From NCBI GenBank assembly GCA_017792445.1, contig CP051232.1:1550001-1614000 (forward strand): a stretch of 64,000 nucleotides of DNA, given 5' to 3'. The notes beneath the pieces were generated by a model. The model was not told the origin of the DNA. It ran no database searches and saw nothing but the letters and a program-made list of their open reading frames with translations. The stretch is from Maritimibacter sp. Lineage in GTDB: Bacteria > Pseudomonadota > Alphaproteobacteria > Rhodobacterales > Rhodobacteraceae. Position 1 is the first letter of the stretch. Each line of letters begins with the position of its first letter. Shown one piece after another: positions 1-64,000 of this stretch. The translations under genes were made by a program, and so were the position numbers.

Positions 1-1106
1 GCGTCCGCCTCGGGCGAGGGGTCATAGACGATCAGCGGCACGCGGGTCGAGGTGTCGTGGAAGAACTGCTTCTCACCCATCCAGTGATCGCCAAGAAAGT
101 CGCCGTGGTCAGAGGTCAGGACGATCATCGTCTCGTCCATCCGCCCGGTGTCTTCCAGCCACTTGAACAGACGCCCCATCTGGTCGTCGCACTGTTTGAT
201 CAGGCCCATGTAGGCAGGGATCACGGCGTTGCGCACCTTGTCGGTCGAGAACGCCTTGCCCACAGGGCTTTCCATCATCCCCTTCAGCACGGGATGCGAT
301 CCGTCGTATTCCGCCTCGCTGCGGATCGGAGCCTGCACGTGTTCCGGGCCGAACATATCGTGGTAGGGCTCGGGCACGATGTAGGGCCAATGCGGCTTGA
401 TGTACGACAGGTGGCACATCCACGGGCCGTCGTGACCCTCGATGAACTCCATCGCGCGGGTGGTCATGTAGGGCGTTTCGCTGTCCTCGTCGGCGATGTT
501 CGCCGCCTCGGTCGAGTTCTTCAGGAACCAGCCCGACAGCACGTTCCCCTCGGCATCGACGCCGGAGTTGGCAAAGTCGTGCCACGGGTTCTCGGACTCG
601 TAGCCGCGCGCTTTCAGGTACTTGGTGTAGTTGTGCGCGTTGGTGATGCCGCCCTCGGCAAAGCTGCCATCGGGCCCTTTCGTCACCATGCCGTCGTCAC
701 GTTCCCAGATGTCAAAGCCGCATTCCGCGACGCGCGCGCCGATCTTCGAATCCGGGTCCAGTCCAAGGCGGGCCATGCCCTCTTCATCGGCCTCCATATG
801 GGTCTTGCCCACCAGCCACGCGTCCATCCCGGCCTCGCGCAGGTGGTCGCCCATGGTCATCTCGCCCACCTTCAGCGGTGTGAAGTTCCAGCTTGCGCCG
901 TGGCTGTGGACGTAGCGACCGGTATAGGTCGACATCCGCGACGATCCGCAGATCGGCGACTGGATATAGGCGCGGGTGAACCGCACGCCCTTCGACGCCA
1001 GCCGGTCGATGTTCGGCGTGTGAAGGTGTTCGTGCCCGTAGCAGCTGAGATAGTCCCAGCGGAGCTGATCGAACATGATGAACAGGATGTTCTTCGGCTT
1101 GGCCAT
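1..1106 (-). CDS. Sulfatase / phosphonate monoester hydrolase family enzyme, C-terminus beyond window
   Basis: Reading the minus strand from the ATG at 1106 gives an open frame to the window edge (about 368 residues), so the 3' end is missing. The N-terminus reads MAKPKNILFIMFDQLRWDYL, the usual first strand of the alkaline phosphatase/sulfatase fold, with the early Asp as a metal ligand. CGSSR around residue 53 fits the C-x-(P/A/S)-x-R formylglycine signature, so this should be a Cys-type hydrolase needing FGE maturation. A later TSDHGDF motif supplies metal ligands. No signal peptide is evident, so it is probably cytoplasmic. Substrate (sulfate ester, choline sulfate or phosphonate monoester) cannot be told from sequence alone. 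A LysR gene lies just upstream on the same strand. Confidence 0.85.
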   Translation of the reverse strand, partial: MAKPKNILFIMFDQLRWDYLSCYGHEHLHTPNIDRLASKGVRFTRAYIQSPICGSSRMSTYTGRYVHSHGASWNFTPLKVGEMTMGDHLREAGMDAWLVGKTHMEADEEGMARLGLDPDSKIGARVAECGFDIWERDDGMVTKGPDGSFAEGGITNAHNYTKYLKARGYESENPWHDFANSGVDAEGNVLSGWFLKNSTEAANIADEDSETPYMTTRAMEFIEGHDGPWMCHLSYIKPHWPYIVPEPYHDMFGPEHVQAPIRSEAEYDGSHPVLKGMMESPVGKAFSTDKVRNAVIPAYMGLIKQCDDQMGRLFKWLEDTGRMDETMIVLTSDHGDFLGDHWMGEKQFFHDTSTRVPLIVYDPSPEAD

Positions 1107-1196
1107 ACTGCGCAAATCCGGCGTCGCGCAGGCCGCGCCGCCGGGGTCCTCCTCCCATTTCCTCGGGCTTCACGCTAGCGACGGGGTGTCCGCAAA

Positions 1197-1211
1197 GGAA
1201 ATAGCAATTCC
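1197..1211. promoter_or_regulatory. Possible LysR operator upstream of the sulfatase gene
   Basis: The interrupted dyad GGAAAT-AGC-AATTCC lies about 90 bp upstream of the sulfatase start and just past the 3' end of the LysR gene. The size and T/A placement suit a LysR-type site, but a single short dyad is weak evidence. Confidence 0.22.
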
Positions 1212-1232
1212 GGAAACATCATAACCGTTCCG

Positions 1233-2150
1233 CTATGACAGGCCGAGCGCCACCACCTCGTCCCGGATCATCTGGATCAGCAATTGCGCCGGGGCCGACA
1301 GCTTGCGCCCCGCGACGTTCGAGATGCCGACAGCTCCCATCAGCTGCGGCGCATCCACGTCCAGGGTGATGACGGTGCCCGCCGCGATCTCCTGTCGCAT
1401 CGCGCCAAGGGGCAGGCAGACCACCGCGTCAGAGGCCTGAAGGTAGTTGCGCGAGAACTCGAAGGACACGGTTTCGATCATGTTGCTGAAACCACTGACG
1501 CCCTGACTGATGACGAAGCGGTTGATCTCGTCGCGGATGATGGTGCCCCCGGACGGCAGGATGACCGGGAAGCCGTCGATCTCGGCGACTTTCACCCCGG
1601 TACGTTGGGCAAGCGGATGGCCGGCACGGGCGAAGAACACAAGCCCCTCGCTATAGAGATGCTCGAAGTTCAGGCCCGCCATTTTCTCGGCCGCCGTGAT
1701 GCGGCCAAAGCCGAAATCGACGTCGCCATCGCGCAGGCGGTGGTGCAGCAGGCCGCTGGCGACGGTCTCAAGCTCGACATCCACCTCTGGGTACAGCGAC
1801 TTGAACCGCCGCACCGCGCCCGGCATCACGACCCGCACCACGTTGGGCATCGCGAAGGCCGTGACTTTCTGCGCGCCCATCTGGCCGCGCATCGTTTCGA
1901 TGCCCCGGTCCACCTGTCCGAGACCGGCACTGACATAGGACAGCAGGGTGCGCCCCGCCTCGTTCAGTTCCAGCCCGGTCGAGGTGCGTTCGAACAGGGG
2001 CGAGCCCATCTCTTCCTCGAACTCGCGCAGCGACCTCGACACGCTGGGCTGCACGGTCCCCAGCACCTCGGCGGCGCGGGTGGCAGAGCCGTGACGCGCG
2101 ACGGCAAGAAAGCAGCGCAGATGCCGCATACGAATTCGGTTATGGCTCAT
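1233..2150 (-). CDS. LysR-family transcriptional regulator (PcaQ/GbpR-like)
   Basis: A 305-residue LysR protein. The N-terminal winged HTH (about residues 8-65) reads RMRHLRCFLAVARHGSATRA and continues with a VQPSVSRSLREFE recognition helix. A periplasmic-binding-like effector domain fills about residues 95-300. The start at 2150 is chosen because the protein then begins MSHNRIRM and a GGGGGAT stretch sits about 10 bases upstream. The longer frame to 2237 has no supporting features. The HTH resembles the PcaQ/GbpR group, which bind aromatic acids or sugars. It is followed by the sulfatase gene on the same strand and is divergent from the alkaline phosphatase. Control of the sulfatase is the simplest inference; the effector is unknown. 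Confidence 0.9.
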   Translation of the reverse strand: MSHNRIRMRHLRCFLAVARHGSATRAAEVLGTVQPSVSRSLREFEEEMGSPLFERTSTGLELNEAGRTLLSYVSAGLGQVDRGIETMRGQMGAQKVTAFAMPNVVRVVMPGAVRRFKSLYPEVDVELETVASGLLHHRLRDGDVDFGFGRITAAEKMAGLNFEHLYSEGLVFFARAGHPLAQRTGVKVAEIDGFPVILPSGGTIIRDEINRFVISQGVSGFSNMIETVSFEFSRNYLQASDAVVCLPLGAMRQEIAAGTVITLDVDAPQLMGAVGISNVAGRKLSAPAQLLIQMIRDEVVALGLS

Positions 2151-2230
2151 GGGACAAGCTATCCCCCATTTCAGCCCTTCGCGAAAGACGGATGTGGACA
2201 AGCGCCGGGTTGCCAGGTTGCCGTCGCGGC

Positions 2231-2248
2231 CTGTCACAAAAGGTTCAT
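2231..2248 (+). promoter_or_regulatory. Weak Pho-box-like site upstream of alkaline phosphatase
   Basis: CTGTCAC at 2231-2237 is followed 11 bp later by GGTTCAT (4 of 7 match to CTGTCAT). This is the spacing of a PhoB direct repeat, 71 bp before the alkaline phosphatase ATG. Only one half-site is good, so this is tentative, but the gene it precedes is a classical Pho regulon member. Confidence 0.3.
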
Positions 2249-2318
2249 GCAGACTTTACAGGATCCTCACACCGGGGACCCAAGGAACGCCTCGGAACAC
2301 TGCCAGGGAGCTTCCAAA

Positions 2319-3812
2319 ATGAGAGCTATCGCAATCTCTGCCGTCGCGCTTGCCGCGGCGACGGCGGCCAATGCCCAGAATATCGTTCAAATGGACAGCG
2401 AGTGGTACGCCGCTGGCCAGGAGGCCATTCAGGCCCAGATCGAAAAGCTGATGAACGAGAACAACGCCAAGAACGTGATCCTGATGGTCGCGGACGGCAA
2501 CGGCGTCGGCACCAACTATGCCACGCGCCTGTTCGTCGGCCAGATGGAAGGCGGTCTGGGCGAGGATCACGTCCTGCCCTACGAAACGCCCGACTTCTAC
2601 TCGGCGCTGGTCAAGACCTACAACATCAACGCCCAGACCCCGGACTCTGCTCCGACCGCTGGCGCGATGAACACCGGCGTGAAGCAGCGCTTCAACCTGA
2701 TCAACCTTGGCGGCGACGCGATCCACGACGATTGCTCGACCGTTGAAGGCAACGAACTGACGCTGTTCTCGGAAATCGTCACCGGGATGGGCAAGTCGGT
2801 CGGCATCGTCTCGACCGCGCGCCTGACCCACGCGACGCCCGCCGCCGTCTATTCGAAGACCGCGAACCGCAACTGGGAAGACGCCGTCCCCGAGGGCTGC
2901 ACTGCCCAGAAGGACATCGCCAGCCAGCTGATCGATGCCATGGAAAGCGGCCTGATCGATTTCGCCATGGGCGGTGGCGGTCGCTACTTCCTGCCCGACG
3001 GCACCGAGATGGGTGGCCTTGCCGGTCGTCGCGCCGATGGCACCAACCTGATCGAGATGGCGGAAGGCTTCGGCGCTTCCTTCGTCACCGACCAGGCGGG
3101 CTTTGACGGTCTGGATCTGTCGGCCGACGCGCCGATCCTCGGTCTCTACGAAAACAGCCACATGATGTACGAGGCCGACCGCGCCGACGAGCCGTCGCTG
3201 GCCGAAATGACCGCTGCGGCGATCGAGTACCTGTCGAAGAACGAAGACGGCTACTTCCTCGAAGTCGAAGCGGGTCGCGTCGACCACGGCAACCACGCCG
3301 GCAACGCCTATCGCGCCCTGATGGACGGCAAGGCGTTCGTCGATGCCGTGGCCCTTGCCGACGAGATGACCGATGACGAAGACACCCTGATCATCGTCAC
3401 CGCCGACCACGAGCACGCCATCGCGTTCAACGGCTATTGCGGACGTGGCTCGCCGATCACCGGCCTGTGCTACGACGTTGCCCAAACCGGTATCGAGCAC
3501 TCGGACGAGCCGCTGACCGCCGCCGACGGCAAGCCCTACACCGTCATCGGCTACCTGAACGGCTCTGGTTCGGTTCTGACCGAGCAGGCCGACGGCACCT
3601 TCGCCGCGCCGGAAGGCCGCGCCGAGGTGACGAACGAGGAAGCGATGGACATCGACTATATCCAGCAGGCGATGATCCCGATGTCTTCGGAAACCCACTC
3701 GGGCGAAGACGTTGCCGTCTACGCCAAGGGTCCGTGGGCGCATCTCTTCGACGGCACCATCGAGCAGAACGTGATCTTCCACGTGATGCTGCATGCCGTG
3801 AACGCCGAGTAA
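2319..3812 (+). CDS. phoA: Alkaline phosphatase (PhoA family), exported
   Basis: A 497-residue alkaline phosphatase. It has a Sec signal peptide (residues 1 to about 20, ending ANAQ), a metal-ligand Asp in MVADGNG (about 59), a nucleophile Ser110 in PDSAPTAGAMNTG, and the later metal-site motifs VDHGNHAGN and ITADHEHA. The ATG at 2319 is supported by GGGAG eight bases upstream; the upstream in-frame extension overlaps the divergent LysR gene and is not coding-like. The enzyme should release phosphate from phosphomonoesters in the periplasm and need Zn and Mg. A weak Pho box lies upstream and a GC hairpin follows. Next downstream is a putative ABC module and then a phytase-like esterase, consistent with a phosphate-acquisition neighbourhood. 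Confidence 0.93.
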   Translation: MRAIAISAVALAAATAANAQNIVQMDSEWYAAGQEAIQAQIEKLMNENNAKNVILMVADGNGVGTNYATRLFVGQMEGGLGEDHVLPYETPDFYSALVKTYNINAQTPDSAPTAGAMNTGVKQRFNLINLGGDAIHDDCSTVEGNELTLFSEIVTGMGKSVGIVSTARLTHATPAAVYSKTANRNWEDAVPEGCTAQKDIASQLIDAMESGLIDFAMGGGGRYFLPDGTEMGGLAGRRADGTNLIEMAEGFGASFVTDQAGFDGLDLSADAPILGLYENSHMMYEADRADEPSLAEMTAAAIEYLSKNEDGYFLEVEAGRVDHGNHAGNAYRALMDGKAFVDAVALADEMTDDEDTLIIVTADHEHAIAFNGYCGRGSPITGLCYDVAQTGIEHSDEPLTAADGKPYTVIGYLNGSGSVLTEQADGTFAAPEGRAEVTNEEAMDIDYIQQAMIPMSSETHSGEDVAVYAKGPWAHLFDGTIEQNVIFHVMLHAVNAE

Positions 3813-3833
3813 GGTTCGCCTTCACGAACGTTG

Positions 3834-3858
3834 AAGGGGCCCCTGACGCGGGCCCCTT
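3834..3858 (+). terminator. Hairpin after alkaline phosphatase
   Basis: A perfect 9-bp stem (AAGGGGCCC / GGGCCCCTT) with a 7-base loop starts 21 bases after the stop codon. The T run after it is short (TTCTG), so termination may be partial and allow some read-through into the next operon. Confidence 0.6.
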
Positions 3859-3914
3859 CTGCCGTTAATCTGACGGCACGTTTCCCGACCGACTCGATGC
3901 ACTCGGAGGATCCG

Positions 3915-4346
3915 ATGATTTCCCGCCGCACCCTGCTGACTTCCGCCGCCGCAGCGATGCCGATGGCCGCCGCCCCGTCGCTTGCCGCAACCGAGGGCCC
4001 GCTGAAACTGCGCGAGCTTTACAACAAGGACCGCAGCTTTTCCGATCTCGCGCTGTCGCTGGAAGGCCAGCGCCTGACCGTCGAAGGCTACATGGCGCCG
4101 CCGCTGAAGGCGGACAGCCAGTTCTTCGTCCTGACCAAGATCCCCATGTCCGTCTGCCCCTTCTGCGAGACGGAAGCGGAGTGGCCGGACGACATCCTTG
4201 CCATCTACACCAAGCGAACGCTCGACGTGATCCCGTTCAACGTAAAGATCGAGACGCGCGGCGTGCTGGAGCTTGGCAGCTTCAAGGACCCCGACACCGG
4301 CTTTCTCAGCCGCGTCCGTCTTTCCGACGCCACCTACGCGCGGTAA
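3915..4346 (+). CDS. Tat-exported DUF3299-like periplasmic protein, ABC module partner
   Basis: A 143-residue protein starting at the second of two nearby ATGs, directly after CGGAGGA. SRRTLLTS followed by an alanine-rich stretch is a twin-arginine signal ending near SLAA. The mature part contains CPFCETEAEWP, a Cys-x-x-Cys motif that I associate with DUF3299-type proteins. It may bind metal or be redox active. Ten bases downstream starts a LolD-like ATPase and then an FtsX-like permease, so the three genes form one operon. Function is unproven. From memory, similar sets occur in zinc-regulated loci of Vibrio, which would fit a neighbour of a zinc-dependent phosphatase. Confidence 0.72.
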   Translation: MISRRTLLTSAAAAMPMAAAPSLAATEGPLKLRELYNKDRSFSDLALSLEGQRLTVEGYMAPPLKADSQFFVLTKIPMSVCPFCETEAEWPDDILAIYTKRTLDVIPFNVKIETRGVLELGSFKDPDTGFLSRVRLSDATYAR

Positions 4347-4355
4347 GCAAGCTCC

Positions 4356-5039
4356 ATGACCCTGCCCCTAAGCGTGCGCGGCCTGTCCGTGCCCAACCCG
4401 CGCGGCCGCGCGATCCTGACCGTCGACGAACTGGACATCCCCGCGGGGTCGCTGGTGGGTGTTCGGGGGCCGTCGGGCGCGGGCAAGTCCACGCTGCTGT
4501 ACGCGCTGGCCGGTCTGTGGTCCGGCGCGAAGGGGGCGGTGCGCTGGGGCGAAACCGAGATACTTGCACTGTCCGACGCGCGGCGAACCGCGTTTCGCGC
4601 CGATCATTTCGGGATGATCTTTCAGGATTTCCTGCTGTTCGAGGAACTGTCGGCCGCCGGCAATGCCGGGCTGGTCAGCCTGTTCCGCCGTCGCCGCGAC
4701 CGCGCGGGCGTAACGAAACGCGCGCGTCAGGGGCTGGCGCGTCTTGGCCTGACCGACACGCCCCGCGCCGTCGCCAGTTTCTCGGGCGGCGAACGTCAGC
4801 GCGTCGCGGTCGCCCGCGCGCTGGCGCATGACCCGCACGTCCTGCTGGCCGACGAACCCACCGCCAGCCTGCACCGCGAGGCGGCGGACGCGCTGATCGA
4901 CGACATGGTGAAACTGGTCCGCGACAGCGGCAAGACGCTGATCGCGGTCAGCCACGATCTTGCCCTGCTGGACCGGATGGATCGCGTGGTTTCGGTCATC
5001 GACGGGCGGGTCGATTGCGACGTCGAGGTGCGCGCATGA
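4356..5039 (+). CDS. ABC transporter ATP-binding protein, LolD/MacB type
   Basis: A 227-residue ATPase with Walker A GPSGAGKST (about residue 40), Q-loop IFQDF, signature FSGGERQRVAVARAL, Walker B VLLADEPTA and H-loop SHD. This spacing is typical of ATPases that drive FtsX/MacB-type mechanotransmission permeases, such as LolD and HrtA. Its stop codon overlaps the permease start as ATGA, which implies translational coupling. Together with the DUF3299-like periplasmic protein it forms a three-component module. The transported or extracted substrate is unknown. The clear choices are a metal or heme system, or lipoprotein/lipid handling. Confidence 0.9.
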   Translation: MTLPLSVRGLSVPNPRGRAILTVDELDIPAGSLVGVRGPSGAGKSTLLYALAGLWSGAKGAVRWGETEILALSDARRTAFRADHFGMIFQDFLLFEELSAAGNAGLVSLFRRRRDRAGVTKRARQGLARLGLTDTPRAVASFSGGERQRVAVARALAHDPHVLLADEPTASLHREAADALIDDMVKLVRDSGKTLIAVSHDLALLDRMDRVVSVIDGRVDCDVEVRA

Positions 5040-6352
5040 TCCGGGATGGCTGGGACGGTTTGCCGGTTCTGACGCAAGAGCTGATCATCTGTGGCGCGCT
5101 GCTGCTGCCGCTGGTGGTCATCGCGGCGCTTCTCACCCGTGGCTATGCGCCGTTCCGCCTGACCCGCGCCATCCTGCGCCGGTTCCTTTGGGCGAACGTC
5201 ATGTTCGTTCTGCTGATTGCCGTTTCGGTCGGCATGGGCATCGGCCTGATCGCGCAGGAGCGCGGACTGCGGCAGGGCATGGCGCATGCCGCGGACAAGT
5301 TCGACATGGTGGTGTCCGCACCGGGCAGCGAGTTGACGATGATGCTGGCCGCCGTGTTCCTGCAGCCGTCGAACGTCGGGTTGCTGGACGGCTACGCCTA
5401 TAACGAGATCGCCGAGCACGAGAACGTCGAGATCGCCGCGCCCATCGCCTTTGGCGACAGCTTTGGCGACGCGCCGGTGATCGGAACGACGGCAGAGTTC
5501 GTGACCTATCTGACCGACGGCGCGCTTGAAGGCCGGCTTTGGGAAGCCACCGACGAGGCCGTGGCGGGCGCTGCGGTCGGACTTGCCGTAGGCGACAGCT
5601 TCACCCCGTCGCACGGTATCGGTGACAGCGCCGAGGAGCACGGCCACGACGGGGTTGGCTTTCGCGTGGTCGGACAGATGCCGCGCACCGGCACGCCTTG
5701 GGACCGTGCGATCCTGATCCCGGTCGAAGCCGTGTGGGAAGTCCATGGTCTTGCCAACGGCCACGCGCCAGAGGCGGGCGACCGGATCGGTCCGCCCTTC
5801 GACGCCAAGTTTTTCCCCGGCACACCGGCCGTGATCGTCCGCGCCTCTGCGCTGTGGGCCAACTATGCCCTGCGCAACGAATTCACCCGCGACAGCGAGA
5901 TGATGGCGTTCTTCCCCGGAAGCGTCTTGGCCAACCTGTACCGCATCATGGGCGACGTGCGGCAGGCGATGTCGCTGATGTCCATCGTCACGCAGATCCT
6001 GGTCGCGGCCAGCGTGCTGCTGGGGCTGTTCATCCTGACCCGGCTGTTCCAGCGACAGGTCGCGATGCTGCGCGCGCTTGGCGCACCGCGGCGGTTCGTG
6101 ATGGCGGTGGTCTGGCTGTATGGCGCGACACTGCTGACAGTCGGAACGCTGCTGGGCGTGGCCTTCGGCTTTGCCGCCGCCGCCGCGCTGTCGCGGATCG
6201 TCACGCAGCGGACCGACATCCTGGTCACGGCGTCGCTGGGATGGAGTGAGGTGCATCTTGCGCTGGCCTTCCTGTCGGCGACCTGCGTGCTTGCCCTGAT
6301 ACCCGCGCTGGCACTGCTGCGGCAGCCGATCGTGGCCAATCTGAGGTCCTGA
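5036..6352 (+). CDS. FtsX-like ABC permease
   Basis: A 438-residue membrane protein. It has transmembrane helices near residues 15-35 and 50-70, a periplasmic domain of roughly 220 residues, then three helices in the C-terminal FtsX domain (about 310-435) with the coupling motif RALGAPRRF. The periplasmic part contains a His/Glu-rich stretch (AEEHGHDG, about residue 200) and HGLANGHAPE. These could bind metal, though that is only suggestive. The ATG at 5036 overlaps the ATPase stop. The gene ends about 30 bases before the Pho box array of the next gene, so it is the last gene of its operon. Confidence 0.88.
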   Translation: MIRDGWDGLPVLTQELIICGALLLPLVVIAALLTRGYAPFRLTRAILRRFLWANVMFVLLIAVSVGMGIGLIAQERGLRQGMAHAADKFDMVVSAPGSELTMMLAAVFLQPSNVGLLDGYAYNEIAEHENVEIAAPIAFGDSFGDAPVIGTTAEFVTYLTDGALEGRLWEATDEAVAGAAVGLAVGDSFTPSHGIGDSAEEHGHDGVGFRVVGQMPRTGTPWDRAILIPVEAVWEVHGLANGHAPEAGDRIGPPFDAKFFPGTPAVIVRASALWANYALRNEFTRDSEMMAFFPGSVLANLYRIMGDVRQAMSLMSIVTQILVAASVLLGLFILTRLFQRQVAMLRALGAPRRFVMAVVWLYGATLLTVGTLLGVAFGFAAAAALSRIVTQRTDILVTASLGWSEVHLALAFLSATCVLALIPALALLRQPIVANLRS

Positions 6353-6379
6353 CAGCCTTCGGCCGCAACCGTATTGCCA

Positions 6380-6408
6380 CTGTCATACAGCTGTCACCCC
6401 GCTGTCAT
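6380..6408 (+). promoter_or_regulatory. Pho box array (three 11-bp direct repeats)
   Basis: CTGTCAT (6380), CTGTCAC (6391) and CTGTCAT (6402) occur at exact 11-bp spacing, matching the PhoB box of tandem CTGTCA(T/C)-N4 units and adding a third unit. The array ends 48 bp before the start codon of the phytase-like gene. This arrangement should give PhoB-dependent activation under phosphate starvation. Confidence 0.85.
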
Positions 6409-6456
6409 CTCGCGGCGCTAGCCCGGCCCGGCATATTGCCAATAAGGGGACAATCC

Positions 6457-8616
6457 ATGCTTAGCAGACTGCTCCTTGCAGCCTCCTCGCTCGCGCTGAT
6501 CGCGGGCGGCGCCGAGGCTCAGGTCTTCAACCGCATCGCCAGCTACCCGGTGTCCGAGAACTCGGGCGCCGATGCCGACACCGAAACCTCGCCCGAGATC
6601 ATCGCGGCGACCGAGGACGGCATGACGCTGGTCTACTCGGACAGCCCGCTGGGCGTCATCGGCATGATCGACATCACCGACCCCGCCGCGCCGAAGGGCA
6701 AGGGCGTGATCGAGGTGGACGGCGAGCCGACCGCGGTTTCCGTCATCGGCTCGATCGCCTTCGCCGGGGTGAACACCTCGGAAAGCTACACCGATCCTTC
6801 GGGCAAGATGATCTCGATCGACACCGCGACCGGCGAGATCACCGGCGAATGCGTGCTGGCGGGCCAGCCCGACTCGACCGCGCCCGCGAAGGACGGATCC
6901 TTTGTCGTGATCGCCATCGAGAACGAGCGTGATGAAGACCTTGGCGACGGCGGCCTGCCGCAGATGCCCGCCGGTGCGGTGCAAATCGTTCCCGTCGCCG
7001 ATGGCGCGATGAACTGCGACGGCATCATCACCGTGGACGTGACCGGCATCGCCGACATCGCCCCGGAAGATCCCGAGCCCGAATTCGTCGACGTGAACGA
7101 GGCCGGCCAGATCGCCGTGACGATGCAGGAAAACAACCACATCGTCATCATCAACTCGGACGGCACCATCGCCAGCCACTTCTCTGCCGGTGCGGTCGAC
7201 CTGGAAGGCATCGACACCGAAGAGGAAGGCGCGCTGGTCTTCACCGACAGCCAGCCGGGCCGCCTGCGCGAGCCCGACGCGGTTCAGTGGCTGGACAACG
7301 ACCGCATCGTCATCGCCAACGAAGGCGACTGGAACGGCGGCGCGCGCGGCTTCACCATCTTCAACAAGGATGGCACCGAGCTGTACGAGAATTACACCGG
7401 CATCGAGTACGAAGCCGTGATGGCGGGCCACTATCCGGAAGACCGGTCCGGCAACAAGGGCGTCGAGCCCGAGGGGATGGAAGTCGGCTTCTTCGGCGAC
7501 GACACCTATATTTTCCTGCTGCTGGAACGCGCTTCGCTGGTCGGCGTCTACAAGGACACCGGCGCCGATCCCGAGTTCATCCAGCTTCTGCCGTCGGGCA
7601 TCGGCCCGGAAGGCGCCTATGCGATCCCGTCGCGTGGCCTGCTGGTCACCGCGAACGAGACCGACCTTGGCCCCGATGGCGGCGTGCGTGCGCACGTGAT
7701 GCTGTACGAACTGGGGGACGGCCCCGCCGCCTATCCGCAGATCAAGTCGACCATGGACGGTGACACCCCGATCGGCTGGGGCGCGCTGTCGGGCCTTGCC
7801 GCCGACCCGTCCGAAGCCGGCAAACTGTACGCCGTGTCGGACAGCTTCTACGGCATGCAGCCGTCGATCTTCACCATCGACGCAACGCAGACCCCGGCGC
7901 TGATCACCGAAAAGACGGTCATCACCCGCGAAGGCGTTCCGGCGCAGGGCTTCGACCTTGAGGGCGTGTTCGCCAACGAGGACGGCAGCTTCTACGTGGC
8001 CTCCGAGGGCCGTCTGGACCGTGGCATCCTGCACGCGATCTATCACATCGCCGACGATGGCGAGATCGAGGAAGTGATCCCCTTCCCGAAAGAGATCATG
8101 GCCGTGGAACGCCGCTGGGCCGCCGAAGGCGTGACCCGTATCGGCGACGTTCTGTGGGTCGCGATCCAGCGTGGCTTCGACGACGACCCCGCGAACCAGG
8201 TGAAACTGCTGTCCTACGATCTGGAAGCGAAGGAATGGGGCGGCGTCGCCTACCCGACCGAACCTGTCGAAAGCGGCTGGGTCGGCCTGTCGGACATCAC
8301 CTATGCCGGTGGCGACGTGGTCTACATCATCGAGCGCGACAACCAGATCGGTGCGAATGCCGCGATCAAGGCGCTGTACTCGGTGCCGCTGTCGGATCTC
8401 GAGCCGGTGGCGCTGACCGAGGAACTTCCGGTCGTGACCAAGACGCTGGTGCACGACTTCCTGCCGGACCTGCAGGCGCTGAACGGTTTTGTCGTCGACA
8501 AGATCGAGGGCTTCACCATCGACGCGGACGGCAACGCCTATGCCGCCACCGACAATGACGGTGTCGACGACAGCTCTGGCGAGACGCTGTTCTTCAAGGT
8601 CGACATGGATATGTAA
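6457..8616 (+). CDS. Secreted esterase-like phytase-family protein
   Basis: A 719-residue exported protein with a signal peptide (residues 1 to about 23, ending AEA). The start at 6457 follows AAGGGGA by 7 bases. The first half looks like a beta-propeller of the choice-of-anchor-I type, with repeated strands such as VTMQENNHIVIIN and LVFTDSQPGRLREPDAVQW. The second half (about 400-719) matches the esterase-like activity of phytase domain, with acidic Ca-binding-looking segments (DADGNAYAATDNDGVDDSSGE). It probably releases phosphate or cleaves phosphoesters outside the cytoplasm. The triple Pho box upstream and a strong terminator downstream make it a single-gene Pho transcript. Exact substrate is unknown. 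Confidence 0.85.
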   Translation: MLSRLLLAASSLALIAGGAEAQVFNRIASYPVSENSGADADTETSPEIIAATEDGMTLVYSDSPLGVIGMIDITDPAAPKGKGVIEVDGEPTAVSVIGSIAFAGVNTSESYTDPSGKMISIDTATGEITGECVLAGQPDSTAPAKDGSFVVIAIENERDEDLGDGGLPQMPAGAVQIVPVADGAMNCDGIITVDVTGIADIAPEDPEPEFVDVNEAGQIAVTMQENNHIVIINSDGTIASHFSAGAVDLEGIDTEEEGALVFTDSQPGRLREPDAVQWLDNDRIVIANEGDWNGGARGFTIFNKDGTELYENYTGIEYEAVMAGHYPEDRSGNKGVEPEGMEVGFFGDDTYIFLLLERASLVGVYKDTGADPEFIQLLPSGIGPEGAYAIPSRGLLVTANETDLGPDGGVRAHVMLYELGDGPAAYPQIKSTMDGDTPIGWGALSGLAADPSEAGKLYAVSDSFYGMQPSIFTIDATQTPALITEKTVITREGVPAQGFDLEGVFANEDGSFYVASEGRLDRGILHAIYHIADDGEIEEVIPFPKEIMAVERRWAAEGVTRIGDVLWVAIQRGFDDDPANQVKLLSYDLEAKEWGGVAYPTEPVESGWVGLSDITYAGGDVVYIIERDNQIGANAAIKALYSVPLSDLEPVALTEELPVVTKTLVHDFLPDLQALNGFVVDKIEGFTIDADGNAYAATDNDGVDDSSGETLFFKVDMDM

Positions 8617-8663
8617 GGAAAGGTCGGCTTCGGGTCCCACCGGGGCCTTCCGCCAAAAAGAAT

Positions 8664-8701
8664 GCCGCCGCGCGACCCCCATCGCGCGGCGGCTTTTCTT
8701 T
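8664..8701 (+). terminator. Strong bidirectional Rho-independent terminator
   Basis: A perfect 12-bp stem (GCCGCCGCGCGA / TCGCGCGGCGGC) with a 6-base loop is followed by TTTTCTTT and preceded by AAAAAGAA. It can therefore end both the esterase transcript and the convergent minus-strand gene that stops at 8717. Confidence 0.93.
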
Positions 8702-8716
8702 ACGCAGGTGGCCGGC

Positions 8717-8920
8717 TTAGTCTACGAAACCAAGCCGGTCGAGCGCCTTACGCGCCACGCCGGATTGACCGGGTGCCTTCGACATTACGATGTCGTTCAG
8801 TTGCCGGACAATTAGGTGCAGCTCACGCGAGTTCAGTCGATGTTGCACGAACTCGTGCAGTTCGGTGGCCGAAAGATCGTTGATCCTGCGGGCCAACCCC
8901 ATCCTGGCTGTATCTGCCAT
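8717..8920 (-). CDS. Small hypothetical protein, 67 aa
   Basis: A short minus-strand frame encodes MADTARMGLARRINDLSATE and continues to LDRLGFVD. It is predicted to be mostly helical and basic, with no membrane segment or signal peptide. The start at 8920 is chosen because GGGGAG lies just upstream; in-frame ATGs at 8932 and 8938 are also possible. The stop lies directly beyond the bidirectional terminator, the position expected of a real convergent gene. I do not recognise the family. Confidence 0.6.
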   Translation of the reverse strand: MADTARMGLARRINDLSATELHEFVQHRLNSRELHLIVRQLNDIVMSKAPGQSGVARKALDRLGFVD

Positions 8921-9038
8921 ATCGCTCCCCATAAGCATGAAGGATTTATGACCCGTGGATACGATTCGGTAAAGGCGCACATAGCGTAATTGTGGTGCAA
9001 ATGCGGCAATTGCACGATTAATTCTGCGTCGCGGCAAC

Positions 9039-9064
9039 GGAACCAGACGCGGACCTGCGGCGTT
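9039..9064 (+). promoter_or_regulatory. EcfG-type promoter for PLDc_N/AI-2E genes
   Basis: GGAAC (9039-9043), a 17-base spacer, then CGTT (9061-9064) is an exact match to the alphaproteobacterial general-stress sigma factor promoter. It lies 30 bp upstream of the first gene. The cognate sigma factor gene is 4 kb away. Confidence 0.8.
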
Positions 9065-9094
9065 GACCCCGGAACTGGAATTACGCGGAGTTGT

Positions 9095-9304
9095 ATGATG
9101 GGGCAATTAAGCATGTTCGAGCTTTCCGGAATCGGTGGGCTGATCCTTCTGGCGCTGGACATCTACGCGCTGGTGTCGATCGTGTCGTCGAACGCCTCTA
9201 CCGGGAAAAAAGTTCTGTGGTCTCTGGCGGTGATCGTGTTCCCGCTTCTGGGCTTCATCATCTGGCTGCTGTTCGGCCCGCGCGGTAGCGCGCGACATGC
9301 CTGA
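9095..9304 (+). CDS. Small PLDc_N-domain membrane protein
   Basis: A 69-residue protein with two transmembrane helices (about 10-30 and 37-57) ending in GFIIWLLFGPRG. This is the hallmark of the PLDc_N (cardiolipin synthase N-terminal) family, here without a catalytic domain. ATGs at 9095 and 9098 are both usable; GGAG lies 4 to 7 bases before them. The gene overlaps the next one by 8 bases. The EcfG promoter upstream places it in the general stress regulon. Function as a stand-alone membrane peptide is unknown. Confidence 0.8.
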   Translation: MMGQLSMFELSGIGGLILLALDIYALVSIVSSNASTGKKVLWSLAVIVFPLLGFIIWLLFGPRGSARHA

Positions 9305-10460
9305 CGAGAAGACCGGCCAAAGGCTCCCGACAATCATAATGCTATCCGCCGGCGCCGTTGGCATTCTTGCCACCGGCGCCATTCTGCGATCGGCGGAATC
9401 CATTCTTGCCCCCATGACGCTGGCTTTGGTGACGGGGATCGTCCTGTCGCCGCTTGCGGTGTCCTGGGAACGGATCGGCATCCCGCACAAGATCGGTGCG
9501 ATCCTGAACCTTCTGGTCGCGCTTGCCGCCGTGGGCGCGACGATCTTCCTTCTGCAACCCGTCGCCATGCGCCTGATCGAGCAGGCGCCCAAAGTGGTGG
9601 CCGATGTGGAATCCACCGTGCGGGACTTGCGCGAAATGGTGCGCGGGATCGATGAGATGTCCGAAGAAGTCGCCAACGCCATGAAGGGCGTGGAGGACGA
9701 GGACGCCCCGTCGCCTTTGGATCTGACCGGCTCGAATACCCCCGAACCCGTACCCGAACCCGCGCCGGCGCCAGCCGAAAGCGAGGACGATGGCGGAGGC
9801 GTTTCCGCCGATGCGGCGGTGCCTTCGGTGACGGATGTGGTCTGGCTTGCCCCGTCGATCCTTGCGCAGATCGCGATTTTCGCCGGTACGCTGTTCTTCT
9901 TTCTCGCCACGCGGGTCGATGTCTATCGCTGGGTCGCCCGCCACATCCCGTGGAATGTCGATCGATCTCTGATGCTTCAGCGCTTGCTGGAAGCGGAAAA
10001 ACGGGTGTCGCGCTATTTCCTGACGGTCGCGGTCATCAACGCCGGCCTCGGATTGGCGGTATTCGGCGCGCTAACCCAGCTAGGCGTCACGGGCGCTCCG
10101 GTCTGGGGCCTTGTCGCCTTCCTGTGCAACTTCGTTCTGTACCTCGGGCCGGCGGCGTTCTTCGTGGCGATGCTGTACGCGGGTATCGCATCCTTCGACG
10201 GGATACAGGCATTGCTGCCGGCGGCTTGCTATGTCGGTCTGAACTTCATCGAAGCGCAGTTCGTCACCCCCACAGCGGTCGGCCGCCAGTTGTCGCTGAA
10301 CCCGCTCGTGGTGTTTTTGGCCGTGGTCTTCGGGATTTTCCTGTGGGGACCTATCGGCGGCATTGTTGCGATCCCCATTTTGGTCTGGATCCTGGTGATC
10401 AACAACGCATCGGGCGTCGCTCCCAGCAAGGTACAGGCTGACGCCGCCAAGGCGGCGTAA
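9297..10460 (+). CDS. AI-2E family transporter
   Basis: A 387-residue membrane protein with the AI-2E/UPF0118 layout: two N-terminal helices, a long amphipathic region (about 85-175), then five or six helices. The C-terminal signature GPIGGIVAIPILVW is characteristic. An acidic and proline-rich insert (EPVPEPAPAPAESEDD, about residues 145-162) sits in the extramembrane region and is unusual in length. Family members include antiporters and exporters as well as the original AI-2 exporter TqsA, so substrate should not be assumed. It overlaps the PLDc_N gene and shares its EcfG promoter. Its stop codon abuts the stop of the convergent PRC-barrel gene. Confidence 0.88.
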   Translation: MPDEKTGQRLPTIIMLSAGAVGILATGAILRSAESILAPMTLALVTGIVLSPLAVSWERIGIPHKIGAILNLLVALAAVGATIFLLQPVAMRLIEQAPKVVADVESTVRDLREMVRGIDEMSEEVANAMKGVEDEDAPSPLDLTGSNTPEPVPEPAPAPAESEDDGGGVSADAAVPSVTDVVWLAPSILAQIAIFAGTLFFFLATRVDVYRWVARHIPWNVDRSLMLQRLLEAEKRVSRYFLTVAVINAGLGLAVFGALTQLGVTGAPVWGLVAFLCNFVLYLGPAAFFVAMLYAGIASFDGIQALLPAACYVGLNFIEAQFVTPTAVGRQLSLNPLVVFLAVVFGIFLWGPIGGIVAIPILVWILVINNASGVAPSKVQADAAKAA

Positions 10461-10895
10461 TCAGGGATTGAACCGCGGCATCGCGTCAATGCTCGCCTTG
10501 TCGAGGGCTGCGTGTACAACGTAGGCCTCGACCCCGGCGTCGCCCGCATCCTCGATCTTCAGATCGTCGAAAGCGATGACGACCTTTTCACTCGTCAGGC
10601 CCAGCGGGCCGCCCGTCAGCCGGACGACGGCGTCGGTGATCCGCCCCGTGCCGCTGACCATCAGTTCGGCCACCGATCCGACCACGCGGTCGTTGCGGTC
10701 GATCACCGCGGCACGCATCAGCGCATCGACGTCCAGACCGGTGAAGGTCAGCGCCGTCTCGGGCAGGAATTCGATCTCTGGAATAGCGGTGGTGCTTGCA
10801 GCGGCAGGCACCAGTTCCGGCTCGACCGAGTCGTCGATCACGGCCGGGGCCTGAACCATTACCGCAGAGGCAAGGATGAAAGCGCGTGTCAGCAT
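10461..10895 (-). CDS. Exported PRC-barrel-like protein
   Basis: A 144-residue protein with a probable signal peptide (MLTRAFILASAVMVQAPA). A PRC-barrel-like domain follows, with the pattern AAVIDRNDRVVGSVAELMV and then alternating beta strands (about residues 55-135). The start at 10895 has GAGAG about 10 bases upstream. PRC-barrel proteins are common in alphaproteobacterial stress regulons, and a near-match EcfG promoter lies upstream. The larger PRC protein at 17362-18525 is a second member in the same island. Molecular role unknown. Confidence 0.75.
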   Translation of the reverse strand: MLTRAFILASAVMVQAPAVIDDSVEPELVPAAASTTAIPEIEFLPETALTFTGLDVDALMRAAVIDRNDRVVGSVAELMVSGTGRITDAVVRLTGGPLGLTSEKVVIAFDDLKIEDAGDAGVEAYVVHAALDKASIDAMPRFNP

Positions 10896-10931
10896 TTTTT
10901 CTGCTCTCTTGTTTCGTCCTGTTGTGGATAA

Positions 10932-10957
10932 AACACGCGAGCGGAGTAAAAAGTTCC
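10932..10957 (-). promoter_or_regulatory. Probable EcfG-type promoter (one mismatch)
   Basis: On the minus strand GGAAC (10957-10953), a 17-base spacer, then TGTT (10935-10932) differs from the EcfG consensus only in the first base of the -10 element. It lies 37 bp upstream of the PRC-barrel gene start. Confidence 0.5.
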
Positions 10958-10972
10958 GATATCCAATGACTT

Positions 10973-11006
10973 AAAGAAAAACCGGCAGAGAGAAACTCTC
11001 TGCCGG
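10973..11006 (-). terminator. Terminator of the DUF883/holin-X operon
   Basis: An 11-bp perfect stem (CCGGCAGAGAG / CTCTCTGCCGG) with a 3-base loop is followed on the minus strand by TTTTTCTTT. It lies about 30 bases after the stop of the minus-strand gene ending at 11036. Confidence 0.9.
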
Positions 11007-11035
11007 CATCATATTTCAATGATTTTTGAAATTTC

Positions 11036-11386
11036 TTATTTGCGTCGAGCGGCGATCCCGGCCCCGACCCCTTGCACGAAGGCAGCGGCGATCGTGGCGA
11101 AGGCCTGCACCTGCGCGCTTTGCGTCGTCATCGCGGGCGGCGCGACCACGGGGCGGCGCGGGCGGGCGATGCGTGCGATCAGCAGCACCAGAATACCGAG
11201 GCCCGCGAAAGAGCCGCCGATGATCAGGGCCGCGTCCAGCGGCGTCGCCACCAGCCTCAGCCCGATCCATCCGGCCGCCGTCAGAAAGCCGATCCCGACC
11301 AGCAGCATGACCGCACCGAAAAGGCCCAGCGCAGAGCGCAGGGCCATTGTTTTTGCGGTATAGTTCAGTCCGCCGGGCAGCATCAT
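11036..11386 (-). CDS. Holin-X/phage-holin-superfamily-like membrane protein
   Basis: A 116-residue protein with two transmembrane helices (about residues 18-42 and 51-72), a basic link (ARIARPRRP) and an alanine-rich tail ending AARRK. This resembles the DUF1469/holin-X family, usually encoded next to DUF883 proteins in stress loci rather than in phages. Its ATG overlaps the upstream stop as ATGA, so it is co-translated with the DUF883 gene. A membrane-organising role under stress is likely but not shown. Confidence 0.75.
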   Translation of the reverse strand: MMLPGGLNYTAKTMALRSALGLFGAVMLLVGIGFLTAAGWIGLRLVATPLDAALIIGGSFAGLGILVLLIARIARPRRPVVAPPAMTTQSAQVQAFATIAAAFVQGVGAGIAARRK

Positions 11387-11748
11387 TTGCGGCGCAGCAG
11401 AAGACCGGTCAGAAAGCCTACGCCCGCGGCGATGCCGACGGCCATGGCGGGGTTTTCACGGATCGACTGTTCCGCCTGCGCATAGGCGTTCTGGCCCTTC
11501 AGGCGGGCGTGGTCCACGGCGGCTTCGCCCTGAAGCTTCCATTCGGTCGCCTGATCGCTGGCAGCCGTCTTCAACGCCTCGGCGCGGGTTTTGCCGATGT
11601 CCTTCATGGTTCCGGTCAATGCAGAGATGTCCTTTTTCAGAACCTCGATCTGCGCTTTCAGTTCGTCGACGTCGGTAGGTTTCGCCATGGTCTCGACCTG
11701 GTTGCTCGCTTTTCCGTTTCCGTTCGACTTGGGCGTGGCAGTAGCCAT
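11383..11748 (-). CDS. DUF883 (ElaB/YqjD-like) protein
   Basis: A 121-residue protein. Residues about 20-95 form a coiled coil (VDELKAQIEVLKKDISALTG). A C-terminal single transmembrane segment carries the DUF883 ending ENPAMAVGIAAGVGFLTGLL followed by LRRK. Members such as E. coli YqjD bind ribosomes at the inner membrane in stationary phase. The start has a strong AAGGAG eight bases upstream. An exact EcfG promoter lies 39 bases upstream, and the holin-like gene overlaps downstream, so this is a two-gene general stress operon. Confidence 0.85.
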   Translation of the reverse strand: MATATPKSNGNGKASNQVETMAKPTDVDELKAQIEVLKKDISALTGTMKDIGKTRAEALKTAASDQATEWKLQGEAAVDHARLKGQNAYAQAEQSIRENPAMAVGIAAGVGFLTGLLLRRK

Positions 11749-11786
11749 CTTTCGTCTCCTTCACTCGCGTGTGCGGTTGCCCGTGA

Positions 11787-11812
11787 AACGCGCGGTGTCG
11801 AAGAAATGTTCC
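11787..11812 (-). promoter_or_regulatory. EcfG-type promoter for the DUF883 operon
   Basis: On the minus strand GGAAC (11812-11808), a 17-base spacer, then CGTT (11790-11787) is an exact consensus match, 39 bp upstream of the DUF883 ATG. Confidence 0.82.
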
Positions 11813-11835
11813 CGGTCTGCCTTTAAAAATAAGCG

Positions 11836-11860
11836 GGAACCGGGACGGGGGCCAAGCGTT
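11836..11860 (+). promoter_or_regulatory. EcfG-type promoter for the DUF1328 gene
   Basis: GGAAC (11836-11840), a 16-base spacer, then CGTT (11857-11860) is an exact match on the plus strand, 61 bp upstream of the DUF1328 ATG. It sits back-to-back with the DUF883 promoter, only 23 bp apart. Confidence 0.82.
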
Positions 11861-11920
11861 TGTGTTCCAAATCACGCGTCATGACGACGCGGTGAACCTA
11901 AACTCAAGGAGGGTCTCAAC

Positions 11921-12094
11921 ATGCTTGGTTGGGCACTTACATTCCTGGTTATCGCGCTGATCGCAGCCGTCTTCGGCTTTGGCGGCGTTGCTTCGGCGTC
12001 GGCCGGGATCGCACAAATTCTGTTCTTCATCTTCCTGGTCTTGTTCGTGGTCGCGCTTATCGCCCGCGCGGTCCAAGGCAAGCCGCCAGTGTAA
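11921..12094 (+). CDS. DUF1328 small membrane protein (YtjA-like)
   Basis: A 57-residue protein beginning [20 protein letters not shown], with two transmembrane helices separated by [12 protein letters not shown]. This is the DUF1328/YtjA signature. A near-perfect AAGGAGGG sits 7 bases upstream of the ATG. The family is often stress induced in alphaproteobacteria, and an EcfG promoter precedes it here. A strong hairpin terminator follows, so it is transcribed alone. Function unknown. Confidence 0.9.
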
Positions 12095-12157
12095 GATGGA
12101 GCCGGGCGCGGAGCGGCGGGAAACCCCGCTCCGCGTACCACGGCAGACAACAAGAAA

Positions 12158-12185
12158 GGCCGCCCGATGCGTCGGGCGGCCTTTT
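12158..12185 (+). terminator. Bidirectional terminator between DUF1328 gene and phyR
   Basis: A perfect 10-bp stem (GGCCGCCCGA / TCGGGCGGCC) with a 4-base loop is followed by TTTT. On the other strand it is followed by TTTC, so it serves the convergent phyR transcript as well. Confidence 0.92.
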
Positions 12186-12208
12186 CGTTTGCGTCACACC
12201 GATGCGGA

Positions 12209-13018
12209 TCAGGCGTGCAGCGTTTCCGTGCTGGCGAAGAACATCGCCTGGCTGATCGCCGAGCGGACCTGTTCCTCGGAATAAGGCTTGGTGATCACGA
12301 AAGCCGGTTCCGGGCGTTCGCCCGTCAGCAGGCGCTCGGGGAACGCCGTGATGAAGATCACCGGAATATCGCTTGCCGCCGAGAGGATCTCGTTCACCGC
12401 ATCGATGCCCGACGATCCGTCGGCCAGCTGGATATCCGACAGGATCAGGTCGGGCTTTTCCTTCGCGGCAAGGCTCACCGCGCCGGAGGCGGTCCGCGCG
12501 ACGCCGGTGATGGCGTGACCCATCTCGGCGACGATGTCCTGCAGATCCATCGCGATGATCGCCTCGTCCTCGATGACCATGACACGGCCTTTGACCGCTT
12601 CTTCCATCTCGCGGCGGGCGACGTCGATCAGATGCGCCACGTCCTCGGGGTCCAATTCCATCACCTCGGCGATTTCCTGAACCGAAAATTCCTCGACCGT
12701 GCGCAGCAGAAGCGCCTCGCGGGTGTTCTTGGTCAGGCGGGACAGATGGCGCTGCGCGCGTTTGGCGATGCCTTCGTCCTCGCCCTCGACCGGGGCGCCG
12801 GCGCTGCTCCAGATGATGTGGAACGCGCGGAAAAGGGCGACTTTGTCAGAGTAGCCCTGGTCGAACACAGAGCGGTCCGCAAGAAGCGCCTCAAGCGTCG
12901 CGGCCGCATAGCTGTCACCTGTCGTCTGGCTCCCCGTCAGCGCACGGGCGTACCGCCGGAGATAAGGAAGCAGTCCCGCAACCTTCACCGACAGATAGTC
13001 GCTTTCGTCCTTTGCCAT
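12209..13018 (-). CDS. phyR: PhyR, anti-anti-sigma response regulator of the general stress response
   Basis: A 269-residue protein with a sigma-factor-like N-terminal domain (about 1-135, sigma2 and sigma4-like helices, including REALLLRTVEEFSVQEIAEV). It is followed by a receiver domain (about 145-262) with acidic pocket IEDE, phospho-acceptor Asp195 in LILSDIQLADG, Thr in FITAFPE and Lys in ITKPY. When phosphorylated, the sigma-like domain is known to bind NepR and free EcfG. The start at 13018 is preferred over the in-frame ATG at 13039, because AGGA lies about 10 bases upstream and MAKDESDYL matches family N-termini. It is divergent from nepR-ecfG across a shared symmetric promoter. Confidence 0.96.
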   Translation of the reverse strand: MAKDESDYLSVKVAGLLPYLRRYARALTGSQTTGDSYAAATLEALLADRSVFDQGYSDKVALFRAFHIIWSSAGAPVEGEDEGIAKRAQRHLSRLTKNTREALLLRTVEEFSVQEIAEVMELDPEDVAHLIDVARREMEEAVKGRVMVIEDEAIIAMDLQDIVAEMGHAITGVARTASGAVSLAAKEKPDLILSDIQLADGSSGIDAVNEILSAASDIPVIFITAFPERLLTGERPEPAFVITKPYSEEQVRSAISQAMFFASTETLHA

Positions 13019-13046
13019 TGTCCGTCCTGTTTTTTGCATTTTTCAT

Positions 13047-13078
13047 GGAACCGAACGCGGCAACGCGCGTTTGGTTCC
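13047..13078. promoter_or_regulatory. Divergent, near-palindromic EcfG promoter pair
   Basis: On the plus strand GGAAC (13047-13051), N16, CGTT (13068-13071) faces nepR-ecfG. On the minus strand GGAAC (13078-13074), N16, CGTT (13057-13054) faces phyR. The two promoters interleave in a 32-bp segment bounded by GGAACC and GGTTCC. The sigma factor should therefore activate both its own operon and its activator from one site. Confidence 0.88.
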
Positions 13079-13143
13079 GCACCGAGTCGAAAAAAGTGCA
13101 AGCTACAGGGAACAAAAACCGAAGCCTCGGCACAGGAAAGAAT

Positions 13144-13293
13144 ATGGATCAAGAACGGGACCAAACCCACCTGGAGCAGCAGATCGACGAGAACCTCCGC
13201 AAGGTCTTCCAAAGGACCGAGCAGGAACAGGTTCCCGATCGGTTCGCGGCGCTATTGCAGCAGCTCAAGGAGCAGGACACGCAAGATGACTGA
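13144..13293 (+). CDS. nepR: NepR anti-sigma factor
   Basis: A 49-residue acidic protein. Its central helix (ENLRKVFQRTEQEQVPDRFA) carries the NepR core LRxVY/F-x5-EPVPDRF-like pattern, then ALLQQLKEQ. NepR is known to sequester EcfG and be released by phosphorylated PhyR. It starts at the ATG at 13144 and overlaps the ecfG start by 8 bases. The interleaved EcfG promoter lies about 70 bp upstream, giving positive feedback with its own inhibitor. Confidence 0.9.
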   Translation: MDQERDQTHLEQQIDENLRKVFQRTEQEQVPDRFAALLQQLKEQDTQDD

Positions 13294-13864
13294 TGGCCGT
13301 GCGTCGGGCGACCCGCGCGAAGAGGTCGTTGAGCATCTTCCCGCGATGCGGGCCTTTGCTGTCAGCTTGACGCGAGATTCCGCCAGCGCGGACGATCTGG
13401 TACAGGACACGATCGTCAAGGCGTGGAAGAACTTCGACAAGTTCAAGGAAGGCACCAACCTTCGCGCTTGGCTGTTCACCATCCTCCGCAACACCTTCTA
13501 TTCCAACCTTCGCAAGTCCAAGCGCGAGGTTTCCGACAGCGATGGCGCCATGGCGGCGACCCTGTCGGAGAAACCGCAGCACGACGGACGGCTTGCGATG
13601 GCGGATTTCGAAAAGGTGTTCACCCGTCTGCCGGTCGAACAGCGCGAGGCGCTGATCCTGGTCGGGGCGTCGGGCATGTCCTACGAGGAAGCCGCGGAAA
13701 CCTGCGAAGTGGCCATCGGCACGATCAAAAGTCGTGTGAACCGTGGGCGGGCCAAGCTGGTCGAGCTGCTTGGCATCCGCGAGGACGAGGCGCTTGAAAT
13801 GACCGACAGCGCGACGCTGGCGGTTGTGACCGGCAGCCTCCAGCCGAGGAAGAACATCGCTTGA
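13286..13864 (+). CDS. ecfG: EcfG-family general stress sigma factor
   Basis: A 192-residue ECF sigma factor: region 2 (about 15-85) with LTRDSASADDLVQDTIVKAW and NLRAWLFTILRNTFYS, then region 4 (about 105-165) with LPVEQREALILVGASGMSYE and IGTIKSRVNRGRAKL. These are EcfG/ECF15 hallmarks. The ATG at 13286 lies inside the end of nepR. The long upstream in-frame extension runs through phyR in antisense and is rejected. It should recognise the GGAAC-N16/17-CGTT promoters seen in this window. Confidence 0.95.
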   Translation: MTDGRASGDPREEVVEHLPAMRAFAVSLTRDSASADDLVQDTIVKAWKNFDKFKEGTNLRAWLFTILRNTFYSNLRKSKREVSDSDGAMAATLSEKPQHDGRLAMADFEKVFTRLPVEQREALILVGASGMSYEEAAETCEVAIGTIKSRVNRGRAKLVELLGIREDEALEMTDSATLAVVTGSLQPRKNIA

Positions 13865-15606
13865 TCACGCGAATCCGGGAAGCAAGTCAGTCGCTGACGT
13901 TCAGGATCGCGGCGCTGCTTGCGCTCGCGTTGCTTCCCATTGGCCTTATTTCGGTTGCCACCACCTTCCAGCTTCTCAGTCAGGCTGACCGGAAGGCGGA
14001 AACGAACCTTATGGCGCTGACCGCGGAAGCGGCGGCGCCTGAGGCGTCGTTCATCCGCACCGGCATCGGCGCGGCCAGCATGCTGGCGTCGATGATCCCG
14101 CAGCTGCGCGAAACGGGTTGGGACTGCGAAAGGCAGCTGAAGCGCTTCATCGAGCAGTCCGACGGCTTTTCGTTCGCCGGCTACATCGCGCTGGACGGCA
14201 CCATCGCCTGTGCCTCGGGCGGTCAGGGTGAAAACGCCAGCGACCGCAAGATCTATCGCGACATGACCGAGGATCCGCGCACCCGCATCACCGTGGTCCG
14301 CGACGCGCTGGTCAGCCGCACATCGGTCGTGCTGATCGCCGTGCCGGTCATCGAAGACGGTCTGTACAATGGCTACGTCGTGGTGTCGCTGCCGCACGGC
14401 AAGCTGTTCCGCCCGCTGGATCAGGTGTCCGCCGACCGCCCGCTGGACCTGATCACCTATAACAACGACGCAGAGGTTCTGACCTCCAGCCGCGGGCTGG
14501 ACGATGTCGAGCCGCACCTGCCGCAGCACTATGACCTTGCCGAGCTCCGCTATAGCAAGGAAGGCGCCTTCATCGACCAGACCCGTGATGGGCTGCTTCG
14601 GGTCTTCGCGGTGATCCCGGTTGTCCCCGGTCAGGTCTATGCGCTGGGAAGCTGGGAACACAGCCGCAACGATTTCATCGAGGGGCTGTCCGTCACCTCG
14701 TCCATGCTGTTCCCCGTCGCGATGTGGCTGGTCTGTCTGGGCGTCGCCTTCTTCGCCGTGCAGCGCATGGTGATCCGCCCGACCCGCAACCTGCGCGCCC
14801 GGATGCTGCAGTTCATGCGGTCGCGCCGGATCTCCGAGCCAAAGCACGAGGCCGCCACCCCGCGCGAGCTGCGGGACATGGAAGACACATGGATGCGGCT
14901 GGCCGAGAACGTCCTGCACGACGAGGCAGAGCTTTACGACACCATCCACCAGCGCACGGTTCTGCTGAAGGAAGTCCACCACCGGGTGAAGAACAACCTG
15001 CAGCTTATCGTGTCGATCCTGAACATGAAGGTCCGCAAGGCCCGCGACCCCGAGGTGCGCAACGCCCTGACCGACATCCGTCAGCGCGTCATGGGCATCG
15101 CCCGCGTACATCAGGAGCTGTACGAGACCTCGACCGCCGAGCGTGTCCATGCCGGCGAGTTGCTGAAGGCCATTGTCGGCCACACGGTGCGCAGCGCGAT
15201 TGACGATGAAAGCTCGATCACCTTCGAGGAAAGTTACGACGAAATCGTCGTCTATCCCGATCAGGCCGTGCCGCTTTCGCTGGCCGTCACCGAGTTGCTG
15301 ACCAACGCGCTGAAGCATCTGGGCGCGCCCGACGGCGAGAAGCCGGTTCTGACCGTTCACCTGCGCCGCGACGGCGCGGACGACGCAGAGGTCATGATCT
15401 GTAACAGCCTTGCCGGGCAGTCCGAGCATGCGGACGCCCCACAAGGCAGCGGGTTGGGCATGGCTCTGGTGACGGCCTTCGCGCACCAGCTTGAAGGTAA
15501 TGCGACAAACGAAAGCACCGCGGAACAGTTCTGCTCTGTGCTGCGTTTCCCGGTTGCCGATTTCGATGAAACCGATGTGCCCACGGAACTCGCGTGGTCC
15601 ACTTGA
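13861..15606 (+). CDS. Membrane sensor histidine kinase, HisKA_2 type (PhyK-like)
   Basis: A 581-residue kinase. It starts with TTG at 13861, overlapping the ecfG stop as TTGA. There is a transmembrane helix at about 17-40, a periplasmic sensor domain (about 40-275, with paired Cys in WDCERQ and TIACASG), a second helix (about 280-303) and HAMP-like linker. The H-box EVHHRVKNNLQLIVSILNMK contains His373/His374, followed by a HATPase domain (N box LTELLTNALKH, G box GSGLGMALV). HisKA_2/HWE kinases are the usual donors for PhyR, and co-transcription with nepR-ecfG supports that role. The sensed signal is unknown. Confidence 0.9.
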   Translation: MITRIREASQSLTFRIAALLALALLPIGLISVATTFQLLSQADRKAETNLMALTAEAAAPEASFIRTGIGAASMLASMIPQLRETGWDCERQLKRFIEQSDGFSFAGYIALDGTIACASGGQGENASDRKIYRDMTEDPRTRITVVRDALVSRTSVVLIAVPVIEDGLYNGYVVVSLPHGKLFRPLDQVSADRPLDLITYNNDAEVLTSSRGLDDVEPHLPQHYDLAELRYSKEGAFIDQTRDGLLRVFAVIPVVPGQVYALGSWEHSRNDFIEGLSVTSSMLFPVAMWLVCLGVAFFAVQRMVIRPTRNLRARMLQFMRSRRISEPKHEAATPRELRDMEDTWMRLAENVLHDEAELYDTIHQRTVLLKEVHHRVKNNLQLIVSILNMKVRKARDPEVRNALTDIRQRVMGIARVHQELYETSTAERVHAGELLKAIVGHTVRSAIDDESSITFEESYDEIVVYPDQAVPLSLAVTELLTNALKHLGAPDGEKPVLTVHLRRDGADDAEVMICNSLAGQSEHADAPQGSGLGMALVTAFAHQLEGNATNESTAEQFCSVLRFPVADFDETDVPTELAWST

Positions 15607-15634
15607 TCCGACCCGCGAAGGGACCGAAGCCCAT

Positions 15635-17191
15635 ATGTCAAATGCGTCCCTTCAGCCGGTCACCGCACGCCCGAAAATTCTGATCACCGCCGAAGAGGCG
15701 TATCCAGAGTTCGAGCGGCGCGTGCTTGCAGCGGAAAATTCGATCACGATGGGCTTCCGCATCTTCGATCCGCGCACCAAGCTGCGTTCGCCCGAAGCGC
15801 GCAAGGTCGGCGACACATGGGTCGACCTGCTTGCCGATGCGCTGGAGCGCGGGGTGAACATCGAGCTTCATGTATCGGATTTCGATCCGGTCGCCGCGAC
15901 GCCGCTGCACAAGCTGTGCTGGCACTGTGTCCGCGTCTTGTGCGGCATGCGCGAGATGATTTCTCCCGAAGCTGCCGGGCGCCTGACGCTGCATGCGGAT
16001 ATTCACCCCGCCAAGATCGGGCGTATCTCGCGCATTTTCTTCTGGCCGATCGTCGCCGGGAAGATGCGGCAGATCGTGCAGAAGGACGAAGGCAACGAAG
16101 CATCGCACAAGCGGCGCGCGCTGAAATATGTGCCCGGCGTCGCTTATCTGCGCGCAAAGTTCAAAGGCCGGCCGCTGCTGGCGTTCCCCGCCTCTCACCA
16201 CCAGAAGCTTGCAAGCTTCGACGACCGTTGGCTTTACATCGGCGGGCTGGATCTGAACGAGCGGCGCTGGGACACCAAGCAGCACGAGCAAGCCGCGCAA
16301 GAGACGTGGCACGACGTTCAGGTGCTGGTAGAGGATCCCGAGACCGCGCTGGCCGCCCGGCGGCATATCGAGACGTACAACCATACTGCCGCCGGCCATC
16401 ACGAGGTGATCGACACGCCGGGCCTGCTGCGGACTTTGTCGCGCGACCAGAGCCACGAGAAACCTTGGACACTGTCGCCGAAAACGCTGGTTCAGGAACT
16501 GTCGGACATCCACCATCGCGCGACCGCCGAGGCGCGTGGCCTGATCTACATCGAAACGCAGTTCTTCCGCGACCGGCGGCTGGCGCGCGCGATTGCCCGC
16601 CGGGCCCGCGCCAATCCCAAGCTTCGGATGATCCTGATCCTGCCCGGCGCGCCCGATACGGTTGCGTTCGAAGAGAACCCGAAGCTGGATGGCCGGTTCG
16701 GTGATTTCCTGCAATCGCGCTGTATCCGCTCGATCCGCCGTGCGTTCGGCAAGCGGCTTCTGATCGCAAGCCCGGCGCAGCCCCGGCGGACCAACGGCAT
16801 CGACATCGACGCCGAGCGCGCCAGCCTGAACGGCGCACCGATCATCTATCTGCACGCCAAGGCGTCGGTGTTCGACGACGAGCTGGCCGTGGTGTCGTCG
16901 GCCAACCTGAACGGTCGGTCGATGCGTTGGGACACCGAGGCCGGGCTGGCATTCCGGAAACCCGAGGACGTCACGATGATGCGCGAGGCGCTGTTGCGCC
17001 ATTGGCTGCCGGACGATGCCTCGGAAGCGGCGTTCCAGCTGGACACTGCGTTCGAGGAAATGCGGTCGGTCATCTATCACAATGCGATGCACACACCCGA
17101 GGAACGGCGCGGCTTCCTTGTGCCCTACGACCGGAAAGCCGCCGAGAATTCGGCGATGCCGCTTCCCGGCGTGCCCGAGGAAATGGTCTGA
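15635..17191 (+). CDS. Phospholipase D-like protein with two HKD motifs
   Basis: A 518-residue protein with HKD motif 1 at His189-Gln-Lys191 to Asp196 (HHQKLASFDD) and motif 2 at His407-Ala-Lys409 to Asp414 (HAKASVFDD). Each is followed by the expected GG or SANLN strand, the standard bilobed PLD fold. No signal peptide or membrane helix is clear apart from the hydrophobic IFFWPIVAG stretch. It starts at the ATG at 15635, 29 bases after the kinase stop, and may be the last gene of the nepR-ecfG operon. It could remodel phospholipids or act as a transphosphatidylase. Its position in the stress locus hints at membrane adaptation. Confidence 0.9.
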   Translation: MSNASLQPVTARPKILITAEEAYPEFERRVLAAENSITMGFRIFDPRTKLRSPEARKVGDTWVDLLADALERGVNIELHVSDFDPVAATPLHKLCWHCVRVLCGMREMISPEAAGRLTLHADIHPAKIGRISRIFFWPIVAGKMRQIVQKDEGNEASHKRRALKYVPGVAYLRAKFKGRPLLAFPASHHQKLASFDDRWLYIGGLDLNERRWDTKQHEQAAQETWHDVQVLVEDPETALAARRHIETYNHTAAGHHEVIDTPGLLRTLSRDQSHEKPWTLSPKTLVQELSDIHHRATAEARGLIYIETQFFRDRRLARAIARRARANPKLRMILILPGAPDTVAFEENPKLDGRFGDFLQSRCIRSIRRAFGKRLLIASPAQPRRTNGIDIDAERASLNGAPIIYLHAKASVFDDELAVVSSANLNGRSMRWDTEAGLAFRKPEDVTMMREALLRHWLPDDASEAAFQLDTAFEEMRSVIYHNAMHTPEERRGFLVPYDRKAAENSAMPLPGVPEEMV

Positions 17192-17315
17192 CGATCAGTC
17201 CGCTCGCGCGTCACCACGCAGATCTCTGAACACCACGAACCCTCACGCCATCCGGCGCGGCGAGAGTGCGCGCCGCAGTAAGATGTCCGGGCTTCGGATG
17301 ACCGACGCACGAGAA

Positions 17316-17340
17316 AGGGCCGCAGCGCTGCTGCGGCCCT
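17316..17340 (-). terminator. Terminator between PLD-like and PRC-barrel genes
   Basis: A perfect 11-bp stem (AGGGCCGCAGC / GCTGCGGCCCT) with a 3-base loop is followed on the minus strand by TTTCTC, so it mainly ends the minus-strand PRC gene. The plus-strand side lacks a T run. Confidence 0.75.
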
Positions 17341-17361
17341 GATTGCTGGGTGAGAGACGTA

Positions 17362-18525
17362 TCAGCCGTCGTAGGCCGGACGCTCTTTCAGCTGGTCCTT
17401 CGTGGCAGAGATATGCACCTCGACGCCATTGCCTTCCTGCTCGCGCAGCACCTGCAGTTCTTCGAAGTCGACTTCGATGCGGTGCTCCCCGATACCCAGG
17501 AAGCCACCCACGTCGATCAGCGCGGCTTCGACCTGACCATCTTCGGTCATCACGAGGTCAGCGATTTCGCCAACGTTCTCTTCGTCAGCGCCGTAGACAT
17601 AGGTGCCCTGCAGCATTTCGGCAGTCAGGTCGACCATTTGCACGGTCTCGTAACCGTCACGCTCGACTTCCGGGGTCGCCCAGCCGCCGGCGGTGCCATC
17701 GGTTTCGGCCATTTCTTCTTCGGCCGGCATCGCTTCGTCGGTCATTTCGGCGTCGGCTTCGGCCATCTCTTCAGACACTTCGGCTTCGGCGTTTTCAGCA
17801 GCGTTCTCGACCGCGTTGCCAGCTTCGGCCAGCTCTTCGCCAGCTTCGTCCGCAGCGTTCTCGGCGGCATTCTCAACGGCGTTGCCAGCTTCGGCAAGTT
17901 CGTCACCGGCTTCTTCGGCAGCGTTCTCGATCTCGTTGCCTGCTTCGGCCATTTCTTCGCCAGCTTCGTCAGCGGCGTTTTCCATGGTCGCTTCAGCTTC
18001 CGCCATCTCGTCTTCCGGCGTCATCTCTGCGTCGGCCATGTCGGCTTCGGCAGTCTCTTCGGTCGCCATGGTCTCGTCGATCGCGCCTTCCGGCGACACG
18101 GCGGCCATATCGAACTGCGGTGCCGACTCGAGCATCGCTTCGCTGCCCTGGATCACGATGAAGTAGTCCTCGGCGTCCGCCGTTTCGGTCACGAACTTCA
18201 GCTGGCTCATATCAACGGCAACGGTCTTCTCGCCGATGCCAAGGAAGCCGCCGATGTCCAGCAGAACGGCTTTCACTTCGCCGTCGTCGCCGATGATGAT
18301 GTCGTTGATCTCGCCCACATCGTCCCACTCGGCACGCTGTTCTTCGGTCCAGTCGGCTTCGGCATCCACCTCGGCCTCGGACACGTACAGACGCTTGCCG
18401 ATCAGTTCGCTGCCGTAGAAATCACCGGCTTCGGACTGGGTCATGAAGCCTTCGGTTTCGGTCGCGGCCATGCCGGGCGTGGCCATCGCAACGGCGACGG
18501 CGGTCGTCATGAGAAGCTTACGCAT
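17362..18525 (-). CDS. Exported tandem PRC-barrel protein with central Ala/Glu repeat
   Basis: A 387-residue protein with a signal peptide (about 1-20, ending GMAA). The first PRC-barrel (about 35-115) has VGEINDIIIGDDGEVKAVLL and GGFLGIGEK. An acidic repeat region covers about residues 150-270, and a second PRC-barrel (about 285-375) has GEIADLVMTEDGQVEAALI and GGFLGIGEH. The centre is built of units beginning ENAA and ending AEAGNxx, low in bulky residues and LEA-like. The start at 18525 follows GGGAG. An exact EcfG promoter lies 59 bp upstream. Predicted to be periplasmic and stress induced; molecular function unknown. Confidence 0.88.
   Translation of the reverse strand: MRKLLMTTAVAVAMATPGMAATETEGFMTQSEAGDFYGSELIGKRLYVSEAEVDAEADWTEEQRAEWDDVGEINDIIIGDDGEVKAVLLDIGGFLGIGEKTVAVDMSQLKFVTETADAEDYFIVIQGSEAMLESAPQFDMAAVSPEGAIDETMATEETAEADMADAEMTPEDEMAEAEATMENAADEAGEEMAEAGNEIENAAEEAGDELAEAGNAVENAAENAADEAGEELAEAGNAVENAAENAEAEVSEEMAEADAEMTDEAMPAEEEMAETDGTAGGWATPEVERDGYETVQMVDLTAEMLQGTYVYGADEENVGEIADLVMTEDGQVEAALIDVGGFLGIGEHRIEVDFEELQVLREQEGNGVEVHISATKDQLKERPAYDG
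17743..17982 (-). repeat. Internal repeat region of the PRC protein (18- and 22-residue units)
   Basis: Encodes residues about 182-261. There are four units, two of 18 and two of 22 residues, each starting ENAA, followed by an EAGEE/EAGDE-like part and ending AEAGNxx or a degenerate form. In DNA this is a visible array of imperfect repeats rich in gcttcggc. It could vary in length by recombination. Confidence 0.8.
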
Positions 18526-18583
18526 TAGTAGTCTCCCTAAGTCGTTTTGGCTGGTGCGGTCTCCGCACTGCCTTCGGGAACTG

Positions 18584-18608
18584 AACGTCAGTCGCGAAAA
18601 CTTGTTCC
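18584..18608 (-). promoter_or_regulatory. EcfG-type promoter for the tandem PRC-barrel gene
   Basis: On the minus strand GGAAC (18608-18604), a 16-base spacer, then CGTT (18587-18584) is an exact consensus match, about 59 bp upstream of the ATG at 18525. Confidence 0.82.
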
Positions 18609-18687
18609 GAATATTCTGACTCATTTTTGCGCATCGGCCCGCGCACTGGTCCTTGCAGGTTCCCGTGCCAACGTCGAAAATCCAGAC

Positions 18688-19059
18688 ATGACACGCGATG
18701 CCACCGACACCCGCCTGCGCCTGCGCCTGATGTTTCCGGGCGGCGGGATGCTGGGGCCCGGCAAGGCCGATCTGCTGGATGGCATTGCGCGCACCGGCTC
18801 GATCTCGGCAGCCGGGCGGGACATGAAGATGAGCTATAAACGCGCGTGGACATTGGTTGAAACGATGAACGCCACGTTCCGCGAGCCGCTGGTCGAACGC
18901 ACCCGAGGCGGCACCAAGGGCGGCGGCGCGCAGCTGACGGAACTGGGGTCCGAGGTGCTGGAACGCTACCGGCGGCTGGAAGAAATCTCTCGGCGCGAGG
19001 GCGCGGCGGAGATCGCCGCCTTGTCGGCCTTGCTGGGCGATATGTCCGACAAGAAATAA
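18688..19059 (+). CDS. ModE-type winged-helix regulator, DNA-binding domain only
   Basis: A 123-residue protein with the ModE/LysR-type winged HTH: LLDGIARTGSISAAGRDMKM, then SYKRAWTLVETMN, then a GGxxGGGAQLTELG wing. Full-length ModE has two C-terminal molbindin (MOP) domains for molybdate, which are absent here. It ends 65 bases before modA on the same strand, so control of molybdate uptake is likely. How it would sense molybdate is unclear: it may use a partner, or respond to another signal. Confidence 0.85.
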   Translation: MTRDATDTRLRLRLMFPGGGMLGPGKADLLDGIARTGSISAAGRDMKMSYKRAWTLVETMNATFREPLVERTRGGTKGGGAQLTELGSEVLERYRRLEEISRREGAAEIAALSALLGDMSDKK

Positions 19060-19124
19060 CGCTTGCGATCCCGTCCTTGCACCCCGATACCTTGAAGCAT
19101 CTGCATCAAGGCGCCGGTCGTTCG

Positions 19125-19883
19125 ATGAAGCTTGTCAGAAATCTTCTGTTCCTGTCCGCCCTCGCTGCGCCGGTTCCGGCGCTGGCCGACAGCGTGCTTG
19201 TCTTCGCCGCCGCCAGCCTGCGCGACGCCCTGACCGAAATCGCCGAGGACTACGAAGCAGAGACAGGCCACGAGGTTGTCATCTCGTTCGCGGGGTCTTC
19301 CGCGCTGGCACGGCAGATCCAGAACGGCGCGCCGGCGGACGTGTTCCTGTCGGCCAACCTTGCATGGATGGACGCGCTTGAGGACGAGGGCCTGATCGAC
19401 GCAGACAGCCGCCGCGACCTGCTTGGCAACTCGCTGGTCCTGATCGCCTCGGGCGCAGGGGCCGCACCGATCGAGCTATCGCCTGACACCGATCTTCCCG
19501 CCCTGCTGGACGGGGGGCGGCTGGCCATGGCGCTGGTCGAGGCGGTGCCAGCCGGGATCTACGGAAAGGCGGCGCTGACCTCGCTGGGGCTGTGGGACAG
19601 CGTGGCGGACAGCGTCGTTCAGACAGACAACGTACGCGCGGCGCTGGCGCTGGTCGCGTTGGGCGAGGCACCCTTGGGCGTGGTCTATGCCACCGACGCC
19701 GCCGCCGAACCGAACGTGTCCGCGGTCGCGACCTTCCCGCCCGACAGCCATCCCGCCATCGTCTACCCCGCCGCCGCCGTGGCAGACAGCGACAACCCAT
19801 TGAACGGCCCGTTCCTTGACTACCTCGCCTCGCCATCTGCGGCAGAGGTGTTCGCCCGCATGGGTTTCGAGGTTCTGGAGTAG
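19125..19883 (+). CDS. modA: Molybdate ABC transporter substrate-binding protein
   Basis: A 252-residue periplasmic binding protein with a signal peptide (about 1-21, ending ALA). The ModA motif VLVFAAASLRDALTEIA is followed by FAGSSALARQIQNGAPADVFLS, whose Ser residues normally contact the oxyanion. The C-terminal lobe has the usual VYATDAAAEPNV segment. The start at 19125 gives a complete signal peptide. It is first in a modABC operon with the GTG of modB seven bases after its stop. Confidence 0.95.
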   Translation: MKLVRNLLFLSALAAPVPALADSVLVFAAASLRDALTEIAEDYEAETGHEVVISFAGSSALARQIQNGAPADVFLSANLAWMDALEDEGLIDADSRRDLLGNSLVLIASGAGAAPIELSPDTDLPALLDGGRLAMALVEAVPAGIYGKAALTSLGLWDSVADSVVQTDNVRAALALVALGEAPLGVVYATDAAAEPNVSAVATFPPDSHPAIVYPAAAVADSDNPLNGPFLDYLASPSAAEVFARMGFEVLE

Positions 19884-19890
19884 CGGCGCG

Positions 19891-20583
19891 GTGGACTGGC
19901 TTGGCCCAGAGGAATGGCAGGCGGTGGCGTTGTCGCTGCGTGTTTCGCTTTGGGCCACGCTTGCCAGCCTGCCATTCGGCCTGCTTTGCGCCTTTGCATT
20001 GGCGCGCTGGTCCTTCCCCGGCAAGCAGCTTCTGAACGGGCTGGTGCACCTGCCGCTGATCCTGCCGCCGGTCGTGACCGGCTATCTTCTGCTGCTGACT
20101 TTCGGCACCCGCGGTCCGCTGGGCGGACCTTTGGACGCCATCGGCATCACCTTTGCCTTCCGCTGGACCGGCGCCGCCTTGGCCGCCGCGATCATGGCCT
20201 TCCCGCTGATGGTCCGCGCGATCCGGTTGTCGGTCGAGGCGGTGGATCCCAAGCTCGAGGAAGCCGCGGCGACGCTGGGCGCGACGCGCATTCGGATCTT
20301 CGCCACCGTGACCCTGCCGCTGATCCTGCCGGGCATCGTGGCGGGCGCGGTGCTGGCCTTTGCCAAGGCGATGGGAGAGTTCGGGGCGACGATCACCTTC
20401 GTGTCGAACATCCCCGGCCAGACCCAGACGATCCCCTCGGCGATCTACGCCTTCCTGCAGGTGCCGGGGAAAGAAGACGCCGCGCTGAAGTTGGTGACCG
20501 TCTCGGTCGCGGTGGCGATGCTGGCGCTGCTGTTGTCCGAATACGTCAGCCGAACGGTGGCGCGGCGGGTGGGTGGCCGATGA
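19891..20583 (+). CDS. modB: Molybdate ABC transporter permease
   Basis: A 230-residue inner-membrane permease with about five to six helices and the EAA loop EEAAATLGATRIRIFATVTLP that docks on ModC. The start is the GTG at 19891, with GGAG about 10 bases upstream inside the end of modA. The longer frame to 19816 overlaps modA coding sequence in another frame and has no membrane pattern. Its stop overlaps the modC ATG as ATGA. Confidence 0.94.
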   Translation: MDWLGPEEWQAVALSLRVSLWATLASLPFGLLCAFALARWSFPGKQLLNGLVHLPLILPPVVTGYLLLLTFGTRGPLGGPLDAIGITFAFRWTGAALAAAIMAFPLMVRAIRLSVEAVDPKLEEAAATLGATRIRIFATVTLPLILPGIVAGAVLAFAKAMGEFGATITFVSNIPGQTQTIPSAIYAFLQVPGKEDAALKLVTVSVAVAMLALLLSEYVSRTVARRVGGR

Positions 20584-21677
20584 CGCTGTCGGTTCGGATG
20601 CGGCACCGGTTCGCCGAACGCAGGCTGGATGTCGCGTTCGAGGCGCCGCCGGGCATCACCGTGCTGTTCGGGCGCAGCGGCGCCGGCAAGACGACGATCG
20701 TGAACGCCGTCGCCGGTCTGCTGAAACCGGATGAGGCCCGGATCGCCATCGACGGACGGGTGCTGTGCGACACCGCCAGCGGCACCAACCTGCCGCCGCA
20801 GCGGCGCAGGCTGGGCTATATTTTCCAAGAGCCGCGCCTGTTCCCGCACATGACCGTGCGCCGCAACCTGATGTACGGCCATCGCCTTGCCCCAGCCGGC
20901 GTCACCCGGCCCGATCCCGACCGGATCATCGGCCTGCTGGGTATCTCGGCCCTGCTCGACCGTCGTCCGGGCACCCTGTCGGGCGGCGAACGGCAGCGCG
21001 TCGCCATCGGCCGCGCGCTGCTGTCAGCGCCGGGACTGATCCTTGCGGACGAGCCCCTTTCCTCGCTGGACGAGGCGCGCAAGGCCGAGGTGATGCCTTA
21101 CTTCGAGTGGCTCCGGGACGAGTTGTCGATCCCGATGCTGTACGTCACCCACTCGGCGTCCGAGGTGGCGCGGCTGGCGACCACCGTCGTTGCGATCGAC
21201 AACGGCAAGGTGCTGCGACAGGGGCCTGCGGGCGAGGTGCTGAGCGACCCGGCCGTCACTCCGCTGGGCGCGCGGGCCGCCGGGGCGGTTCTGGAAACGC
21301 GCGTGGTGCGGACTCACCCGGACGGCATCAGCGAACTGGACGCAAGCGGTCTGCGCCTGTTCCTGCCGGACGTCGGACAGCCCGATGGCGCGCGGGTGCG
21401 GGTGCAGATCGCGGCGCATGACGTGATGCTGTCACGCAGCCGGCCCACCGACATCTCGGCCCTGAACATCCTGCCTTGTACGATTACCGGCATCCGGCTG
21501 GGCGGCGGACCGGGCGCGCTGGTGCAGCTTCGCGCGGGTGAGAACATGCTGCTGGCCCGGATCACCCGGCGGTCGGTCGAGGCGCTGGGTCTAACCACCG
21601 GCGACAGCGTGTTCGCCCTTCTCAAGGCGGTGTCGATCTCAAAGGCAAACGTTGCGGACGTGCTGACAGACCTCTGA
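20580..21677 (+). CDS. modC: Molybdate ABC transporter ATP-binding protein
   Basis: A 365-residue ATPase with Walker A GRSGAGKTT (31-39), Q-loop IFQEP, signature LSGGERQRVAIGRALL and Walker B LILADEPLSS. A C-terminal MOP/TOBE domain (about 295-360, NILPCTITGIRLGGGPGALVQL) can bind oxyanion and is typical of ModC. Translationally coupled to modB. With ModA and ModB it imports molybdate, and sometimes tungstate, for molybdopterin enzymes. Confidence 0.95.
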   Translation: MTLSVRMRHRFAERRLDVAFEAPPGITVLFGRSGAGKTTIVNAVAGLLKPDEARIAIDGRVLCDTASGTNLPPQRRRLGYIFQEPRLFPHMTVRRNLMYGHRLAPAGVTRPDPDRIIGLLGISALLDRRPGTLSGGERQRVAIGRALLSAPGLILADEPLSSLDEARKAEVMPYFEWLRDELSIPMLYVTHSASEVARLATTVVAIDNGKVLRQGPAGEVLSDPAVTPLGARAAGAVLETRVVRTHPDGISELDASGLRLFLPDVGQPDGARVRVQIAAHDVMLSRSRPTDISALNILPCTITGIRLGGGPGALVQLRAGENMLLARITRRSVEALGLTTGDSVFALLKAVSISKANVADVLTDL

Positions 21678-21772
21678 CCGGAAACCCGCGTTAATCATTT
21701 GTTAACGAAGGTTGCGCAATTCTTGCGCCCGTCGGTCGATGCGGCTTTGCCGCGGCCACGGACGGAGGCGGG

Positions 21773-23680
21773 ATGCAGGACGCGATCGACGGCAGTGCAA
21801 GCAGGTCCCCCGGCACCCTGTACCCCCGGGACGCCGCCCCTGCGGGATCGGACCCCACCGATCTTGAAGCCGTCGATCGCCGCGCCTTCGTCAGCGCTGA
21901 ACTGGACAGGATGCAGCGGCTTGTCCGCGACGCCGTGCTGGCGGGGCTGGATGTGCGCGACTGCGTGGTGGCCCTGGACACCGCGCTACACATGGGACTT
22001 GGTGCGGCCCCGTCTGCGCAGTCCTGCCCCGGCGCCGGACGACGCGAGACTGTTCTGTACGCCGCACTCTCTCTCTTGGGTGGCGGTCGTGCCGGGCTGG
22101 AGCCGCGCGCCGAGCGAAGCGCCGTGCGACGGTTGTCCGTGGATGGCGAAGACCTCGTACTGTTCGCGATGTCGCTGCACGACGAGGACTCGCAGGACCT
22201 TGGCGTTCTGGGCCTGACCTTCGCGCCCGAGAACTGGGACGACTCTCGGCAGGTCCGCATCGGCACGATGATCGGCAGGCTGGTCGAAAGCCTTTTGTCC
22301 GCCGGGACGCGGCGCGTGGCGCTGGAAGTCGACTATGTCGCGATGAACAGGCAGGCGTCGCAACTGCATCGGCTGGCCCAGATCGATCCGCTGACCAAGC
22401 TGGAGAATTCTGCCTCGTTTCAGGAAAAGGCAGAGCGGATGCTGGCCCATGCCACCGGCAGCGCGGCGCTGATCATCCTCGACATCGACCACTTCAAAAG
22501 CATCAACGATCTGTACGGCCACCGGTTCGGCGACGCCTATCTGAAAGCCATCGCGCAGGCGATCCTGTCGGCCTTTCCGGAAACCGCGATCATCGGGCGG
22601 CTGGGCGGCGACGAGTTCGGCATTTTCCTGTCGATCCCCACGAAAGGCACCAGCTATCTGGAGTCGCTTCTGTCGCGCTGCCGCAGCGCGGTGCAGCGCA
22701 CCACCGCCTTTCTCGGCAAACCCGACCTTGGCCGGGTCAGCATGGGCGCGGCGACCTACCCCGAGCAGGCGACAGAGTTCGACACGCTGTTCGAACTGGC
22801 GGATACCGCGCTGTATGCAGCCAAGGATCTTGGCCGCAGCACGCACCGCATCTTCACCCCCGAGAAGCACGATATGTTCAACGCGCGCGCGATGGGACCG
22901 TTGTTCCTGCGCGCGGTCCGGCACGGGCAGGTGCTGCCCTATTTCCAGCCCATCGTCGATCTCGAGACCGGGGTCTGCGTCGGCTATGAGGCGCTGGCGC
23001 GCTGGGACGAACGCACGCGCGGCCTGCTGCGCCCGCAGGCTTTCGCGCCGGTTCTGAAAGACCACACCTGCGCCGAAACGCTGACGCGCTGCATCGTCCA
23101 GCGCGCATTGGACTGGTACGCGGCAACCTTCCCGGCCTCGGCGTCCGGCGACCGGCCCACGCTGGCGTTGAACGTCACCTCGTTCGACCTGATGAACCCC
23201 GAGTTCGTGTTCGAGCTTCAAACCCATCTCGCCGACAGGCATGTCGACTGGAACCACATCGTGATCGAAGTGACCGAGGGCGTGGTGCTGGGCGAGCGCA
23301 AGGGGCAGGCGTTCCGGTCGCTGGGCGAATTGCGCACCCGGGGGGCCAAGGTGGCGCTGGACGACTTCGGCACCGGCTATGGCGGGTTGCGTCATCTAAG
23401 CGACTGGCCCATCGACCTGCTGAAGATCGACCAGTCCTTCGTGCGCGACCTGCATCTGAACCCGCGCAATGGCGCAATCGTCGACGCGATACTGACCATC
23501 GCGCACCAGTTCGGGTTCGACGTCGTCGCCGAGGGGGTGGAACTGCCGGCGCAGGTCGAAAAACTGAAGGCGGGCGGATGCCGCAAAGGTCAGGGATATC
23601 TGTTTTCCGAACCGATGAGCGCCAAGCACGCCAGCCGGTGTTTCGGCCCGTTCGGCCGGGCGGCGCCCCCCGGTCAGTGA
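21773..23680 (+). CDS. GGDEF-EAL cyclic-di-GMP signalling protein
   Basis: A 635-residue cytoplasmic protein with an N-terminal GAF-like region (about 45-190), a GGDEF domain (about 200-360) with intact GGDEF at 278-282, and an EAL domain (about 375-625). The EAL domain keeps YEALARW (406-408), DDFGTGYGG and QGYLFSEP, so both synthase and phosphodiesterase activity are possible. GGAGG lies 5 bases before the ATG. No membrane helix is present, so the input is cytoplasmic. It converges with a hybrid kinase gene and the two coding regions overlap by 7 bases at their stops. Confidence 0.93.
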   Translation: MQDAIDGSASRSPGTLYPRDAAPAGSDPTDLEAVDRRAFVSAELDRMQRLVRDAVLAGLDVRDCVVALDTALHMGLGAAPSAQSCPGAGRRETVLYAALSLLGGGRAGLEPRAERSAVRRLSVDGEDLVLFAMSLHDEDSQDLGVLGLTFAPENWDDSRQVRIGTMIGRLVESLLSAGTRRVALEVDYVAMNRQASQLHRLAQIDPLTKLENSASFQEKAERMLAHATGSAALIILDIDHFKSINDLYGHRFGDAYLKAIAQAILSAFPETAIIGRLGGDEFGIFLSIPTKGTSYLESLLSRCRSAVQRTTAFLGKPDLGRVSMGAATYPEQATEFDTLFELADTALYAAKDLGRSTHRIFTPEKHDMFNARAMGPLFLRAVRHGQVLPYFQPIVDLETGVCVGYEALARWDERTRGLLRPQAFAPVLKDHTCAETLTRCIVQRALDWYAATFPASASGDRPTLALNVTSFDLMNPEFVFELQTHLADRHVDWNHIVIEVTEGVVLGERKGQAFRSLGELRTRGAKVALDDFGTGYGGLRHLSDWPIDLLKIDQSFVRDLHLNPRNGAIVDAILTIAHQFGFDVVAEGVELPAQVEKLKAGGCRKGQGYLFSEPMSAKHASRCFGPFGRAAPPGQ

Positions 23681-25983
23681 GGGTCTAGCCGCCCCGACAT
23701 CGTCAGCCGGATCGCATTCGCAAGCCCCTTCAACGAGACCGGCTTGCGCAGGCGGATGCCGGGAACCTCGCGAGCGGCCCGGTTCAGCAATGCCGCGTTC
23801 CCCGACATGAAAATCACCCGCAGCTCCGGATGGCGCGCCACCGCCTCGACGGCCAGCTGGTCGCCATAGATGCCGCCGGGAAGCGCGATGTCGGTCAGCA
23901 GGATGTCCGGCGCGCCGCGGTCTTCCAACATTTTCAGCGCCTGCGATGCGTCCTGCGCCACCCAGGGCACGACCCCCAGAAGCTCCAGCGTGCCCACCAT
24001 CGCTTCGGCAAATGATTGGTCGTCCTCAACCAGAAGCACCCGGATACCGGTCAGCCCCGCCAGTGTGTCCGCGTCCTTGTCCTGCTCTGACGGCTGGGTT
24101 TCGCCAGACCGGGGCAGCACCATCTTGATCTCGGTCCCCTCGCCGGGCGCGGACCGGATATCAAGCCGTCCGCCGACCCGGCGCGCGAGGTTGTCGACCA
24201 TGGACAATCCCAGCCCAGAGCCGCCCTTCGCCCGCCGGGTGGTGTAGAACGGCTCTCGCGCCTTGCGCTGGATATCTTGCGACATGCCCACCCCTGTGTC
24301 GCGAACGATGATCGCGACCTCGTCCGCGCCCGCCGACACCTCGATCTCGATGCGGCCCGGCGCACCGCCTTCTTCGACCGCGTTTCTTGCGTTCAGGATC
24401 AGGTTCAGCACGGCGCTTTCCAGATCGCCGCCGGACACCGCGACCGGGCACGGCGGAACGTCATCCAGCTTCGCGACAAGTTCCACCCGATCCGCCATCG
24501 ACCCGCTCGCAAGCAAGACGGCACTTCGGACAATTTCCGCCGCATCGACCGCCGTCTCGGAATAGCTGGGCTCTCGCGACAGATGCAGCAGCCGCTCTGT
24601 CAGGTCTGCGCCCCGACTGCAGGCCTTGCGAACCGCTTCCAACTGGCGGCGCATGCCGTCGACGTTGTCGCCAAGAAGCGCCGTGTCGCTGGACAGACGG
24701 ATGACCCCAAGGATGTTGGCAAGCTCATGCGAGATGCCGCCCGACAGTTGCCCGATCGCGTCCAGCCTCTCGGTCCGGCCCAGAGTTTCTCGCAGCATCC
24801 AACTTTGCGTCTCGTCGCTGACGGCAATCAACGTGACGCCATCCGCAGGCAATCTCGTCGCCGAGAACCGAAGCGCGTGCTCGGACCCGCCCGGCCCGAA
24901 CCAGCCCGCGAAAAGCTCTGGCCCGCCTCGGGCGTCCAGCGCCTGACGCACCGGATGCAGATCGCCCTCCAGCGCGCTGCGGTCATCCAGCGTGTGAAAC
25001 GGCGCAGAGCGAAGCCAGTCCTCCGCCACCACCCCCTTGCCCGCCATCTTCCGTGCCGCGTCATTCGTCATCAGGACCGTCCCTTTGTCGTCGACGACGA
25101 AAACGCTTGCCGCGAGACCGTCGAAGATGCGGGTCAGACGCGCCTGCTCGTCCGCACTTCGTTGCTGTGCCTCGGCATTGAAGCGCGCGGTCCGGACCAC
25201 CACCGCGACCGACAGCGCGGCCAGCAGGACAGCAAGCGTACTCAGCCGTACATTCGGATTGATGATCCCAACCTCGGTCGACAGCAGCGCGAGGTAGCAA
25301 AGAAGGATCGGCGCAGCGACAGCCAAGGGAAGCGCGGCGCGCGCCGCCTCGGACGGCGCGCCGTCAGAGGTCAGGGCAGAGACCCAACTCCCTGACGCGT
25401 TGAACAGCAGGACGGCCGTGAACAGAAGCAGCAGCGAGAAAGCCGTGGGAATTGCAAGGCCAAGGAAAACGGCGATGCCCCTGACAGCCGCCGGGTCGAA
25501 CAGGTAGCCGACAAGCGCGATCGTGCACATGACGACCCCGGCGCTGGCAGGGATCGTCGCGTGTCTGCGCCACGCCGCATTGGACGCCGTGGCGCAAAGA
25601 CCGGAGGCCGCGACAAGGGGAAGACCGATCAGCGTGGCAAACGCCATGCGGTCCGCCACATCCGGCAACCGGGCGTGCTCTTCGAAATGAAGCGCCAGTT
25701 TCACCAAGGCGAAGCCTGCGACAGCGATCTGAAGCATCCGCGCGGTGCGGGCCGCAGGCTCTGTCGGTCGCAACACAAGAAGCTGCGCGACGGCCAGAAG
25801 CAGCAAAGAGACCGCAGTGCCCGGAACCATCGCCGGGAACGTCGGGTGCAGGCGCACCACGATCGAGTTCCCCATGCCCCAGCCCACCACCAGCACCACC
25901 AGCGTGATGACGATGACCGCTGACGCGCAGATCGCCGCAAGACGGCGGGTGTCGGCGCGGGCGGCGGGCAGCGCGGCGTCCAT
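23674..25983 (-). CDS. Membrane-bound hybrid histidine kinase
   Basis: A 769-residue protein. About six to eight transmembrane helices cover residues 15-265, like a MASE-type sensor. A PAS domain (about 285-395) follows, then HisKA with ISHELANILGVI (His near 420), a HATPase domain with NLILNARNAVE, DTGVGMS and GGSGLGLSMV, and a C-terminal receiver (about 645-765) with phospho-Asp in ILLTDIALPGG. No separate output domain is fused, so the receiver probably feeds a phosphorelay or autoinhibits. Signal unknown. Neighbours are a GGDEF-EAL protein and a stand-alone receiver. Confidence 0.92.
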   Translation of the reverse strand: MDAALPAARADTRRLAAICASAVIVITLVVLVVGWGMGNSIVVRLHPTFPAMVPGTAVSLLLLAVAQLLVLRPTEPAARTARMLQIAVAGFALVKLALHFEEHARLPDVADRMAFATLIGLPLVAASGLCATASNAAWRRHATIPASAGVVMCTIALVGYLFDPAAVRGIAVFLGLAIPTAFSLLLLFTAVLLFNASGSWVSALTSDGAPSEAARAALPLAVAAPILLCYLALLSTEVGIINPNVRLSTLAVLLAALSVAVVVRTARFNAEAQQRSADEQARLTRIFDGLAASVFVVDDKGTVLMTNDAARKMAGKGVVAEDWLRSAPFHTLDDRSALEGDLHPVRQALDARGGPELFAGWFGPGGSEHALRFSATRLPADGVTLIAVSDETQSWMLRETLGRTERLDAIGQLSGGISHELANILGVIRLSSDTALLGDNVDGMRRQLEAVRKACSRGADLTERLLHLSREPSYSETAVDAAEIVRSAVLLASGSMADRVELVAKLDDVPPCPVAVSGGDLESAVLNLILNARNAVEEGGAPGRIEIEVSAGADEVAIIVRDTGVGMSQDIQRKAREPFYTTRRAKGGSGLGLSMVDNLARRVGGRLDIRSAPGEGTEIKMVLPRSGETQPSEQDKDADTLAGLTGIRVLLVEDDQSFAEAMVGTLELLGVVPWVAQDASQALKMLEDRGAPDILLTDIALPGGIYGDQLAVEAVARHPELRVIFMSGNAALLNRAAREVPGIRLRKPVSLKGLANAIRLTMSGRLDPH

Positions 25984-26042
25984 CTAGACCCGCCTGTTGC
26001 CGCGCGGGGCCTGTTCTGCCGCGTATCGAGACCGCGCCCGGC

Positions 26043-26405
26043 TCATCCCGTCAGCCGCCGGACCAGCGCATCGAGCTCTTGCAAAGTGGCTGTCTTGTGC
26101 ACCTTCGCCTGTGCCTGTCGCATGCCTTCGCGGAACAGCGGCGAACTGATCAATTCGGGTCGGCCAGTGATCACGACCACCGGAACGCTGCTGTCGTGTT
26201 GCCTGACGCTATGCACCAAGGATATTGCGCCGCCGCCCGGCATTACGACGTCGAGAAAGATTATGTCAAAGGTGTATTCTTCCAAAAAACGGCTCACATC
26301 TTCGCCATTCGGTGAACAATTAACAATATGACCGAGCGACTCCATCCCCTCACTAAATGCCGTTAAGTAATCGCGATCATCATCGGCGATAAGAATCTTC
26401 GCCAA
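26043..26405 (-). CDS. Single-domain response regulator (CheY-like)
   Basis: A 120-residue receiver domain with acidic pair ADDD, phospho-Asp in IIFLDVVMPGGG, Thr in VVITGRPE and Lys in KVHKTAT, and no output domain. The TTG at 26405 is preferred because AGGGAGG lies about 5 bases upstream and the product then begins MAKILIADDD, as CheY-like proteins do. GTG at 26420 is an alternative. It is divergent from the CheB-CheR fusion and lies directly downstream of the hybrid kinase on the same strand, so it could take phosphate from that kinase. Confidence 0.85.
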   Translation of the reverse strand: MAKILIADDDRDYLTAFSEGMESLGHIVNCSPNGEDVSRFLEEYTFDIIFLDVVMPGGGAISLVHSVRQHDSSVPVVVITGRPELISSPLFREGMRQAQAKVHKTATLQELDALVRRLTG

Positions 26406-26483
26406 CAGAGCCTCCCTCACATTGAAAAGCCATAAACTTATGGTACCAATAATACGCACCCGGTCGCAACGGAGTTTGCATAC

Positions 26484-29051
26484 TTGGAGGAAGAAGTTCC
26501 TCTGACGTCTCATTCAGAGACATTGCCCCTCGTATCAATAGGGGCATCCGCAGGCGGGCTGGAACCACTTGAACGTTTCTTCGAGAATGCGCCTGTTGCG
26601 GCGGGCTGGTGTTATGTCGTGGTGCAGCACCTGTCGCCGGATTACCGGTCGATGATGGACGAGCTTCTGGGCCGCAAGTCGCGACTTCGCATCCGGCATA
26701 TCGAGGATGGCGCAGCGCTAGAGCCGGACACGATCTTCCTGAACCGGCCCAACACGATCGCGGAATTGGATGGCGAAGTCTTCCGGACGCGCGATTATCA
26801 GTCCGGGGACGCGCTGCCGCACACGCCCATCGACGCCTTTCTGAACTCGGTCAGCAGTCGCGACCCGAAGAGGACCGTGGCGATTATCCTGTCGGGGTCC
26901 GGCAGCGACGGTGCGCGCGGTGCCGATACGTTGCACCGGAATGGCGGCGTCGTGCTTGTTCAGTCGCCGGCCGAGGCCGCCTTTGCGTCGATGCCCCGGT
27001 CCGTCCTGGCGACGGGCGCGGTGGACCGCGTGATGGTCGCTTCGGACATGCCAAGCGCCATCCGGGACGTGTTCGCCACCGGAAAGCTTGGCGCCGCCGG
27101 CGATGCCAGCGGCAACGACACCGCGTCCGCCCAAATCCTGCGGTTGCTGGAAGATCAGCATCACGTGGATTTTTCAGCCTACAAACCGGTGAACGTCCAG
27201 CGCCGGATCGAGCGGCGGCAACAGCTTCGCGGGGTGCCAAGCACAGAGGAATATCTTGCCCTTCTGACGGACAGCCCAGCCGCATTGGACGAGTTGTACC
27301 AAGACCTTCTGATCGGCGTGACACAGTTCTATCGCGACCCGGATGCCATCCGCCTTCTGCGCGAGACCGCGATTGCCACGCTTGTGCGCAAGGGCGACGA
27401 GACGACGCCGCTGCGGATCTGGGTGCCCGGCTGCGCGAGCGGGGAAGAGGCCTATACCATCGGGATCGAGATGACCGAGGCGCTGCGCGAAACGGGTCAG
27501 ACCCGCCGCTTCAGGATCATCGCCACCGACGTACACCGCCGCTCGGTCGATATCGCATCGGCCGGCGTCTACAGCGACGAAGCGCTGGCGAAGATCCCCG
27601 AACCGCTGAGATCGAGGTATTTCCTGAAACACCGCGGTCAGCGCATCGTCGACCCGGCCCTCCGCCAGAAGATCATATTCTCTGTCCACGACGTTCTGTC
27701 GGACCCGCCGTTCATGCATCTGGATCTGGTGTCGTGCCGAAACATGCTGATCTACCTGAACGACGAACCGCAGGCCCGCGTCATCTCGATGTTCCTGTTC
27801 GGGCTGCGGAGGGACGGATACCTGTTCCTTGGTCCTTCGGAATCGCTGGGAAAATATGCAGGCGAGTTCGAGGTCGAAGATGCCCGCTGGCGGCTGTTTC
27901 GCAAGGCGTCGGCCCGGACAATCATCGACCGTTCCATGCTGACGACCCCGATCCGTGGCGCGGCGCAGGCAAGCACGGTGCCCTCTGCCGACGCCGGCCC
28001 CCCGCGCGTGCCAATGCTGCGCGAAGTCACGGAACTGCGCGATCGCGACCTGCTGATCCGGGGCTACGACGCGCTGTTGAAGCGGTACGCGCCGTCCTCG
28101 ATCCTGATCGGCAGCGACGGTCGCGTCCTAGGCTGGTTCGGCGCGGCGTCTTCGGTCATCGACACGATGAACAACCTTGCCGACTGGACGGTCGAGGACA
28201 TCGTACACCCCGACCTGCATTTCCCGATCAATGTCGCCATGGAACGGCAGCGGCAGGGTCAGCTAGAGGCCTATGTCCGAAAGGTGTCTCTGGACCGTGG
28301 ACACGACCGGACACAGGACTGCACCGTTCGCATCGAGTCCCTTGGCCGGTCCGCTGGCGGCACCTTGATGCTTGTGACGCTTGACCTGCACCCCGATGAC
28401 GCGCCGCGTCCCACCGCAACAGCAGTCGAAATCGCCAAGGACGGGGGCGAGGACAGGTCGCTTCTGACCGTCCGGATACAGGAACTGGAGCGCGATCTGC
28501 GGCTGACGGAAGAGACGCTTCAACACGTGACAGAGCGGCTGGAAAGCAGCGGAGAAGAGTTGCAGGCCTCGAACGAGGAGTTGCAGGCATCCAACGAAGA
28601 GCTGCAGGCCTCGAATGAAGAATTGCAAAGCGCGAACGAGGAACTGCACGCGGTGAACGAGGAACTCGTCTCGGTCAGCGCAGAGCACGAACGCAAGATC
28701 ACGCTGCTGTCCGACCTGAACGAAAGCACGGAACTGGTTCTGCGGATTCTTGGGGTCGGCGTGATCTTTCTTGGGCCCGACGGCAGGATCGAACGCTATA
28801 GCGCGCTGATCGCCGAACGGTTCCAACTGGAAACCCACGACATCGCGCGCAGGCTTTCGGTCATCGGACCGCGCGTGTCATTCGCGGATCTCAGCGCCGT
28901 TGCCGAACAGGTGACCGAGACCGGCGACCAGCAGATGCTGTCGGGCGACTTCGAAGGGCGCGAGTTGTTCATTACCGTGCGCGGCGTCCCCGCGGCCCGC
29001 CGCAAGGATACCGGCACGGTGCTGATCTTTCGCGGTCCCGCGATGGGCTAG
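26484..29051 (+). CDS. CheB-CheR fusion with coiled coil and C-terminal PAS-like domain
   Basis: A protein of about 855 residues. The CheB methylesterase domain (about 15-195) keeps Ser (IGASAGG), His (VQHLSPDY) and Asp ([10 protein letters not shown]). A CheR methyltransferase domain (about 205-475) contains [17 protein letters not shown] for S-adenosylmethionine and [10 protein letters not shown] linker, a coiled coil of EELQASN repeats (about 691-732) and a terminal PAS-like domain follow. There is no kinase domain. The TTG at 26484 is the first start in frame; TTG at 26523 is also possible, and no ATG is available. No MCP or cheA lies nearby, so the substrate is unclear. The gene overlaps the convergent ornithine cyclodeaminase gene by 4 bases. 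Confidence 0.88.
28554..28679 (+). repeat. 21-bp in-frame tandem repeat encoding EELxxxN heptads
   Basis: Six consecutive 21-bp units encode EELQASN three times, then [14 protein letters not shown] and EELVSVS. The units form a heptad coiled coil between the CheR and PAS parts. Such repeats are typical of CheB/CheR/PAS hybrids and may be length-variable. Confidence 0.9.
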
Positions 29052-30100
29052 GTGCCGGACGCGCGGCGCAGCATGCCGAACAGGTCGCGCGGGTCGTCGG
29101 GGTCGGCCAGCAGGTCAAGCCGGTCGAAATAGGGCGTGTCCTCGATCGCGTCGCGGACATAGCGAAGCGCCGAGAAATCCTCGATCGCGAAACCCACAGA
29201 GTCGAACAGCGTAATCTGCGACTGGTCGCGACGTCCGGGGCGCTGGCCCGCGATGACCTCCCACAACTCGTTGACCGGGTGATCCTCGTCCAACTGCTGA
29301 CATTCGCCCTCGATCCGGGTCTGCGGCGGATACTCGACGAAGATGTCGGACCGCAGAAGGATGTCGCGGTGCAATTCGGTCTTGCCGGGGCAATCGCCGC
29401 CGATTGCGTTCACATGCACCCCGGCGCCGACCATGTTGTCGGTCAGGATCGTCGCGAACTGCTTGTCTGCGGTGCAGGTGGTTATGACCTGCGCCCCTTC
29501 GACCGCCTCTTCCGGGGTCGTGCAGGTGACCACCTCGAACCCCTCGGCGATCAGGTTGCGTTCCGCCTTTTGGGTCGCGGCGTGGTCCACGTCGTACAGC
29601 CGCAGCTTGCTGATCCCGCAAATGGCCCGGAACGCCATCGCCTGAAACTCGCACTGAGCACCGTTTCCGATCATCGCCATCACCTCTGATTCGGCCGGAG
29701 CGAGGTAATTCGCCGCCAGGGCCGAGGTCGCGGCGGTGCGAAGTGCCGTCAAAACGGTCATCTCTGTCAGCAGCAGCGGATAGCCCGTGGCGACCGATGC
29801 AAGCACCCCGAAAGCGGTTACGGTTTGGTATCCCTCGCGCATGTTCTTGGGGTGACCGTTCACGTATTTGAAGCCGTAGTTCTCGGCGTCGGCGGTCGGC
29901 ATAAGCTCGATCACGCCATCCGTCGAATGGCTGGCGACGCGGGGCGTCTTGTCGAACTCGGGCCACCGTTTGAAGTCCGCCTCGATGTATTTCGCAAGCC
30001 CGGCGATGAACGGCTCGACCCCGGTTTGGTTCACCAGCCGCATCATGTTCTCGACCGAAACAAAGGGCACGTAGGCCAGCGCAGAGGGTTCGGGCACCAT
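29048..30100 (-). CDS. Ornithine cyclodeaminase
   Basis: A 350-residue protein of the OCD/mu-crystallin family: substrate-binding N-terminal part with YGFKYVNGHPKN, LTEMTVLTALRTAATSALAA, a Rossmann NAD-binding core GNGAQCEFQAMAF, and HVNAIGGDCPGKTEL. It converts L-ornithine to L-proline and ammonia. The start lies just after the arginase stop (TGACATG), so the two genes are co-transcribed. Together they take arginine to proline. The divergent Lrp-type regulator is the likely controller. Confidence 0.93.
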   Translation of the reverse strand: MVPEPSALAYVPFVSVENMMRLVNQTGVEPFIAGLAKYIEADFKRWPEFDKTPRVASHSTDGVIELMPTADAENYGFKYVNGHPKNMREGYQTVTAFGVLASVATGYPLLLTEMTVLTALRTAATSALAANYLAPAESEVMAMIGNGAQCEFQAMAFRAICGISKLRLYDVDHAATQKAERNLIAEGFEVVTCTTPEEAVEGAQVITTCTADKQFATILTDNMVGAGVHVNAIGGDCPGKTELHRDILLRSDIFVEYPPQTRIEGECQQLDEDHPVNELWEVIAGQRPGRRDQSQITLFDSVGFAIEDFSALRYVRDAIEDTPYFDRLDLLADPDDPRDLFGMLRRASGT

Positions 30101-30101
30101 G

Positions 30102-31025
30102 TCAGAAACTCCGTGTCATGCGGTCCAGAACGCGGCGGCCGAACAGACTGGCCGTCAGGTCGCACAACAACTTTGCCGTGCGTCCGCGTTCGTCGAGGAA
30201 GGGGTTCAGTTCGACCAGATCAAGCGACTTCACCAGCCCGGAATCCCCCAGCGTCTCCATGATCAGATGCGCCTCGCGGAAGGTCGCGCCGCCCGGCACA
30301 GTGGTGCCGACGGCGGGGGCGATGCCGGGGTCAAGGAAGTCGACATCAAGGCTGACGTGCAGCCGACCGTTCGCGCCGCGCACCTTCTCGAGGAAGCCGC
30401 GCAGGGGGGCCAGCACGCCGGTCTCGTCCAGCGCGCGCATGTCGTGAACGGTGACCCCCTTGGCGGCGATCAGGCGATGTTCAGCCGAATCAACGGACCG
30501 GATTCCCATCATGCAGAGGTTCTCGGGCGGCACCGAGTGGGTCAGTTCCGGGTAGGCGTCAAAGCCCGGCTGGCCGGAAAAATAGGCGACGGGTGTGCCA
30601 TGCAGGTTACCGCTTTCGGTCGTCTCCAGCGTATGCAGATCCGGATGCGCATCCAGCCACAGGACGAACTGCGGCTGCCCCGTTTCGGCGGCGTGACGCG
30701 TCACCCCTGCGACGGTCCCGGCCGAAAGCGAATGGTCGCCACCCATGAACACCGGCAGGTCACTGTCCCGCGCGGCCTCGTAGGCTGCCGTGGTCAGCAC
30801 GTCGATCCATGCCGCCGTTTCCGCCAGATTTCGGACCGCGGAGTTTGCGCAGGCAATCGGGCCGGTCGGATTGATTGCAGCGTCGCCGCGGTCCTCGACC
30901 TTCCATCCGAGGCCGGCAAGCACATCACCAAGCCCAGCCGTGCGCAGGCTTGCGGGGCCCATCAGGCACCCCGGTTGCGCAGCGCCCGTTTGCACCGGCG
31001 CGCCCAGAAGTATCGTTTTCGGCAT
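30102..31025 (-). CDS. Arginase
   Basis: A 307-residue ureohydrolase with all Mn-binding motifs: GGDHSLSAG, LWLDAHPDLHT and SLDVDFLDPG, followed by a substrate loop with GGATFREAH. It hydrolyses arginine to ornithine and urea. The start at 31025 has GGAGGG 6 bases upstream; the longer frame to 31046 is less likely. It is first in an operon with ornithine cyclodeaminase, and divergent from an Lrp-family gene across 118 bp. Confidence 0.93.
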   Translation of the reverse strand: MPKTILLGAPVQTGAAQPGCLMGPASLRTAGLGDVLAGLGWKVEDRGDAAINPTGPIACANSAVRNLAETAAWIDVLTTAAYEAARDSDLPVFMGGDHSLSAGTVAGVTRHAAETGQPQFVLWLDAHPDLHTLETTESGNLHGTPVAYFSGQPGFDAYPELTHSVPPENLCMMGIRSVDSAEHRLIAAKGVTVHDMRALDETGVLAPLRGFLEKVRGANGRLHVSLDVDFLDPGIAPAVGTTVPGGATFREAHLIMETLGDSGLVKSLDLVELNPFLDERGRTAKLLCDLTASLFGRRVLDRMTRSF

Positions 31026-31084
31026 GTCGCACCCTCCGTTCCCCACGAAGTCTGCGGCAATCCGCAGTCGAAATCTCTCTCGAT

Positions 31085-31094
31085 ATTGCGCAAT
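31085..31094. promoter_or_regulatory. Candidate Lrp-type operator between arginase and lrp-like genes
   Basis: A perfect 10-bp palindrome ATTGCGCAAT lies in an AT-rich part of the divergent intergenic region, with related GATATT motifs 14-18 bp to one side. Lrp/AsnC regulators commonly bind such 10-15 bp dyads between themselves and their target. Confidence 0.4.
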
Positions 31095-31143
31095 TCGCTA
31101 GATATTCTACGCATAATGAACAGCCTTTTACACGGAACGACCA

Positions 31144-31575
31144 ATGACCGTGCCTTTGACCGGGACTGACCGCCAAATCATCGCCGCCCTGCGCGACGAC
31201 GCCCGCATGTCGCTGACCGAACTGGCGCTGCGGGTCGGGATTTCGCGCACCACGGCCAAGGCGCGGCTGGATGCTTTGATCGCCAATGGACGCATACGCC
31301 GCTTCACCATCGAGACGGATGCCGACGCCGGGGACGAGATGCGGGCGATTTCCCTGATCGAGCTACAGGGCAGCATGTCGCGGTCGGTGATCCATGCGCT
31401 GCGGCGGGTGCCAGAGGTGACGGATGTCTACGCCACCAACGGAAGCTGGGACCTTGTGGCCGAGTTGCGGTTCGACAGCCTTGCCGCCTTCGACCGCGTG
31501 CTGCGGGAAATCCGCGAGATTCCGGGCGTCAGGAACAGTGAAAGCTGCCTGCTGCTGGCGCATGTCGCGGGCTAG
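31144..31575 (+). CDS. Lrp/AsnC-family transcriptional regulator
   Basis: A 143-residue protein with an N-terminal HTH (LTGTDRQIIAALRDDARMSL, then ELALRVGISRTTAKARLDAL) and a C-terminal RAM/AsnC ligand-binding domain (about 65-140, VTDVYATNGSWDLVAELRFD). It is divergent from the arginase-ornithine cyclodeaminase operon. By analogy with ArgR/Lrp-type PutR and similar regulators, it probably activates that operon in response to arginine or ornithine. Confidence 0.92.
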   Translation: MTVPLTGTDRQIIAALRDDARMSLTELALRVGISRTTAKARLDALIANGRIRRFTIETDADAGDEMRAISLIELQGSMSRSVIHALRRVPEVTDVYATNGSWDLVAELRFDSLAAFDRVLREIREIPGVRNSESCLLLAHVAG

Positions 31576-31719
31576 GCAGAATTTCCGGTTTCGAAATAAT
31601 CATTAGTAATTCTACAAACTAACTTGCATTCTGAAACGCCAAAGGGTTCTTGACGTCAGGCAGCGCGCTCAGGTTACGCTGCGTAAGCCACTTAGCCATT
31701 TTTCCCGGATGCCTCGACC

Positions 31720-32349
31720 ATGGCGCCCAAAGAGCTTCACTCCAGCGAGATACTCGACCGATTGTCGGGTCTGCTGCGGCGTGTTCCGTGGGAGAACGAG
31801 GCGATGACGCTGTCCAAGCTGGACGGGTTCATCGCCGGTCTGGCCGTCGGTCCCGTCGAGATCGCCGCGCGTGACTGGCTGCCCTGGGTCTGGGGCGACG
31901 CCTTCCTGCCTTCCTTCGAAAGCGCCGAGCTTCAGCGCGCCGCGACGCAGGCCGTTGTCGGCCATCACGACCGCGTCGCCGCCGCGCTTGCGGACAACCC
32001 GGGGATGTACGAAGCGGTGCTAAGCCGCGAGCCGGTTCCGGGTGAACCGACCTGGGAACTTTGGACCGGCGGCTTTCTTCTGTCGATGCAGCTGTGCCCC
32101 GCAGAATGGGCCGAGCACCAGACACGCACACCGGTCCGCAGAGCGCTGGACCTTGTCTTGGATCTTGCCGCGCTCGCCTCGGCGTCCGAGCCCGGGTGCA
32201 TATCGGTGATGGACCGGAACGAAACTGTCGCGTCCGAACTATCGGGCATCGTACGGACCCTTGCCGACGAGCGGCCGGCGCAGGCCGAACCGGACCTTTC
32301 CGGAACCGTCGTGCCTTTTGTTCCGCACCCCAAGCATCGCCACTCGTAA
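31720..32349 (+). CDS. UPF0149 (YecA/YgfB) family protein
   Basis: A 209-residue cytoplasmic protein. The segment MTLSKLDGFIAGLAVGPVEI followed by RDWLPWVWGD is the UPF0149 signature, and the rest is helical. No C-terminal SEC-C zinc motif is present; instead it ends FVPHPKHRHS. Family function is poorly defined. The ATG at 31720 gives a length normal for the family. It appears monocistronic. Confidence 0.82.
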   Translation: MAPKELHSSEILDRLSGLLRRVPWENEAMTLSKLDGFIAGLAVGPVEIAARDWLPWVWGDAFLPSFESAELQRAATQAVVGHHDRVAAALADNPGMYEAVLSREPVPGEPTWELWTGGFLLSMQLCPAEWAEHQTRTPVRRALDLVLDLAALASASEPGCISVMDRNETVASELSGIVRTLADERPAQAEPDLSGTVVPFVPHPKHRHS

Positions 32350-32455
32350 GCCAGCACAAAACGAACGGATCGGGCGCCGGATTCAGGGGCCAAAATATAA
32401 TTGTGTGCCAAATGGCAACAATAATGTATTTATAAATGTTATTCAGTGAGTCTTG

Positions 32456-32659
32456 ATGACCAATAGGCTCCTGACAAGCATTCTGCGTCTGTCGTGGGAC
32501 GACGACAGGGACAAAGTGGACGGACGGGACATGAGCGGCATCTTCTGGATTGCGGTCGCCTATATCGTGGGAGGCGCAACGGGGTTCTTTACGGCGGCTC
32601 TGGCCAATGCGGCCAGAGATACCGACAGGCGCGACCGACGAAGCCTTGACCGGGGATGA
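32456..32659 (+). CDS. Possible small single-helix membrane protein
   Basis: A 67-residue frame from ATG 32456 contains one clear transmembrane segment (IFWIAVAYIVGGATGFFTAA) and a basic tail (DRRDRRSLDRG). An internal ATG at 32531 would give a 42-residue product. The helix followed by ALANAAR resembles small DUF3789-like proteins, but the ribosome site is weak. It could be spurious. Confidence 0.38.
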   Translation: MTNRLLTSILRLSWDDDRDKVDGRDMSGIFWIAVAYIVGGATGFFTAALANAARDTDRRDRRSLDRG

Positions 32660-33165
32660 CCGGGTTTTGGCACATTCCTGCCCGACGGGAAGAGAATCGG
32701 CCGCGCGACATCAACCGTGGCGCGATTGTGGCAAGGCGAAGCCACACTTCAGGCAATTGACCTCATTATGAGAACAATCGGGGCGAAGCCTTCAGGTTGT
32801 CTCTGATCCGAACGGATTACCCACGGTGCATTTTCCTATACCTTTGTACAGGACCGCGCGCTGAGCTACACTCTCCTTAAACGTGCATTCCGCCGATCAA
32901 GACATTTAAGCTCTTGATTTGTTGCGCTTTTCTGAAGCTGCACAGCACCCTCCCTCCGTTATCGCGCAAGTTGCGGACACCCCTCTCCCGACCTCGCTTT
33001 TGGCGATTCTGTTTACTCAGCAACGAGCCGGCGTATGTTCCGTCTCGTGGTTAACAAGTGGTGTTGGGTACACATCCGCCGGATCCGGCTGCTGCAACAT
33101 TTGGATCGGACGGACGCTTTTGAATCACTGCTGAAGTTTGCGGTAATCGCCGAGGGGTGACTGTT
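32660..33165 (+). other. Long non-coding leader before the sugar transferase gene
   Basis: About 500 bases with no convincing gene. It contains two related segments, GGCGAAGCC-ACAC-TTCAGG (32735-32753) and GGCGAAGCC-TTCAGG (32782-32796), a GTGGC/GCCAC hairpin (about 32728-32745), and an inverted repeat at 32896-32918. It is lower in GC than its surroundings. Likely a regulated promoter or long 5' leader for the exopolysaccharide gene. Confidence 0.55.
32896..32918. promoter_or_regulatory. Inverted repeat, candidate operator for the sugar transferase
   Basis: ATCAAGA (32896-32902) and TCTTGAT (32912-32918) form a perfect 7-bp inverted repeat with a 9-base AT-rich spacer, about 250 bp upstream of the sugar transferase start. 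The size fits a dimeric regulator such as a LuxR, MarR or TetR type; I cannot say which. Confidence 0.45.
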
Positions 33166-33870
33166 TTGACGATCCATTTTTCAGATGCGGGCCGTTCGGG
33201 TGCGCCCATCAAGGCGCATCCGGCGGTCGATTTCCAGGCCCGCGACACCCGCGGTCCGGCTGGTGGCCTGTACCGCTCGTTCGGCAAGCGTGCCCTCGAT
33301 ATCCTCTTCGTCCTGCTGGTCGCACCGATGGCGCTGATTCTCATCGCTGTCGCCGCTTTGCTGACCGCGCTTGACGGACACAACCCGTTCTACTTCCAGC
33401 CCCGCGTCGGCCGGCATGGCCGGACCTTCTGGCTGGTAAAGATCCGCTCGATGGTGACGGACGCCGACGAACAGCTGGCCGCCTATCTGGCCTCCAACCC
33501 CGAGGCGCGCCGCGAGTGGGACGACAAGCAGAAGCTCGACAACGATCCCCGCATCACCCGCGTCGGTCACTTCCTGCGCCGCAGCTCGCTTGATGAGCTG
33601 CCGCAGCTGTGGAACGTGCTGACCGGTGACATGTCGGTGGTCGGCCCGCGTCCGATGATGGTCGAGCAGCAGGAAATCTACCCGGGCAAGGCCTATTACG
33701 ACCTGCGCCCCGGCATCACCGGCGCTTGGCAGGTCTCTGACCGCAACGAATGCAGCTTTGCCGGCCGCGCCCGCTTTGACAACGAATACAATGCCCAGCT
33801 GTCCCTGAAGCTGGACCTCGACATCTTGTTCCGTACCGCCGGCGTCGTCTTGAAGTGCACCGGCAAGTAA
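33166..33870 (+). CDS. Undecaprenyl-phosphate sugar transferase, ExoY/WcaJ-like
   Basis: A 234-residue bacterial sugar transferase with one N-terminal transmembrane helix (ALDILFVLLVAPMALILIAV). The conserved catalytic region includes FYFQPRVGRHGRTFWLVKIR, SLDELPQLWNVLTGDMSVVG (with P-R-P after it) and RPGITGAWQVSDR. It should transfer the first sugar phosphate to undecaprenyl phosphate for exopolysaccharide. TTG at 33166 has GAGGGG 8 bases upstream and is preferred; GTG at 33157 overlaps that site. No other polysaccharide genes are adjacent, so it acts as an isolated priming enzyme. Confidence 0.9.
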   Translation: MTIHFSDAGRSGAPIKAHPAVDFQARDTRGPAGGLYRSFGKRALDILFVLLVAPMALILIAVAALLTALDGHNPFYFQPRVGRHGRTFWLVKIRSMVTDADEQLAAYLASNPEARREWDDKQKLDNDPRITRVGHFLRRSSLDELPQLWNVLTGDMSVVGPRPMMVEQQEIYPGKAYYDLRPGITGAWQVSDRNECSFAGRARFDNEYNAQLSLKLDLDILFRTAGVVLKCTGK

Positions 33871-33933
33871 CCAGTCGTCCCGTCAAACCGGCTCTCTCTG
33901 TCCCGTGAGCACCTGTTTGACTCATCCCGGATG

Positions 33934-33957
33934 CAGCGGTCGCCAAGGCGGCCGCTG
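33934..33957. terminator. Hairpin between sugar transferase and nrdF
   Basis: CAGCGGTCGCC / GGCGGCCGCTG form an 11-bp stem with one G-T pair and a 2-base loop, between convergent genes. The T-rich stretch that follows on the plus strand (TGTTCGTTT) is weak, so it is a probable rather than certain terminator. Confidence 0.5.
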
Positions 33958-33972
33958 TGTTCGTTTCGGGGG

Positions 33973-35113
<1,141 letters not shown>

Positions 35114-35139
35114 GAATTTCCACATCACACCCCCCAAAA

Positions 35140-37272
35140 TCACAGCGTGCAGGACACGCAGCCTTCCACCTCGGTGCCTTCCAGCGCGGCCTGCCGCAGG
35201 CGGATGTAGTAGATCGTCTTGATCCCCTTCTTCCACGCATAGATCTGGGCGCGGTTGATATCGCGGGTGGTGGCCTCGGCGGGGAAGAACAGGGTCAGCG
35301 ACAGGCCCTGATCCACGTGCCGGGTGGCGGCGGCGTAGGTGTCGATGATCGCTTCCGGCCCGATCTCATAGGCATCGCGATAGTATTCCAGGTTCTCGTT
35401 CGTCATGAACGGCGCGGGGTAATAGACCCGGCCGATCTTGCCCTCTTTCCGGATCTCGACCTTCGCCGTGATCGGATGGATCGAGGAGGTGGCGTAGTTG
35501 ATATAGCTGATCGACCCGGTCGGCGGCACGGCCTGAAGGTTACGGTTGTAGATCCCGTGTTCCATCACCGCGTCGCGCAGGGCGGCCCAGTCGTCGCGGG
35601 TCGGAACAGTCACGCCGGCGGTCTCGAACAGCTCTTTCACGCGGTCGGTTTCAGGCAGCCAGTCCTGCTCGACATAGTCAGCGAAGAAGCTTCCATCGGC
35701 ATAGGTCGAGGTCTCGAAGCCTTTGAACTTTTGACCTTTTTCCTTCGCCAGCGCATTCGACGCCCGCAAGGCGTGGTACAGCACGGTGCAGAAGTAGATG
35801 TTGGTGAAATCCACCCCTTCCGCGCTGCCGTAATGGATCCGTTCCCGCGCCAGATAGCCGTGCAGGTTCATCTGCCCCAGCCCGATGGCGTGGCTTTCGT
35901 CGTTGCCCTTGCGGATCGACGGCACCGAGTCGATGGCCGACATCTCGGACACCGCGTTCAGCGCGCGGATCGCGGTTTCGACGGACGCGCCAAGGTCGCC
36001 GCCATCCATCGCGCGGGCGATGTTCATCGAGCCGAGGTTGCACGAGATGTCCGTGCCCATCGCCGAGTACGACAGGTCGTCGTTGAACTCGGACGCCTCG
36101 TTCACCTGCAGGATCTCGGAACACAGGTTCGACATGGCGATGCGGCCCGCGATGGGGTTCGCCTTGTTCACCGTGTCCTCGAACATGATGTAGGGATAAC
36201 CGCTTTCGAACTGGATCTCGGCGATCGTCTGGAAGAAGGCGCGCGCGTTGATCTTTTTCTTGCGGATCTTCGGGTTGTCGACCATCTCGGCGTATTTCTC
36301 GGTCACCGAGATATCCGAGAAGGGCTTGCCGTAGACCTTTTCGACGTCGTGCGGCGAGAACAGGTACATATCCTCGTTCTTCTTCGCCAGCTCGAAGGTC
36401 ACGTCCGGGATCACCACGCCAAGCGACAGGGTCTTGATGCGGATCTTCTCGTCCGCGTTCTCGCGCTTGGTGTCGAGGAAGCGCAGGATGTCGGGGTGGT
36501 GGGCGTTGAGGTAGACCGCGCCAGCGCCCTGACGGGCCCCAAGCTGGTTGGCGTAGCTGAAGGAATCCTCCAGCAGCTTCATCACCGGGATGACGCCCGA
36601 CGACTGGTTCTCGATCCCCTTGATGGGGGCGCCATGCTCGCGAATGTTGGTCAGCATCAGGGCCACGCCGCCGCCGCGCTTGGACAGCTGCAGCGCCGAG
36701 TTGATGCCGCGTCCGATGCTTTCCATGTTGTCTTCCAGCCGCAGCAGGAAGCACGACACGAACTCGCCCCGCGCCTTTTTGCCGGCGTTCAGAAAGGTCG
36801 GGGTCGCGGGCTGGAAGCGGCCGTCGAGGATTTCCTCCATCAGCCGCATCGCCAGCTTCTCGTCGCCGCGAGCCAGCGTGAGCGCGTTCATCACCACGCG
36901 GTCTTCGTAGCGCTCAAGGAAGCGTTTCCCGTCCCGCGTCTTCAGCGTGTACGAGGTGTAGTACTTGAACGCGCCAAGGAAGGTCGGGAACCGGAACTTG
37001 CGGGCATAGGCGGCGTCCCAGATCGCGCGCTGGAAGTTCTTGGAATACTGGTCCAGCACCTCGGGCTCGTAATAGCCCTCGTCCACCAGATACCCCAGCT
37101 TCTCGTCCAGCGAGTGGAAGAACACGGTGTTCTGGTTGACGTGTTGCAGGAAGTACTGCCGCGCCGCCATGCGGTCGGCTTCGAACTGGATGCGGCCCTC
37201 GGTGTCGTAGAGGTTCAGCATCGCGTTCAGCGCGTGGTAGTCAAGCGAAGCGGTCGCGGCGTTGTCCAGCAT
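35140..37272 (-). CDS. nrdE: Class Ib ribonucleotide reductase alpha subunit
   Basis: A 710-residue catalytic subunit. Seen are the first active-site Cys in [19 protein letters not shown], the Asn/Cys/Glu region with [11 protein letters not shown] and [12 protein letters not shown], paired Tyr near the end ([13 protein letters not shown]), and a C-terminal CVSC redox pair that NrdH reduces. There is no N-terminal ATP-cone typical of long NrdA. It reduces ribonucleoside diphosphates without cobalamin. The start at 37272 has GAGGACC upstream. It follows a MetE-like gene across 55 bp with a hairpin. Confidence 0.95.
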
Positions 37273-37295
37273 GATCGGTCCTCGTTGAACGATGA

Positions 37296-37319
37296 CGGGC
37301 CCGGAACGGTCCGGGCCCG
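37296..37319 (-). other. Intercistronic hairpin between metE-like gene and nrdE
   Basis: A perfect 10-bp stem (CGGGCCCGGA / TCCGGGCCCG) with a 4-base loop lies between the two genes, without a T run. It may be a processing or stability element rather than a terminator. Confidence 0.6.
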
Positions 37320-37327
37320 GTGTTGTG

Positions 37328-38428
37328 TCAGGCTTCGCCCCAGACGTCCTGGGCGACTTTCACGACCAGCTCCAGCTTGCGGCGCTGATCGTCCTCGGTG
37401 ACCTTGTTGCCTTCCTCGGTAGAGGCGAATCCGCACTGAGGCGCGATCCCAAGCTGGTCCATGTCCACGAATTTCGAGGCGGCTTCAAGCTGCCGCTTGA
37501 TGTCGTCGATGTTCTCGAGCTCCGGGGTCTTCGTCGTGATGAAACCCGGCATGACGCGCTTGGTGCCCTTGGGCAGCAGGCCAAGGGGTTCCAGCCCGCC
37601 GGCACGCTCGCTGTCGTACTCCATGAAATACACATCGACGCTGGTGTGGTTGAAGATCGCATCGGCCGCGGCGTCGTAGCCGCCCGTCGCCACGAAGGTC
37701 GACTGGAAGTTGCCGCGGCACATGTGCATGCCGATCACCATGTCTTCCGGACGGTCCTTGATCGCCTCTTCCAGCATCCACGCGTAGCGCTGGATCATCC
37801 AGTCGGGGTCCTGCCCCATCGAGCGGCGGATCTCTCGCTGCTTCTCGTCGCCGAGGTAGGCGAAGAAGATGTCGTCCAGCTGCAGATAGCGGCAGCCAGC
37901 GTCATAGAATGCCTGCACGGCCTTCTTGTAGGCTGCCGCGATGTCGGCGGTGAACAGGTCCTGATCGGCGTAAGGCGCATGGTGGTTGTGGTCCGGCGTC
38001 ACGCGGAAATGCACCGCCGACGGGCCGGGGATCGAGATCTTCGGGCAGACCTTGGTGTTGGCGGCCACGAACTTGAAGTGGTCCAGCATCGGATGGTCGG
38101 CGGGGAAATCCAGCGCCTTGTCGATGGTCGGCGCAAGGCTGACGGTGGCGCCCTTGAAGCCCAGCGCATCGCCGCCGGTCTCGATGATGTCGAGGCCGGT
38201 CAGACCGTCCATGAAGTCATAGTGCCAGAAGGCGCGGCGCGCCTCGCCATCGGTGACGACCTTCAGGCCCACGTCTTCCTGCATCTTGATCAGCGCGGGG
38301 ATCTCGCTGTCTTCGATCTGCTTCAGCTCGGCTCCCTTTACGCCGGCCTTGCGCGCGGCGGCGACGGGTGCGGGGCGCAGCAGGCTGCCGACGTGGTCGG
38401 CACGGAACGGAGGGCGGAAATCGGTCAT
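37328..38428 (-). CDS. Cobalamin-independent methionine synthase-like protein (MetE C-terminal type)
   Basis: A 366-residue protein corresponding to the catalytic half of MetE, as in YxjG/YxjH proteins: [12 protein letters not shown] at the N-terminus, [24 protein letters not shown], and Zn-site residues in IGMHMCRGN (His/Cys) and APQCGFAST (Cys). It lacks the N-terminal duplicated domain, so the folate or methyl donor may differ from full MetE. The start at 38428 is chosen because MTDFRPPFR matches family N-termini. It sits inside the nrd operon, downstream of a cobalamin riboswitch, so it should be made when B12 is scarce. Confidence 0.88.
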
Positions 38429-38477
38429 GACGGTCCTTGGTGGTAAAACGGTAGATAAGGAGGAGACGCCCGCGCCG

Positions 38478-38891
38478 TCAGGCGGCGGGGCGGAGGCTGT
38501 CCCCCATCCGGTCCAGTCCGGACCGGATGCGGGCAATATCGGTGTCGGTCCCGGCAAGCTCGAAGCGGTAAAGCACCGGAACGCCGCATTTCGCGGCGAT
38601 CACGTCACCCGCGCGGGCGAAGGTGGCGCCGAAGTTGCGGTTGCCGCCCGCGATCACGCCGCGCAGCAGGGCCCGGGTCGCGGAGTCGTTCAGCAGGCGG
38701 ATCACCTGCTTCGGAACCGCGCCCCGGCCCTCGCCGTCGGCATAGGTCGGGCAGATCAGGACAAAGGGCGCGTCGACCACCGGCATCGGGTCGGACGGGC
38801 TGACCGGAACGCGGGCTGCGGGCAGCCCAAGGCGTTCGATCAGCCGCGCCGTGTTCCCGGAGCGCGAGGAATAGTAGACGAGCCCGGGCAT
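38478..38891 (-). CDS. nrdI: NrdI flavodoxin-like protein
   Basis: A 137-residue protein starting [20 protein letters not shown], the flavin-phosphate loop of Nrd[18 protein letters not shown] and [20 protein letters not shown] follow, both characteristic. NrdI delivers the oxidant for assembling the Mn2-Tyr cofactor of NrdF. It starts 4 bases after the nrdH stop. Its presence is the main reason for calling the reductase class Ib. Confidence 0.95.
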
Positions 38892-38895
38892 GTCT

Positions 38896-39117
38896 TCAGG
38901 ACAGCCGGCCGATCATGTCGGGACGGAAACCGGCCCAGTGATCCTCGCCCGCGACGACGACGGGCGCCTGCCGATAGCCAAGACCCTGCACCATCTCCAT
39001 CGCATCGGCGTCCTCGGTCAGGTCTACGATGTCGAAATCGATGCCGCGGGCCTCGAGAGCGCGGGTGGTGGCGGTGCACTGCACGCAGGCGGGTTTGGAA
39101 TACACGGTGATGGTCAT
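38896..39117 (-). CDS. nrdH: NrdH glutaredoxin-like electron donor
   Basis: A 73-residue thioredoxin-fold protein with redox pair Cys11-Val-Gln-Cys14 ([15 protein letters not shown]) and the NrdH ending [20 protein letters not shown]. It reduces NrdE. It is the first gene after the cobalamin riboswitch, about 115 bases downstream of the riboswitch 3' end. Confidence 0.95.
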
Positions 39118-39227
39118 CTGCTCTGTCCCTTCTGGTCTGTTTGGTGCGAACCGAAGGGGACACGAAAGCGGGCGCTTCGCGCCTGCCTACGCACCCGGGC
39201 CCTCCGCCGCGGTCGTCGTTTTTTGTC

Positions 39228-39400
39228 GCCTTGGCAGGTCTCCTGACTCCGCGGCTCGGACGCCTTGACCCGCCTTCCCGGTGTTGCCTGACACCAGTGG
39301 TTTCGGGCCTTGGCTCGCCGCTGACAGTTGCGGGGGCAGTACCGGATTTGCACCGGTTTCCCTTTTCACCCGCGAGTCACCCCGCGAGCACCAAAGCAAC
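39228..39400 (-). promoter_or_regulatory. Cobalamin (B12) riboswitch
   Basis: The minus strand shows the conserved cobalamin aptamer elements in order: GGGAAACCGGTGCAAATCCG, then ACTGCCCCCGCAACTGT, AACCACTGG (the B12-box partner), GGGAAGGCG, and GCGGAGTCAGGAGACCTGCC. It precedes nrdH, so adenosylcobalamin should repress the whole nrdHI-metE-like-nrdEF operon. Ends are approximate. Confidence 0.95.
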
Positions 39401-39403
39401 ACC

Positions 39404-39433
39404 ATATTGGGCCGACGGCCAGAGTGGTGTCAA
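39404..39433 (-). promoter_or_regulatory. Sigma70-type promoter of the nrd riboswitch operon
   Basis: On the minus strand TTGACA (39433-39428), an 18-base spacer and CAATAT (39409-39404) place transcription start at about 39397, just before the riboswitch. Confidence 0.6.
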
Positions 39434-39499
39434 CATATAGGCGGGGGCACAAGAGAAGAAATCTCAACGTGCCGTCGGGGGTGTGTCTTTCGGACCGCG

Positions 39500-40351
39500 T
39501 CAGCTTTTGGCTTCGATCCGCTTCATCGAAGCAAGCCGCGTCATCCGGACGCGACGCATGAAGGCCAGCAGGAACATGGCCGACAGCAGCAGGATGACGG
39601 TCGGCGCCGGGGCGCTGTCGAGGAAGAAGCTAAGATAGGCGCCGCCCAGCATAGCGATCAGACAGACGGCGACGGCGGTGACCAGCATCCGTCCGAAACT
39701 GCGGACCAGCAGGAATGCGATGGCCCCCGGCGCGATCAGCAGGCCGACTGCGAGAATCAGGCCGGTCGAGGTAAGCGTCGCGACGATGGTCAGCGACAGG
39801 ATCGTCAGCAGGCCATAGTGCAGCAGGTTCACCCGAAGCCCGCTGGCCTGCGCCTGCGCCGGGTCGAAGGAATGCAGCAGCAGGTCCTTCCATTTCAGCA
39901 GCAGCACCGCCGTCACGCCAAGCGAGATCAGCCCGGCGGTCCACAGGTCCTGCGGCCCTACGCCAAGCATGTTGCCGTACAGAACGTGATCGAGGTGCTG
40001 GTTGGTGTGGATCGAGGTGTAAAGGATCAGCCCAACGCCGAACATGCCAGAGAACACGACACCCATGACGGTGTCCTGCTTCACACGGCTGTTCTCTGAC
40101 AGATAGCCGGTGGCGACCGCGCAGGTCATGCCCGCCGCGAAAGCGCCGATGATCAGGGGAATACCGGTGATCCACGCCAACACGATACCCGGCAGGATCG
40201 CATGGCTGATCGCGTCGCCCATCAGCGCCCAGCCCTTGAGGACAAGAAAGCAAGACAGCAGCGCCGTCGGCACCGCGACGATGGCGGCGATCAGGAACGC
40301 GTTCTGCATGAACGGGAACTGGAACGGCAGCAGCAGGGTGTCGAGGGTCAT
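39500..40351 (-). CDS. sitD: Mn/Fe ABC transporter permease SitD
   Basis: A 283-residue ABC-3 family permease with about eight helices: LVLKGWALMGDAISHAILPG near the start (the conserved cytoplasmic loop) and LTSTGLILAVGLLIAPGAIA toward the end. The ATG overlaps the sitC stop (ATGA). It pairs with SitC as a heterodimer. After its stop at 39500 lies the divergent nrd promoter region. Confidence 0.92.
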   Translation of the reverse strand: MTLDTLLLPFQFPFMQNAFLIAAIVAVPTALLSCFLVLKGWALMGDAISHAILPGIVLAWITGIPLIIGAFAAGMTCAVATGYLSENSRVKQDTVMGVVFSGMFGVGLILYTSIHTNQHLDHVLYGNMLGVGPQDLWTAGLISLGVTAVLLLKWKDLLLHSFDPAQAQASGLRVNLLHYGLLTILSLTIVATLTSTGLILAVGLLIAPGAIAFLLVRSFGRMLVTAVAVCLIAMLGGAYLSFFLDSAPAPTVILLLSAMFLLAFMRRVRMTRLASMKRIEAKS

Positions 40352-41232
40352 TCCGCAGGCTCCGGTTTGGCGACGGGCGCAGTCGGCTCAAGCGCCTCTG
40401 CCGCAAGCCGGCGGGTCGCCAGCAGGCCGTGTTTCGGCGCGAAGACGAAGGCTGCAAGGAACAACGCCGTCTGCAGCGCCACGATGACGCCGCCGGTGGC
40501 GCCGTCGAGGAAATAGCTGATGTAGGCGCCCACGAAACTGGTCAGCGTGCCGATTGCGACCGACAGCAGGATCAGGCGCGGGAAGCGGTCGCACAGCAGG
40601 TACGCCGTCGCGCCAGGTGTCACCACCATCGCGATGACAAGAAAGGCCCCGACCGTCTGCATCGCGGCCACCACCGCCGCCGACAACAGCACGAAGAACA
40701 CCGCCTTCAGCAGGCCCGGGCGCAATCCGATGGATTTGGCGTGGTTCTCGTCGAAGAAGGTGACCATCAGGTCCTTCCACTTCGCCAGCAGGATCGCCAG
40801 CGACACGAAGCCGATGATCGCCAGTTGCAGCGTGTCCTCGGGCGTGATGGCAAGGATGTTGCCCATCGTTATGGTCTGGATCGACACCGACATCGGATTG
40901 ATCGAGACAAGGAACAGGCCCAGCCCGAAGAACGAGGTGAAGATCAGCCCGATGATCACGTCGACCTTCAGCCCCGACCGGTCGCTGAGGAACAGCATCG
41001 CCCCCGCCGCCAGCCCGCCCGCGATGAACGCGCCCAGCGCGAAAGGCAGGCCGAGGATATAGGCCCCCGCCACCCCCGGAACGACCGAATGCGAAAGCGC
41101 GTCGCCGATCAGCGACCAGCCTTTCAGCATCAGGTAGGCCGACAAAAAGGCGCAGACCCCGCCGACCAGCGCCGAAACCCACATGGCGTTGGTCATGTAG
41201 CCATAGGTGAACGGCTGCAGCAGCAGTTCCAT
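40348..41232 (-). CDS. sitC: Mn/Fe ABC transporter permease SitC
   Basis: A 294-residue ABC-3 permease, paralogous to SitD, with LMLKGWSLIGDALSHSVVPG and MQTVGAFLVIAMVVTPGATA. The start is the ATG at 41232 (TGATG with the sitB stop); a GTG one codon earlier is possible. A proline/glutamate-rich tail (APVAKPEPAE) is present. Tightly coupled with sitB and sitD. Confidence 0.92.
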   Translation of the reverse strand: MELLLQPFTYGYMTNAMWVSALVGGVCAFLSAYLMLKGWSLIGDALSHSVVPGVAGAYILGLPFALGAFIAGGLAAGAMLFLSDRSGLKVDVIIGLIFTSFFGLGLFLVSINPMSVSIQTITMGNILAITPEDTLQLAIIGFVSLAILLAKWKDLMVTFFDENHAKSIGLRPGLLKAVFFVLLSAAVVAAMQTVGAFLVIAMVVTPGATAYLLCDRFPRLILLSVAIGTLTSFVGAYISYFLDGATGGVIVALQTALFLAAFVFAPKHGLLATRRLAAEALEPTAPVAKPEPAE

Positions 41233-42137
41233 CACGAGTCGTCTCCGCGCACCCGCGTCCGGTCGCCATAGTGAACCAGCGGCCGTTCGTCGTCGGTGAA
41301 GATCGTCAGTTCGCGCGGGTCGTCGTCGTGGTCGTCGTGCAGGTCGGCACCGCCCAGCGTGAAGTGGCGCAGCACACCGCCGAAGGCCAGCTCAAGGTTC
41401 TCGCGGGTAAAGGTCGTCTCGGTCGGGCCGTGGGCTAGGACCGTCCCCTTCACCAGAACGGTACGGTCGCAGAACTCGGGCACCGAACCAAGGTTGTGGG
41501 TCGAGACCAGCATCACCCGGCCCTCGTCCTTCAATTCGCGCAGCAGGGCGACGATCTGCTCTTCGGTCTTCACGTCGACGCCGGTAAAGGGCTCGTCCAG
41601 CAGGATCACCTGCCCCTCTTGCGCCAGCGCCCGTGCAAGGAACACGCGCTTGCGCTGGCCGCCGGACAGTTCGCCGATCTGGCGGTGGCGGTAGTCCTGC
41701 ATGTTCACCCGCTTCAACGCGGCATCCACGGCCTCGTGATCCGCCGCGCGTGGGCGGCGCAGGAACCCCATGTGGCCGTAGCGGCCCATCATCACCACGT
41801 CCTCGACCAGCACGGGGAAGCCCCAGTCGACCTCTTCCGCTTGCGGCACATAGGCGACGAGATTCTCGCGCAGCGCCTGCTTCACGGTGCGGCCCAGCAA
41901 TCGGATCTCGCCAGCGGCGGCCGGGACGAAGCCCATGATCGCCTTGAACAGGGTCGACTTGCCCGCGCCGTTGACCCCCACCAGCGCCGTGACCGTGCCG
42001 CGCGGGATCTGGAAGCTGGCGTTGTGCAGCGCGGTATGCCCGTTGCGATAGGTGACGGTCACGTCTCGTGCCAGGATGCCGCCGCCGGGACCGTCTTCCG
42101 TCGTGAGTGCGTCGAGTGCCGGGCTGGTGTCGAGCAT
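41232..42137 (-). CDS. sitB: Mn/Fe ABC transporter ATP-binding protein SitB
   Basis: A 301-residue ATPase with Walker [11 protein letters not shown]-loop YVPQAEE, signature [15 protein letters not shown], Walker [11 protein letters not shown] and H-loop STHN. A C-terminal extension contains a His/Asp cluster ([13 protein letters not shown]), which could bind metal and is not needed for ATPase function. The start at 42137 follows AAAGGA by about 7 bases. A strong hairpin separates it from sitA. Confidence 0.93.
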
Positions 42138-42186
42138 CGGATGTCCTTTCGGCAGGTGTCCCTGCATCTTTCCTTAGAATAGCATG

Positions 42187-42213
42187 GCCCTGCGGCCCGG
42201 AAAGCCGCAGGGC
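42187..42213 (-). other. Intercistronic hairpin between sitA and sitB
   Basis: A perfect 10-bp stem (GCCCTGCGGC / GCCGCAGGGC) with a 7-base loop lies just after the sitA stop and has no T run. Such hairpins often protect the binding-protein mRNA so it is made in excess over the transporter subunits. Confidence 0.65.
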
Positions 42214-42235
42214 AGGTCTTGTCGTCGCACCGCAA

Positions 42236-43150
42236 TCAGTTCGTGGTCGGCACGAGCCCTTCCGCAACGGTTTCCGAGGTCACGCGCAGCAGGTCGAGGT
42301 AGGTCGGCACCGGGCCGTCAGCCTCGGACAGCGAGTCGACATACAGAACCCCGCCGTAAGCAGCGCCGGTTTCGCGCGCGACCTGCTCGGCCGGGGCGGT
42401 GTTGACGGTGCTTTCGCAGAAGACCACGGGCACGTCGTGTTCCCGCACCCCGTCGATCACGGCACGCACCTGTTGCGGCGTGCCGGTCTGGTCGGCGTTC
42501 ATCGGCCAGAGATACAGCTCTTGCATGCCGAAGTCGCGGGCGAGGTACGAGAATGCGCCTTCACAGGTCACAAGCCAGCGCTGGCCCTCGGGGATCTCGG
42601 CGATGCGGTCACGCAAAGGCTCGATAGTCTCGCGGATCTGGGATTTGTAGGCTTCGCCATTCGCCGCGTAGATCTCGGCATTGTCGGGATCCTGCTCCGA
42701 GAAAGCGGCGACGATGTTGTCGATGTAGACCATCGCGTTGTCGAGCCCCATCCATGCGTGCGGGTTCGACTGCCCTTCGTAGGCGCCCGATGCGATCGGG
42801 ATCGCGTCGATGCCTTCGGTCAGCGTGACCGAGGGGACGTCTCCGAGGTTGGCGAGGAACTGTTCGAACCACAGTTCCAGGTTCAGGCCATTCCACAGGA
42901 TCAGGTCGGCATCGTGGGCACGGACGATATCGCGGGGCGTCGGTTCGTAGCCGTGGATCTCTGCCCCCGGCTTGGTGACGGAAACCACCTCGGCGGCGTC
43001 TCCGGCCACGTTCTGAGCCATGTCGGCCAGCACGGTGAAAGTGGTCACGACCTTCATCGGTTCGCCATCGCGGGCGTAAGCGGCGGGCGCCGCCAGCGCA
43101 AGCGCGGCAGCCGCAGCCGCAGCAAGAAGGTTGGTCGTCAGGGCGCGCAT
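42236..43150 (-). CDS. sitA: Mn/Fe ABC transporter substrate-binding protein SitA
   Basis: A 304-residue cluster A-I (ZnuA-like) binding protein with a signal peptide (about 1-26, ending AYA). Metal ligands are His in PGAEIHGYEPTP, His in SNPHAWMGLDN, Glu in TCEGAFSYLARDFGMQ and a late Asp in LYVDSLSE. It lacks the long His-rich loop of ZnuA, which favours manganese or iron over zinc. First gene of sitABCD. Confidence 0.94.
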   Translation of the reverse strand: MRALTTNLLAAAAAAALALAAPAAYARDGEPMKVVTTFTVLADMAQNVAGDAAEVVSVTKPGAEIHGYEPTPRDIVRAHDADLILWNGLNLELWFEQFLANLGDVPSVTLTEGIDAIPIASGAYEGQSNPHAWMGLDNAMVYIDNIVAAFSEQDPDNAEIYAANGEAYKSQIRETIEPLRDRIAEIPEGQRWLVTCEGAFSYLARDFGMQELYLWPMNADQTGTPQQVRAVIDGVREHDVPVVFCESTVNTAPAEQVARETGAAYGGVLYVDSLSEADGPVPTYLDLLRVTSETVAEGLVPTTN

Positions 43151-43190
43151 TGAGTTCTCCAGTCTGCGTCAGGTTCGCGAGTCGTGTTAA

Positions 43191-43234
43191 TGCAAATCAT
43201 TCTCAAGTGTCAAACGAATTGCGAACCATTCTCA
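43191..43234. promoter_or_regulatory. Duplicated Fur/Mur-like operator upstream of sitA
   Basis: TGCAAATCATTCTCA (43191-43205) and TGCGAACCATTCTCA (43220-43234) match at 13 of 15 positions, 29 bp apart, in an AT-rich promoter about 40-85 bp upstream of sitA. The complement TGAGAATGATTTGCA resembles a Fur-family site. In alphaproteobacteria sit operons are controlled by the Mn-responsive Fur homologue Mur. Confidence 0.65.
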
Positions 43235-43296
43235 TCTATTTCAGCTTCCCTTAAAGTCAACGGGCGCCCGACCCAAGCCGCGCGCCCGTTCATTCG

Positions 43297-43914
43297 TCAC
43301 CGCACAAGGTCCCGTGCGATCTGTTCCGACAATCGCGTCAGCGCCGCGGCCTGCGCGTTGGCGATGGCGGCAGGGCCGGTCCCGTCCAGCGCCACGGCGA
43401 TATCGAAGACACCCACCCGGTCCGGCAGCGGAGCGGGCAGCGATTTGGGCTGGTAGTCGGGGTTGTCGAAGTTGTCCTCCAGCGGCGGTTCTTCCGAGCC
43501 GATGAAATACTGACCCGCGATCCGGAACGTGCCCTGATTGGTGGCGATGAAGTTCTCGATCCGCACGTCCACGACACCATCCGGCGGCGCGGGAAGCGGC
43601 CACGGCTCTGGCGCGACCTTGGCCGAGGTCATCGCGTTCAGATGCCGCGTCACCGTCAGCGTCGTCGCCCGTTCAGGGTCGTCCGCCCACAGGCCCGAGT
43701 TCGACGTCTTCACCACGCCGTTCTTGTCCTGAAACGCGATCTCTTCGTCCGCCGCGTAGGTCGGCAGCGACACGGTCCGCACCAGCAGGGTCGACACCGC
43801 GGCGCGCACCCGAAGGTTCGACGGCGGCGAGTCCACAAGATAGCGCGGGCCGCCTTCGCCGCAGGCGGCAAGGGTCAGGGCCGTGATCAGGGTCGCAATA
43901 GCTCGGGTCTTCAT
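43297..43914 (-). CDS. pqiC: PqiC-like lipoprotein of the intermembrane transport system
   Basis: A 205-residue lipoprotein with lipobox LTLAAC (Cys about 18) and the ABC-type transport auxiliary domain: RVRAAVSTLLVRTVSLPTYA, a middle SGLWADDPERA segment and a C-terminal helix QAAALTRLSEQIARDLV. It should sit at the inner face of the outer membrane and join PqiB. Its start lies one base after the pqiB stop (TGACATG). Confidence 0.85.
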   Translation of the reverse strand: MKTRAIATLITALTLAACGEGGPRYLVDSPPSNLRVRAAVSTLLVRTVSLPTYAADEEIAFQDKNGVVKTSNSGLWADDPERATTLTVTRHLNAMTSAKVAPEPWPLPAPPDGVVDVRIENFIATNQGTFRIAGQYFIGSEEPPLEDNFDNPDYQPKSLPAPLPDRVGVFDIAVALDGTGPAAIANAQAAALTRLSEQIARDLVR

Positions 43915-43915
43915 G

Positions 43916-45781
43916 TCACCGTCCCAGAATGATCGAGTTCGGGTTCCGTTGCAGCGTGCGCGCAAGGTTGCGCAGCGAGTCCGCCGCTTCGCTGATGCTT
44001 CGCAGCGTCGAGAGTGTACTGGTCACCAGCCGCGAGCCGTCGCCGAACGTGCTTAGCGTGGCTTCCGCGCGCAACACCAGCGAATCGAGACGCGCCACCA
44101 GCGGCGGCAGCCCGGCGGCGGCGTCCTGCACCGACTCGGCCGCGGCAACCGCGGAATCAAGCGCGCCGTCGATCGACTCGGAAATGCCGGCCTCGCGAAT
44201 GTCCGCCACCACCTGCCGCGCCTCGTCCAGCATGGCACGTGCTTCCTCCAGCGTCGACTCGAGGTCCGGCACCGCCCCGCGCACGGTCTCAAGCGTTTCG
44301 TTCACTTCGGGCACGACAGAGCGCATGTCGTCCAGCGTCTGCGTCACGCCCGGCAGCACGGCGCGGGTATCGTCCGAATTCACGAGATCGGTCACCGAAT
44401 CCAGCATCGTCTGCGCCGACGCGAGGACCTCTTCGATCGGCAGGTCGTTGATCCGCTCGAACACGCCCTGCGCGGTGGCGTTCAGGTCGGCGAAATCCGA
44501 ATCCGCGGTCGGCAGTTCCGGGGGCCGGCCCTGCCGGTTCACGATCCAAGCCGGATCGGCGTCAGGTATCTCGATCAGTTCGACGACAAGCTGGTTAGAC
44601 AGGATGCTGGCCGATGCAAGCCGGGCGCGCAGCCCCTGCACGACGTAGTCGTCCAGCAGCGCCAGCGCTTCTTCGGTCGTCGCCTCGTCCCCAAGCCCAA
44701 GCCGCGCTGGCGACACCGCAAGCGTCGCGTTCAGGCGAACCACTTTGCGGTCTTCGAAATCCTCGGCGACCATCGCAACCCCGGTCACCTCGCCCACCGG
44801 CACGCCCTGGAACCGCACCGCGGTCCCTTCGGACAGGCCGCTGACCACCCCGTCGAACACGGCAAGCAGTTCCAGCGTCTCTGCGGTGCCGTCGGTCAGC
44901 AGGCTGGACTGCGCGGCCTCCTCGTTCGGGAACAATTGGTACACCTGGCCCGGCTCGATCGGGTCGCCGCCCGACACCAGCGTATCGAAGCTGACACCGC
45001 CCTCGACAAGGGACGCAAGCGACGAGAAGTCCAGCGACACGCCGCCCGGCCCCAGCGAGACGGACACCCCTGAGATGTCCCAGAACCGCGTGTTGGACGA
45101 CAGCAGCCGGTCATAGGGCGCGTCGATGAAGGCGCGGATCACCACGCCCTCGCCGTTCGGCGCCAGTTCGGGGCGTTCGACCTCGCCCACGGGGATGCCC
45201 TTGTAAAGCACCGGCGCACCGTTCGCGATGGAATTGCCGTCTCGCGCCCGCAGTTCGATCGGCGTGCCGGGACGGGTCGGGTCGACCAACGGCGCTTCTT
45301 CCAGCCCGGTGAACCGGGTCTGGGCCTCGCCCGCCTCGCTGTCCCAGCTGCCTTCGATGTAGACCCCCGACAGAACGGTATCGAGCCCACTGATCCCGCG
45401 CACCGAGACCTCGGGCTGGACAACCCAGAACTCTGCATCGTCGTCCAGATAGGGGGCCAGCCGCCGGTCCACCCGTACGGCCACGATGACCTCTCCGAGG
45501 TCTTCAGAGAAGGAAACCTCTTCCACCGCACCAACGACGACGTCGCGATAGCGCAGTTCGGTCCGGTCGGCCCCGATGCCAGAGGCGTTTTCAAACCCGA
45601 TCTCGATCAGGATGCCGCGCTCGGAATAGCTTTGCCACGCCACGGCAAGCGAGACCGCCAGCGCCAGCAGGGGCACCAGCCAGACGAACGAAAGCCGCGA
45701 AAGCAGCCCGCGCGACCGGCGCCGGACATTGGGCTCTGCCGGAGTCGCACCGGGTGTCGGATCCGTTTTCGGATCGCTCAT
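43916..45781 (-). CDS. pqiB: PqiB, MCE-domain intermembrane transport protein
   Basis: A 621-residue protein with one N-terminal transmembrane helix (FVWLVPLLALAVSLAVAW). Three MCE domains follow (about 45-135, 155-260, 285-410), recognisable by repeats of the form LRYRDVVVGAVEEVSF, VLYKGIPVGEVERPEL and VRFQGVPVGEVTGVAM. A long helical C-terminal needle (about 430-600) completes it. This is the PqiB layout for lipid movement across the periplasm. It overlaps pqiA (second half) by 4 bases. Confidence 0.93.
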   Translation of the reverse strand: MSDPKTDPTPGATPAEPNVRRRSRGLLSRLSFVWLVPLLALAVSLAVAWQSYSERGILIEIGFENASGIGADRTELRYRDVVVGAVEEVSFSEDLGEVIVAVRVDRRLAPYLDDDAEFWVVQPEVSVRGISGLDTVLSGVYIEGSWDSEAGEAQTRFTGLEEAPLVDPTRPGTPIELRARDGNSIANGAPVLYKGIPVGEVERPELAPNGEGVVIRAFIDAPYDRLLSSNTRFWDISGVSVSLGPGGVSLDFSSLASLVEGGVSFDTLVSGGDPIEPGQVYQLFPNEEAAQSSLLTDGTAETLELLAVFDGVVSGLSEGTAVRFQGVPVGEVTGVAMVAEDFEDRKVVRLNATLAVSPARLGLGDEATTEEALALLDDYVVQGLRARLASASILSNQLVVELIEIPDADPAWIVNRQGRPPELPTADSDFADLNATAQGVFERINDLPIEEVLASAQTMLDSVTDLVNSDDTRAVLPGVTQTLDDMRSVVPEVNETLETVRGAVPDLESTLEEARAMLDEARQVVADIREAGISESIDGALDSAVAAAESVQDAAAGLPPLVARLDSLVLRAEATLSTFGDGSRLVTSTLSTLRSISEAADSLRNLARTLQRNPNSIILGR

Positions 45782-46410
45782 TTGAACTCCTCGTCCGCGT
45801 CCCAGATCAATCGCGGATCAAGGCTTTGTGCAGACAACATCGTAAACGCAACCGACAGCGCGAAACTGACGGCCGCGATGCCCGGATTGATGATAGCTAC
45901 GGATCCAAGCTGGACAAGTGCGGACAGGATAGCCACCACGAAGACGTCGATCATCGACCAGCGGCCGATGAATTCGACCACCTCGAACAGCTTGTGACGC
46001 TGATGGGCGTTCATGACCACCGCTTTCCGCACGCCCAGCGCAAGATAGGCGATGGCGATGAACTTGCCGATCGGGATCAGGATGCTGGCGACGAACACGA
46101 CGGTCGCCACCATGTAGGACCCGTGATGGAACAGCTCGATCGCGCCGCCGACGATGGTGCTTTCCTCCTTGTCCAGCAGCGTCGCGGTGCGCAGCATCGG
46201 ATAGATGTTCGCCGGGATGTAGACGACGATGCCAGCGAACAGCCACGCCCAGACCCGCTGCAGCGAATGCGGGTCCCGGCTGCGCACCGGGCCGCCACAG
46301 CGGCTGCAGTGCTCTGTACCCGCAGGATGCACCAGCCCGCAGCGCTGGCAGGCGATAAGCCCCTGCGCGCGGGCCGTGCTCAGGCGCGGTTCTGTTCCAG
46401 AGATTTCCAT
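45778..46410 (-). CDS. pqiA: PqiA-like membrane protein, second half
   Basis: A 210-residue protein with an N-terminal zinc-ribbon-like CQRC/CSRC module (about 18-42) and four transmembrane helices of the PqiA domain (IPANIYPMLRTATL, then FHHGSYMVATVVFVASILIPIG, and FIGRWSMIDVFVVAILSALV). In E. coli PqiA two such halves are fused; here they are separate genes overlapping by 31 bases in different frames. It starts at the ATG at 46410. Confidence 0.88.
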   Translation of the reverse strand: MEISGTEPRLSTARAQGLIACQRCGLVHPAGTEHCSRCGGPVRSRDPHSLQRVWAWLFAGIVVYIPANIYPMLRTATLLDKEESTIVGGAIELFHHGSYMVATVVFVASILIPIGKFIAIAYLALGVRKAVVMNAHQRHKLFEVVEFIGRWSMIDVFVVAILSALVQLGSVAIINPGIAAVSFALSVAFTMLSAQSLDPRLIWDADEEFK

Positions 46411-47018
46411 ATCGTGTACCGGCACATGGAGTTGTCCTGAAGGACGGTGACGACCACCAGTCCCGCGAATGCCCAGAATGCCGGGCCGAAGCTGACCGTC
46501 GCCAGCCCCGCGACTTTCACCAGCGCCACCGAGACGCCGACGATGAAGATCTCGGCCATCGACCACGGGCGCAGGAATTCCGCAAGCCGGAACGCCTCGG
46601 ACGCACCGGCAAAGGGCTTCCGGTTCCGCACGAGCGGCCAGACGGTATAGATGATGGCGGCGAACCGGGTCACCGGGATCAGCACGATCAGCATCGCCAC
46701 CGCGAAGGACAGGGGCAGCATCAGCCCGGTCGAGAAGGCAAGGATCGCGTCGATCACCGAGGTGGTGTTGTGCAGCCCCGCGGCTTCCAGCTCGATGAAC
46801 GGAAAGAAGACCGCGCCGACCATCAGGATCACCGCCGTCGTCGCCAGCGACAGCACCCGGAGATACGCGTTGGTCCGAGGCGCCGCCAGCACCTGACCGC
46901 AGCGGATGCAGGTCGCGGTGTGGTCTTCCGGGATGTCCGGCTCGAAGTGCAGCATGTCGCACTGAGGACAGGCGATGAGGGCCCTGCCCTCGATCAAGAT
47001 CTTGTCGCCATCCAGCAT
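46380..47018 (-). CDS. PqiA-like membrane protein, first half
   Basis: A 212-residue PqiA-domain protein with CPQC and CIRC cysteine pairs (about 19-43) and four helices, including ATTAVILMVGAVFFPFIELE, AVAMLIVLIPVTRFAAIIYT and LRPWSMAEIFIVGVSVALV. It is the first gene of the pqi operon. The start at 47018 (MLDGDK) is chosen because GAGGG lies upstream and the longer frame to 47075 adds only a low-complexity stretch. Confidence 0.87.
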   Translation of the reverse strand: MLDGDKILIEGRALIACPQCDMLHFEPDIPEDHTATCIRCGQVLAAPRTNAYLRVLSLATTAVILMVGAVFFPFIELEAAGLHNTTSVIDAILAFSTGLMLPLSFAVAMLIVLIPVTRFAAIIYTVWPLVRNRKPFAGASEAFRLAEFLRPWSMAEIFIVGVSVALVKVAGLATVSFGPAFWAFAGLVVVTVLQDNSMCRYTIWKSLEQNRA

Positions 47019-47238
47019 TCGGTGCCTGCCCTCGCCCGCATTTCTCGAACGCGCAAAGCCGCGCGTTAATGACAATCATGTTGTCGATATAGCGCGACAC
47101 GCAAGCAGGTCCCACGACGGGGCGCAAGGCAGGGGAATCGTTGGAATGTCCGGCTTTGTACCGCGGCCCCGACCCGACGCTCGCGCATGAACGCGATTCG
47201 CAGGGGAACGGCTGTCCGTCGTCTGTCCGGAGGTTCAG

Positions 47239-47314
47239 TGGTGAGCCGTGCAGGATTCGAACCTGCGACCCACTGATTAAAAGTCAGTTGCTCTACCAAC
47301 TGAGCTAACGGCCC
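47239..47314 (-). tRNA. tRNA-Lys (anticodon TTT)
   Basis: The minus strand folds as a 76-nt cloverleaf: acceptor GGGCCGT / ACGGCTC with one G-U pair, D arm with AGCTCAGTTGGTAGAGC, anticodon loop CTTTTAA (TTT), T arm GGTTCGAATCC and encoded CCA. No integrase or direct repeat flanks it. Confidence 0.98.
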
Positions 47315-47422
47315 ACTCGAGGCGCCTCTCTAAGAAACCCTCCAACCCCGGTCAAGGCCAAAAAGCACACGTAACGTTACGACCTCTGGATTCGTAATCG
47401 TTGCGGGGATATATGCGCCGCC

Positions 47423-48259
47423 ATGCGCGACAACGGGCATCATAACGGGCTGGCCTTCATGAAAATGCATGGCCTCGGGAACGACTTCGTGGTGATCGAC
47501 CGCCGCGCGGGCGGTGCCGTCGTGTCCGAAGCGCTGGCGCGGGCGCTTGGCGACCGGCACATGGGCGTCGGATTCGACCAGCTGGCGACCATCGAAACCG
47601 ATTCCGAGGCGGATGCGCGGCTGACCTTCTTCAACGCGGACGGCTCCGTCGCCGGGGCCTGCGGCAACGCCACCCGCTGCATCGCCCGCTTCCTGATGGA
47701 CGACACCGGCCGCGCCGACCTGACCCTGCGCACCGAGCGCGGCCTGCTGACCGCCGAGGACGCCGGCAACGGCCTGACCCGCGTGAACATGGGCGCGCCG
47801 CTGCTGGACTGGTCCGAAATCCCGCTGGTGTCCGAGATGGACACGCTGGATCTTCCGATGCCCGGCGCGCCGGTCGCGACCGGCATGGGCAACCCGCATT
47901 GCACCTTCTTCGTGGAGGACGCGGAAGAGATCGACCTGGAGGCCCGCGGCCCCGAGATCGAACATCACCCGTTCTTCCCTCAGCGCACGAACGTCCAGTT
48001 CGCTCACCTGATCGGCCCCGACCACTTGCGCATGCGGGTGTGGGAACGCGGCGCGGGCGTAACGCTGGCCTCTGGCTCGTCCTCCTGCGCCACAGCGGTG
48101 GCGGCGGCGCGCCGCGGGCTGACCGGCCGCCACGTGACCATCACGCTGGACGGCGGCGATATCGACATCGACTGGCGCCACGACGGGGTCTGGATGACCG
48201 GGCCGACCGCCCACGTGTTTTCCGGCCACCTGACGGCTGCGTTTCTCGAGGCGCTGTAG
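47423..48259 (+). CDS. dapF: Diaminopimelate epimerase
   Basis: A 278-residue enzyme interconverting LL- and meso-diaminopimelate for lysine and peptidoglycan. Catalytic Cys80 lies in GACGNATRC and Cys222 in [26 protein letters not shown] is the family N-terminal motif. The ATG at 47423 gives a 12-residue extension before MKMHGLGN that is common in this group; ATG 47459 is the alternative. mtaB starts at the base after its stop. Confidence 0.95.
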
Positions 48260-49522
48260 ATGGACCGCCGCGCCCCCGTCTTCGCCACCCTCGGCTGCCG
48301 CCTGAACGCCTACGAGACCGAGGCGATGAAGGAACTCGCCGCCGCGCATGGCGTCGAGGATGCCGTGGTGGTGAACACCTGCGCCGTCACCTCGGAAGCC
48401 GTCCGCAAGGCCCGGCAGGAAATCCGCCGCCTGCGCCGCGAGAACCCGAACGCCAAGGTCATCGTCACCGGCTGCGCCGCGCAGACCGACCCCGACAGCT
48501 TTGCCGCGATGGACGAGGTCGACGTGGTCGTCGGCAACGCCGAGAAGATGCAGCCGCAGACATGGGCCAGCATGGCGCCCGACCTGATCGGCCAGACGGA
48601 ACCCGTGCAGGTCGACGACATCATGTCGGTGACCGAGACCGCCGGGCACCTGATCGACGGCTTCGGCACCCGGTCCCGCGCCTATGTCCAGATCCAGAAC
48701 GGCTGCGATCACCGCTGCACCTTCTGCATCATCCCCTTCGGGCGCGGCAATTCGCGCTCGGTGCCTGCCGGGGTGGCGGTGGACCAGATCAAGCGGCTGG
48801 TCGAGCGTGGCTATAACGAGGTCGTGCTGACCGGAGTCGACATGACCTCGTGGGGGCAGGACCTCCCGGGCGCGCCGCGGCTGGGCGATCTGGTGATGCG
48901 GATTCTCAAGCTGGTGCCGGATCTGCCGCGCCTGCGGATCTCGTCCATCGATTCGATCGAGGCCGACGACAACCTGATGCGCGCCATCGCCGAGGAACCC
49001 CGGCTGATGCCGCACCTGCACCTGTCGCTTCAGGCCGGGGACGACATGATCCTGAAGCGGATGAAGCGGCGCCACCTGCGCGACGACGCAATTCGCTTCT
49101 GCGAAGAGGCCCGCCGCCTGCGCCCCGACATGACCTTCGGCGCCGACATCATCGCAGGCTTCCCGACCGAGACCGAGTCGATGTTCCAGAACTCGCTGCG
49201 TCTGGTCGAGGATTGCGACCTGACGTGGCTGCACGTGTTCCCTTACTCGCCCCGCCCCGGCACTCCCGCCGCGCGGATGCCGCAGGTGAACGGCAAGGCG
49301 ATCAAGGACCGTGCGGCCCGCCTGCGCGCCGCCGGCGACCTCGCCGTGACGCGGCACCTCGCCGCCCAGATCGGCCGCGACCATGCGGTGCTGATGGAAA
49401 ACCCCCACATGGGCCGGACCGCGCAGTTCACAGAGGTGACCTTCGCCGAACCGCAGGTCGAGGGCAGCATCGTGCCGACGCGGATCGTGGGCGTCGACGG
49501 CACGCGCCTGATCGCGGGCTGA
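48260..49522 (+). CDS. mtaB: tRNA t6A37 methylthiotransferase
   Basis: A 420-residue radical-SAM methylthiotransferase. Its N-terminal UPF0004 domain has Cys13, Cys41 and Cys72 (second Fe-S cluster). The radical-SAM cluster is Cys149-x3-Cys153-x2-Cys156 in NGCDHRCTFC, followed by GRGNSRSVP, and a TRAM-like C-terminus (EVTFAEPQVEGSIVP). The MtaB subtype is chosen from length and the ATLGCRLNAYET opening. It converts t6A to ms2t6A at position 37 of tRNAs including tRNA-Lys, the tRNA encoded just upstream. Coupled to dapF and to the next gene. Confidence 0.94.
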   Translation: MDRRAPVFATLGCRLNAYETEAMKELAAAHGVEDAVVVNTCAVTSEAVRKARQEIRRLRRENPNAKVIVTGCAAQTDPDSFAAMDEVDVVVGNAEKMQPQTWASMAPDLIGQTEPVQVDDIMSVTETAGHLIDGFGTRSRAYVQIQNGCDHRCTFCIIPFGRGNSRSVPAGVAVDQIKRLVERGYNEVVLTGVDMTSWGQDLPGAPRLGDLVMRILKLVPDLPRLRISSIDSIEADDNLMRAIAEEPRLMPHLHLSLQAGDDMILKRMKRRHLRDDAIRFCEEARRLRPDMTFGADIIAGFPTETESMFQNSLRLVEDCDLTWLHVFPYSPRPGTPAARMPQVNGKAIKDRAARLRAAGDLAVTRHLAAQIGRDHAVLMENPHMGRTAQFTEVTFAEPQVEGSIVPTRIVGVDGTRLIAG

Positions 49523-50145
49523 TGCATCCGAACCCGACCTTCCGGAAGACGGGCCGCGACAGGAACGTGGCCTTCGCCCGCGACCGTGGCTTTGGCACGC
49601 TGGCCGTCAACGGCGAACTCGCGCCGCTGCTGGCGCATGTGCCGTTCGTCCTGTCCGAAGACGGCGGCTCTGCCGAACTCCACCTTGTCCGCTCGAACCC
49701 GATCACCGCGGCCTGCGCCACCGATCTGCCCGCCGCACTCGCCGTGCAGGGTCCGGACAGCTACATCTCGCCCGACTGGTACGGCATCGACGACCAGGTG
49801 CCCACGTGGAACTACATCGCCGTTCACCTGCGCGGCCGGTTGCAGCGGCAGCCGCAGGACAGCCTGCGCCCGATGCTCGACCGGCTGTCGGCGCAGTTCG
49901 AGGACCGGCTGGCGCCCAAGCCCGCGTGGCTCACCGACAAGATGCCGCCGGACGCGCTGAACCGAATGCTGAGGATGATCGTCCCCTTCGTGCTTCATGT
50001 CGAAAGCATCGACGGCACATGGAAGCTGGGCCAGAACAAGGACGACGCCGTCCGCCTGCGCGCCGCCGAAGCGGTCGCGCGCGACGGCATCGGGCAGCAG
50101 GTCGAGCAGCTCGCCCACGCGATGCGACATCCGCCCGCCGACTGA
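49522..50145 (+). CDS. PaiB-like FMN-binding protein
   Basis: A 207-residue split-barrel protein of the PaiB/FMN-binding negative transcriptional regulator family: MHPNPTFR at the N-terminus, FGTLAVNG, HVPFVLSEDGG, GPDSYISPDWYG, VPTWNYIAVHLRGRL and KLGQNKDDAVR. All are characteristic. In Bacillus PaiB affects sporulation and protease genes, but most proteobacterial members are uncharacterised and may simply bind flavin or heme. Overlaps the mtaB stop by one base (TGATG). Confidence 0.87.
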   Translation: MHPNPTFRKTGRDRNVAFARDRGFGTLAVNGELAPLLAHVPFVLSEDGGSAELHLVRSNPITAACATDLPAALAVQGPDSYISPDWYGIDDQVPTWNYIAVHLRGRLQRQPQDSLRPMLDRLSAQFEDRLAPKPAWLTDKMPPDALNRMLRMIVPFVLHVESIDGTWKLGQNKDDAVRLRAAEAVARDGIGQQVEQLAHAMRHPPAD

Positions 50146-50253
50146 GGTCGCGCGGCGCCCAAACATTCAAGATGATCTATATCAAGGCGGTCTGACCCGC
50201 CCTGTCCCAGACTCGATCCCGAGACGCGCGAGTACGCTGCTAGGGAGGAGACC

Positions 50254-50664
50254 ATGCGGCAGACACTTCTTGCTGTTTCACTCACGGCCATCGCCATGTT
50301 CGGCGGGCCACAGGCACAAGCACAGGACGCCGGAATTGGCGGGGGCATCTACGCCCAGTACTGCGCGACATGTCATGGCATCGACGGCACGGGCGACGGC
50401 CCGCTTAACGAGTTGATGTCCCAAAGCGCCCCGGATCTGACCAAGCTATCCGAGGCGAACGACGGCGTGTTCCCGATGCTCGAGGTGATTCACATCATCG
50501 ACGGTCGCACCGGGCTTCGCGCGCACGGCGGACCGATGCCGGTCTATGGCCGTGTGTTCGACGAAGAACACGGCACCACGATGCAGGGTGACGTCAGCGC
50601 GGTTCTCGAAACACGCGGGCGTGTCCTTTCGCTCGCCATGTTCCTGGAATCGCTGCAGCAATAA
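50254..50664 (+). CDS. Periplasmic c-type cytochrome
   Basis: A 136-residue protein with a signal peptide (about 1-23, ending AQA), one heme c motif CATCH (Cys37, Cys40, His41) and probable distal Met in GPMPVYGR. It resembles small class I cytochromes with an MPxYG axial segment. The electron partner is not evident from neighbours. A GC hairpin (50670-50696) follows its stop. Confidence 0.87.
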   Translation: MRQTLLAVSLTAIAMFGGPQAQAQDAGIGGGIYAQYCATCHGIDGTGDGPLNELMSQSAPDLTKLSEANDGVFPMLEVIHIIDGRTGLRAHGGPMPVYGRVFDEEHGTTMQGDVSAVLETRGRVLSLAMFLESLQQ

Positions 50665-50669
50665 GGCCC

Positions 50670-50696
50670 CGCCGGGCCGGATCTCCGCGCCCGGCG
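50670..50696 (+). terminator. Hairpin after the cytochrome c gene
   Basis: An 8-bp stem (CGCCGGGC / GCCCGGCG) with an 11-base loop lies five bases after the stop. It is followed by GTACGTTTCG, so it is only a weak intrinsic terminator candidate. Confidence 0.4.
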
Positions 50697-50775
50697 GTAC
50701 GTTTCGCCACAGTGTTGGACAGCCGGGCCTTCCCCGCCTAAGACTTCGGGCAGGGAACAGGAGACCTCGGCCGCC

Positions 50776-51381
50776 ATGATGAAACTGTACGACAGCACCC
50801 CCTCGCCTTTCTGCCGCAAAGTCCGCGTGCTGCTGCACGAAGCCGGGCAGTCGGACGCCGTGGAACTTGTCCCGACAACCGGAAACCCGGTCGCCGACGA
50901 GGCACCTTTCACCGAGAACCCGCTGGGCAAGATTCCCTGCCTCCTCCCTGACGATGGCGGTCCGCTGTTCGACAGCCGGGTGATCTGCCGCTACCTCGAC
51001 ACCCGTTTCGGGGCCGGGCTCTACCCGGAGGACCGGATCTGGGAGGTGCTGACGCTCGAAGCGCTGGCCGATGGCCTGATGGATGCTGCGATCCTCATGG
51101 TCTACGAATCGCGCTGGCGCTCCGAACAGGAACGGTCGGCTGCATGGGTCGACGGCCAGTGGTTCAAGGTCACCCGCGCGCTGGATGCCCTGAACGACGG
51201 CTGGATGCCCCAACTCGGCGCCCCGCTGGACGCGGGCCAGATCGCGGTCGGCTGCGCGCTTGGCTACCTCGACTTCCGCCACGACGCCCGCACATGGCGC
51301 ACGGGCCGCGAGGCGCTGGCCGGATGGTACGAAGGCTTCTCGAACCGCGCCTCCATGCAGGCGACCCGACCCGAGGCCTGA
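50776..51381 (+). CDS. Glutathione S-transferase family protein
   Basis: A 201-residue protein with an N-terminal thioredoxin-fold domain (KLYDSTPSPFCRKVRVLLHE, NPLGKIPCLL, LFDSRVICRYLD, the last with the Ser-Arg/Glu glutathione-binding pattern). A helical C-terminal domain (about 85-195) follows. The SPFCRK catalytic region has Ser and Cys available. Substrate unknown. The start at 50776 is the first of two adjacent ATGs; AGGAGA lies rather far upstream (about 15 bases). Confidence 0.9.
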   Translation: MMKLYDSTPSPFCRKVRVLLHEAGQSDAVELVPTTGNPVADEAPFTENPLGKIPCLLPDDGGPLFDSRVICRYLDTRFGAGLYPEDRIWEVLTLEALADGLMDAAILMVYESRWRSEQERSAAWVDGQWFKVTRALDALNDGWMPQLGAPLDAGQIAVGCALGYLDFRHDARTWRTGREALAGWYEGFSNRASMQATRPEA

Positions 51382-51412
51382 CCCGCCCTGAACGGGACCC
51401 GGCCGGCCGTGG

Positions 51413-51474
51413 CTTCTTCTCTTTGAAAATACCTCGGGGGAGTCGCGCACGGCGCGACGGGGGCAGCGCCCCCT
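51413..51474 (+). repeat. Dispersed double-hairpin element, copy 1
   Basis: An intergenic element of about 62 bp: CTTCTTCTCTT, an AAATACCTCGGGGGA core, then hairpin GTCGCGC-acg-GCGCGAC and a second hairpin GGGGGC-agc-GCCCCC. Copy 2 is at 55403-55464. Both lie after a plus-strand gene and before a convergent minus-strand gene. Confidence 0.85.
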
Positions 51475-51507
51475 TTCATCCCCAGGACCGGAATCGCGGG
51501 AAACGGC

Positions 51508-52191
51508 TTAGAAGCTGAACGACACGCCGACGTTGATCGCGTTGGTCACCACGTCGGTCTGCAGCGTGCCGCCGCTGGCAAGGTCCGCCTCGTTCATCGA
51601 GTAGGTGCCCTTGTACTCGCCGAACACCGCCCAGTTCTCGGTGAAGCTGTACTTGATGCCCGCAACCGCCTGCAACGCCGTGCCGGTCACCTGATACTCG
51701 AACGTCTTGCCGCCCGAGGTCTCGACATCGACATGGGGAATCGCAAGACCTGCGCCGGCGCCGACATAGGGCGTCAGCCGCCCGTCCATCCACTGGCCGG
51801 GCCAGCGGTACCAGACATTCGCGGTGATCGTGTTCAGCCCGTCGGTGAATTCCAGCCGGTCAAAGCCGTTGGTCGCCAGCGTCTCGTCGTCGGCGTAGAC
51901 CTTGTTGTGCGAGAAATCGAGACCGAAGCCGAGGTTCGGATTGCGTTCCAGCCAGTAGGTCGCGCGGAAGCCGTAGTAAGGCGGCATCTCGAACGGGCGG
52001 CCTTCCCACGTCGACAGAAAGCTGAAATCCCCCACGCCGCCGGGATCGGTGCCCTCGACCCGGCTGTGCGGCGCGGTCTGATAGCCGGTGTAGAAGCTCA
52101 GTTCGGTTTCGGCCGCAGCCGGCGCCGCCAGCGTGGCGCCGAAGCCCGCCGCGATGGCAACCGCACCGATGATCTTCCCGACAGCTTTCAT
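51508..52191 (-). CDS. Outer-membrane beta-barrel protein
   Basis: A 227-residue protein with a signal peptide (about 1-27, ending PAAA) and about eight amphipathic strands such as ELSFYTGYQTAPH, YYGFRATYWLE, TANVWYRWPG and WAVFGEYKGTY. It ends in alternating aromatics with terminal Phe (VGVSFSF), as expected for BAM-inserted barrels. It resembles the OmpW/lipid A oxidase-like small barrels; exact function unknown. It converges with the GST gene across the repeat element. Confidence 0.85.
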   Translation of the reverse strand: MKAVGKIIGAVAIAAGFGATLAAPAAAETELSFYTGYQTAPHSRVEGTDPGGVGDFSFLSTWEGRPFEMPPYYGFRATYWLERNPNLGFGLDFSHNKVYADDETLATNGFDRLEFTDGLNTITANVWYRWPGQWMDGRLTPYVGAGAGLAIPHVDVETSGGKTFEYQVTGTALQAVAGIKYSFTENWAVFGEYKGTYSMNEADLASGGTLQTDVVTNAINVGVSFSF

Positions 52192-52511
52192 GACGTGTTC
52201 GCTCCTGTGTCCCGGACCTTGGGCCCGAGTGCGGCCACGATCCGGATGTTTCTCCGCATGTGACGCTTCGCGCGGCGGAATTCAAACCCCTATCGCTACA
52301 AAACTCTGCGATATGGGATGTCGGGAACAGAATTTCCGCGAAAGTCGGAAAATCCGTGGCGTTCCGCGACAATGCGCCCCATGCATCGGCGAATGGCCGC
52401 TTTACGCGTCTGGGGCTTCCGCCTATTACGACGTGGCATGCAGGTGCGGCCCGTCCGCGCCTCGATCGGTAATGCGGGTCGGGCTCCCGGCCCAGGAATG
52501 GAGAAACGCTC
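52192..52511. other. Intergenic promoter region of the bc1 operon and barrel gene
   Basis: About 320 bases between divergent genes with no credible ORF. It contains an inverted repeat TTTCCG-N7-CGGAAA (52333-52351) and presumably both promoters. No sigma consensus stands out. Confidence 0.5.
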
Positions 52512-53075
52512 GTGTCCCACGCAGAAGACCACGAAGGCACGCGTCGCGACTTTCTGTACTACGCGACAGCCGGCGCCGGTGCGGTGACCGTCGGCGCGGC
52601 TGTCTGGCCGCTCGTCAACCAGATGAACCCCTCGGCCGACGTTCAGGCGCTCAGCTCGATCCGTGTCGACATCAGCGGCGTTGCGGAAGGCACCCAGCTG
52701 ACCGTCAAATGGCTCGGCAAGCCGGTCTTCATCCGGCACCGCACCGCGGACGAAATCGAAAGCGCGAACTCGGTCGACATCTCGTCGCTGCCCGACTCGA
52801 ACGCGCGGAACGCCAACCTCGCGGCCGACGCCGACGCATCCGACGCCAACCGCGCGCTGGACGGCGAAGAGAAGTGGCTTGTGATGATGGGCGTCTGCAC
52901 GCACCTCGGCTGCGTGCCGCTGGGCGACGGCGCCGGCGACTTCGGCGGGTGGTTCTGCCCCTGCCACGGCTCGCACTACGACGCCGCAGGCCGCATCCGC
53001 CGCGGCCCCGCGCCTGAAAACCTGCCGGTCCCGGTCGCCGCCTTCGACGGCGAGACGACCATCGTGCTCGGATAA
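52512..53075 (+). CDS. petA: Ubiquinol-cytochrome c reductase Rieske iron-sulfur subunit
   Basis: A 187-residue Rieske protein: Tat-type N-terminus [15 protein letters not shown] with a single helix, then the [2Fe-2S] ligands Cys129-Thr-His131-Leu-Gly-Cys134 and Cys149-Pro-Cys151-His152-Gly-Ser154. The start is GTG at 52512 with GGAGAAA 5-8 bases upstream. First gene of petABC; passes electrons from ubiquinol to cytochrome c1. Confidence 0.96.
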
Positions 53076-53087
53076 GGGAGGAACAGC

Positions 53088-54425
53088 ATGTCCGGAATTC
53101 CCCACGACCATTACGAGCCGAAATCCGGCTTCGAGAAGTGGCTCGACAAGCGCCTCAAAGTCGTCGCGCTCGTCTATGACACCCTGATGATCCCCACGCC
53201 CAAGAACCTGAACTGGATGTGGATCTGGGGCATCGTCCTCGCCTTCTGCCTTGCGCTGCAGATCGGCACCGGCATCGTTCTGGCGATGCACTACACACCG
53301 CATGTCGACAACGCCTTCGCGTCGATCGAGCACATCATGCGCAACGTGAACGGCGGTCACATGATCCGCTACGTTCACATGAACGGCGCCTCGCTGTTCT
53401 TCTTCGCCGTCTACCTCCACATCTTCCGCGGTCTCTACTACGGCTCTTACAAGGCCCCGCGCGAGGTGACGTGGATCGTCGGCATGCTGATCTACCTGCT
53501 GATGATGGGCACCGCCTTCATGGGCTACGTGCTGCCGTGGGGCCAGATGTCGTTCTGGGGCGCCACCGTGATCACCGGCCTGTTCGGCGCGATCCCGTTC
53601 ATCGGCGAATCGATCCAGACCTGGCTGCTGGGCGGACCGGCCGTGGACAACGCCACGCTGAACCGCTTCTTCTCGCTGCACTATCTGCTGCCCTTCGTCA
53701 TCGCGGGCCTCGTGATCGTGCACATCTGGGCCTTCCACTCGACCGGCAACAACAACCCCACGGGTGTTGAAGTCCGCCGCACCTCGAAAGCCGAGGCGCA
53801 GAAGGACACGCTGCCGTTCTGGCCCTATTTCGTGATCAAGGACCTGTTCGCCCTGGCGATGGTCCTGGTGGTCTTCTTCGCGATCGTCGGCTTCATGCCC
53901 AACTACCTGGGCCACCCCGACAACTACATCGAGGCGAACCCGCTCGCGACGCCCGCCCACATCGTGCCCGAATGGTACTTCCTGCCGTTCTACGCGATCC
54001 TGCGCGCCTTCACCGGCGACGTCTGGGTGGTGATGTTCGCAAGCTGGATCACCGGCGGTATCGTCGACGCCAAGTTCTTCGGCGTGCTGGCGATGTTCGG
54101 CGCGATCGCGGTCATGGCGCTGGCGCCGTGGCTCGACACCTCGTCGGTCCGCTCGGGCAAGTACCGCCCGATGTTCAAGTGGTGGTTCTGGCTTCTGGCC
54201 ATCGACTTCGTCGTCCTGATGTGGGCCGGCGCGATGCCCGCGGAACCGCCCTACTCGACCATCTCGCTGATCGGGGCCACCTACTGGTTCGCCTACTTCC
54301 TGGTGATCCTGCCCCTGCTCGGCGTGATCGAGAAACCGCTGGCGCGTCCCGCGACCATCGAAGAGGACTTCGCCGAGCATTACCCGCAGTCCGATGCGTC
54401 GGGCGACGTGAAACCGGCCGAGTGA
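53088..54425 (+). CDS. petB: Cytochrome b of the bc1 complex
   Basis: A 445-residue membrane protein with eight helices. Heme ligands are His pairs in [35 protein letters not shown] and [21 protein letters not shown]. The Qo-site [13 protein letters not shown] and [20 protein letters not shown] are present. Full length for the alphaproteobacterial type. Twelve bases downstream of petA. Confidence 0.97.
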
Positions 54426-54433
54426 GAAAGGCG

Positions 54434-55306
54434 ATGAAGATGATCCAAGCCAAAACCCTTTCCGCCGCCGCGCTCGCCGCGCTTCTGGGCCTGACGCCGC
54501 TTGCCGGCTGGGCCCAGGAGGACCACGGGGAAGAGGACAGCCACGCCGCCGAGGAAGAGCACGCGGATGCGTCTCATGCCGAAGGGCACACGACCGACTA
54601 CGCCTTCTCGTTCGAGGGTCCGTTCGGCGCCTACGACCAGTTCCAGCTGCAACGCGGCCTGCAGATCTACACCGAGGTCTGCTCCGCCTGCCACGGGCTG
54701 CAGTACGTGCCGCTGCGCACCCTGCATGACGAGGGCGGTGTCGGTCTTCCCGAGGATCAGGTCCGCGCATATGCGGCCCAGAACTTCGAGGTCTACGACG
54801 CCGAGCTGGACGACTACCGTCCCGCAACTCCGACCGACCACTTCCCGGCGAACACCTCGGTCGGCGCGCCCGACCTGTCGCTGATGGCAAAGGGCCGCGC
54901 GGGCTTCCACGGCCCCTACGGCACCGGCATCAGCCAGTTCGTCAACGGCATGGGCGGCGCCGAGTACATCGCCTCGATCCTGACCGGCTACACCGGCGAG
55001 GAGAAAGTCGAAGCCGGCGTGACCCTGTACGAGAACACCGCCTTCCCGGGTGGCTGGATCGGCATGGCCCCGCCGCTTTACGGAGAGGATGTCGACTTCG
55101 AGGACGGCGCACCCAATGACATCGCAGCCGAGGCGCAGGACGTCGCGGCCTTCCTGATGTGGGCGGCGGAACCGAAGATGATGGCCCGCAAGCAGGCCGG
55201 CTTCACCGCCGTGATCTTCCTGATCCTGCTGACCTCGCTGCTGTACCTGACCAACAAGCGGCTGTGGAAGCCGGTCAAGAAGGGCGGCACCACGCCTGCC
55301 GAGTGA
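54434..55306 (+). CDS. petC: Cytochrome c1 of the bc1 complex
   Basis: A 290-residue protein with a signal peptide (about 1-27, ending GWA), heme c motif Cys83-Ser-Ala-Cys86-His87, axial Met in [10 protein letters not shown], and a C-terminal membrane anchor ([20 protein letters not shown]). After the signal peptide is an acidic, His-rich stretch (about residues 29-52, [20 protein letters not shown]) not needed for the fold. Last gene of petABC, followed by a strong terminator. Confidence 0.96.
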
Positions 55307-55328
55307 TCCGGCCCGCACGAAACACCGA

Positions 55329-55362
55329 AACGCCCGCCCTCACCGGCGGGCGTTTTGCTTTG
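55329..55362 (+). terminator. Rho-independent terminator of the petABC operon
   Basis: A perfect 10-bp stem (AACGCCCGCC / GGCGGGCGTT) with a 6-base loop is followed by TTGCTTT, 22 bases after the petC stop. Confidence 0.9.
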
Positions 55363-55402
55363 GTGGACACCGGACGGAAGGCGCCGGTTCTCTGCAAAGC
55401 CG

Positions 55403-55464
55403 CTTCTTCTCTTCTCAAATACCTCGGGGGAGTCGCGCATGGCGCGACGGGGGCAGAGCCCCTG
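55403..55464 (+). repeat. Dispersed double-hairpin element, copy 2
   Basis: The second copy of the element at 51413-51474, same orientation: CTTCTTCTCTT, AAATACCTCGGGGGA, then GTCGCGC-atg-GCGCGAC and GGGGGC-aga-GCCCC. The two copies differ at a handful of positions. It lies between petC and the convergent thiQ. Confidence 0.85.
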
Positions 55465-55468
55465 CCCG

Positions 55469-56167
55469 TTAGCCTTCCCCGAGATACGCCCGCAGCGTCT
55501 CTGGCGGGGCGTCGAACAGCGCGGCTGTCTCGGTCGGCGCGGCGGCCATGCCATCGGCGACCAGCACCGTTTCGCCCCCCAGCCGCAGCGCGTCGCGGGG
55601 CTCGTGCGTGACCATCAGGACCGTCGCGCCTGTTTCGGCGGCGACGTCGCGCACCAGACCCAGCATCTCGGCCCGCAGCGCGGGACCGAGGGCGGCGAAG
55701 GGTTCGTCCAGCAGCATCAGCGGCCGCGCCCTCAGCAGTACCCGCGCCAGCGCCACGCGGCTTTGCTGCCCGCCCGACAGGGCCGCGGGTTTTCGTGCGC
55801 CCAGGCCCTGAAGTCCGACGCGTCCAAGGCTGTCCTCGACCCGCCGCCATCCCGCGCGGTCCAGCTTCAGCCCCGGCGACAGGCCCAGACCGACGTTCTG
55901 CGCGACCGTCAGGTGCGGGAACAGGTTGTTGTCCTGAAACACGATCGACAGCGGCCGCGCGCCCGGCTCCAGCGGCGACAGGTCTTTCCCGTCCCACAGC
56001 ACCCGTCCCGAGCTTGGCGGGAAGAACCCCGCGATCACGGACAGCAACGTCGACTTGCCCGCACCGGACGGGCCCACGACCGGCACCAGCGCCCCGGCCC
56101 GGACGGACCAGTCGGCGGCAAGGCGGAACGCGCCCTGCTCGATCACCACACCCTCAAGCGTCAGCAC
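55469..56167 (-). CDS. thiQ: Thiamine ABC transporter ATP-binding protein
   Basis: A 232-residue ATPase with Walker A GPSGAGKST, Q-loop VFQDNNLFPHLT, signature LSGGQQSRVALARVLL, Walker B LMLLDEPFAAL and H-loop THEP. The start is GTG at 56167, overlapping the end of thiP by 14 bases. It energises import of thiamine or its phosphates with ThiP and ThiB. Confidence 0.92.
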   Translation of the reverse strand: MLTLEGVVIEQGAFRLAADWSVRAGALVPVVGPSGAGKSTLLSVIAGFFPPSSGRVLWDGKDLSPLEPGARPLSIVFQDNNLFPHLTVAQNVGLGLSPGLKLDRAGWRRVEDSLGRVGLQGLGARKPAALSGGQQSRVALARVLLRARPLMLLDEPFAALGPALRAEMLGLVRDVAAETGATVLMVTHEPRDALRLGGETVLVADGMAAAPTETAALFDAPPETLRAYLGEG

Positions 56168-57743
56168 GCATCCGCCCCCCGCGGTCGAAAATCCAGAACA
56201 GCGCAAGGCTGCATGCCAGCAGCAGCAGCGCCGTCGAGGCCGCCTGCTCCATCCGGTAGCTGCCCATCAGCGCGTAAAGCTGCATCGGCAGCGTCACCTG
56301 CCCCGGATCGGCGAACAGCGCGATTACGCCAAGATCGCCCATCGACAGCGCCGCCGCCAGCCCGGCGGCAAATCCCATGGGCCGCGCCAGCGCGGGCAGT
56401 ACCATGTACCGCATCCGCGCCCATCCCCGCATCCCCAAGGACGAAGCCAGCGGCCCGCGTACCGTTTCGACCTCGGCCAGCGCGGGCGCGATGGCGCGAT
56501 AGGCGAAGGGCAGGCTCATCAGCGCATTGACCAGCGCGGTGATCGGCAGCGCCAGCCGCACCGGGTCGGCGAAGGGGTAGACCAGCAGGAACAGCCCCGT
56601 CCCGATCACCAGCGGAGACACCGCGATCGACAGCGAGGCCAGCGCCTCGGTTCCGCCCGCCACAAGACCCCGCGCCCGCTGCGCCATCAGGGCCAGCGAC
56701 AGGGCCAGCGCCAGCGTCAACATCACCGAACACAGCGCGACGACCAGGGACCGGAACGTCGCCTGCAGCACCGAGGGCGGCAACGACAGCAGCCCCGGCG
56801 CGCCCCGGATCACGATCAACGCCAAGGGCGTCAGCAGGAACAGCGCCGCCAGCAGGATCGCCGCGGCGTCCAGCGCCCGCAGCCCCGGTGTGGCAATGCC
56901 CCAGCGCTCAACCACCCGGCCCAGCCCGCCGCCAAGCCCCGAAGGCAGGCTGACCCGCCACACCGCCACCGCCGCGACCGCGCAGATGCCGAACTGGATC
57001 AGCGACAGCAGTGCCGCGCGGCCAAGATCGAATTCGAACCGGAACGCCTGATAGATCGCCAGCTCGACCGTGGTGCCGCGCGGGCCGCCGCCCAGCGTCA
57101 AAGCGACCGCGAAGCTGGTGGTGCAGACCAGGAAGATTACAAGAAATGCGCCCGGCACCACGGCGCGCAGCATCGGCCATTCCAGCCGCCGGAACACCTC
57201 GCGCGGGCCCATGCCAAGCGAGGCGGCAAGCCGGAAGCGCTCGGCCGGGATCGCCAGCCAGCCTTGCAGGATCAGGCGCACCGCCAGCGGCATGTTGAAG
57301 AACACATGAGCCAGCACGACTCCGTGCAGCCCGTAGATGTGGATCGGTCCCAGCCCGACCCAGCCCAGCGCGGTGCTCAGGATGCCGCTGCGCCCGAAAA
57401 CGGCCAGCAGCCCCAAGACCGCGACGATGGTCGGCAGGATGAATGGCGCGCCCAGCAGCGTGACCAGCAGCACACGGCCCGGAAACCGCCGCCGCGCCAA
57501 TGCGCGCGCGACGGGCACCGCCAGCAGCACGCTGAACACGGCCGACAGCACCGCCTGTATCAGCGTGAACCGGATCGCGGCCCAGTCCGCCGGGCCAAGG
57601 CTGGGCCCGCCGTCGGCCCGAAGCGCCACTGCGACCAGCGTGCCAAGCGTCAAGGCCGCGACGACAAGCGCCGCGGCTCCGCCTGCGATCCGGATCACCG
57701 GGTGTCTCGCCCGGCCGGTCACCGGGCCAAAGCGGCCAGCCAT
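56154..57743 (-). CDS. thiP: Thiamine ABC transporter permease
   Basis: A 529-residue permease of the fused two-domain type, with about 12 helices and two EAA loops (AASLGMGPREVFRRLEWPML and ASSLGMRGWARMRYMVLPAL). This doubled structure is typical of ThiP. It starts at the ATG at 57743, overlapping thiB by 25 bases. Confidence 0.93.
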   Translation of the reverse strand: MAGRFGPVTGRARHPVIRIAGGAAALVVAALTLGTLVAVALRADGGPSLGPADWAAIRFTLIQAVLSAVFSVLLAVPVARALARRRFPGRVLLVTLLGAPFILPTIVAVLGLLAVFGRSGILSTALGWVGLGPIHIYGLHGVVLAHVFFNMPLAVRLILQGWLAIPAERFRLAASLGMGPREVFRRLEWPMLRAVVPGAFLVIFLVCTTSFAVALTLGGGPRGTTVELAIYQAFRFEFDLGRAALLSLIQFGICAVAAVAVWRVSLPSGLGGGLGRVVERWGIATPGLRALDAAAILLAALFLLTPLALIVIRGAPGLLSLPPSVLQATFRSLVVALCSVMLTLALALSLALMAQRARGLVAGGTEALASLSIAVSPLVIGTGLFLLVYPFADPVRLALPITALVNALMSLPFAYRAIAPALAEVETVRGPLASSLGMRGWARMRYMVLPALARPMGFAAGLAAALSMGDLGVIALFADPGQVTLPMQLYALMGSYRMEQAASTALLLLACSLALFWIFDRGGRMRADA

Positions 57744-58708
57744 TTCTGCATGGCCGTCTCGCGCTCGCCGTCCGCCTCGTCCGCCGGGAACAGCAGCGCG
57801 GTTTCGGGCGTCACGAGTCCGTCGAAGCCATCGGCCAGACCGCCCTCGGGCATCACCGCCGGGTACATCCAGTTCGTCTCGGGGATCACCGACTGGAAAC
57901 CTTCGGTCAGCATGAAGGCAAGGAAGGCGTCCGCCAGTTCCGGCTGGTCGGTGTTCGCCAGCTTCCCGGCGACTTCGACCTGCAGGTAATGCCCCTCGGC
58001 GAACGGTGCGGCGGCCTTGGTATCGTCGCCCTCTGCGATGATGTGGTAGGCCGGAGACGTCGTATAGCTCAGCACCATGTCCGCCTCGCCATCAAGGAAC
58101 AGGCCGTAGGCCTCGGACCATCCGGCGGTGACGGTCAGGATGTTCGCCGCCATCGCTTCCCACCACGCCTGCGCATCGTCTCCGAACGCCGCTTCGACCC
58201 ACATCAGCAGGCCAAGGCCGGGGGTCGAGGTACGCGGATCCTGGATGATCACGGTCAGGTCGCTTTCCGCCAGCGCCGTCAGGCTGGCCGGCGGGGTCTC
58301 AAGCTTGGTCCTGTCGTAGACGAACGCGAAATAGCCCCAGTCATAGGGCAGGAACAGCGGGTCGTCCCACGCCACCGGCAGGGCCAGCCCGTCCGGCGAA
58401 ACCCCGTGTTCCGCGAACAGGCCCGTTGCGGCCGCGTCGGCGGTCAGGTTGGTGTCGAGGCCAAGGATCACGTCCGCATCCGACCGCTCGCCTTCCAGCT
58501 TCACCCGCGCCAGCAGCGACGCGCCGTCGCCCGAGGCCACAAGTTGCAGGTCGCAGCCGCAGGTTTCCTCGAACGCCGCCTCGATCTGCGGGCCGGGGCC
58601 CCATTCCGACACGAAGCTGTCGTAGGTCAGCACACGCAGCACCGGCGTATCCTGTGCAATGGCGGGGTGGGCAAGGACCGCAAGCGCGGCGATGGCGGGA
58701 AGTTTCAT
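57719..58708 (-). CDS. thiB: Thiamine-binding periplasmic protein
   Basis: A 329-residue binding protein with signal peptide (about 1-18, ending AIA) and ThiB motifs VLRVLTYDSFVSEWGPGP, DVILGLDTNL, PYDWGYFAFVYD and SYTTSPAYH. AGAGGAGGA lies 6 bases before the ATG at 58708. A CGC disulfide-like pair (ETCGCDLQLV) is conserved in the family. First gene of thiBPQ, downstream of a TPP riboswitch. Confidence 0.95.
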   Translation of the reverse strand: MKLPAIAALAVLAHPAIAQDTPVLRVLTYDSFVSEWGPGPQIEAAFEETCGCDLQLVASGDGASLLARVKLEGERSDADVILGLDTNLTADAAATGLFAEHGVSPDGLALPVAWDDPLFLPYDWGYFAFVYDRTKLETPPASLTALAESDLTVIIQDPRTSTPGLGLLMWVEAAFGDDAQAWWEAMAANILTVTAGWSEAYGLFLDGEADMVLSYTTSPAYHIIAEGDDTKAAAPFAEGHYLQVEVAGKLANTDQPELADAFLAFMLTEGFQSVIPETNWMYPAVMPEGGLADGFDGLVTPETALLFPADEADGERETAMQKWLAALAR

Positions 58709-58749
58709 GGCATTCCTCCTCTGTGACGGGCGGGTCAGGATAGAGGCTG

Positions 58750-58845
58750 AGCCGTTCACCTTCCCTCCGCCGGTATGAGCCGGTTCAGGTTCAACGGGTC
58801 CGCTGTCGCGTCTCAGCCCGAATGGGCACCCCGAGGTACGCTCAG
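58750..58845 (-). promoter_or_regulatory. TPP (THI-box) riboswitch
   Basis: The minus strand shows the aptamer core: CTCGGGGTGCCC, GGGCTGAGA, ACCCGTTGAACCTGAACCGG and CATACCGGCGGAGGGAAGGT. It lies 45 bases upstream of thiB. Thiamine pyrophosphate should repress the transporter operon, probably by hiding the ribosome site. Ends approximate. Confidence 0.96.
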
Positions 58846-58924
58846 ACCTAGGGCCAACGCACGGGTTTGGCAAGCCAACCGCGAACGGGCCGCCAACTGC
58901 TTGGTTCTGAAAGAAACTCCGTTC

Positions 58925-58955
58925 TTGACCTCAACCTAGGTTGAGGCGGCATCCT
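58925..58955 (+). promoter_or_regulatory. SoxR/MerR-type promoter with 18-bp dyad
   Basis: TTGACC (58925-58930), a 19-base spacer and CATCCT form a promoter with the over-long spacing activated by MerR-family regulators. The spacer carries the perfect palindrome CCTCAACCTAGGTTGAGG (58929-58946). SoxR boxes have the form CCTCAA-N6-TTGAGG. It precedes a flavin reductase and an efflux gene, typical SoxR targets. Confidence 0.72.
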
Positions 58956-58988
58956 GCGCAGCGATTCAGAAATCGGAAGGAACCGACA

Positions 58989-59570
58989 ATGCAAGACACA
59001 CTGAGAATCGCCGTCGTTCAGGGCAGCATCCGCGAAGGCCGCTTCAACGACACCGTCACCCGCTGGACGGTCGACGGGCTGTCGCGTCACGGCTTCGACA
59101 CCACGGTCATCGACCCCCGCGACCCGGCGCTGCTGCCGATCCAGATCGGCGAGACCTCCGCCGCCGATGTTTTTCGAGACCGGATCGCCGGCATCGACGG
59201 CTTCGTCATCGTGACCCCCGAGTACAACCACGCCGCGCCCGGACCGCTGAAAACGCTGATCGACAGCACCAAGGACGAATGGGCCGCGCGGGCGGTGGGC
59301 TTTGTCTCGTACGGGGGCGTATCGGGCGGCTTGCGCGCGGTGGAAAGCCTGCGGCCGGTCTTCGCGGAACTGCGCGCCGTGACGATCCGCGAAACGATCA
59401 GCTTCGCATCGCCGTGGTCCAGGTTCTCCGAAGCGGCGCGGATCGTCGCGCCAGAGGACGCAGCGTCAACCGATGCCGCGATGGACACCTTCGCCGACGA
59501 CCTTACATGGTGGGCGCATGCGCTGCGGGACGCCCGCCTTGCGCGACCATACCGACAGAAAGCCGCCTGA
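58989..59570 (+). CDS. NADPH-dependent FMN reductase family protein
   Basis: A 193-residue flavodoxin-like protein: VVQGSIREGRFNDTVTRW (flavin phosphate loop) and GFVIVTPEYNHAAPGPLKTL followed by IDS, the hallmark of NADPH-dependent FMN or quinone reductases. The ATG at 58989 follows GGAAGGAA. The MFS gene overlaps its stop (TGATG). With the SoxR-type box upstream it probably detoxifies redox-active compounds. Confidence 0.92.
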   Translation: MQDTLRIAVVQGSIREGRFNDTVTRWTVDGLSRHGFDTTVIDPRDPALLPIQIGETSAADVFRDRIAGIDGFVIVTPEYNHAAPGPLKTLIDSTKDEWAARAVGFVSYGGVSGGLRAVESLRPVFAELRAVTIRETISFASPWSRFSEAARIVAPEDAASTDAAMDTFADDLTWWAHALRDARLARPYRQKAA

Positions 59571-60751
59571 TGGATCTTCTCCGCGACCCGCGCGCGATCG
59601 CGCTGCTATTGGCAGCGTCGATCACGATCATGTCCAACGCCACGATCAGCCCGTCGCTGCCGGGGATCGAGGCGATGTACGCCGACACGCCCAACGCGGG
59701 GCTGCTGACCCGGTTGCTGGTGACGGCGCCGGCGTTGCTGATCGCCATCGCCGCGCCCTTCGCGGGCATGGCGGCGGACCGGTTCGGGCGCAAGCGGCAG
59801 TTGCTGGTGGGTGTCATCCTGTTCGCCATCGCGGGCAGCGCCGGGCTTTGGCTGAACAGTCTCTACGCCGTGCTTGCAAGCCGCCTGATCCTTGGCCTTG
59901 CCGTGGCCGCGGTGATGACCGCGCAGGCGGCGCTGCTGGGCGACATCTTCTCGGGGCCCGACCGGGGCCGGTTCATGGGCCTTCAGATGTCGGCGGTGAA
60001 CTTCGGTGGCTTCATCTTCATCAGTCTCGCGGGCTGGCTGGCCGGGCTGAACGCGCTGTATCCCTTCGCTCTGTACGCGGTCGCGGCACTGTACCTGCCA
60101 TTCCTTTGGAAGGCGCTGCCCGACACGCGCGGCGGCCCCGCGCCGGAACACGGCCCCGCCTCGGGCGATGGCGAGGCGAACTGGCTTGCGGTGCTGTGCT
60201 TCGTCATCTTCCTGTGCGGGCTGGCTTTCGTGCTGTTCTACGTGATGCCTACGCAGGTGCCCTATTACCTTGCCGCCAACGGGCATACCGACCCGTCGAT
60301 GGCCGGTCTCGTGATGGCCTGCGTCGTGCTGGCGGCGGGCGTCGCCTCGTTGTTCTTCGGCCCGATCCGCATGCGGCTTGGCCGCGGTGGCACCCCCGCG
60401 CTGGGGTTCGCGATCATGGCCGTCGGCTTCTTCGTGCTTCAGGTCGTCCACGCGATCCCGGTCTACTGCGCCGGCGCGCTGCTGGTGGGCGCGGGCGTCG
60501 GGCTGGTGATGCCCAATTTCGTCGCCATCGCGCTGGACGTCGCGCCTCCGAACCACCGGGGCGCCGTCAGCGGCGCGATCACCACCGCGATCTTCCTTGG
60601 CCAGTTCATCTCGCCGATCGTCAGCCAGCCGGTGATCGACACCTTCGGCTATGACATCGCGTTCGAGGCGACGGCGGTCGTGCTTCTGATCATCGTCCCG
60701 GCGGTGTTCTTCGGCCTGCGGCGGCCGCGCCGCGAACTGGCGGGGGCCTGA
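59570..60751 (+). CDS. MFS efflux transporter
   Basis: A 393-residue major facilitator protein with about 12 helices. The A motif GMAADRFGRKRQLLVG lies between helices 2 and 3, and a drug-antiporter-like ASRLILGLAVAAVMTAQAAL follows. Starts within the FMN reductase stop. Co-control by the SoxR-type site suggests export of redox-cycling or antibiotic-like compounds; substrate not determined. Confidence 0.9.
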   Translation: MDLLRDPRAIALLLAASITIMSNATISPSLPGIEAMYADTPNAGLLTRLLVTAPALLIAIAAPFAGMAADRFGRKRQLLVGVILFAIAGSAGLWLNSLYAVLASRLILGLAVAAVMTAQAALLGDIFSGPDRGRFMGLQMSAVNFGGFIFISLAGWLAGLNALYPFALYAVAALYLPFLWKALPDTRGGPAPEHGPASGDGEANWLAVLCFVIFLCGLAFVLFYVMPTQVPYYLAANGHTDPSMAGLVMACVVLAAGVASLFFGPIRMRLGRGGTPALGFAIMAVGFFVLQVVHAIPVYCAGALLVGAGVGLVMPNFVAIALDVAPPNHRGAVSGAITTAIFLGQFISPIVSQPVIDTFGYDIAFEATAVVLLIIVPAVFFGLRRPRRELAGA

Positions 60752-60811
60752 TCCGGCCCCTTCCAAATCCGCCGCGCCGCGTCTAAACCGCGCTTACGCG
60801 GAGGGACGCCA

Positions 60812-61915
60812 ATGAGTTTCAACACGTTCGGACACCTGTTCCGGGTCACCACCTGGGGCGAAAGCCACGGACCGGCGCTTGGCGCGACCGTCGACGGCTG
60901 CCCGCCGGGCGTGCCGCTGGAAGCGTCGATGCTGCAGCACTGGCTGGACCGGCGCAAACCCGGCCAGAACAAGTACACCACGCAGCGGCGCGAGCCCGAC
61001 GAGGTCGAGATCCTGTCCGGCGTGTTCGAGGGCAAGACGACCGGCACCCCGATCCAGCTGATGATCCGCAACACGGACCAGCGGTCGAAGGACTATGGCG
61101 ACATCGCGCAGAAGTTCCGCCCCGGTCACGCCGACATCACCTATTGGCAGAAATACGGGATCCGCGACTATCGCGGCGGCGGGCGGTCCTCGGCGCGCGA
61201 GACGGCGGCCCGTGTCGCCGCCGGTGGCGTCGCGCGCGAGGCGATCAAGGCGCTGCTGCCCGGTGCCGAGATCCGCGGCTACATGACCCGCATGGGAACG
61301 CACGGCATCGACCGGGCGAATTTCGACGCAGCCGAGATCGACAACAACCCGTTCTGGGTGCCCGACGCGACCGCCGCCGGGACGTGGGCGGACTATCTCG
61401 ACGGGCTGCGCAAATCCGGCAGCTCGGTCGGCGCGGTGATCGAGGTCGTGGCAAACGGCTTCCCCGCCGGGCTAGGTGCGCCAGTCTACGGCAAACTGGA
61501 TACCGAACTGGCCGCCGCGATGATGTCGATCAACGCCGTGAAGGGCGTTGAAATCGGCGAGGGCATGGCCGCCGCCGAACTGACGGGCGAGGCCAACGCC
61601 GACGAGATCTACATGGGCAACGACGGCCAGCCCCGGTTCAGCTCGAACCACGCGGGCGGCATCCTTGGCGGCATCTCGACCGGGCAGGAGATCGTCGTGC
61701 GCTTCGCGGTGAAACCCACCAGCTCGATCCTGACCACTCGCAAGACCATCGACCTTGACGGCAACGAGACCGAGATCATCACCAAGGGCCGGCACGATCC
61801 CTGCGTTGGCATCCGCGCCGTGCCGGTGGGCGAGGCGATGATGGCCTGCGTCTTGCTGGACCACATCCTTCTGGATCGCGGCCAGACGGGCGGCGTTCGC
61901 GGGCCCATCGGCTGA
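60812..61915 (+). CDS. aroC: Chorismate synthase
   Basis: A 367-residue enzyme with all three family signatures: [18 protein letters not shown], the central [20 protein letters not shown] followed by [12 protein letters not shown], and the C-terminal [20 protein letters not shown]. It converts EPSP to chorismate with reduced FMN. The AEC transporter gene begins at the base after its stop. Confidence 0.97.
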
Positions 61916-62860
61916 ATGCTGAACGTCCTCGGGATCACCTTTCCGATCTTCGCGGTGATCGCGATCGGCTATGGCACCACCGCGCGCGGGCTGTTCAAGC
62001 CCGGCGACATGCGGGTGCTGGGGGCTTACGTCCTGAATATCTCGATGCCGGCGCTGATGTTCTCGGCTGTCGCGACGCGCGACCTGTCGCAGATCATCGT
62101 GCCCGGCTATCTGGGCGCCTATGCGCTGGCCAGTCTGACCACGATGGCCATCGGCTATGCCGTCACAGCGGCTTTGGGCGGCGCTTTCGGCGGCGGCCCG
62201 GCGCGGCGCGCGCTGGGGTCTTTGGGCATGGCGATGCCGAACTCTGCCTTCGTAGGCTACCCGGTGCTGTTGCTTTCGCTGCCGGACATCGCGGGCGCGG
62301 TGCTGGCAATGAATTTCCTGATCGAGAACTTCGTCGCGCTTCCAATCGCTCTGGCGGTCGCCGAACTGTCGCGCCCGACCGAGGGCAAAAGCCTGTTCCG
62401 CATCATCGGGGGCATCCTGTGGCAGGTGCTGACCCGGCCCTTCATCGTCGCGCTGCTGCTTGGGCTGGCCGTGTCCCTGTCGGGCATTCCGATCCCGGAA
62501 CCCGTCGCACGCGGGCTGTCGCTGGTGGCGGGCTCTGCCGCCGCCGTCGCGCTGGTGGTGATCGGCGGCACGCTGTTCGGGCTGCCGCTGAAGGGGAACA
62601 AGGGGCTTGCCGGGCTGGTCGCCGCGGGCAAGCTGCTGCTGCACCCCGCCATCGCCGCGCTGATCGTCCTGCTGCTGCCGCTGGGCCTGTCGCCCGAACT
62701 GGGCACCGCGCTGATCCTCACCTGCGCCATGCCGATGGTCGCGATCTACGCCATCCTCGCCCAGCCGTTCGGCCACGACGGCATGGCCTCGATCGCGCTG
62801 CTGCTGGCGACGACAGCGTCCTTCGTGACGATCACCATCCTGCTTGCGCTTCTGCTCTGA
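61916..62860 (+). CDS. AEC family transporter
   Basis: A 314-residue membrane protein of the auxin efflux carrier (AEC) type with about ten helices: FPIFAVIAIGYGTTARGLF, YVLNISMPALMFSAVA and a C-terminal ALILTCAMPMVAIYAILAQP. Family members include malonate and other carboxylate carriers. Contiguous with aroC; convergent with the penicillin-binding protein gene with no gap. Confidence 0.87.
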   Translation: MLNVLGITFPIFAVIAIGYGTTARGLFKPGDMRVLGAYVLNISMPALMFSAVATRDLSQIIVPGYLGAYALASLTTMAIGYAVTAALGGAFGGGPARRALGSLGMAMPNSAFVGYPVLLLSLPDIAGAVLAMNFLIENFVALPIALAVAELSRPTEGKSLFRIIGGILWQVLTRPFIVALLLGLAVSLSGIPIPEPVARGLSLVAGSAAAVALVVIGGTLFGLPLKGNKGLAGLVAAGKLLLHPAIAALIVLLLPLGLSPELGTALILTCAMPMVAIYAILAQPFGHDGMASIALLLATTASFVTITILLALLL

Positions 62861-64000
62861 TCACCGTTCGCACAGCTGGCGGGGACGGTTGCCGTAGGGC
62901 TGGAACGTGCAGTCCGACGCGCGGAACGAACGGTATGCCTCGCTGCAGGCCTGAACGTTGCAGGTGCCGCCAACCGTCTCTGTAATGGTGTTTAGGGACG
63001 TTTCATCCGTGGACGGGGCGGCTGTCAGGAACTTCGCCCAGATCTGCGCCGGGAACCCGCCGCCGGTGACGCCCTGCATCGGCGAGTTGTCGTCATTCCC
63101 GACCCAGACGCCAACGGTGTAATCGTCGTTCCAGCCAACGAACAACGCGTCGCGCGATTCCTGGCTGGTGCCCGTCTTGCCAACCGCGCCCGGCACACCC
63201 GCCACGGCGCGGCCGGTGCCAGAGGTGACGACGGCCCGCAGCAGCTGCGTCATCTCCGGCGCATGGGCCAGCAACCGCCGCGCCTCGTCGCTGCTTTCGG
63301 GCTTGGTCCGTGCGATGTCCTGTTCGGTGCCGTCGGGAAGTGTCATCGAGGTCAGGCCCCACGCTTCGACCGGCCCTTCGCCCTCGGCAATCGCGGCATA
63401 GGCCTCTGTCAGGTCCAGCAGCGTGACGCCGGATGCGCCAAGCGCCAGCGACGGCGTCTCCATCAGGTCCGCCTCGATCCCCAGCGCGCGCGCTGCGGCC
63501 GCGACCTTCTCGAAACCGATGTAATAGGCCAGCGTCACCGTCGCCGCGTTCAGCGACCGCACGAAGGACTGGTGCATGGTGACGATGCCGTTGAAGCCGC
63601 CGCCGTAGTTTTCGGGGCTGTAGCCGTCCAGATCAATCGGCTGGTCGGTGATGGTGCGGTCCGGGGTGATGCCTTCAGCCAGCGCGGCGAGGTAGACGAA
63701 GGTCTTGAAGGTCGAACCGGGCTGGCGCACCGCATCGACCGCGCGGTTGAACTGGCTGTCGGAATAGTCGCGGCCACCGACCATCGCGGCGACGCTGCCA
63801 TCGGGGCGCAGCGCGACCAGCGCGGCCTGCATCGGGCGGTCGCCAAGCACCTCGGCGATCGCGGCTTCGGCCTGCATCTGCAGTTCGGGATCCAGCGTCG
63901 TGCGCACCGTGACGGGCCGCCCGCCGGCCTGCTCGGCGGCTTCTGCCGCGACCCAGTCGGAAAACCAGCCGCCATAGGCCGGCGCGCTGCGGGTGAACGC
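62861..64000 (-). CDS. Class A penicillin-binding protein, C-terminal part
   Basis: 379 residues of the 3' part; the N-terminal glycosyltransferase domain lies beyond the window. The transpeptidase domain has SxxK in PGSTFKTFVYL, SLN in VRSLNAATVT, and KTGTS in VGKTGTSQES, all intact. The PBP1A-like GGRDYSDSQFNRA segment is present. A short Cys-containing tail (CNVQACSEAYRSFRASDC) follows the domain. It cross-links peptidoglycan at the outer face of the inner membrane. Confidence 0.93.
   Translation of the reverse strand, partial: AFTRSAPAYGGWFSDWVAAEAAEQAGGRPVTVRTTLDPELQMQAEAAIAEVLGDRPMQAALVALRPDGSVAAMVGGRDYSDSQFNRAVDAVRQPGSTFKTFVYLAALAEGITPDRTITDQPIDLDGYSPENYGGGFNGIVTMHQSFVRSLNAATVTLAYYIGFEKVAAAARALGIEADLMETPSLALGASGVTLLDLTEAYAAIAEGEGPVEAWGLTSMTLPDGTEQDIARTKPESSDEARRLLAHAPEMTQLLRAVVTSGTGRAVAGVPGAVGKTGTSQESRDALFVGWNDDYTVGVWVGNDDNSPMQGVTGGGFPAQIWAKFLTAAPSTDETSLNTITETVGGTCNVQACSEAYRSFRASDCTFQPYGNRPRQLCER

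Follow-up and report, generated by a model that had tools for sequence, protein, structure and literature searches.

This locus raises the question of whether one cobalamin riboswitch can govern B12-free replacements for two B12-dependent processes at once, the making of deoxyribonucleotides and that of methionine. The stretch of DNA analysed, referred to below as the window, covers 64,000 nucleotides (G000:C1:1550001-1614000) of the 4.68 Mb, single-contig genome of Maritimibacter sp. The original prediction, which placed a B12-independent ribonucleotide reductase and a MetE-like methionine synthase under the same switch, was confirmed as a real observation and supported as a correct reading. 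We put the probability of a double B12 bypass, with the operon under a single cobalamin riboswitch, at roughly two in three. Cobalamin riboswitches over single B12-free isozymes are known, and so is this kind of control; what is new is that these targets are combined and that one of them is a core MetE-like gene. The features are listed below, all on the minus strand and in the order of that strand.

39500-43150, minus: manganese/metal ABC transporter (substrate-binding protein, ATPase and two permeases), directly upstream, from model matches
39404-39433, minus: promoter-like element inferred by sequence inspection, TTGACA (39433-39428), 18-nt spacer, CAATAT (39409-39404)
39216-39410, minus: cobalamin riboswitch aptamer, complete (RF00174)
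39195-39212, minus: short hairpin whose GGAGG(G) loop may pair with the CCCCCGC loop of the aptamer, from the predicted fold
39125-39161, minus: predicted hairpin burying the nrdH ribosome-binding site AAGGGA (39131-39126)
38896-39117, minus: nrdH, glutaredoxin-like redoxin of the class Ib reductase (TIGR02194, 103 bits, cut-off 85.75)
38478-38891, minus: nrdI, flavodoxin of class Ib reductase assembly (TIGR00333, 147 bits, cut-off 74.65)
37328-38428, minus: metE-like gene for a core-type methyltransferase of 366 aa, over cut-off with both NF005085 and PF01717, its ATG start being preferred to a TTG further upstream
37296-37319, minus: palindrome CGGGCCCGGACCGTTCCGGGCCCG in the gap between metE-like and nrdE, with no T run
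35140-37272, minus: nrdE, class Ib ribonucleotide reductase large subunit (TIGR04170, 1223.5 bits, cut-off 750)
33973-34950, minus: nrdF, class Ib small subunit (TIGR04171, 480 bits, cut-off 355)

A cmscan of the window returned the RF00174 match at 39216-39410 on the minus strand with 130.8 bits (E 1.3e-32) against a gathering score of 31.5 bits, and the match spanned positions 1-189 of the 189 of the model with no truncation. The aptamer is therefore complete, as had been claimed. The span originally proposed, 39228-39433, stood only in part: it took in the TTGACA, but it began 23 nt upstream of the match and omitted the last 12 nt. Covariation was evaluated on an alignment of 20 riboswitches, most of them over nrdH, from which the structure itself had been taken. 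The score was 0.350 compared with 0.117 after shuffling (none of 500 shuffles as high), paired cells amounted to 92.7% against 79.9% in the shuffled alignments, and slid versions of the structure scored 0.058-0.097.

The promoter-like TTGACA-18-CAATAT element abuts the aptamer. A TTGAC was present at about the same distance in all 24 riboswitches over nrdH and in 7 of the 15 other cobalamin riboswitches examined; the generic promoter scan of the window did not report the element. We also observed two CWATAT-like boxes about 31 bp apart in the nrd riboswitch promoters (39404-39440 in the window). A looser comparison of the boxes gave 31 bp as the best offset in 11 of 24, and a strict pattern search for tandem NrdR-like boxes matched 3 of 24, never as a tandem pair. 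The paired boxes resemble, as we assume, tandem NrdR boxes, and give a hint that such boxes may occur in these promoters.

In all 21 of the Rhodobacterales nrd leaders examined, which are related to each other, the 45 nt that follow the aptamer contain the motif GGNGGG, compared with 6.5% of random 45-mers from the same loci. Apart from one mismatch, this motif complements the CCCCCGC of the aptamer when compared by eye, and the pairing of GGAGG(G) with CCCCCGC is presumably a kissing loop, as in known cobalamin riboswitches. Further downstream, the predicted fold pairs the nrdH ribosome-binding site of the window with an arm lying upstream of it, the unpaired probability of its Shine-Dalgarno sequence being 0.016 compared with 0.51 in shuffled leaders (0 of 60 as low). 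The effect was modest over 17 leaders (mean 0.38 versus 0.53 shuffled, Wilcoxon p 0.006), in which the Shine-Dalgarno sequence was located by a basic rule likely to have overlooked it in a few cases; 13 of the 17 fell below their own shuffled mean, with six at or below 0.05, and four did not. That the signal is weak or missing at several loci counts against the double bypass. An intrinsic terminator was considered as the expression platform and discarded, as the terminator scan lists none on the minus strand from the aptamer to nrdH. Since the nrdH Shine-Dalgarno sequence is predicted to be buried and the terminator scan is empty between aptamer and nrdH, translational control is the better guess and the most likely mode.

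In the mechanism that we propose, the aptamer would bind cobalamin when this is plentiful and lower the expression of the whole nrdHI-metE-like-nrdEF unit, most likely through a hidden nrdH ribosome-binding site together with limited downstream expression, and the class II NrdJ and MetH enzymes would do the work. Under cobalamin scarcity the unit would be made, class Ib NrdEF with NrdH and NrdI supplying deoxyribonucleotides and the MetE-like zinc methyltransferase supplying methionine with no need of cobalamin.

The gene order behind the riboswitch is the one that had been read, nrdH-nrdI-metE-like-nrdE-nrdF on the strand of the aptamer, and each gene was assigned by curated models over cut-off. 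The class Ib set NrdE, NrdF, NrdI and NrdH is complete, all four models scoring over cut-off. The B12-dependent NrdJ and MetH predicted to lie elsewhere in the genome were both recovered by the genome search. Two class II reductases were found, of 1230 aa (NF005736, 2230 bits) and 763 aa (TIGR02504, 596 bits); the latter, at G000:C1:2176529, was at one point taken for a class Ia NrdA, an assignment rejected on the TIGR02504 score, which is over cut-off, and on its TSCPD domain. Class Ib was the only class I large subunit among the matches listed (TIGR04170 and NF005736), with no class Ia large subunit among the two of six TIGR04170 matches listed (lowest listed 47.8 bits) or among all six NF005736 matches, which fall in three loci. 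MetH is split over two neighbouring genes; with NF007024 (cut-off 1497) the larger scores 1586 bits and the smaller 510, as expected of a part. The N-terminal domain of canonical MetE, PF08267, had no match in the source genome, the same search being positive in 10 of 14 control genomes. Since two NrdJ proteins and a two-gene MetH are present and no canonical MetE was found by this search, the operon could bypass both B12-dependent steps.

PF01717 recovered three genes in the source genome, namely the operon copy, a paralog and a distant copy. The paralog, at 1672956, is 67% identical to the operon protein, has no riboswitch in 18 kb and lies after a GntR-like gene (by eye) and a TRAP transporter (L065:5136-10072, solute-binding gene NF037995). 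In the third protein (L066:8536-9651), encoded after an aldolase-like gene (by eye), the zinc ligand E665 is replaced by S, and a different function is probable. At least three cobalamin riboswitches were counted in the genome, 150 of 370 first-look candidates having been scored for RF00174. The second precedes CbtA, followed by ORFs read by eye as cobW and cobN, and the third precedes an ORF for which Pfam and, at 1e-20, NCBIfam gave no match, and then a nickel-type ABC solute-binding protein (NF045468, below cut-off); CbtA and a metal-type ABC transporter are targets as expected of a B12 regulon. The ORF under the best-scoring cobalamin riboswitch of the genome (L067:6802-7653) is likewise without a match in Pfam or, at 1e-20, in NCBIfam.

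We then considered the MetE-like protein itself. It belongs to the NF005085/PRK06520 subfamily (417 bits, cut-off 313), PF01717 is its sole Pfam match, and it matches PDB 1ypx, titled putative vitamin-B12 independent methionine synthase family protein, at E 1e-98, so that its fold follows from sequence. It is 95% identical to the corresponding protein of Maritimibacter sp. NAT7, and NF005085 proteins over cut-off are also found in Bacillus subtilis and Lactococcus lactis. The operon protein does not qualify as a canonical MetE, as it lacks the N-terminal domain PF08267 and scores 24.2 bits with TIGR01371 against a cut-off of 929.95. In the broad sense it is a core methionine synthase, consisting of the catalytic half alone with the zinc ligands H, C, E and C and the homocysteine residues S, E and D. 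Aligned to E. coli MetE, it keeps S433, E484, D599, H641, C643, E665 and C726, the zinc and homocysteine residues named in the available sections of PMC7857596. All seven were kept in 64 of 64 family rows, a count that leaves out the partial rows L131, L133 and L136 and the outgroups L135, L137, L138 and L139, and these outgroups keep all seven as well. The MesD structure 3rpd gave only a weak match (E 1.1e-5). Within the literature found, which is not a full survey, no study measured methionine synthesis without cobalamin by the NF005085 subfamily. Since the protein differs in this way from canonical MetE and the main text of the MesA-D paper (PMC7857596) contains none of the terms YxjG, YxjH and 1YPX, its function is one that we infer: it would make methionine with no need of cobalamin.

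The strongest rival explanation concerns the methyl donor. According to it, the MetE-like protein is B12-free and its donor is not a methyl-folate but, for instance, a methylated compound taken up by the cell, perhaps together with a partner protein. This explanation is compatible with a double bypass and leaves the regulatory part unchanged, and we regard it as a serious contender at somewhat less than even odds. It would account for the missing N-terminal MetE domain and for the TRAP-type genes present in 17 of 71 MetE-like neighbourhoods, which adjoin the gene in several of them, including the genome's own paralog and the riboswitch-bearing L127, and could hint at the methyl donor. The nrd operon, however, holds neither a TRAP gene nor a partner gene, and MesX (PF08908) had no match in the two genomes searched, a result tempered by the equal silence of the control genomes.

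The 71 neighbourhoods were obtained by a pattern search for related MetE-like loci in named genomes, besides the window, and were examined with R1, a covariance model derived from 20 riboswitches; those of the window and of G118 are among these and match it by construction. With R1, a MetE-like gene lies under a cobalamin riboswitch in nine of the 71 loci, the window not counted. The in-operon layout nrdHI-metE-EF was found in Maritimibacter NAT7 (L071), Pseudooceanicola nanhaiensis (L077, not independent of G421) and UBA996 (L081, not independent of G118). In the Rhizobiaceae, Rhizobium oryziradicis (L084) and Agrobacterium albertimagni (L089) have nrdHIEF-metE under the riboswitch, and the MetE-like gene stands alone under one in Sinirhodobacter populi (L127), Pseudooceanicola HF7 (L104), P. 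sediminis (L107) and Roseinatronobacter (L075), an nrd riboswitch and a MetE-like riboswitch lying back to back in L104. The ambiguous L076, with a riboswitch, a small ORF, two metH genes and then the MetE-like gene, was left out of the nine.

The remaining 62 MetE-like genes were not seen under a riboswitch within flanks of at most 6 kb; among them, L076 and L129 have a riboswitch elsewhere in the locus and L101 has only 17 nt upstream of the gene. These 62 genes, and the genome's own paralog, which was not seen under a riboswitch either, count against the double bypass, and the protein family taken together is therefore not one of B12-limitation enzymes. Class Ib was present in 13 of 29 genomes checked (drawn from 31 of the 71 loci, with the three in-operon loci and the genomes of L106 and L107 left out), and the MetE-like gene was linked to it in three, L084, L089 and L104 (a divergent neighbour), and unlinked in ten. 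In five of these ten the riboswitch lies over the nrd operon, and in one, S. populi, over the MetE-like gene. With three linked genomes against ten unlinked, and 62 of 71 genes with no riboswitch seen, the coupling is a recurrent option and not a rule.

Within the taxonomic family, class Ib NrdE was over cut-off in 17 of 149 genomes, all 17 of which also have NrdJ over cut-off. A cobalamin riboswitch lies just upstream of nrdH in 14 of the 17 class Ib genera, and R1 also found none at the nrd loci of the other three. The metE-like gene is inside the nrd operon in two of these 17 genera, in agreement with its having been called the unusual part. NF005085 is rare in the order, occurring in 12 of 390 genomes at E up to 1e-60; only two of the 12 have class Ib, and in both the metE-like gene is in the operon (cf. 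L180). A rule that the two are always linked where both occur was rejected, being true for the two carriers of the order and false more widely.

This patchy distribution, and the many relatives that are unlinked or lack a riboswitch, could be taken to mean that a mobile MetE-like gene landed in the operon as a passenger, with no meaning attached to its B12 control. We consider this improbable, as Rhodobacterales and Rhizobiaceae show three layouts with such genes behind a cobalamin riboswitch, of which two lie in nrd operons, and the active-site residues are conserved. The protein tree also speaks against a passenger; its 71 rows are 69 loci, the window and the paralog (L110 and L140, with no MetE-like ORF kept, were dropped). 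The riboswitch label needs seven changes on this tree, or six if L076 is left out, and a nearly equal label, which adds L076 and L129, needs seven compared with 11.3 after shuffling (0 of 500 as low). Such a pattern implies several gains, or gains and losses, of the riboswitch over MetE-like genes, as opposed to a single origin kept by all.

A double bypass also draws on a parallel arrangement in Rhizobium sp. SL86 (L191, L184), where a riboswitch (2820-3030), canonical metE (3136-5487), a thioesterase-like ORF, a second riboswitch (6332-6546) and nrdHIEF follow one another, the encoded MetE being 53% identical to that of E. coli. As in the window, both bypass functions lie side by side under cobalamin riboswitches; SL86 uses two riboswitches and a canonical MetE, whereas one riboswitch and a core enzyme are used here. 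The N-domain of canonical MetE had no match in seven of the eight searched genomes with a riboswitch over the MetE-like gene (G000, G118, G421, G495, G496, G497, G500 and G501), G118, one of the seven, being 84% complete. Taken with the SL86 locus, this supports, without proving, that the MetE-like gene fills the place of canonical MetE. The eighth genome, S. populi (G495), has a canonical MetE besides its riboswitch-bearing MetE-like gene, which counts against the double bypass. In the SL86 locus (L191:2820-8501), the nrdE match ends at model position 569 of 698, and one TGA was noted.

Co-transcription of the whole nrdH-nrdF unit is suggested by the common strand, by the gap sizes (4, 49, 55 and 189 nt from nrdH to nrdF) and by L077 and L081, where the metE-like stop codon overlaps the nrdE start, which favours one message there. 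The riboswitch might instead govern nrdHI only, with metE-like and nrdEF on a B12-insensitive promoter of their own. The gaps of 49 and 55 nt that flank metE-like in the window leave room for such an arrangement, and the second holds the palindrome, which has a similar counterpart at the same place in L071 and might be a site of partial termination or processing, a point that counts against the double bypass. The stop/start overlap speaks against a separate promoter, as does the scan, which found no promoter-like site in the unit but is insensitive, as it also missed the TTGACA-18-CAATAT element before the aptamer. We therefore judge a separate promoter to be quite unlikely. The 189-nt gap between nrdE and nrdF contains, at 34987-35093 of the window, two imperfect 54-bp repeats with GTGCGCAT-type palindromes.

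Comparison with known systems sets the locus in context. Rodionov and colleagues reportedly described in 2003, by comparative genomics, a cobalamin riboswitch over B12-independent ribonucleotide reductase. Streptomyces nrdABS is under a cobalamin riboswitch, and there, as would be the case here, B12 lowers a reductase that duplicates class II NrdJ; the reductase here is instead the class Ib nrdHIEF, with a methionine gene inserted. YxjH is presumably kin of the operon MetE-like protein. In Lactobacillus paracasei, it is named vitamin-B12 independent methionine synthase and is under a methionine T-box, with higher levels in the absence of methionine, according to the portions of PMC6004538 available; in contrast to the window, the signal there is methionine and not B12, and nrd genes are absent. 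In Caulobacter crescentus, B12 shuts off metE and btuB leader reporters (PMC6538847, available sections), so that the shut-off of a B12-free isozyme proposed here has been shown there by reporters; the Caulobacter target is however MetE and is not joined to a reductase, whereas a core MetE-like gene stands among class Ib reductase genes here. Tandem SAM and cobalamin riboswitches are common before metE, as stated in the text available of PMC9600662. A description of nrd and methionine synthase genes under one cobalamin riboswitch was not found in the accessible portions of the open-licence literature.

The closest biochemical parallel is provided by the core methionine synthases MesA-MesD, which, as far as the available sections of PMC7857596 go, likewise consist of the catalytic half of MetE only and keep the zinc and homocysteine residues; the operon protein differs in belonging to the NF005085/PRK06520 family, as kin of 1ypx. 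That its methyl donor is a corrinoid, as is probably the case for MesA and MesB, and that it hence needs B12, would fit the missing N-terminal half and the use of methylcobalamin by characterised core enzymes in vitro, but is very unlikely, as an enzyme repressed by cobalamin yet needed only without it would be self-defeating, the operon has no corrinoid protein gene, MesD of aerobic bacteria does not require cobalamin (both enzymological points from the same sections of PMC7857596), and the comparable place in SL86 is taken by a canonical MetE.

Core-MetE homologs occur in marine bacteria, and the accessible text of PMC12478193 describes their function in aerobic marine bacteria as doubtful, which counts against a double bypass, and their production only under cobalamin limitation as plausible. 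The riboswitch over MetE-like genes fits the latter suggestion and brings regulatory evidence to the question raised there of whether these homologs function, perhaps only when cobalamin is limiting. A further point against the double bypass comes from Phaeobacter inhibens, in which a mutant in a mes-like gene, possibly kin to the operon gene, still showed a shortened lag phase (PMC12366255, sections available).

One switch appears to cover the replacements for both of the examined steps that depend on B12, the synthesis of deoxyribonucleotides and that of methionine. Should the enzyme work, the B12-free methionine synthases would gain a family, and predictions of B12 dependence would change for marine alphaproteobacteria otherwise scored as reliant on MetH and NrdJ. 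The riboswitch pairings in several relatives make this poorly understood MetE-like family easy to test. A broader proposal, which we advance tentatively and place slightly short of even odds, is that the NF005085 proteins are a fifth, cobalamin-free type of core methionine synthase, recruited repeatedly into cobalamin-riboswitch regulons by several alphaproteobacterial lineages. Paired with the class Ib reductase, to which some relatives add a nearby riboswitch-bearing pair that resembles glycine betaine monooxygenase, they would make up a compact module for B12 independence, in which DNA precursor and methionine metabolism are switched over jointly.

The pair in question was observed at five loci beside nrd or metH genes, where a Rieske oxygenase like glycine betaine monooxygenase has its own cobalamin riboswitch (L062:6394-9017, L077:2282-4907, L057:6603-9250, L060:9274-11883 and L129:122-1670). 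A reductase gene adjoins it in L062, L077, L057 and L060. The oxygenase scored 502 bits with NF058607 in L077 and 499 in L062, below the cut-off of 670, and the L077 reductase matches GbcB below cut-off; the pair may represent a third B12-free replacement. At L062:9049-9787 and L076:1366-2119 a cobalamin riboswitch is followed by an ORF of about 100 aa, alike in both by eye, and then by metH, a position that is odd since MetH needs B12.

Class Ib NrdF uses Mn, and the ABC transporter directly upstream of the riboswitch is a possible source of Mn for NrdF outside the riboswitch unit. Its ATPase scored 464 bits with PRK15056, over cut-off, and the other three proteins match metal-transport families below cut-off; the manganese-type transporter neighbours are the same in L071 and are divergent from nrd in L055. 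Elsewhere in the window, a TPP riboswitch was detected at 58745-58843 on the minus strand with 67.8 bits.
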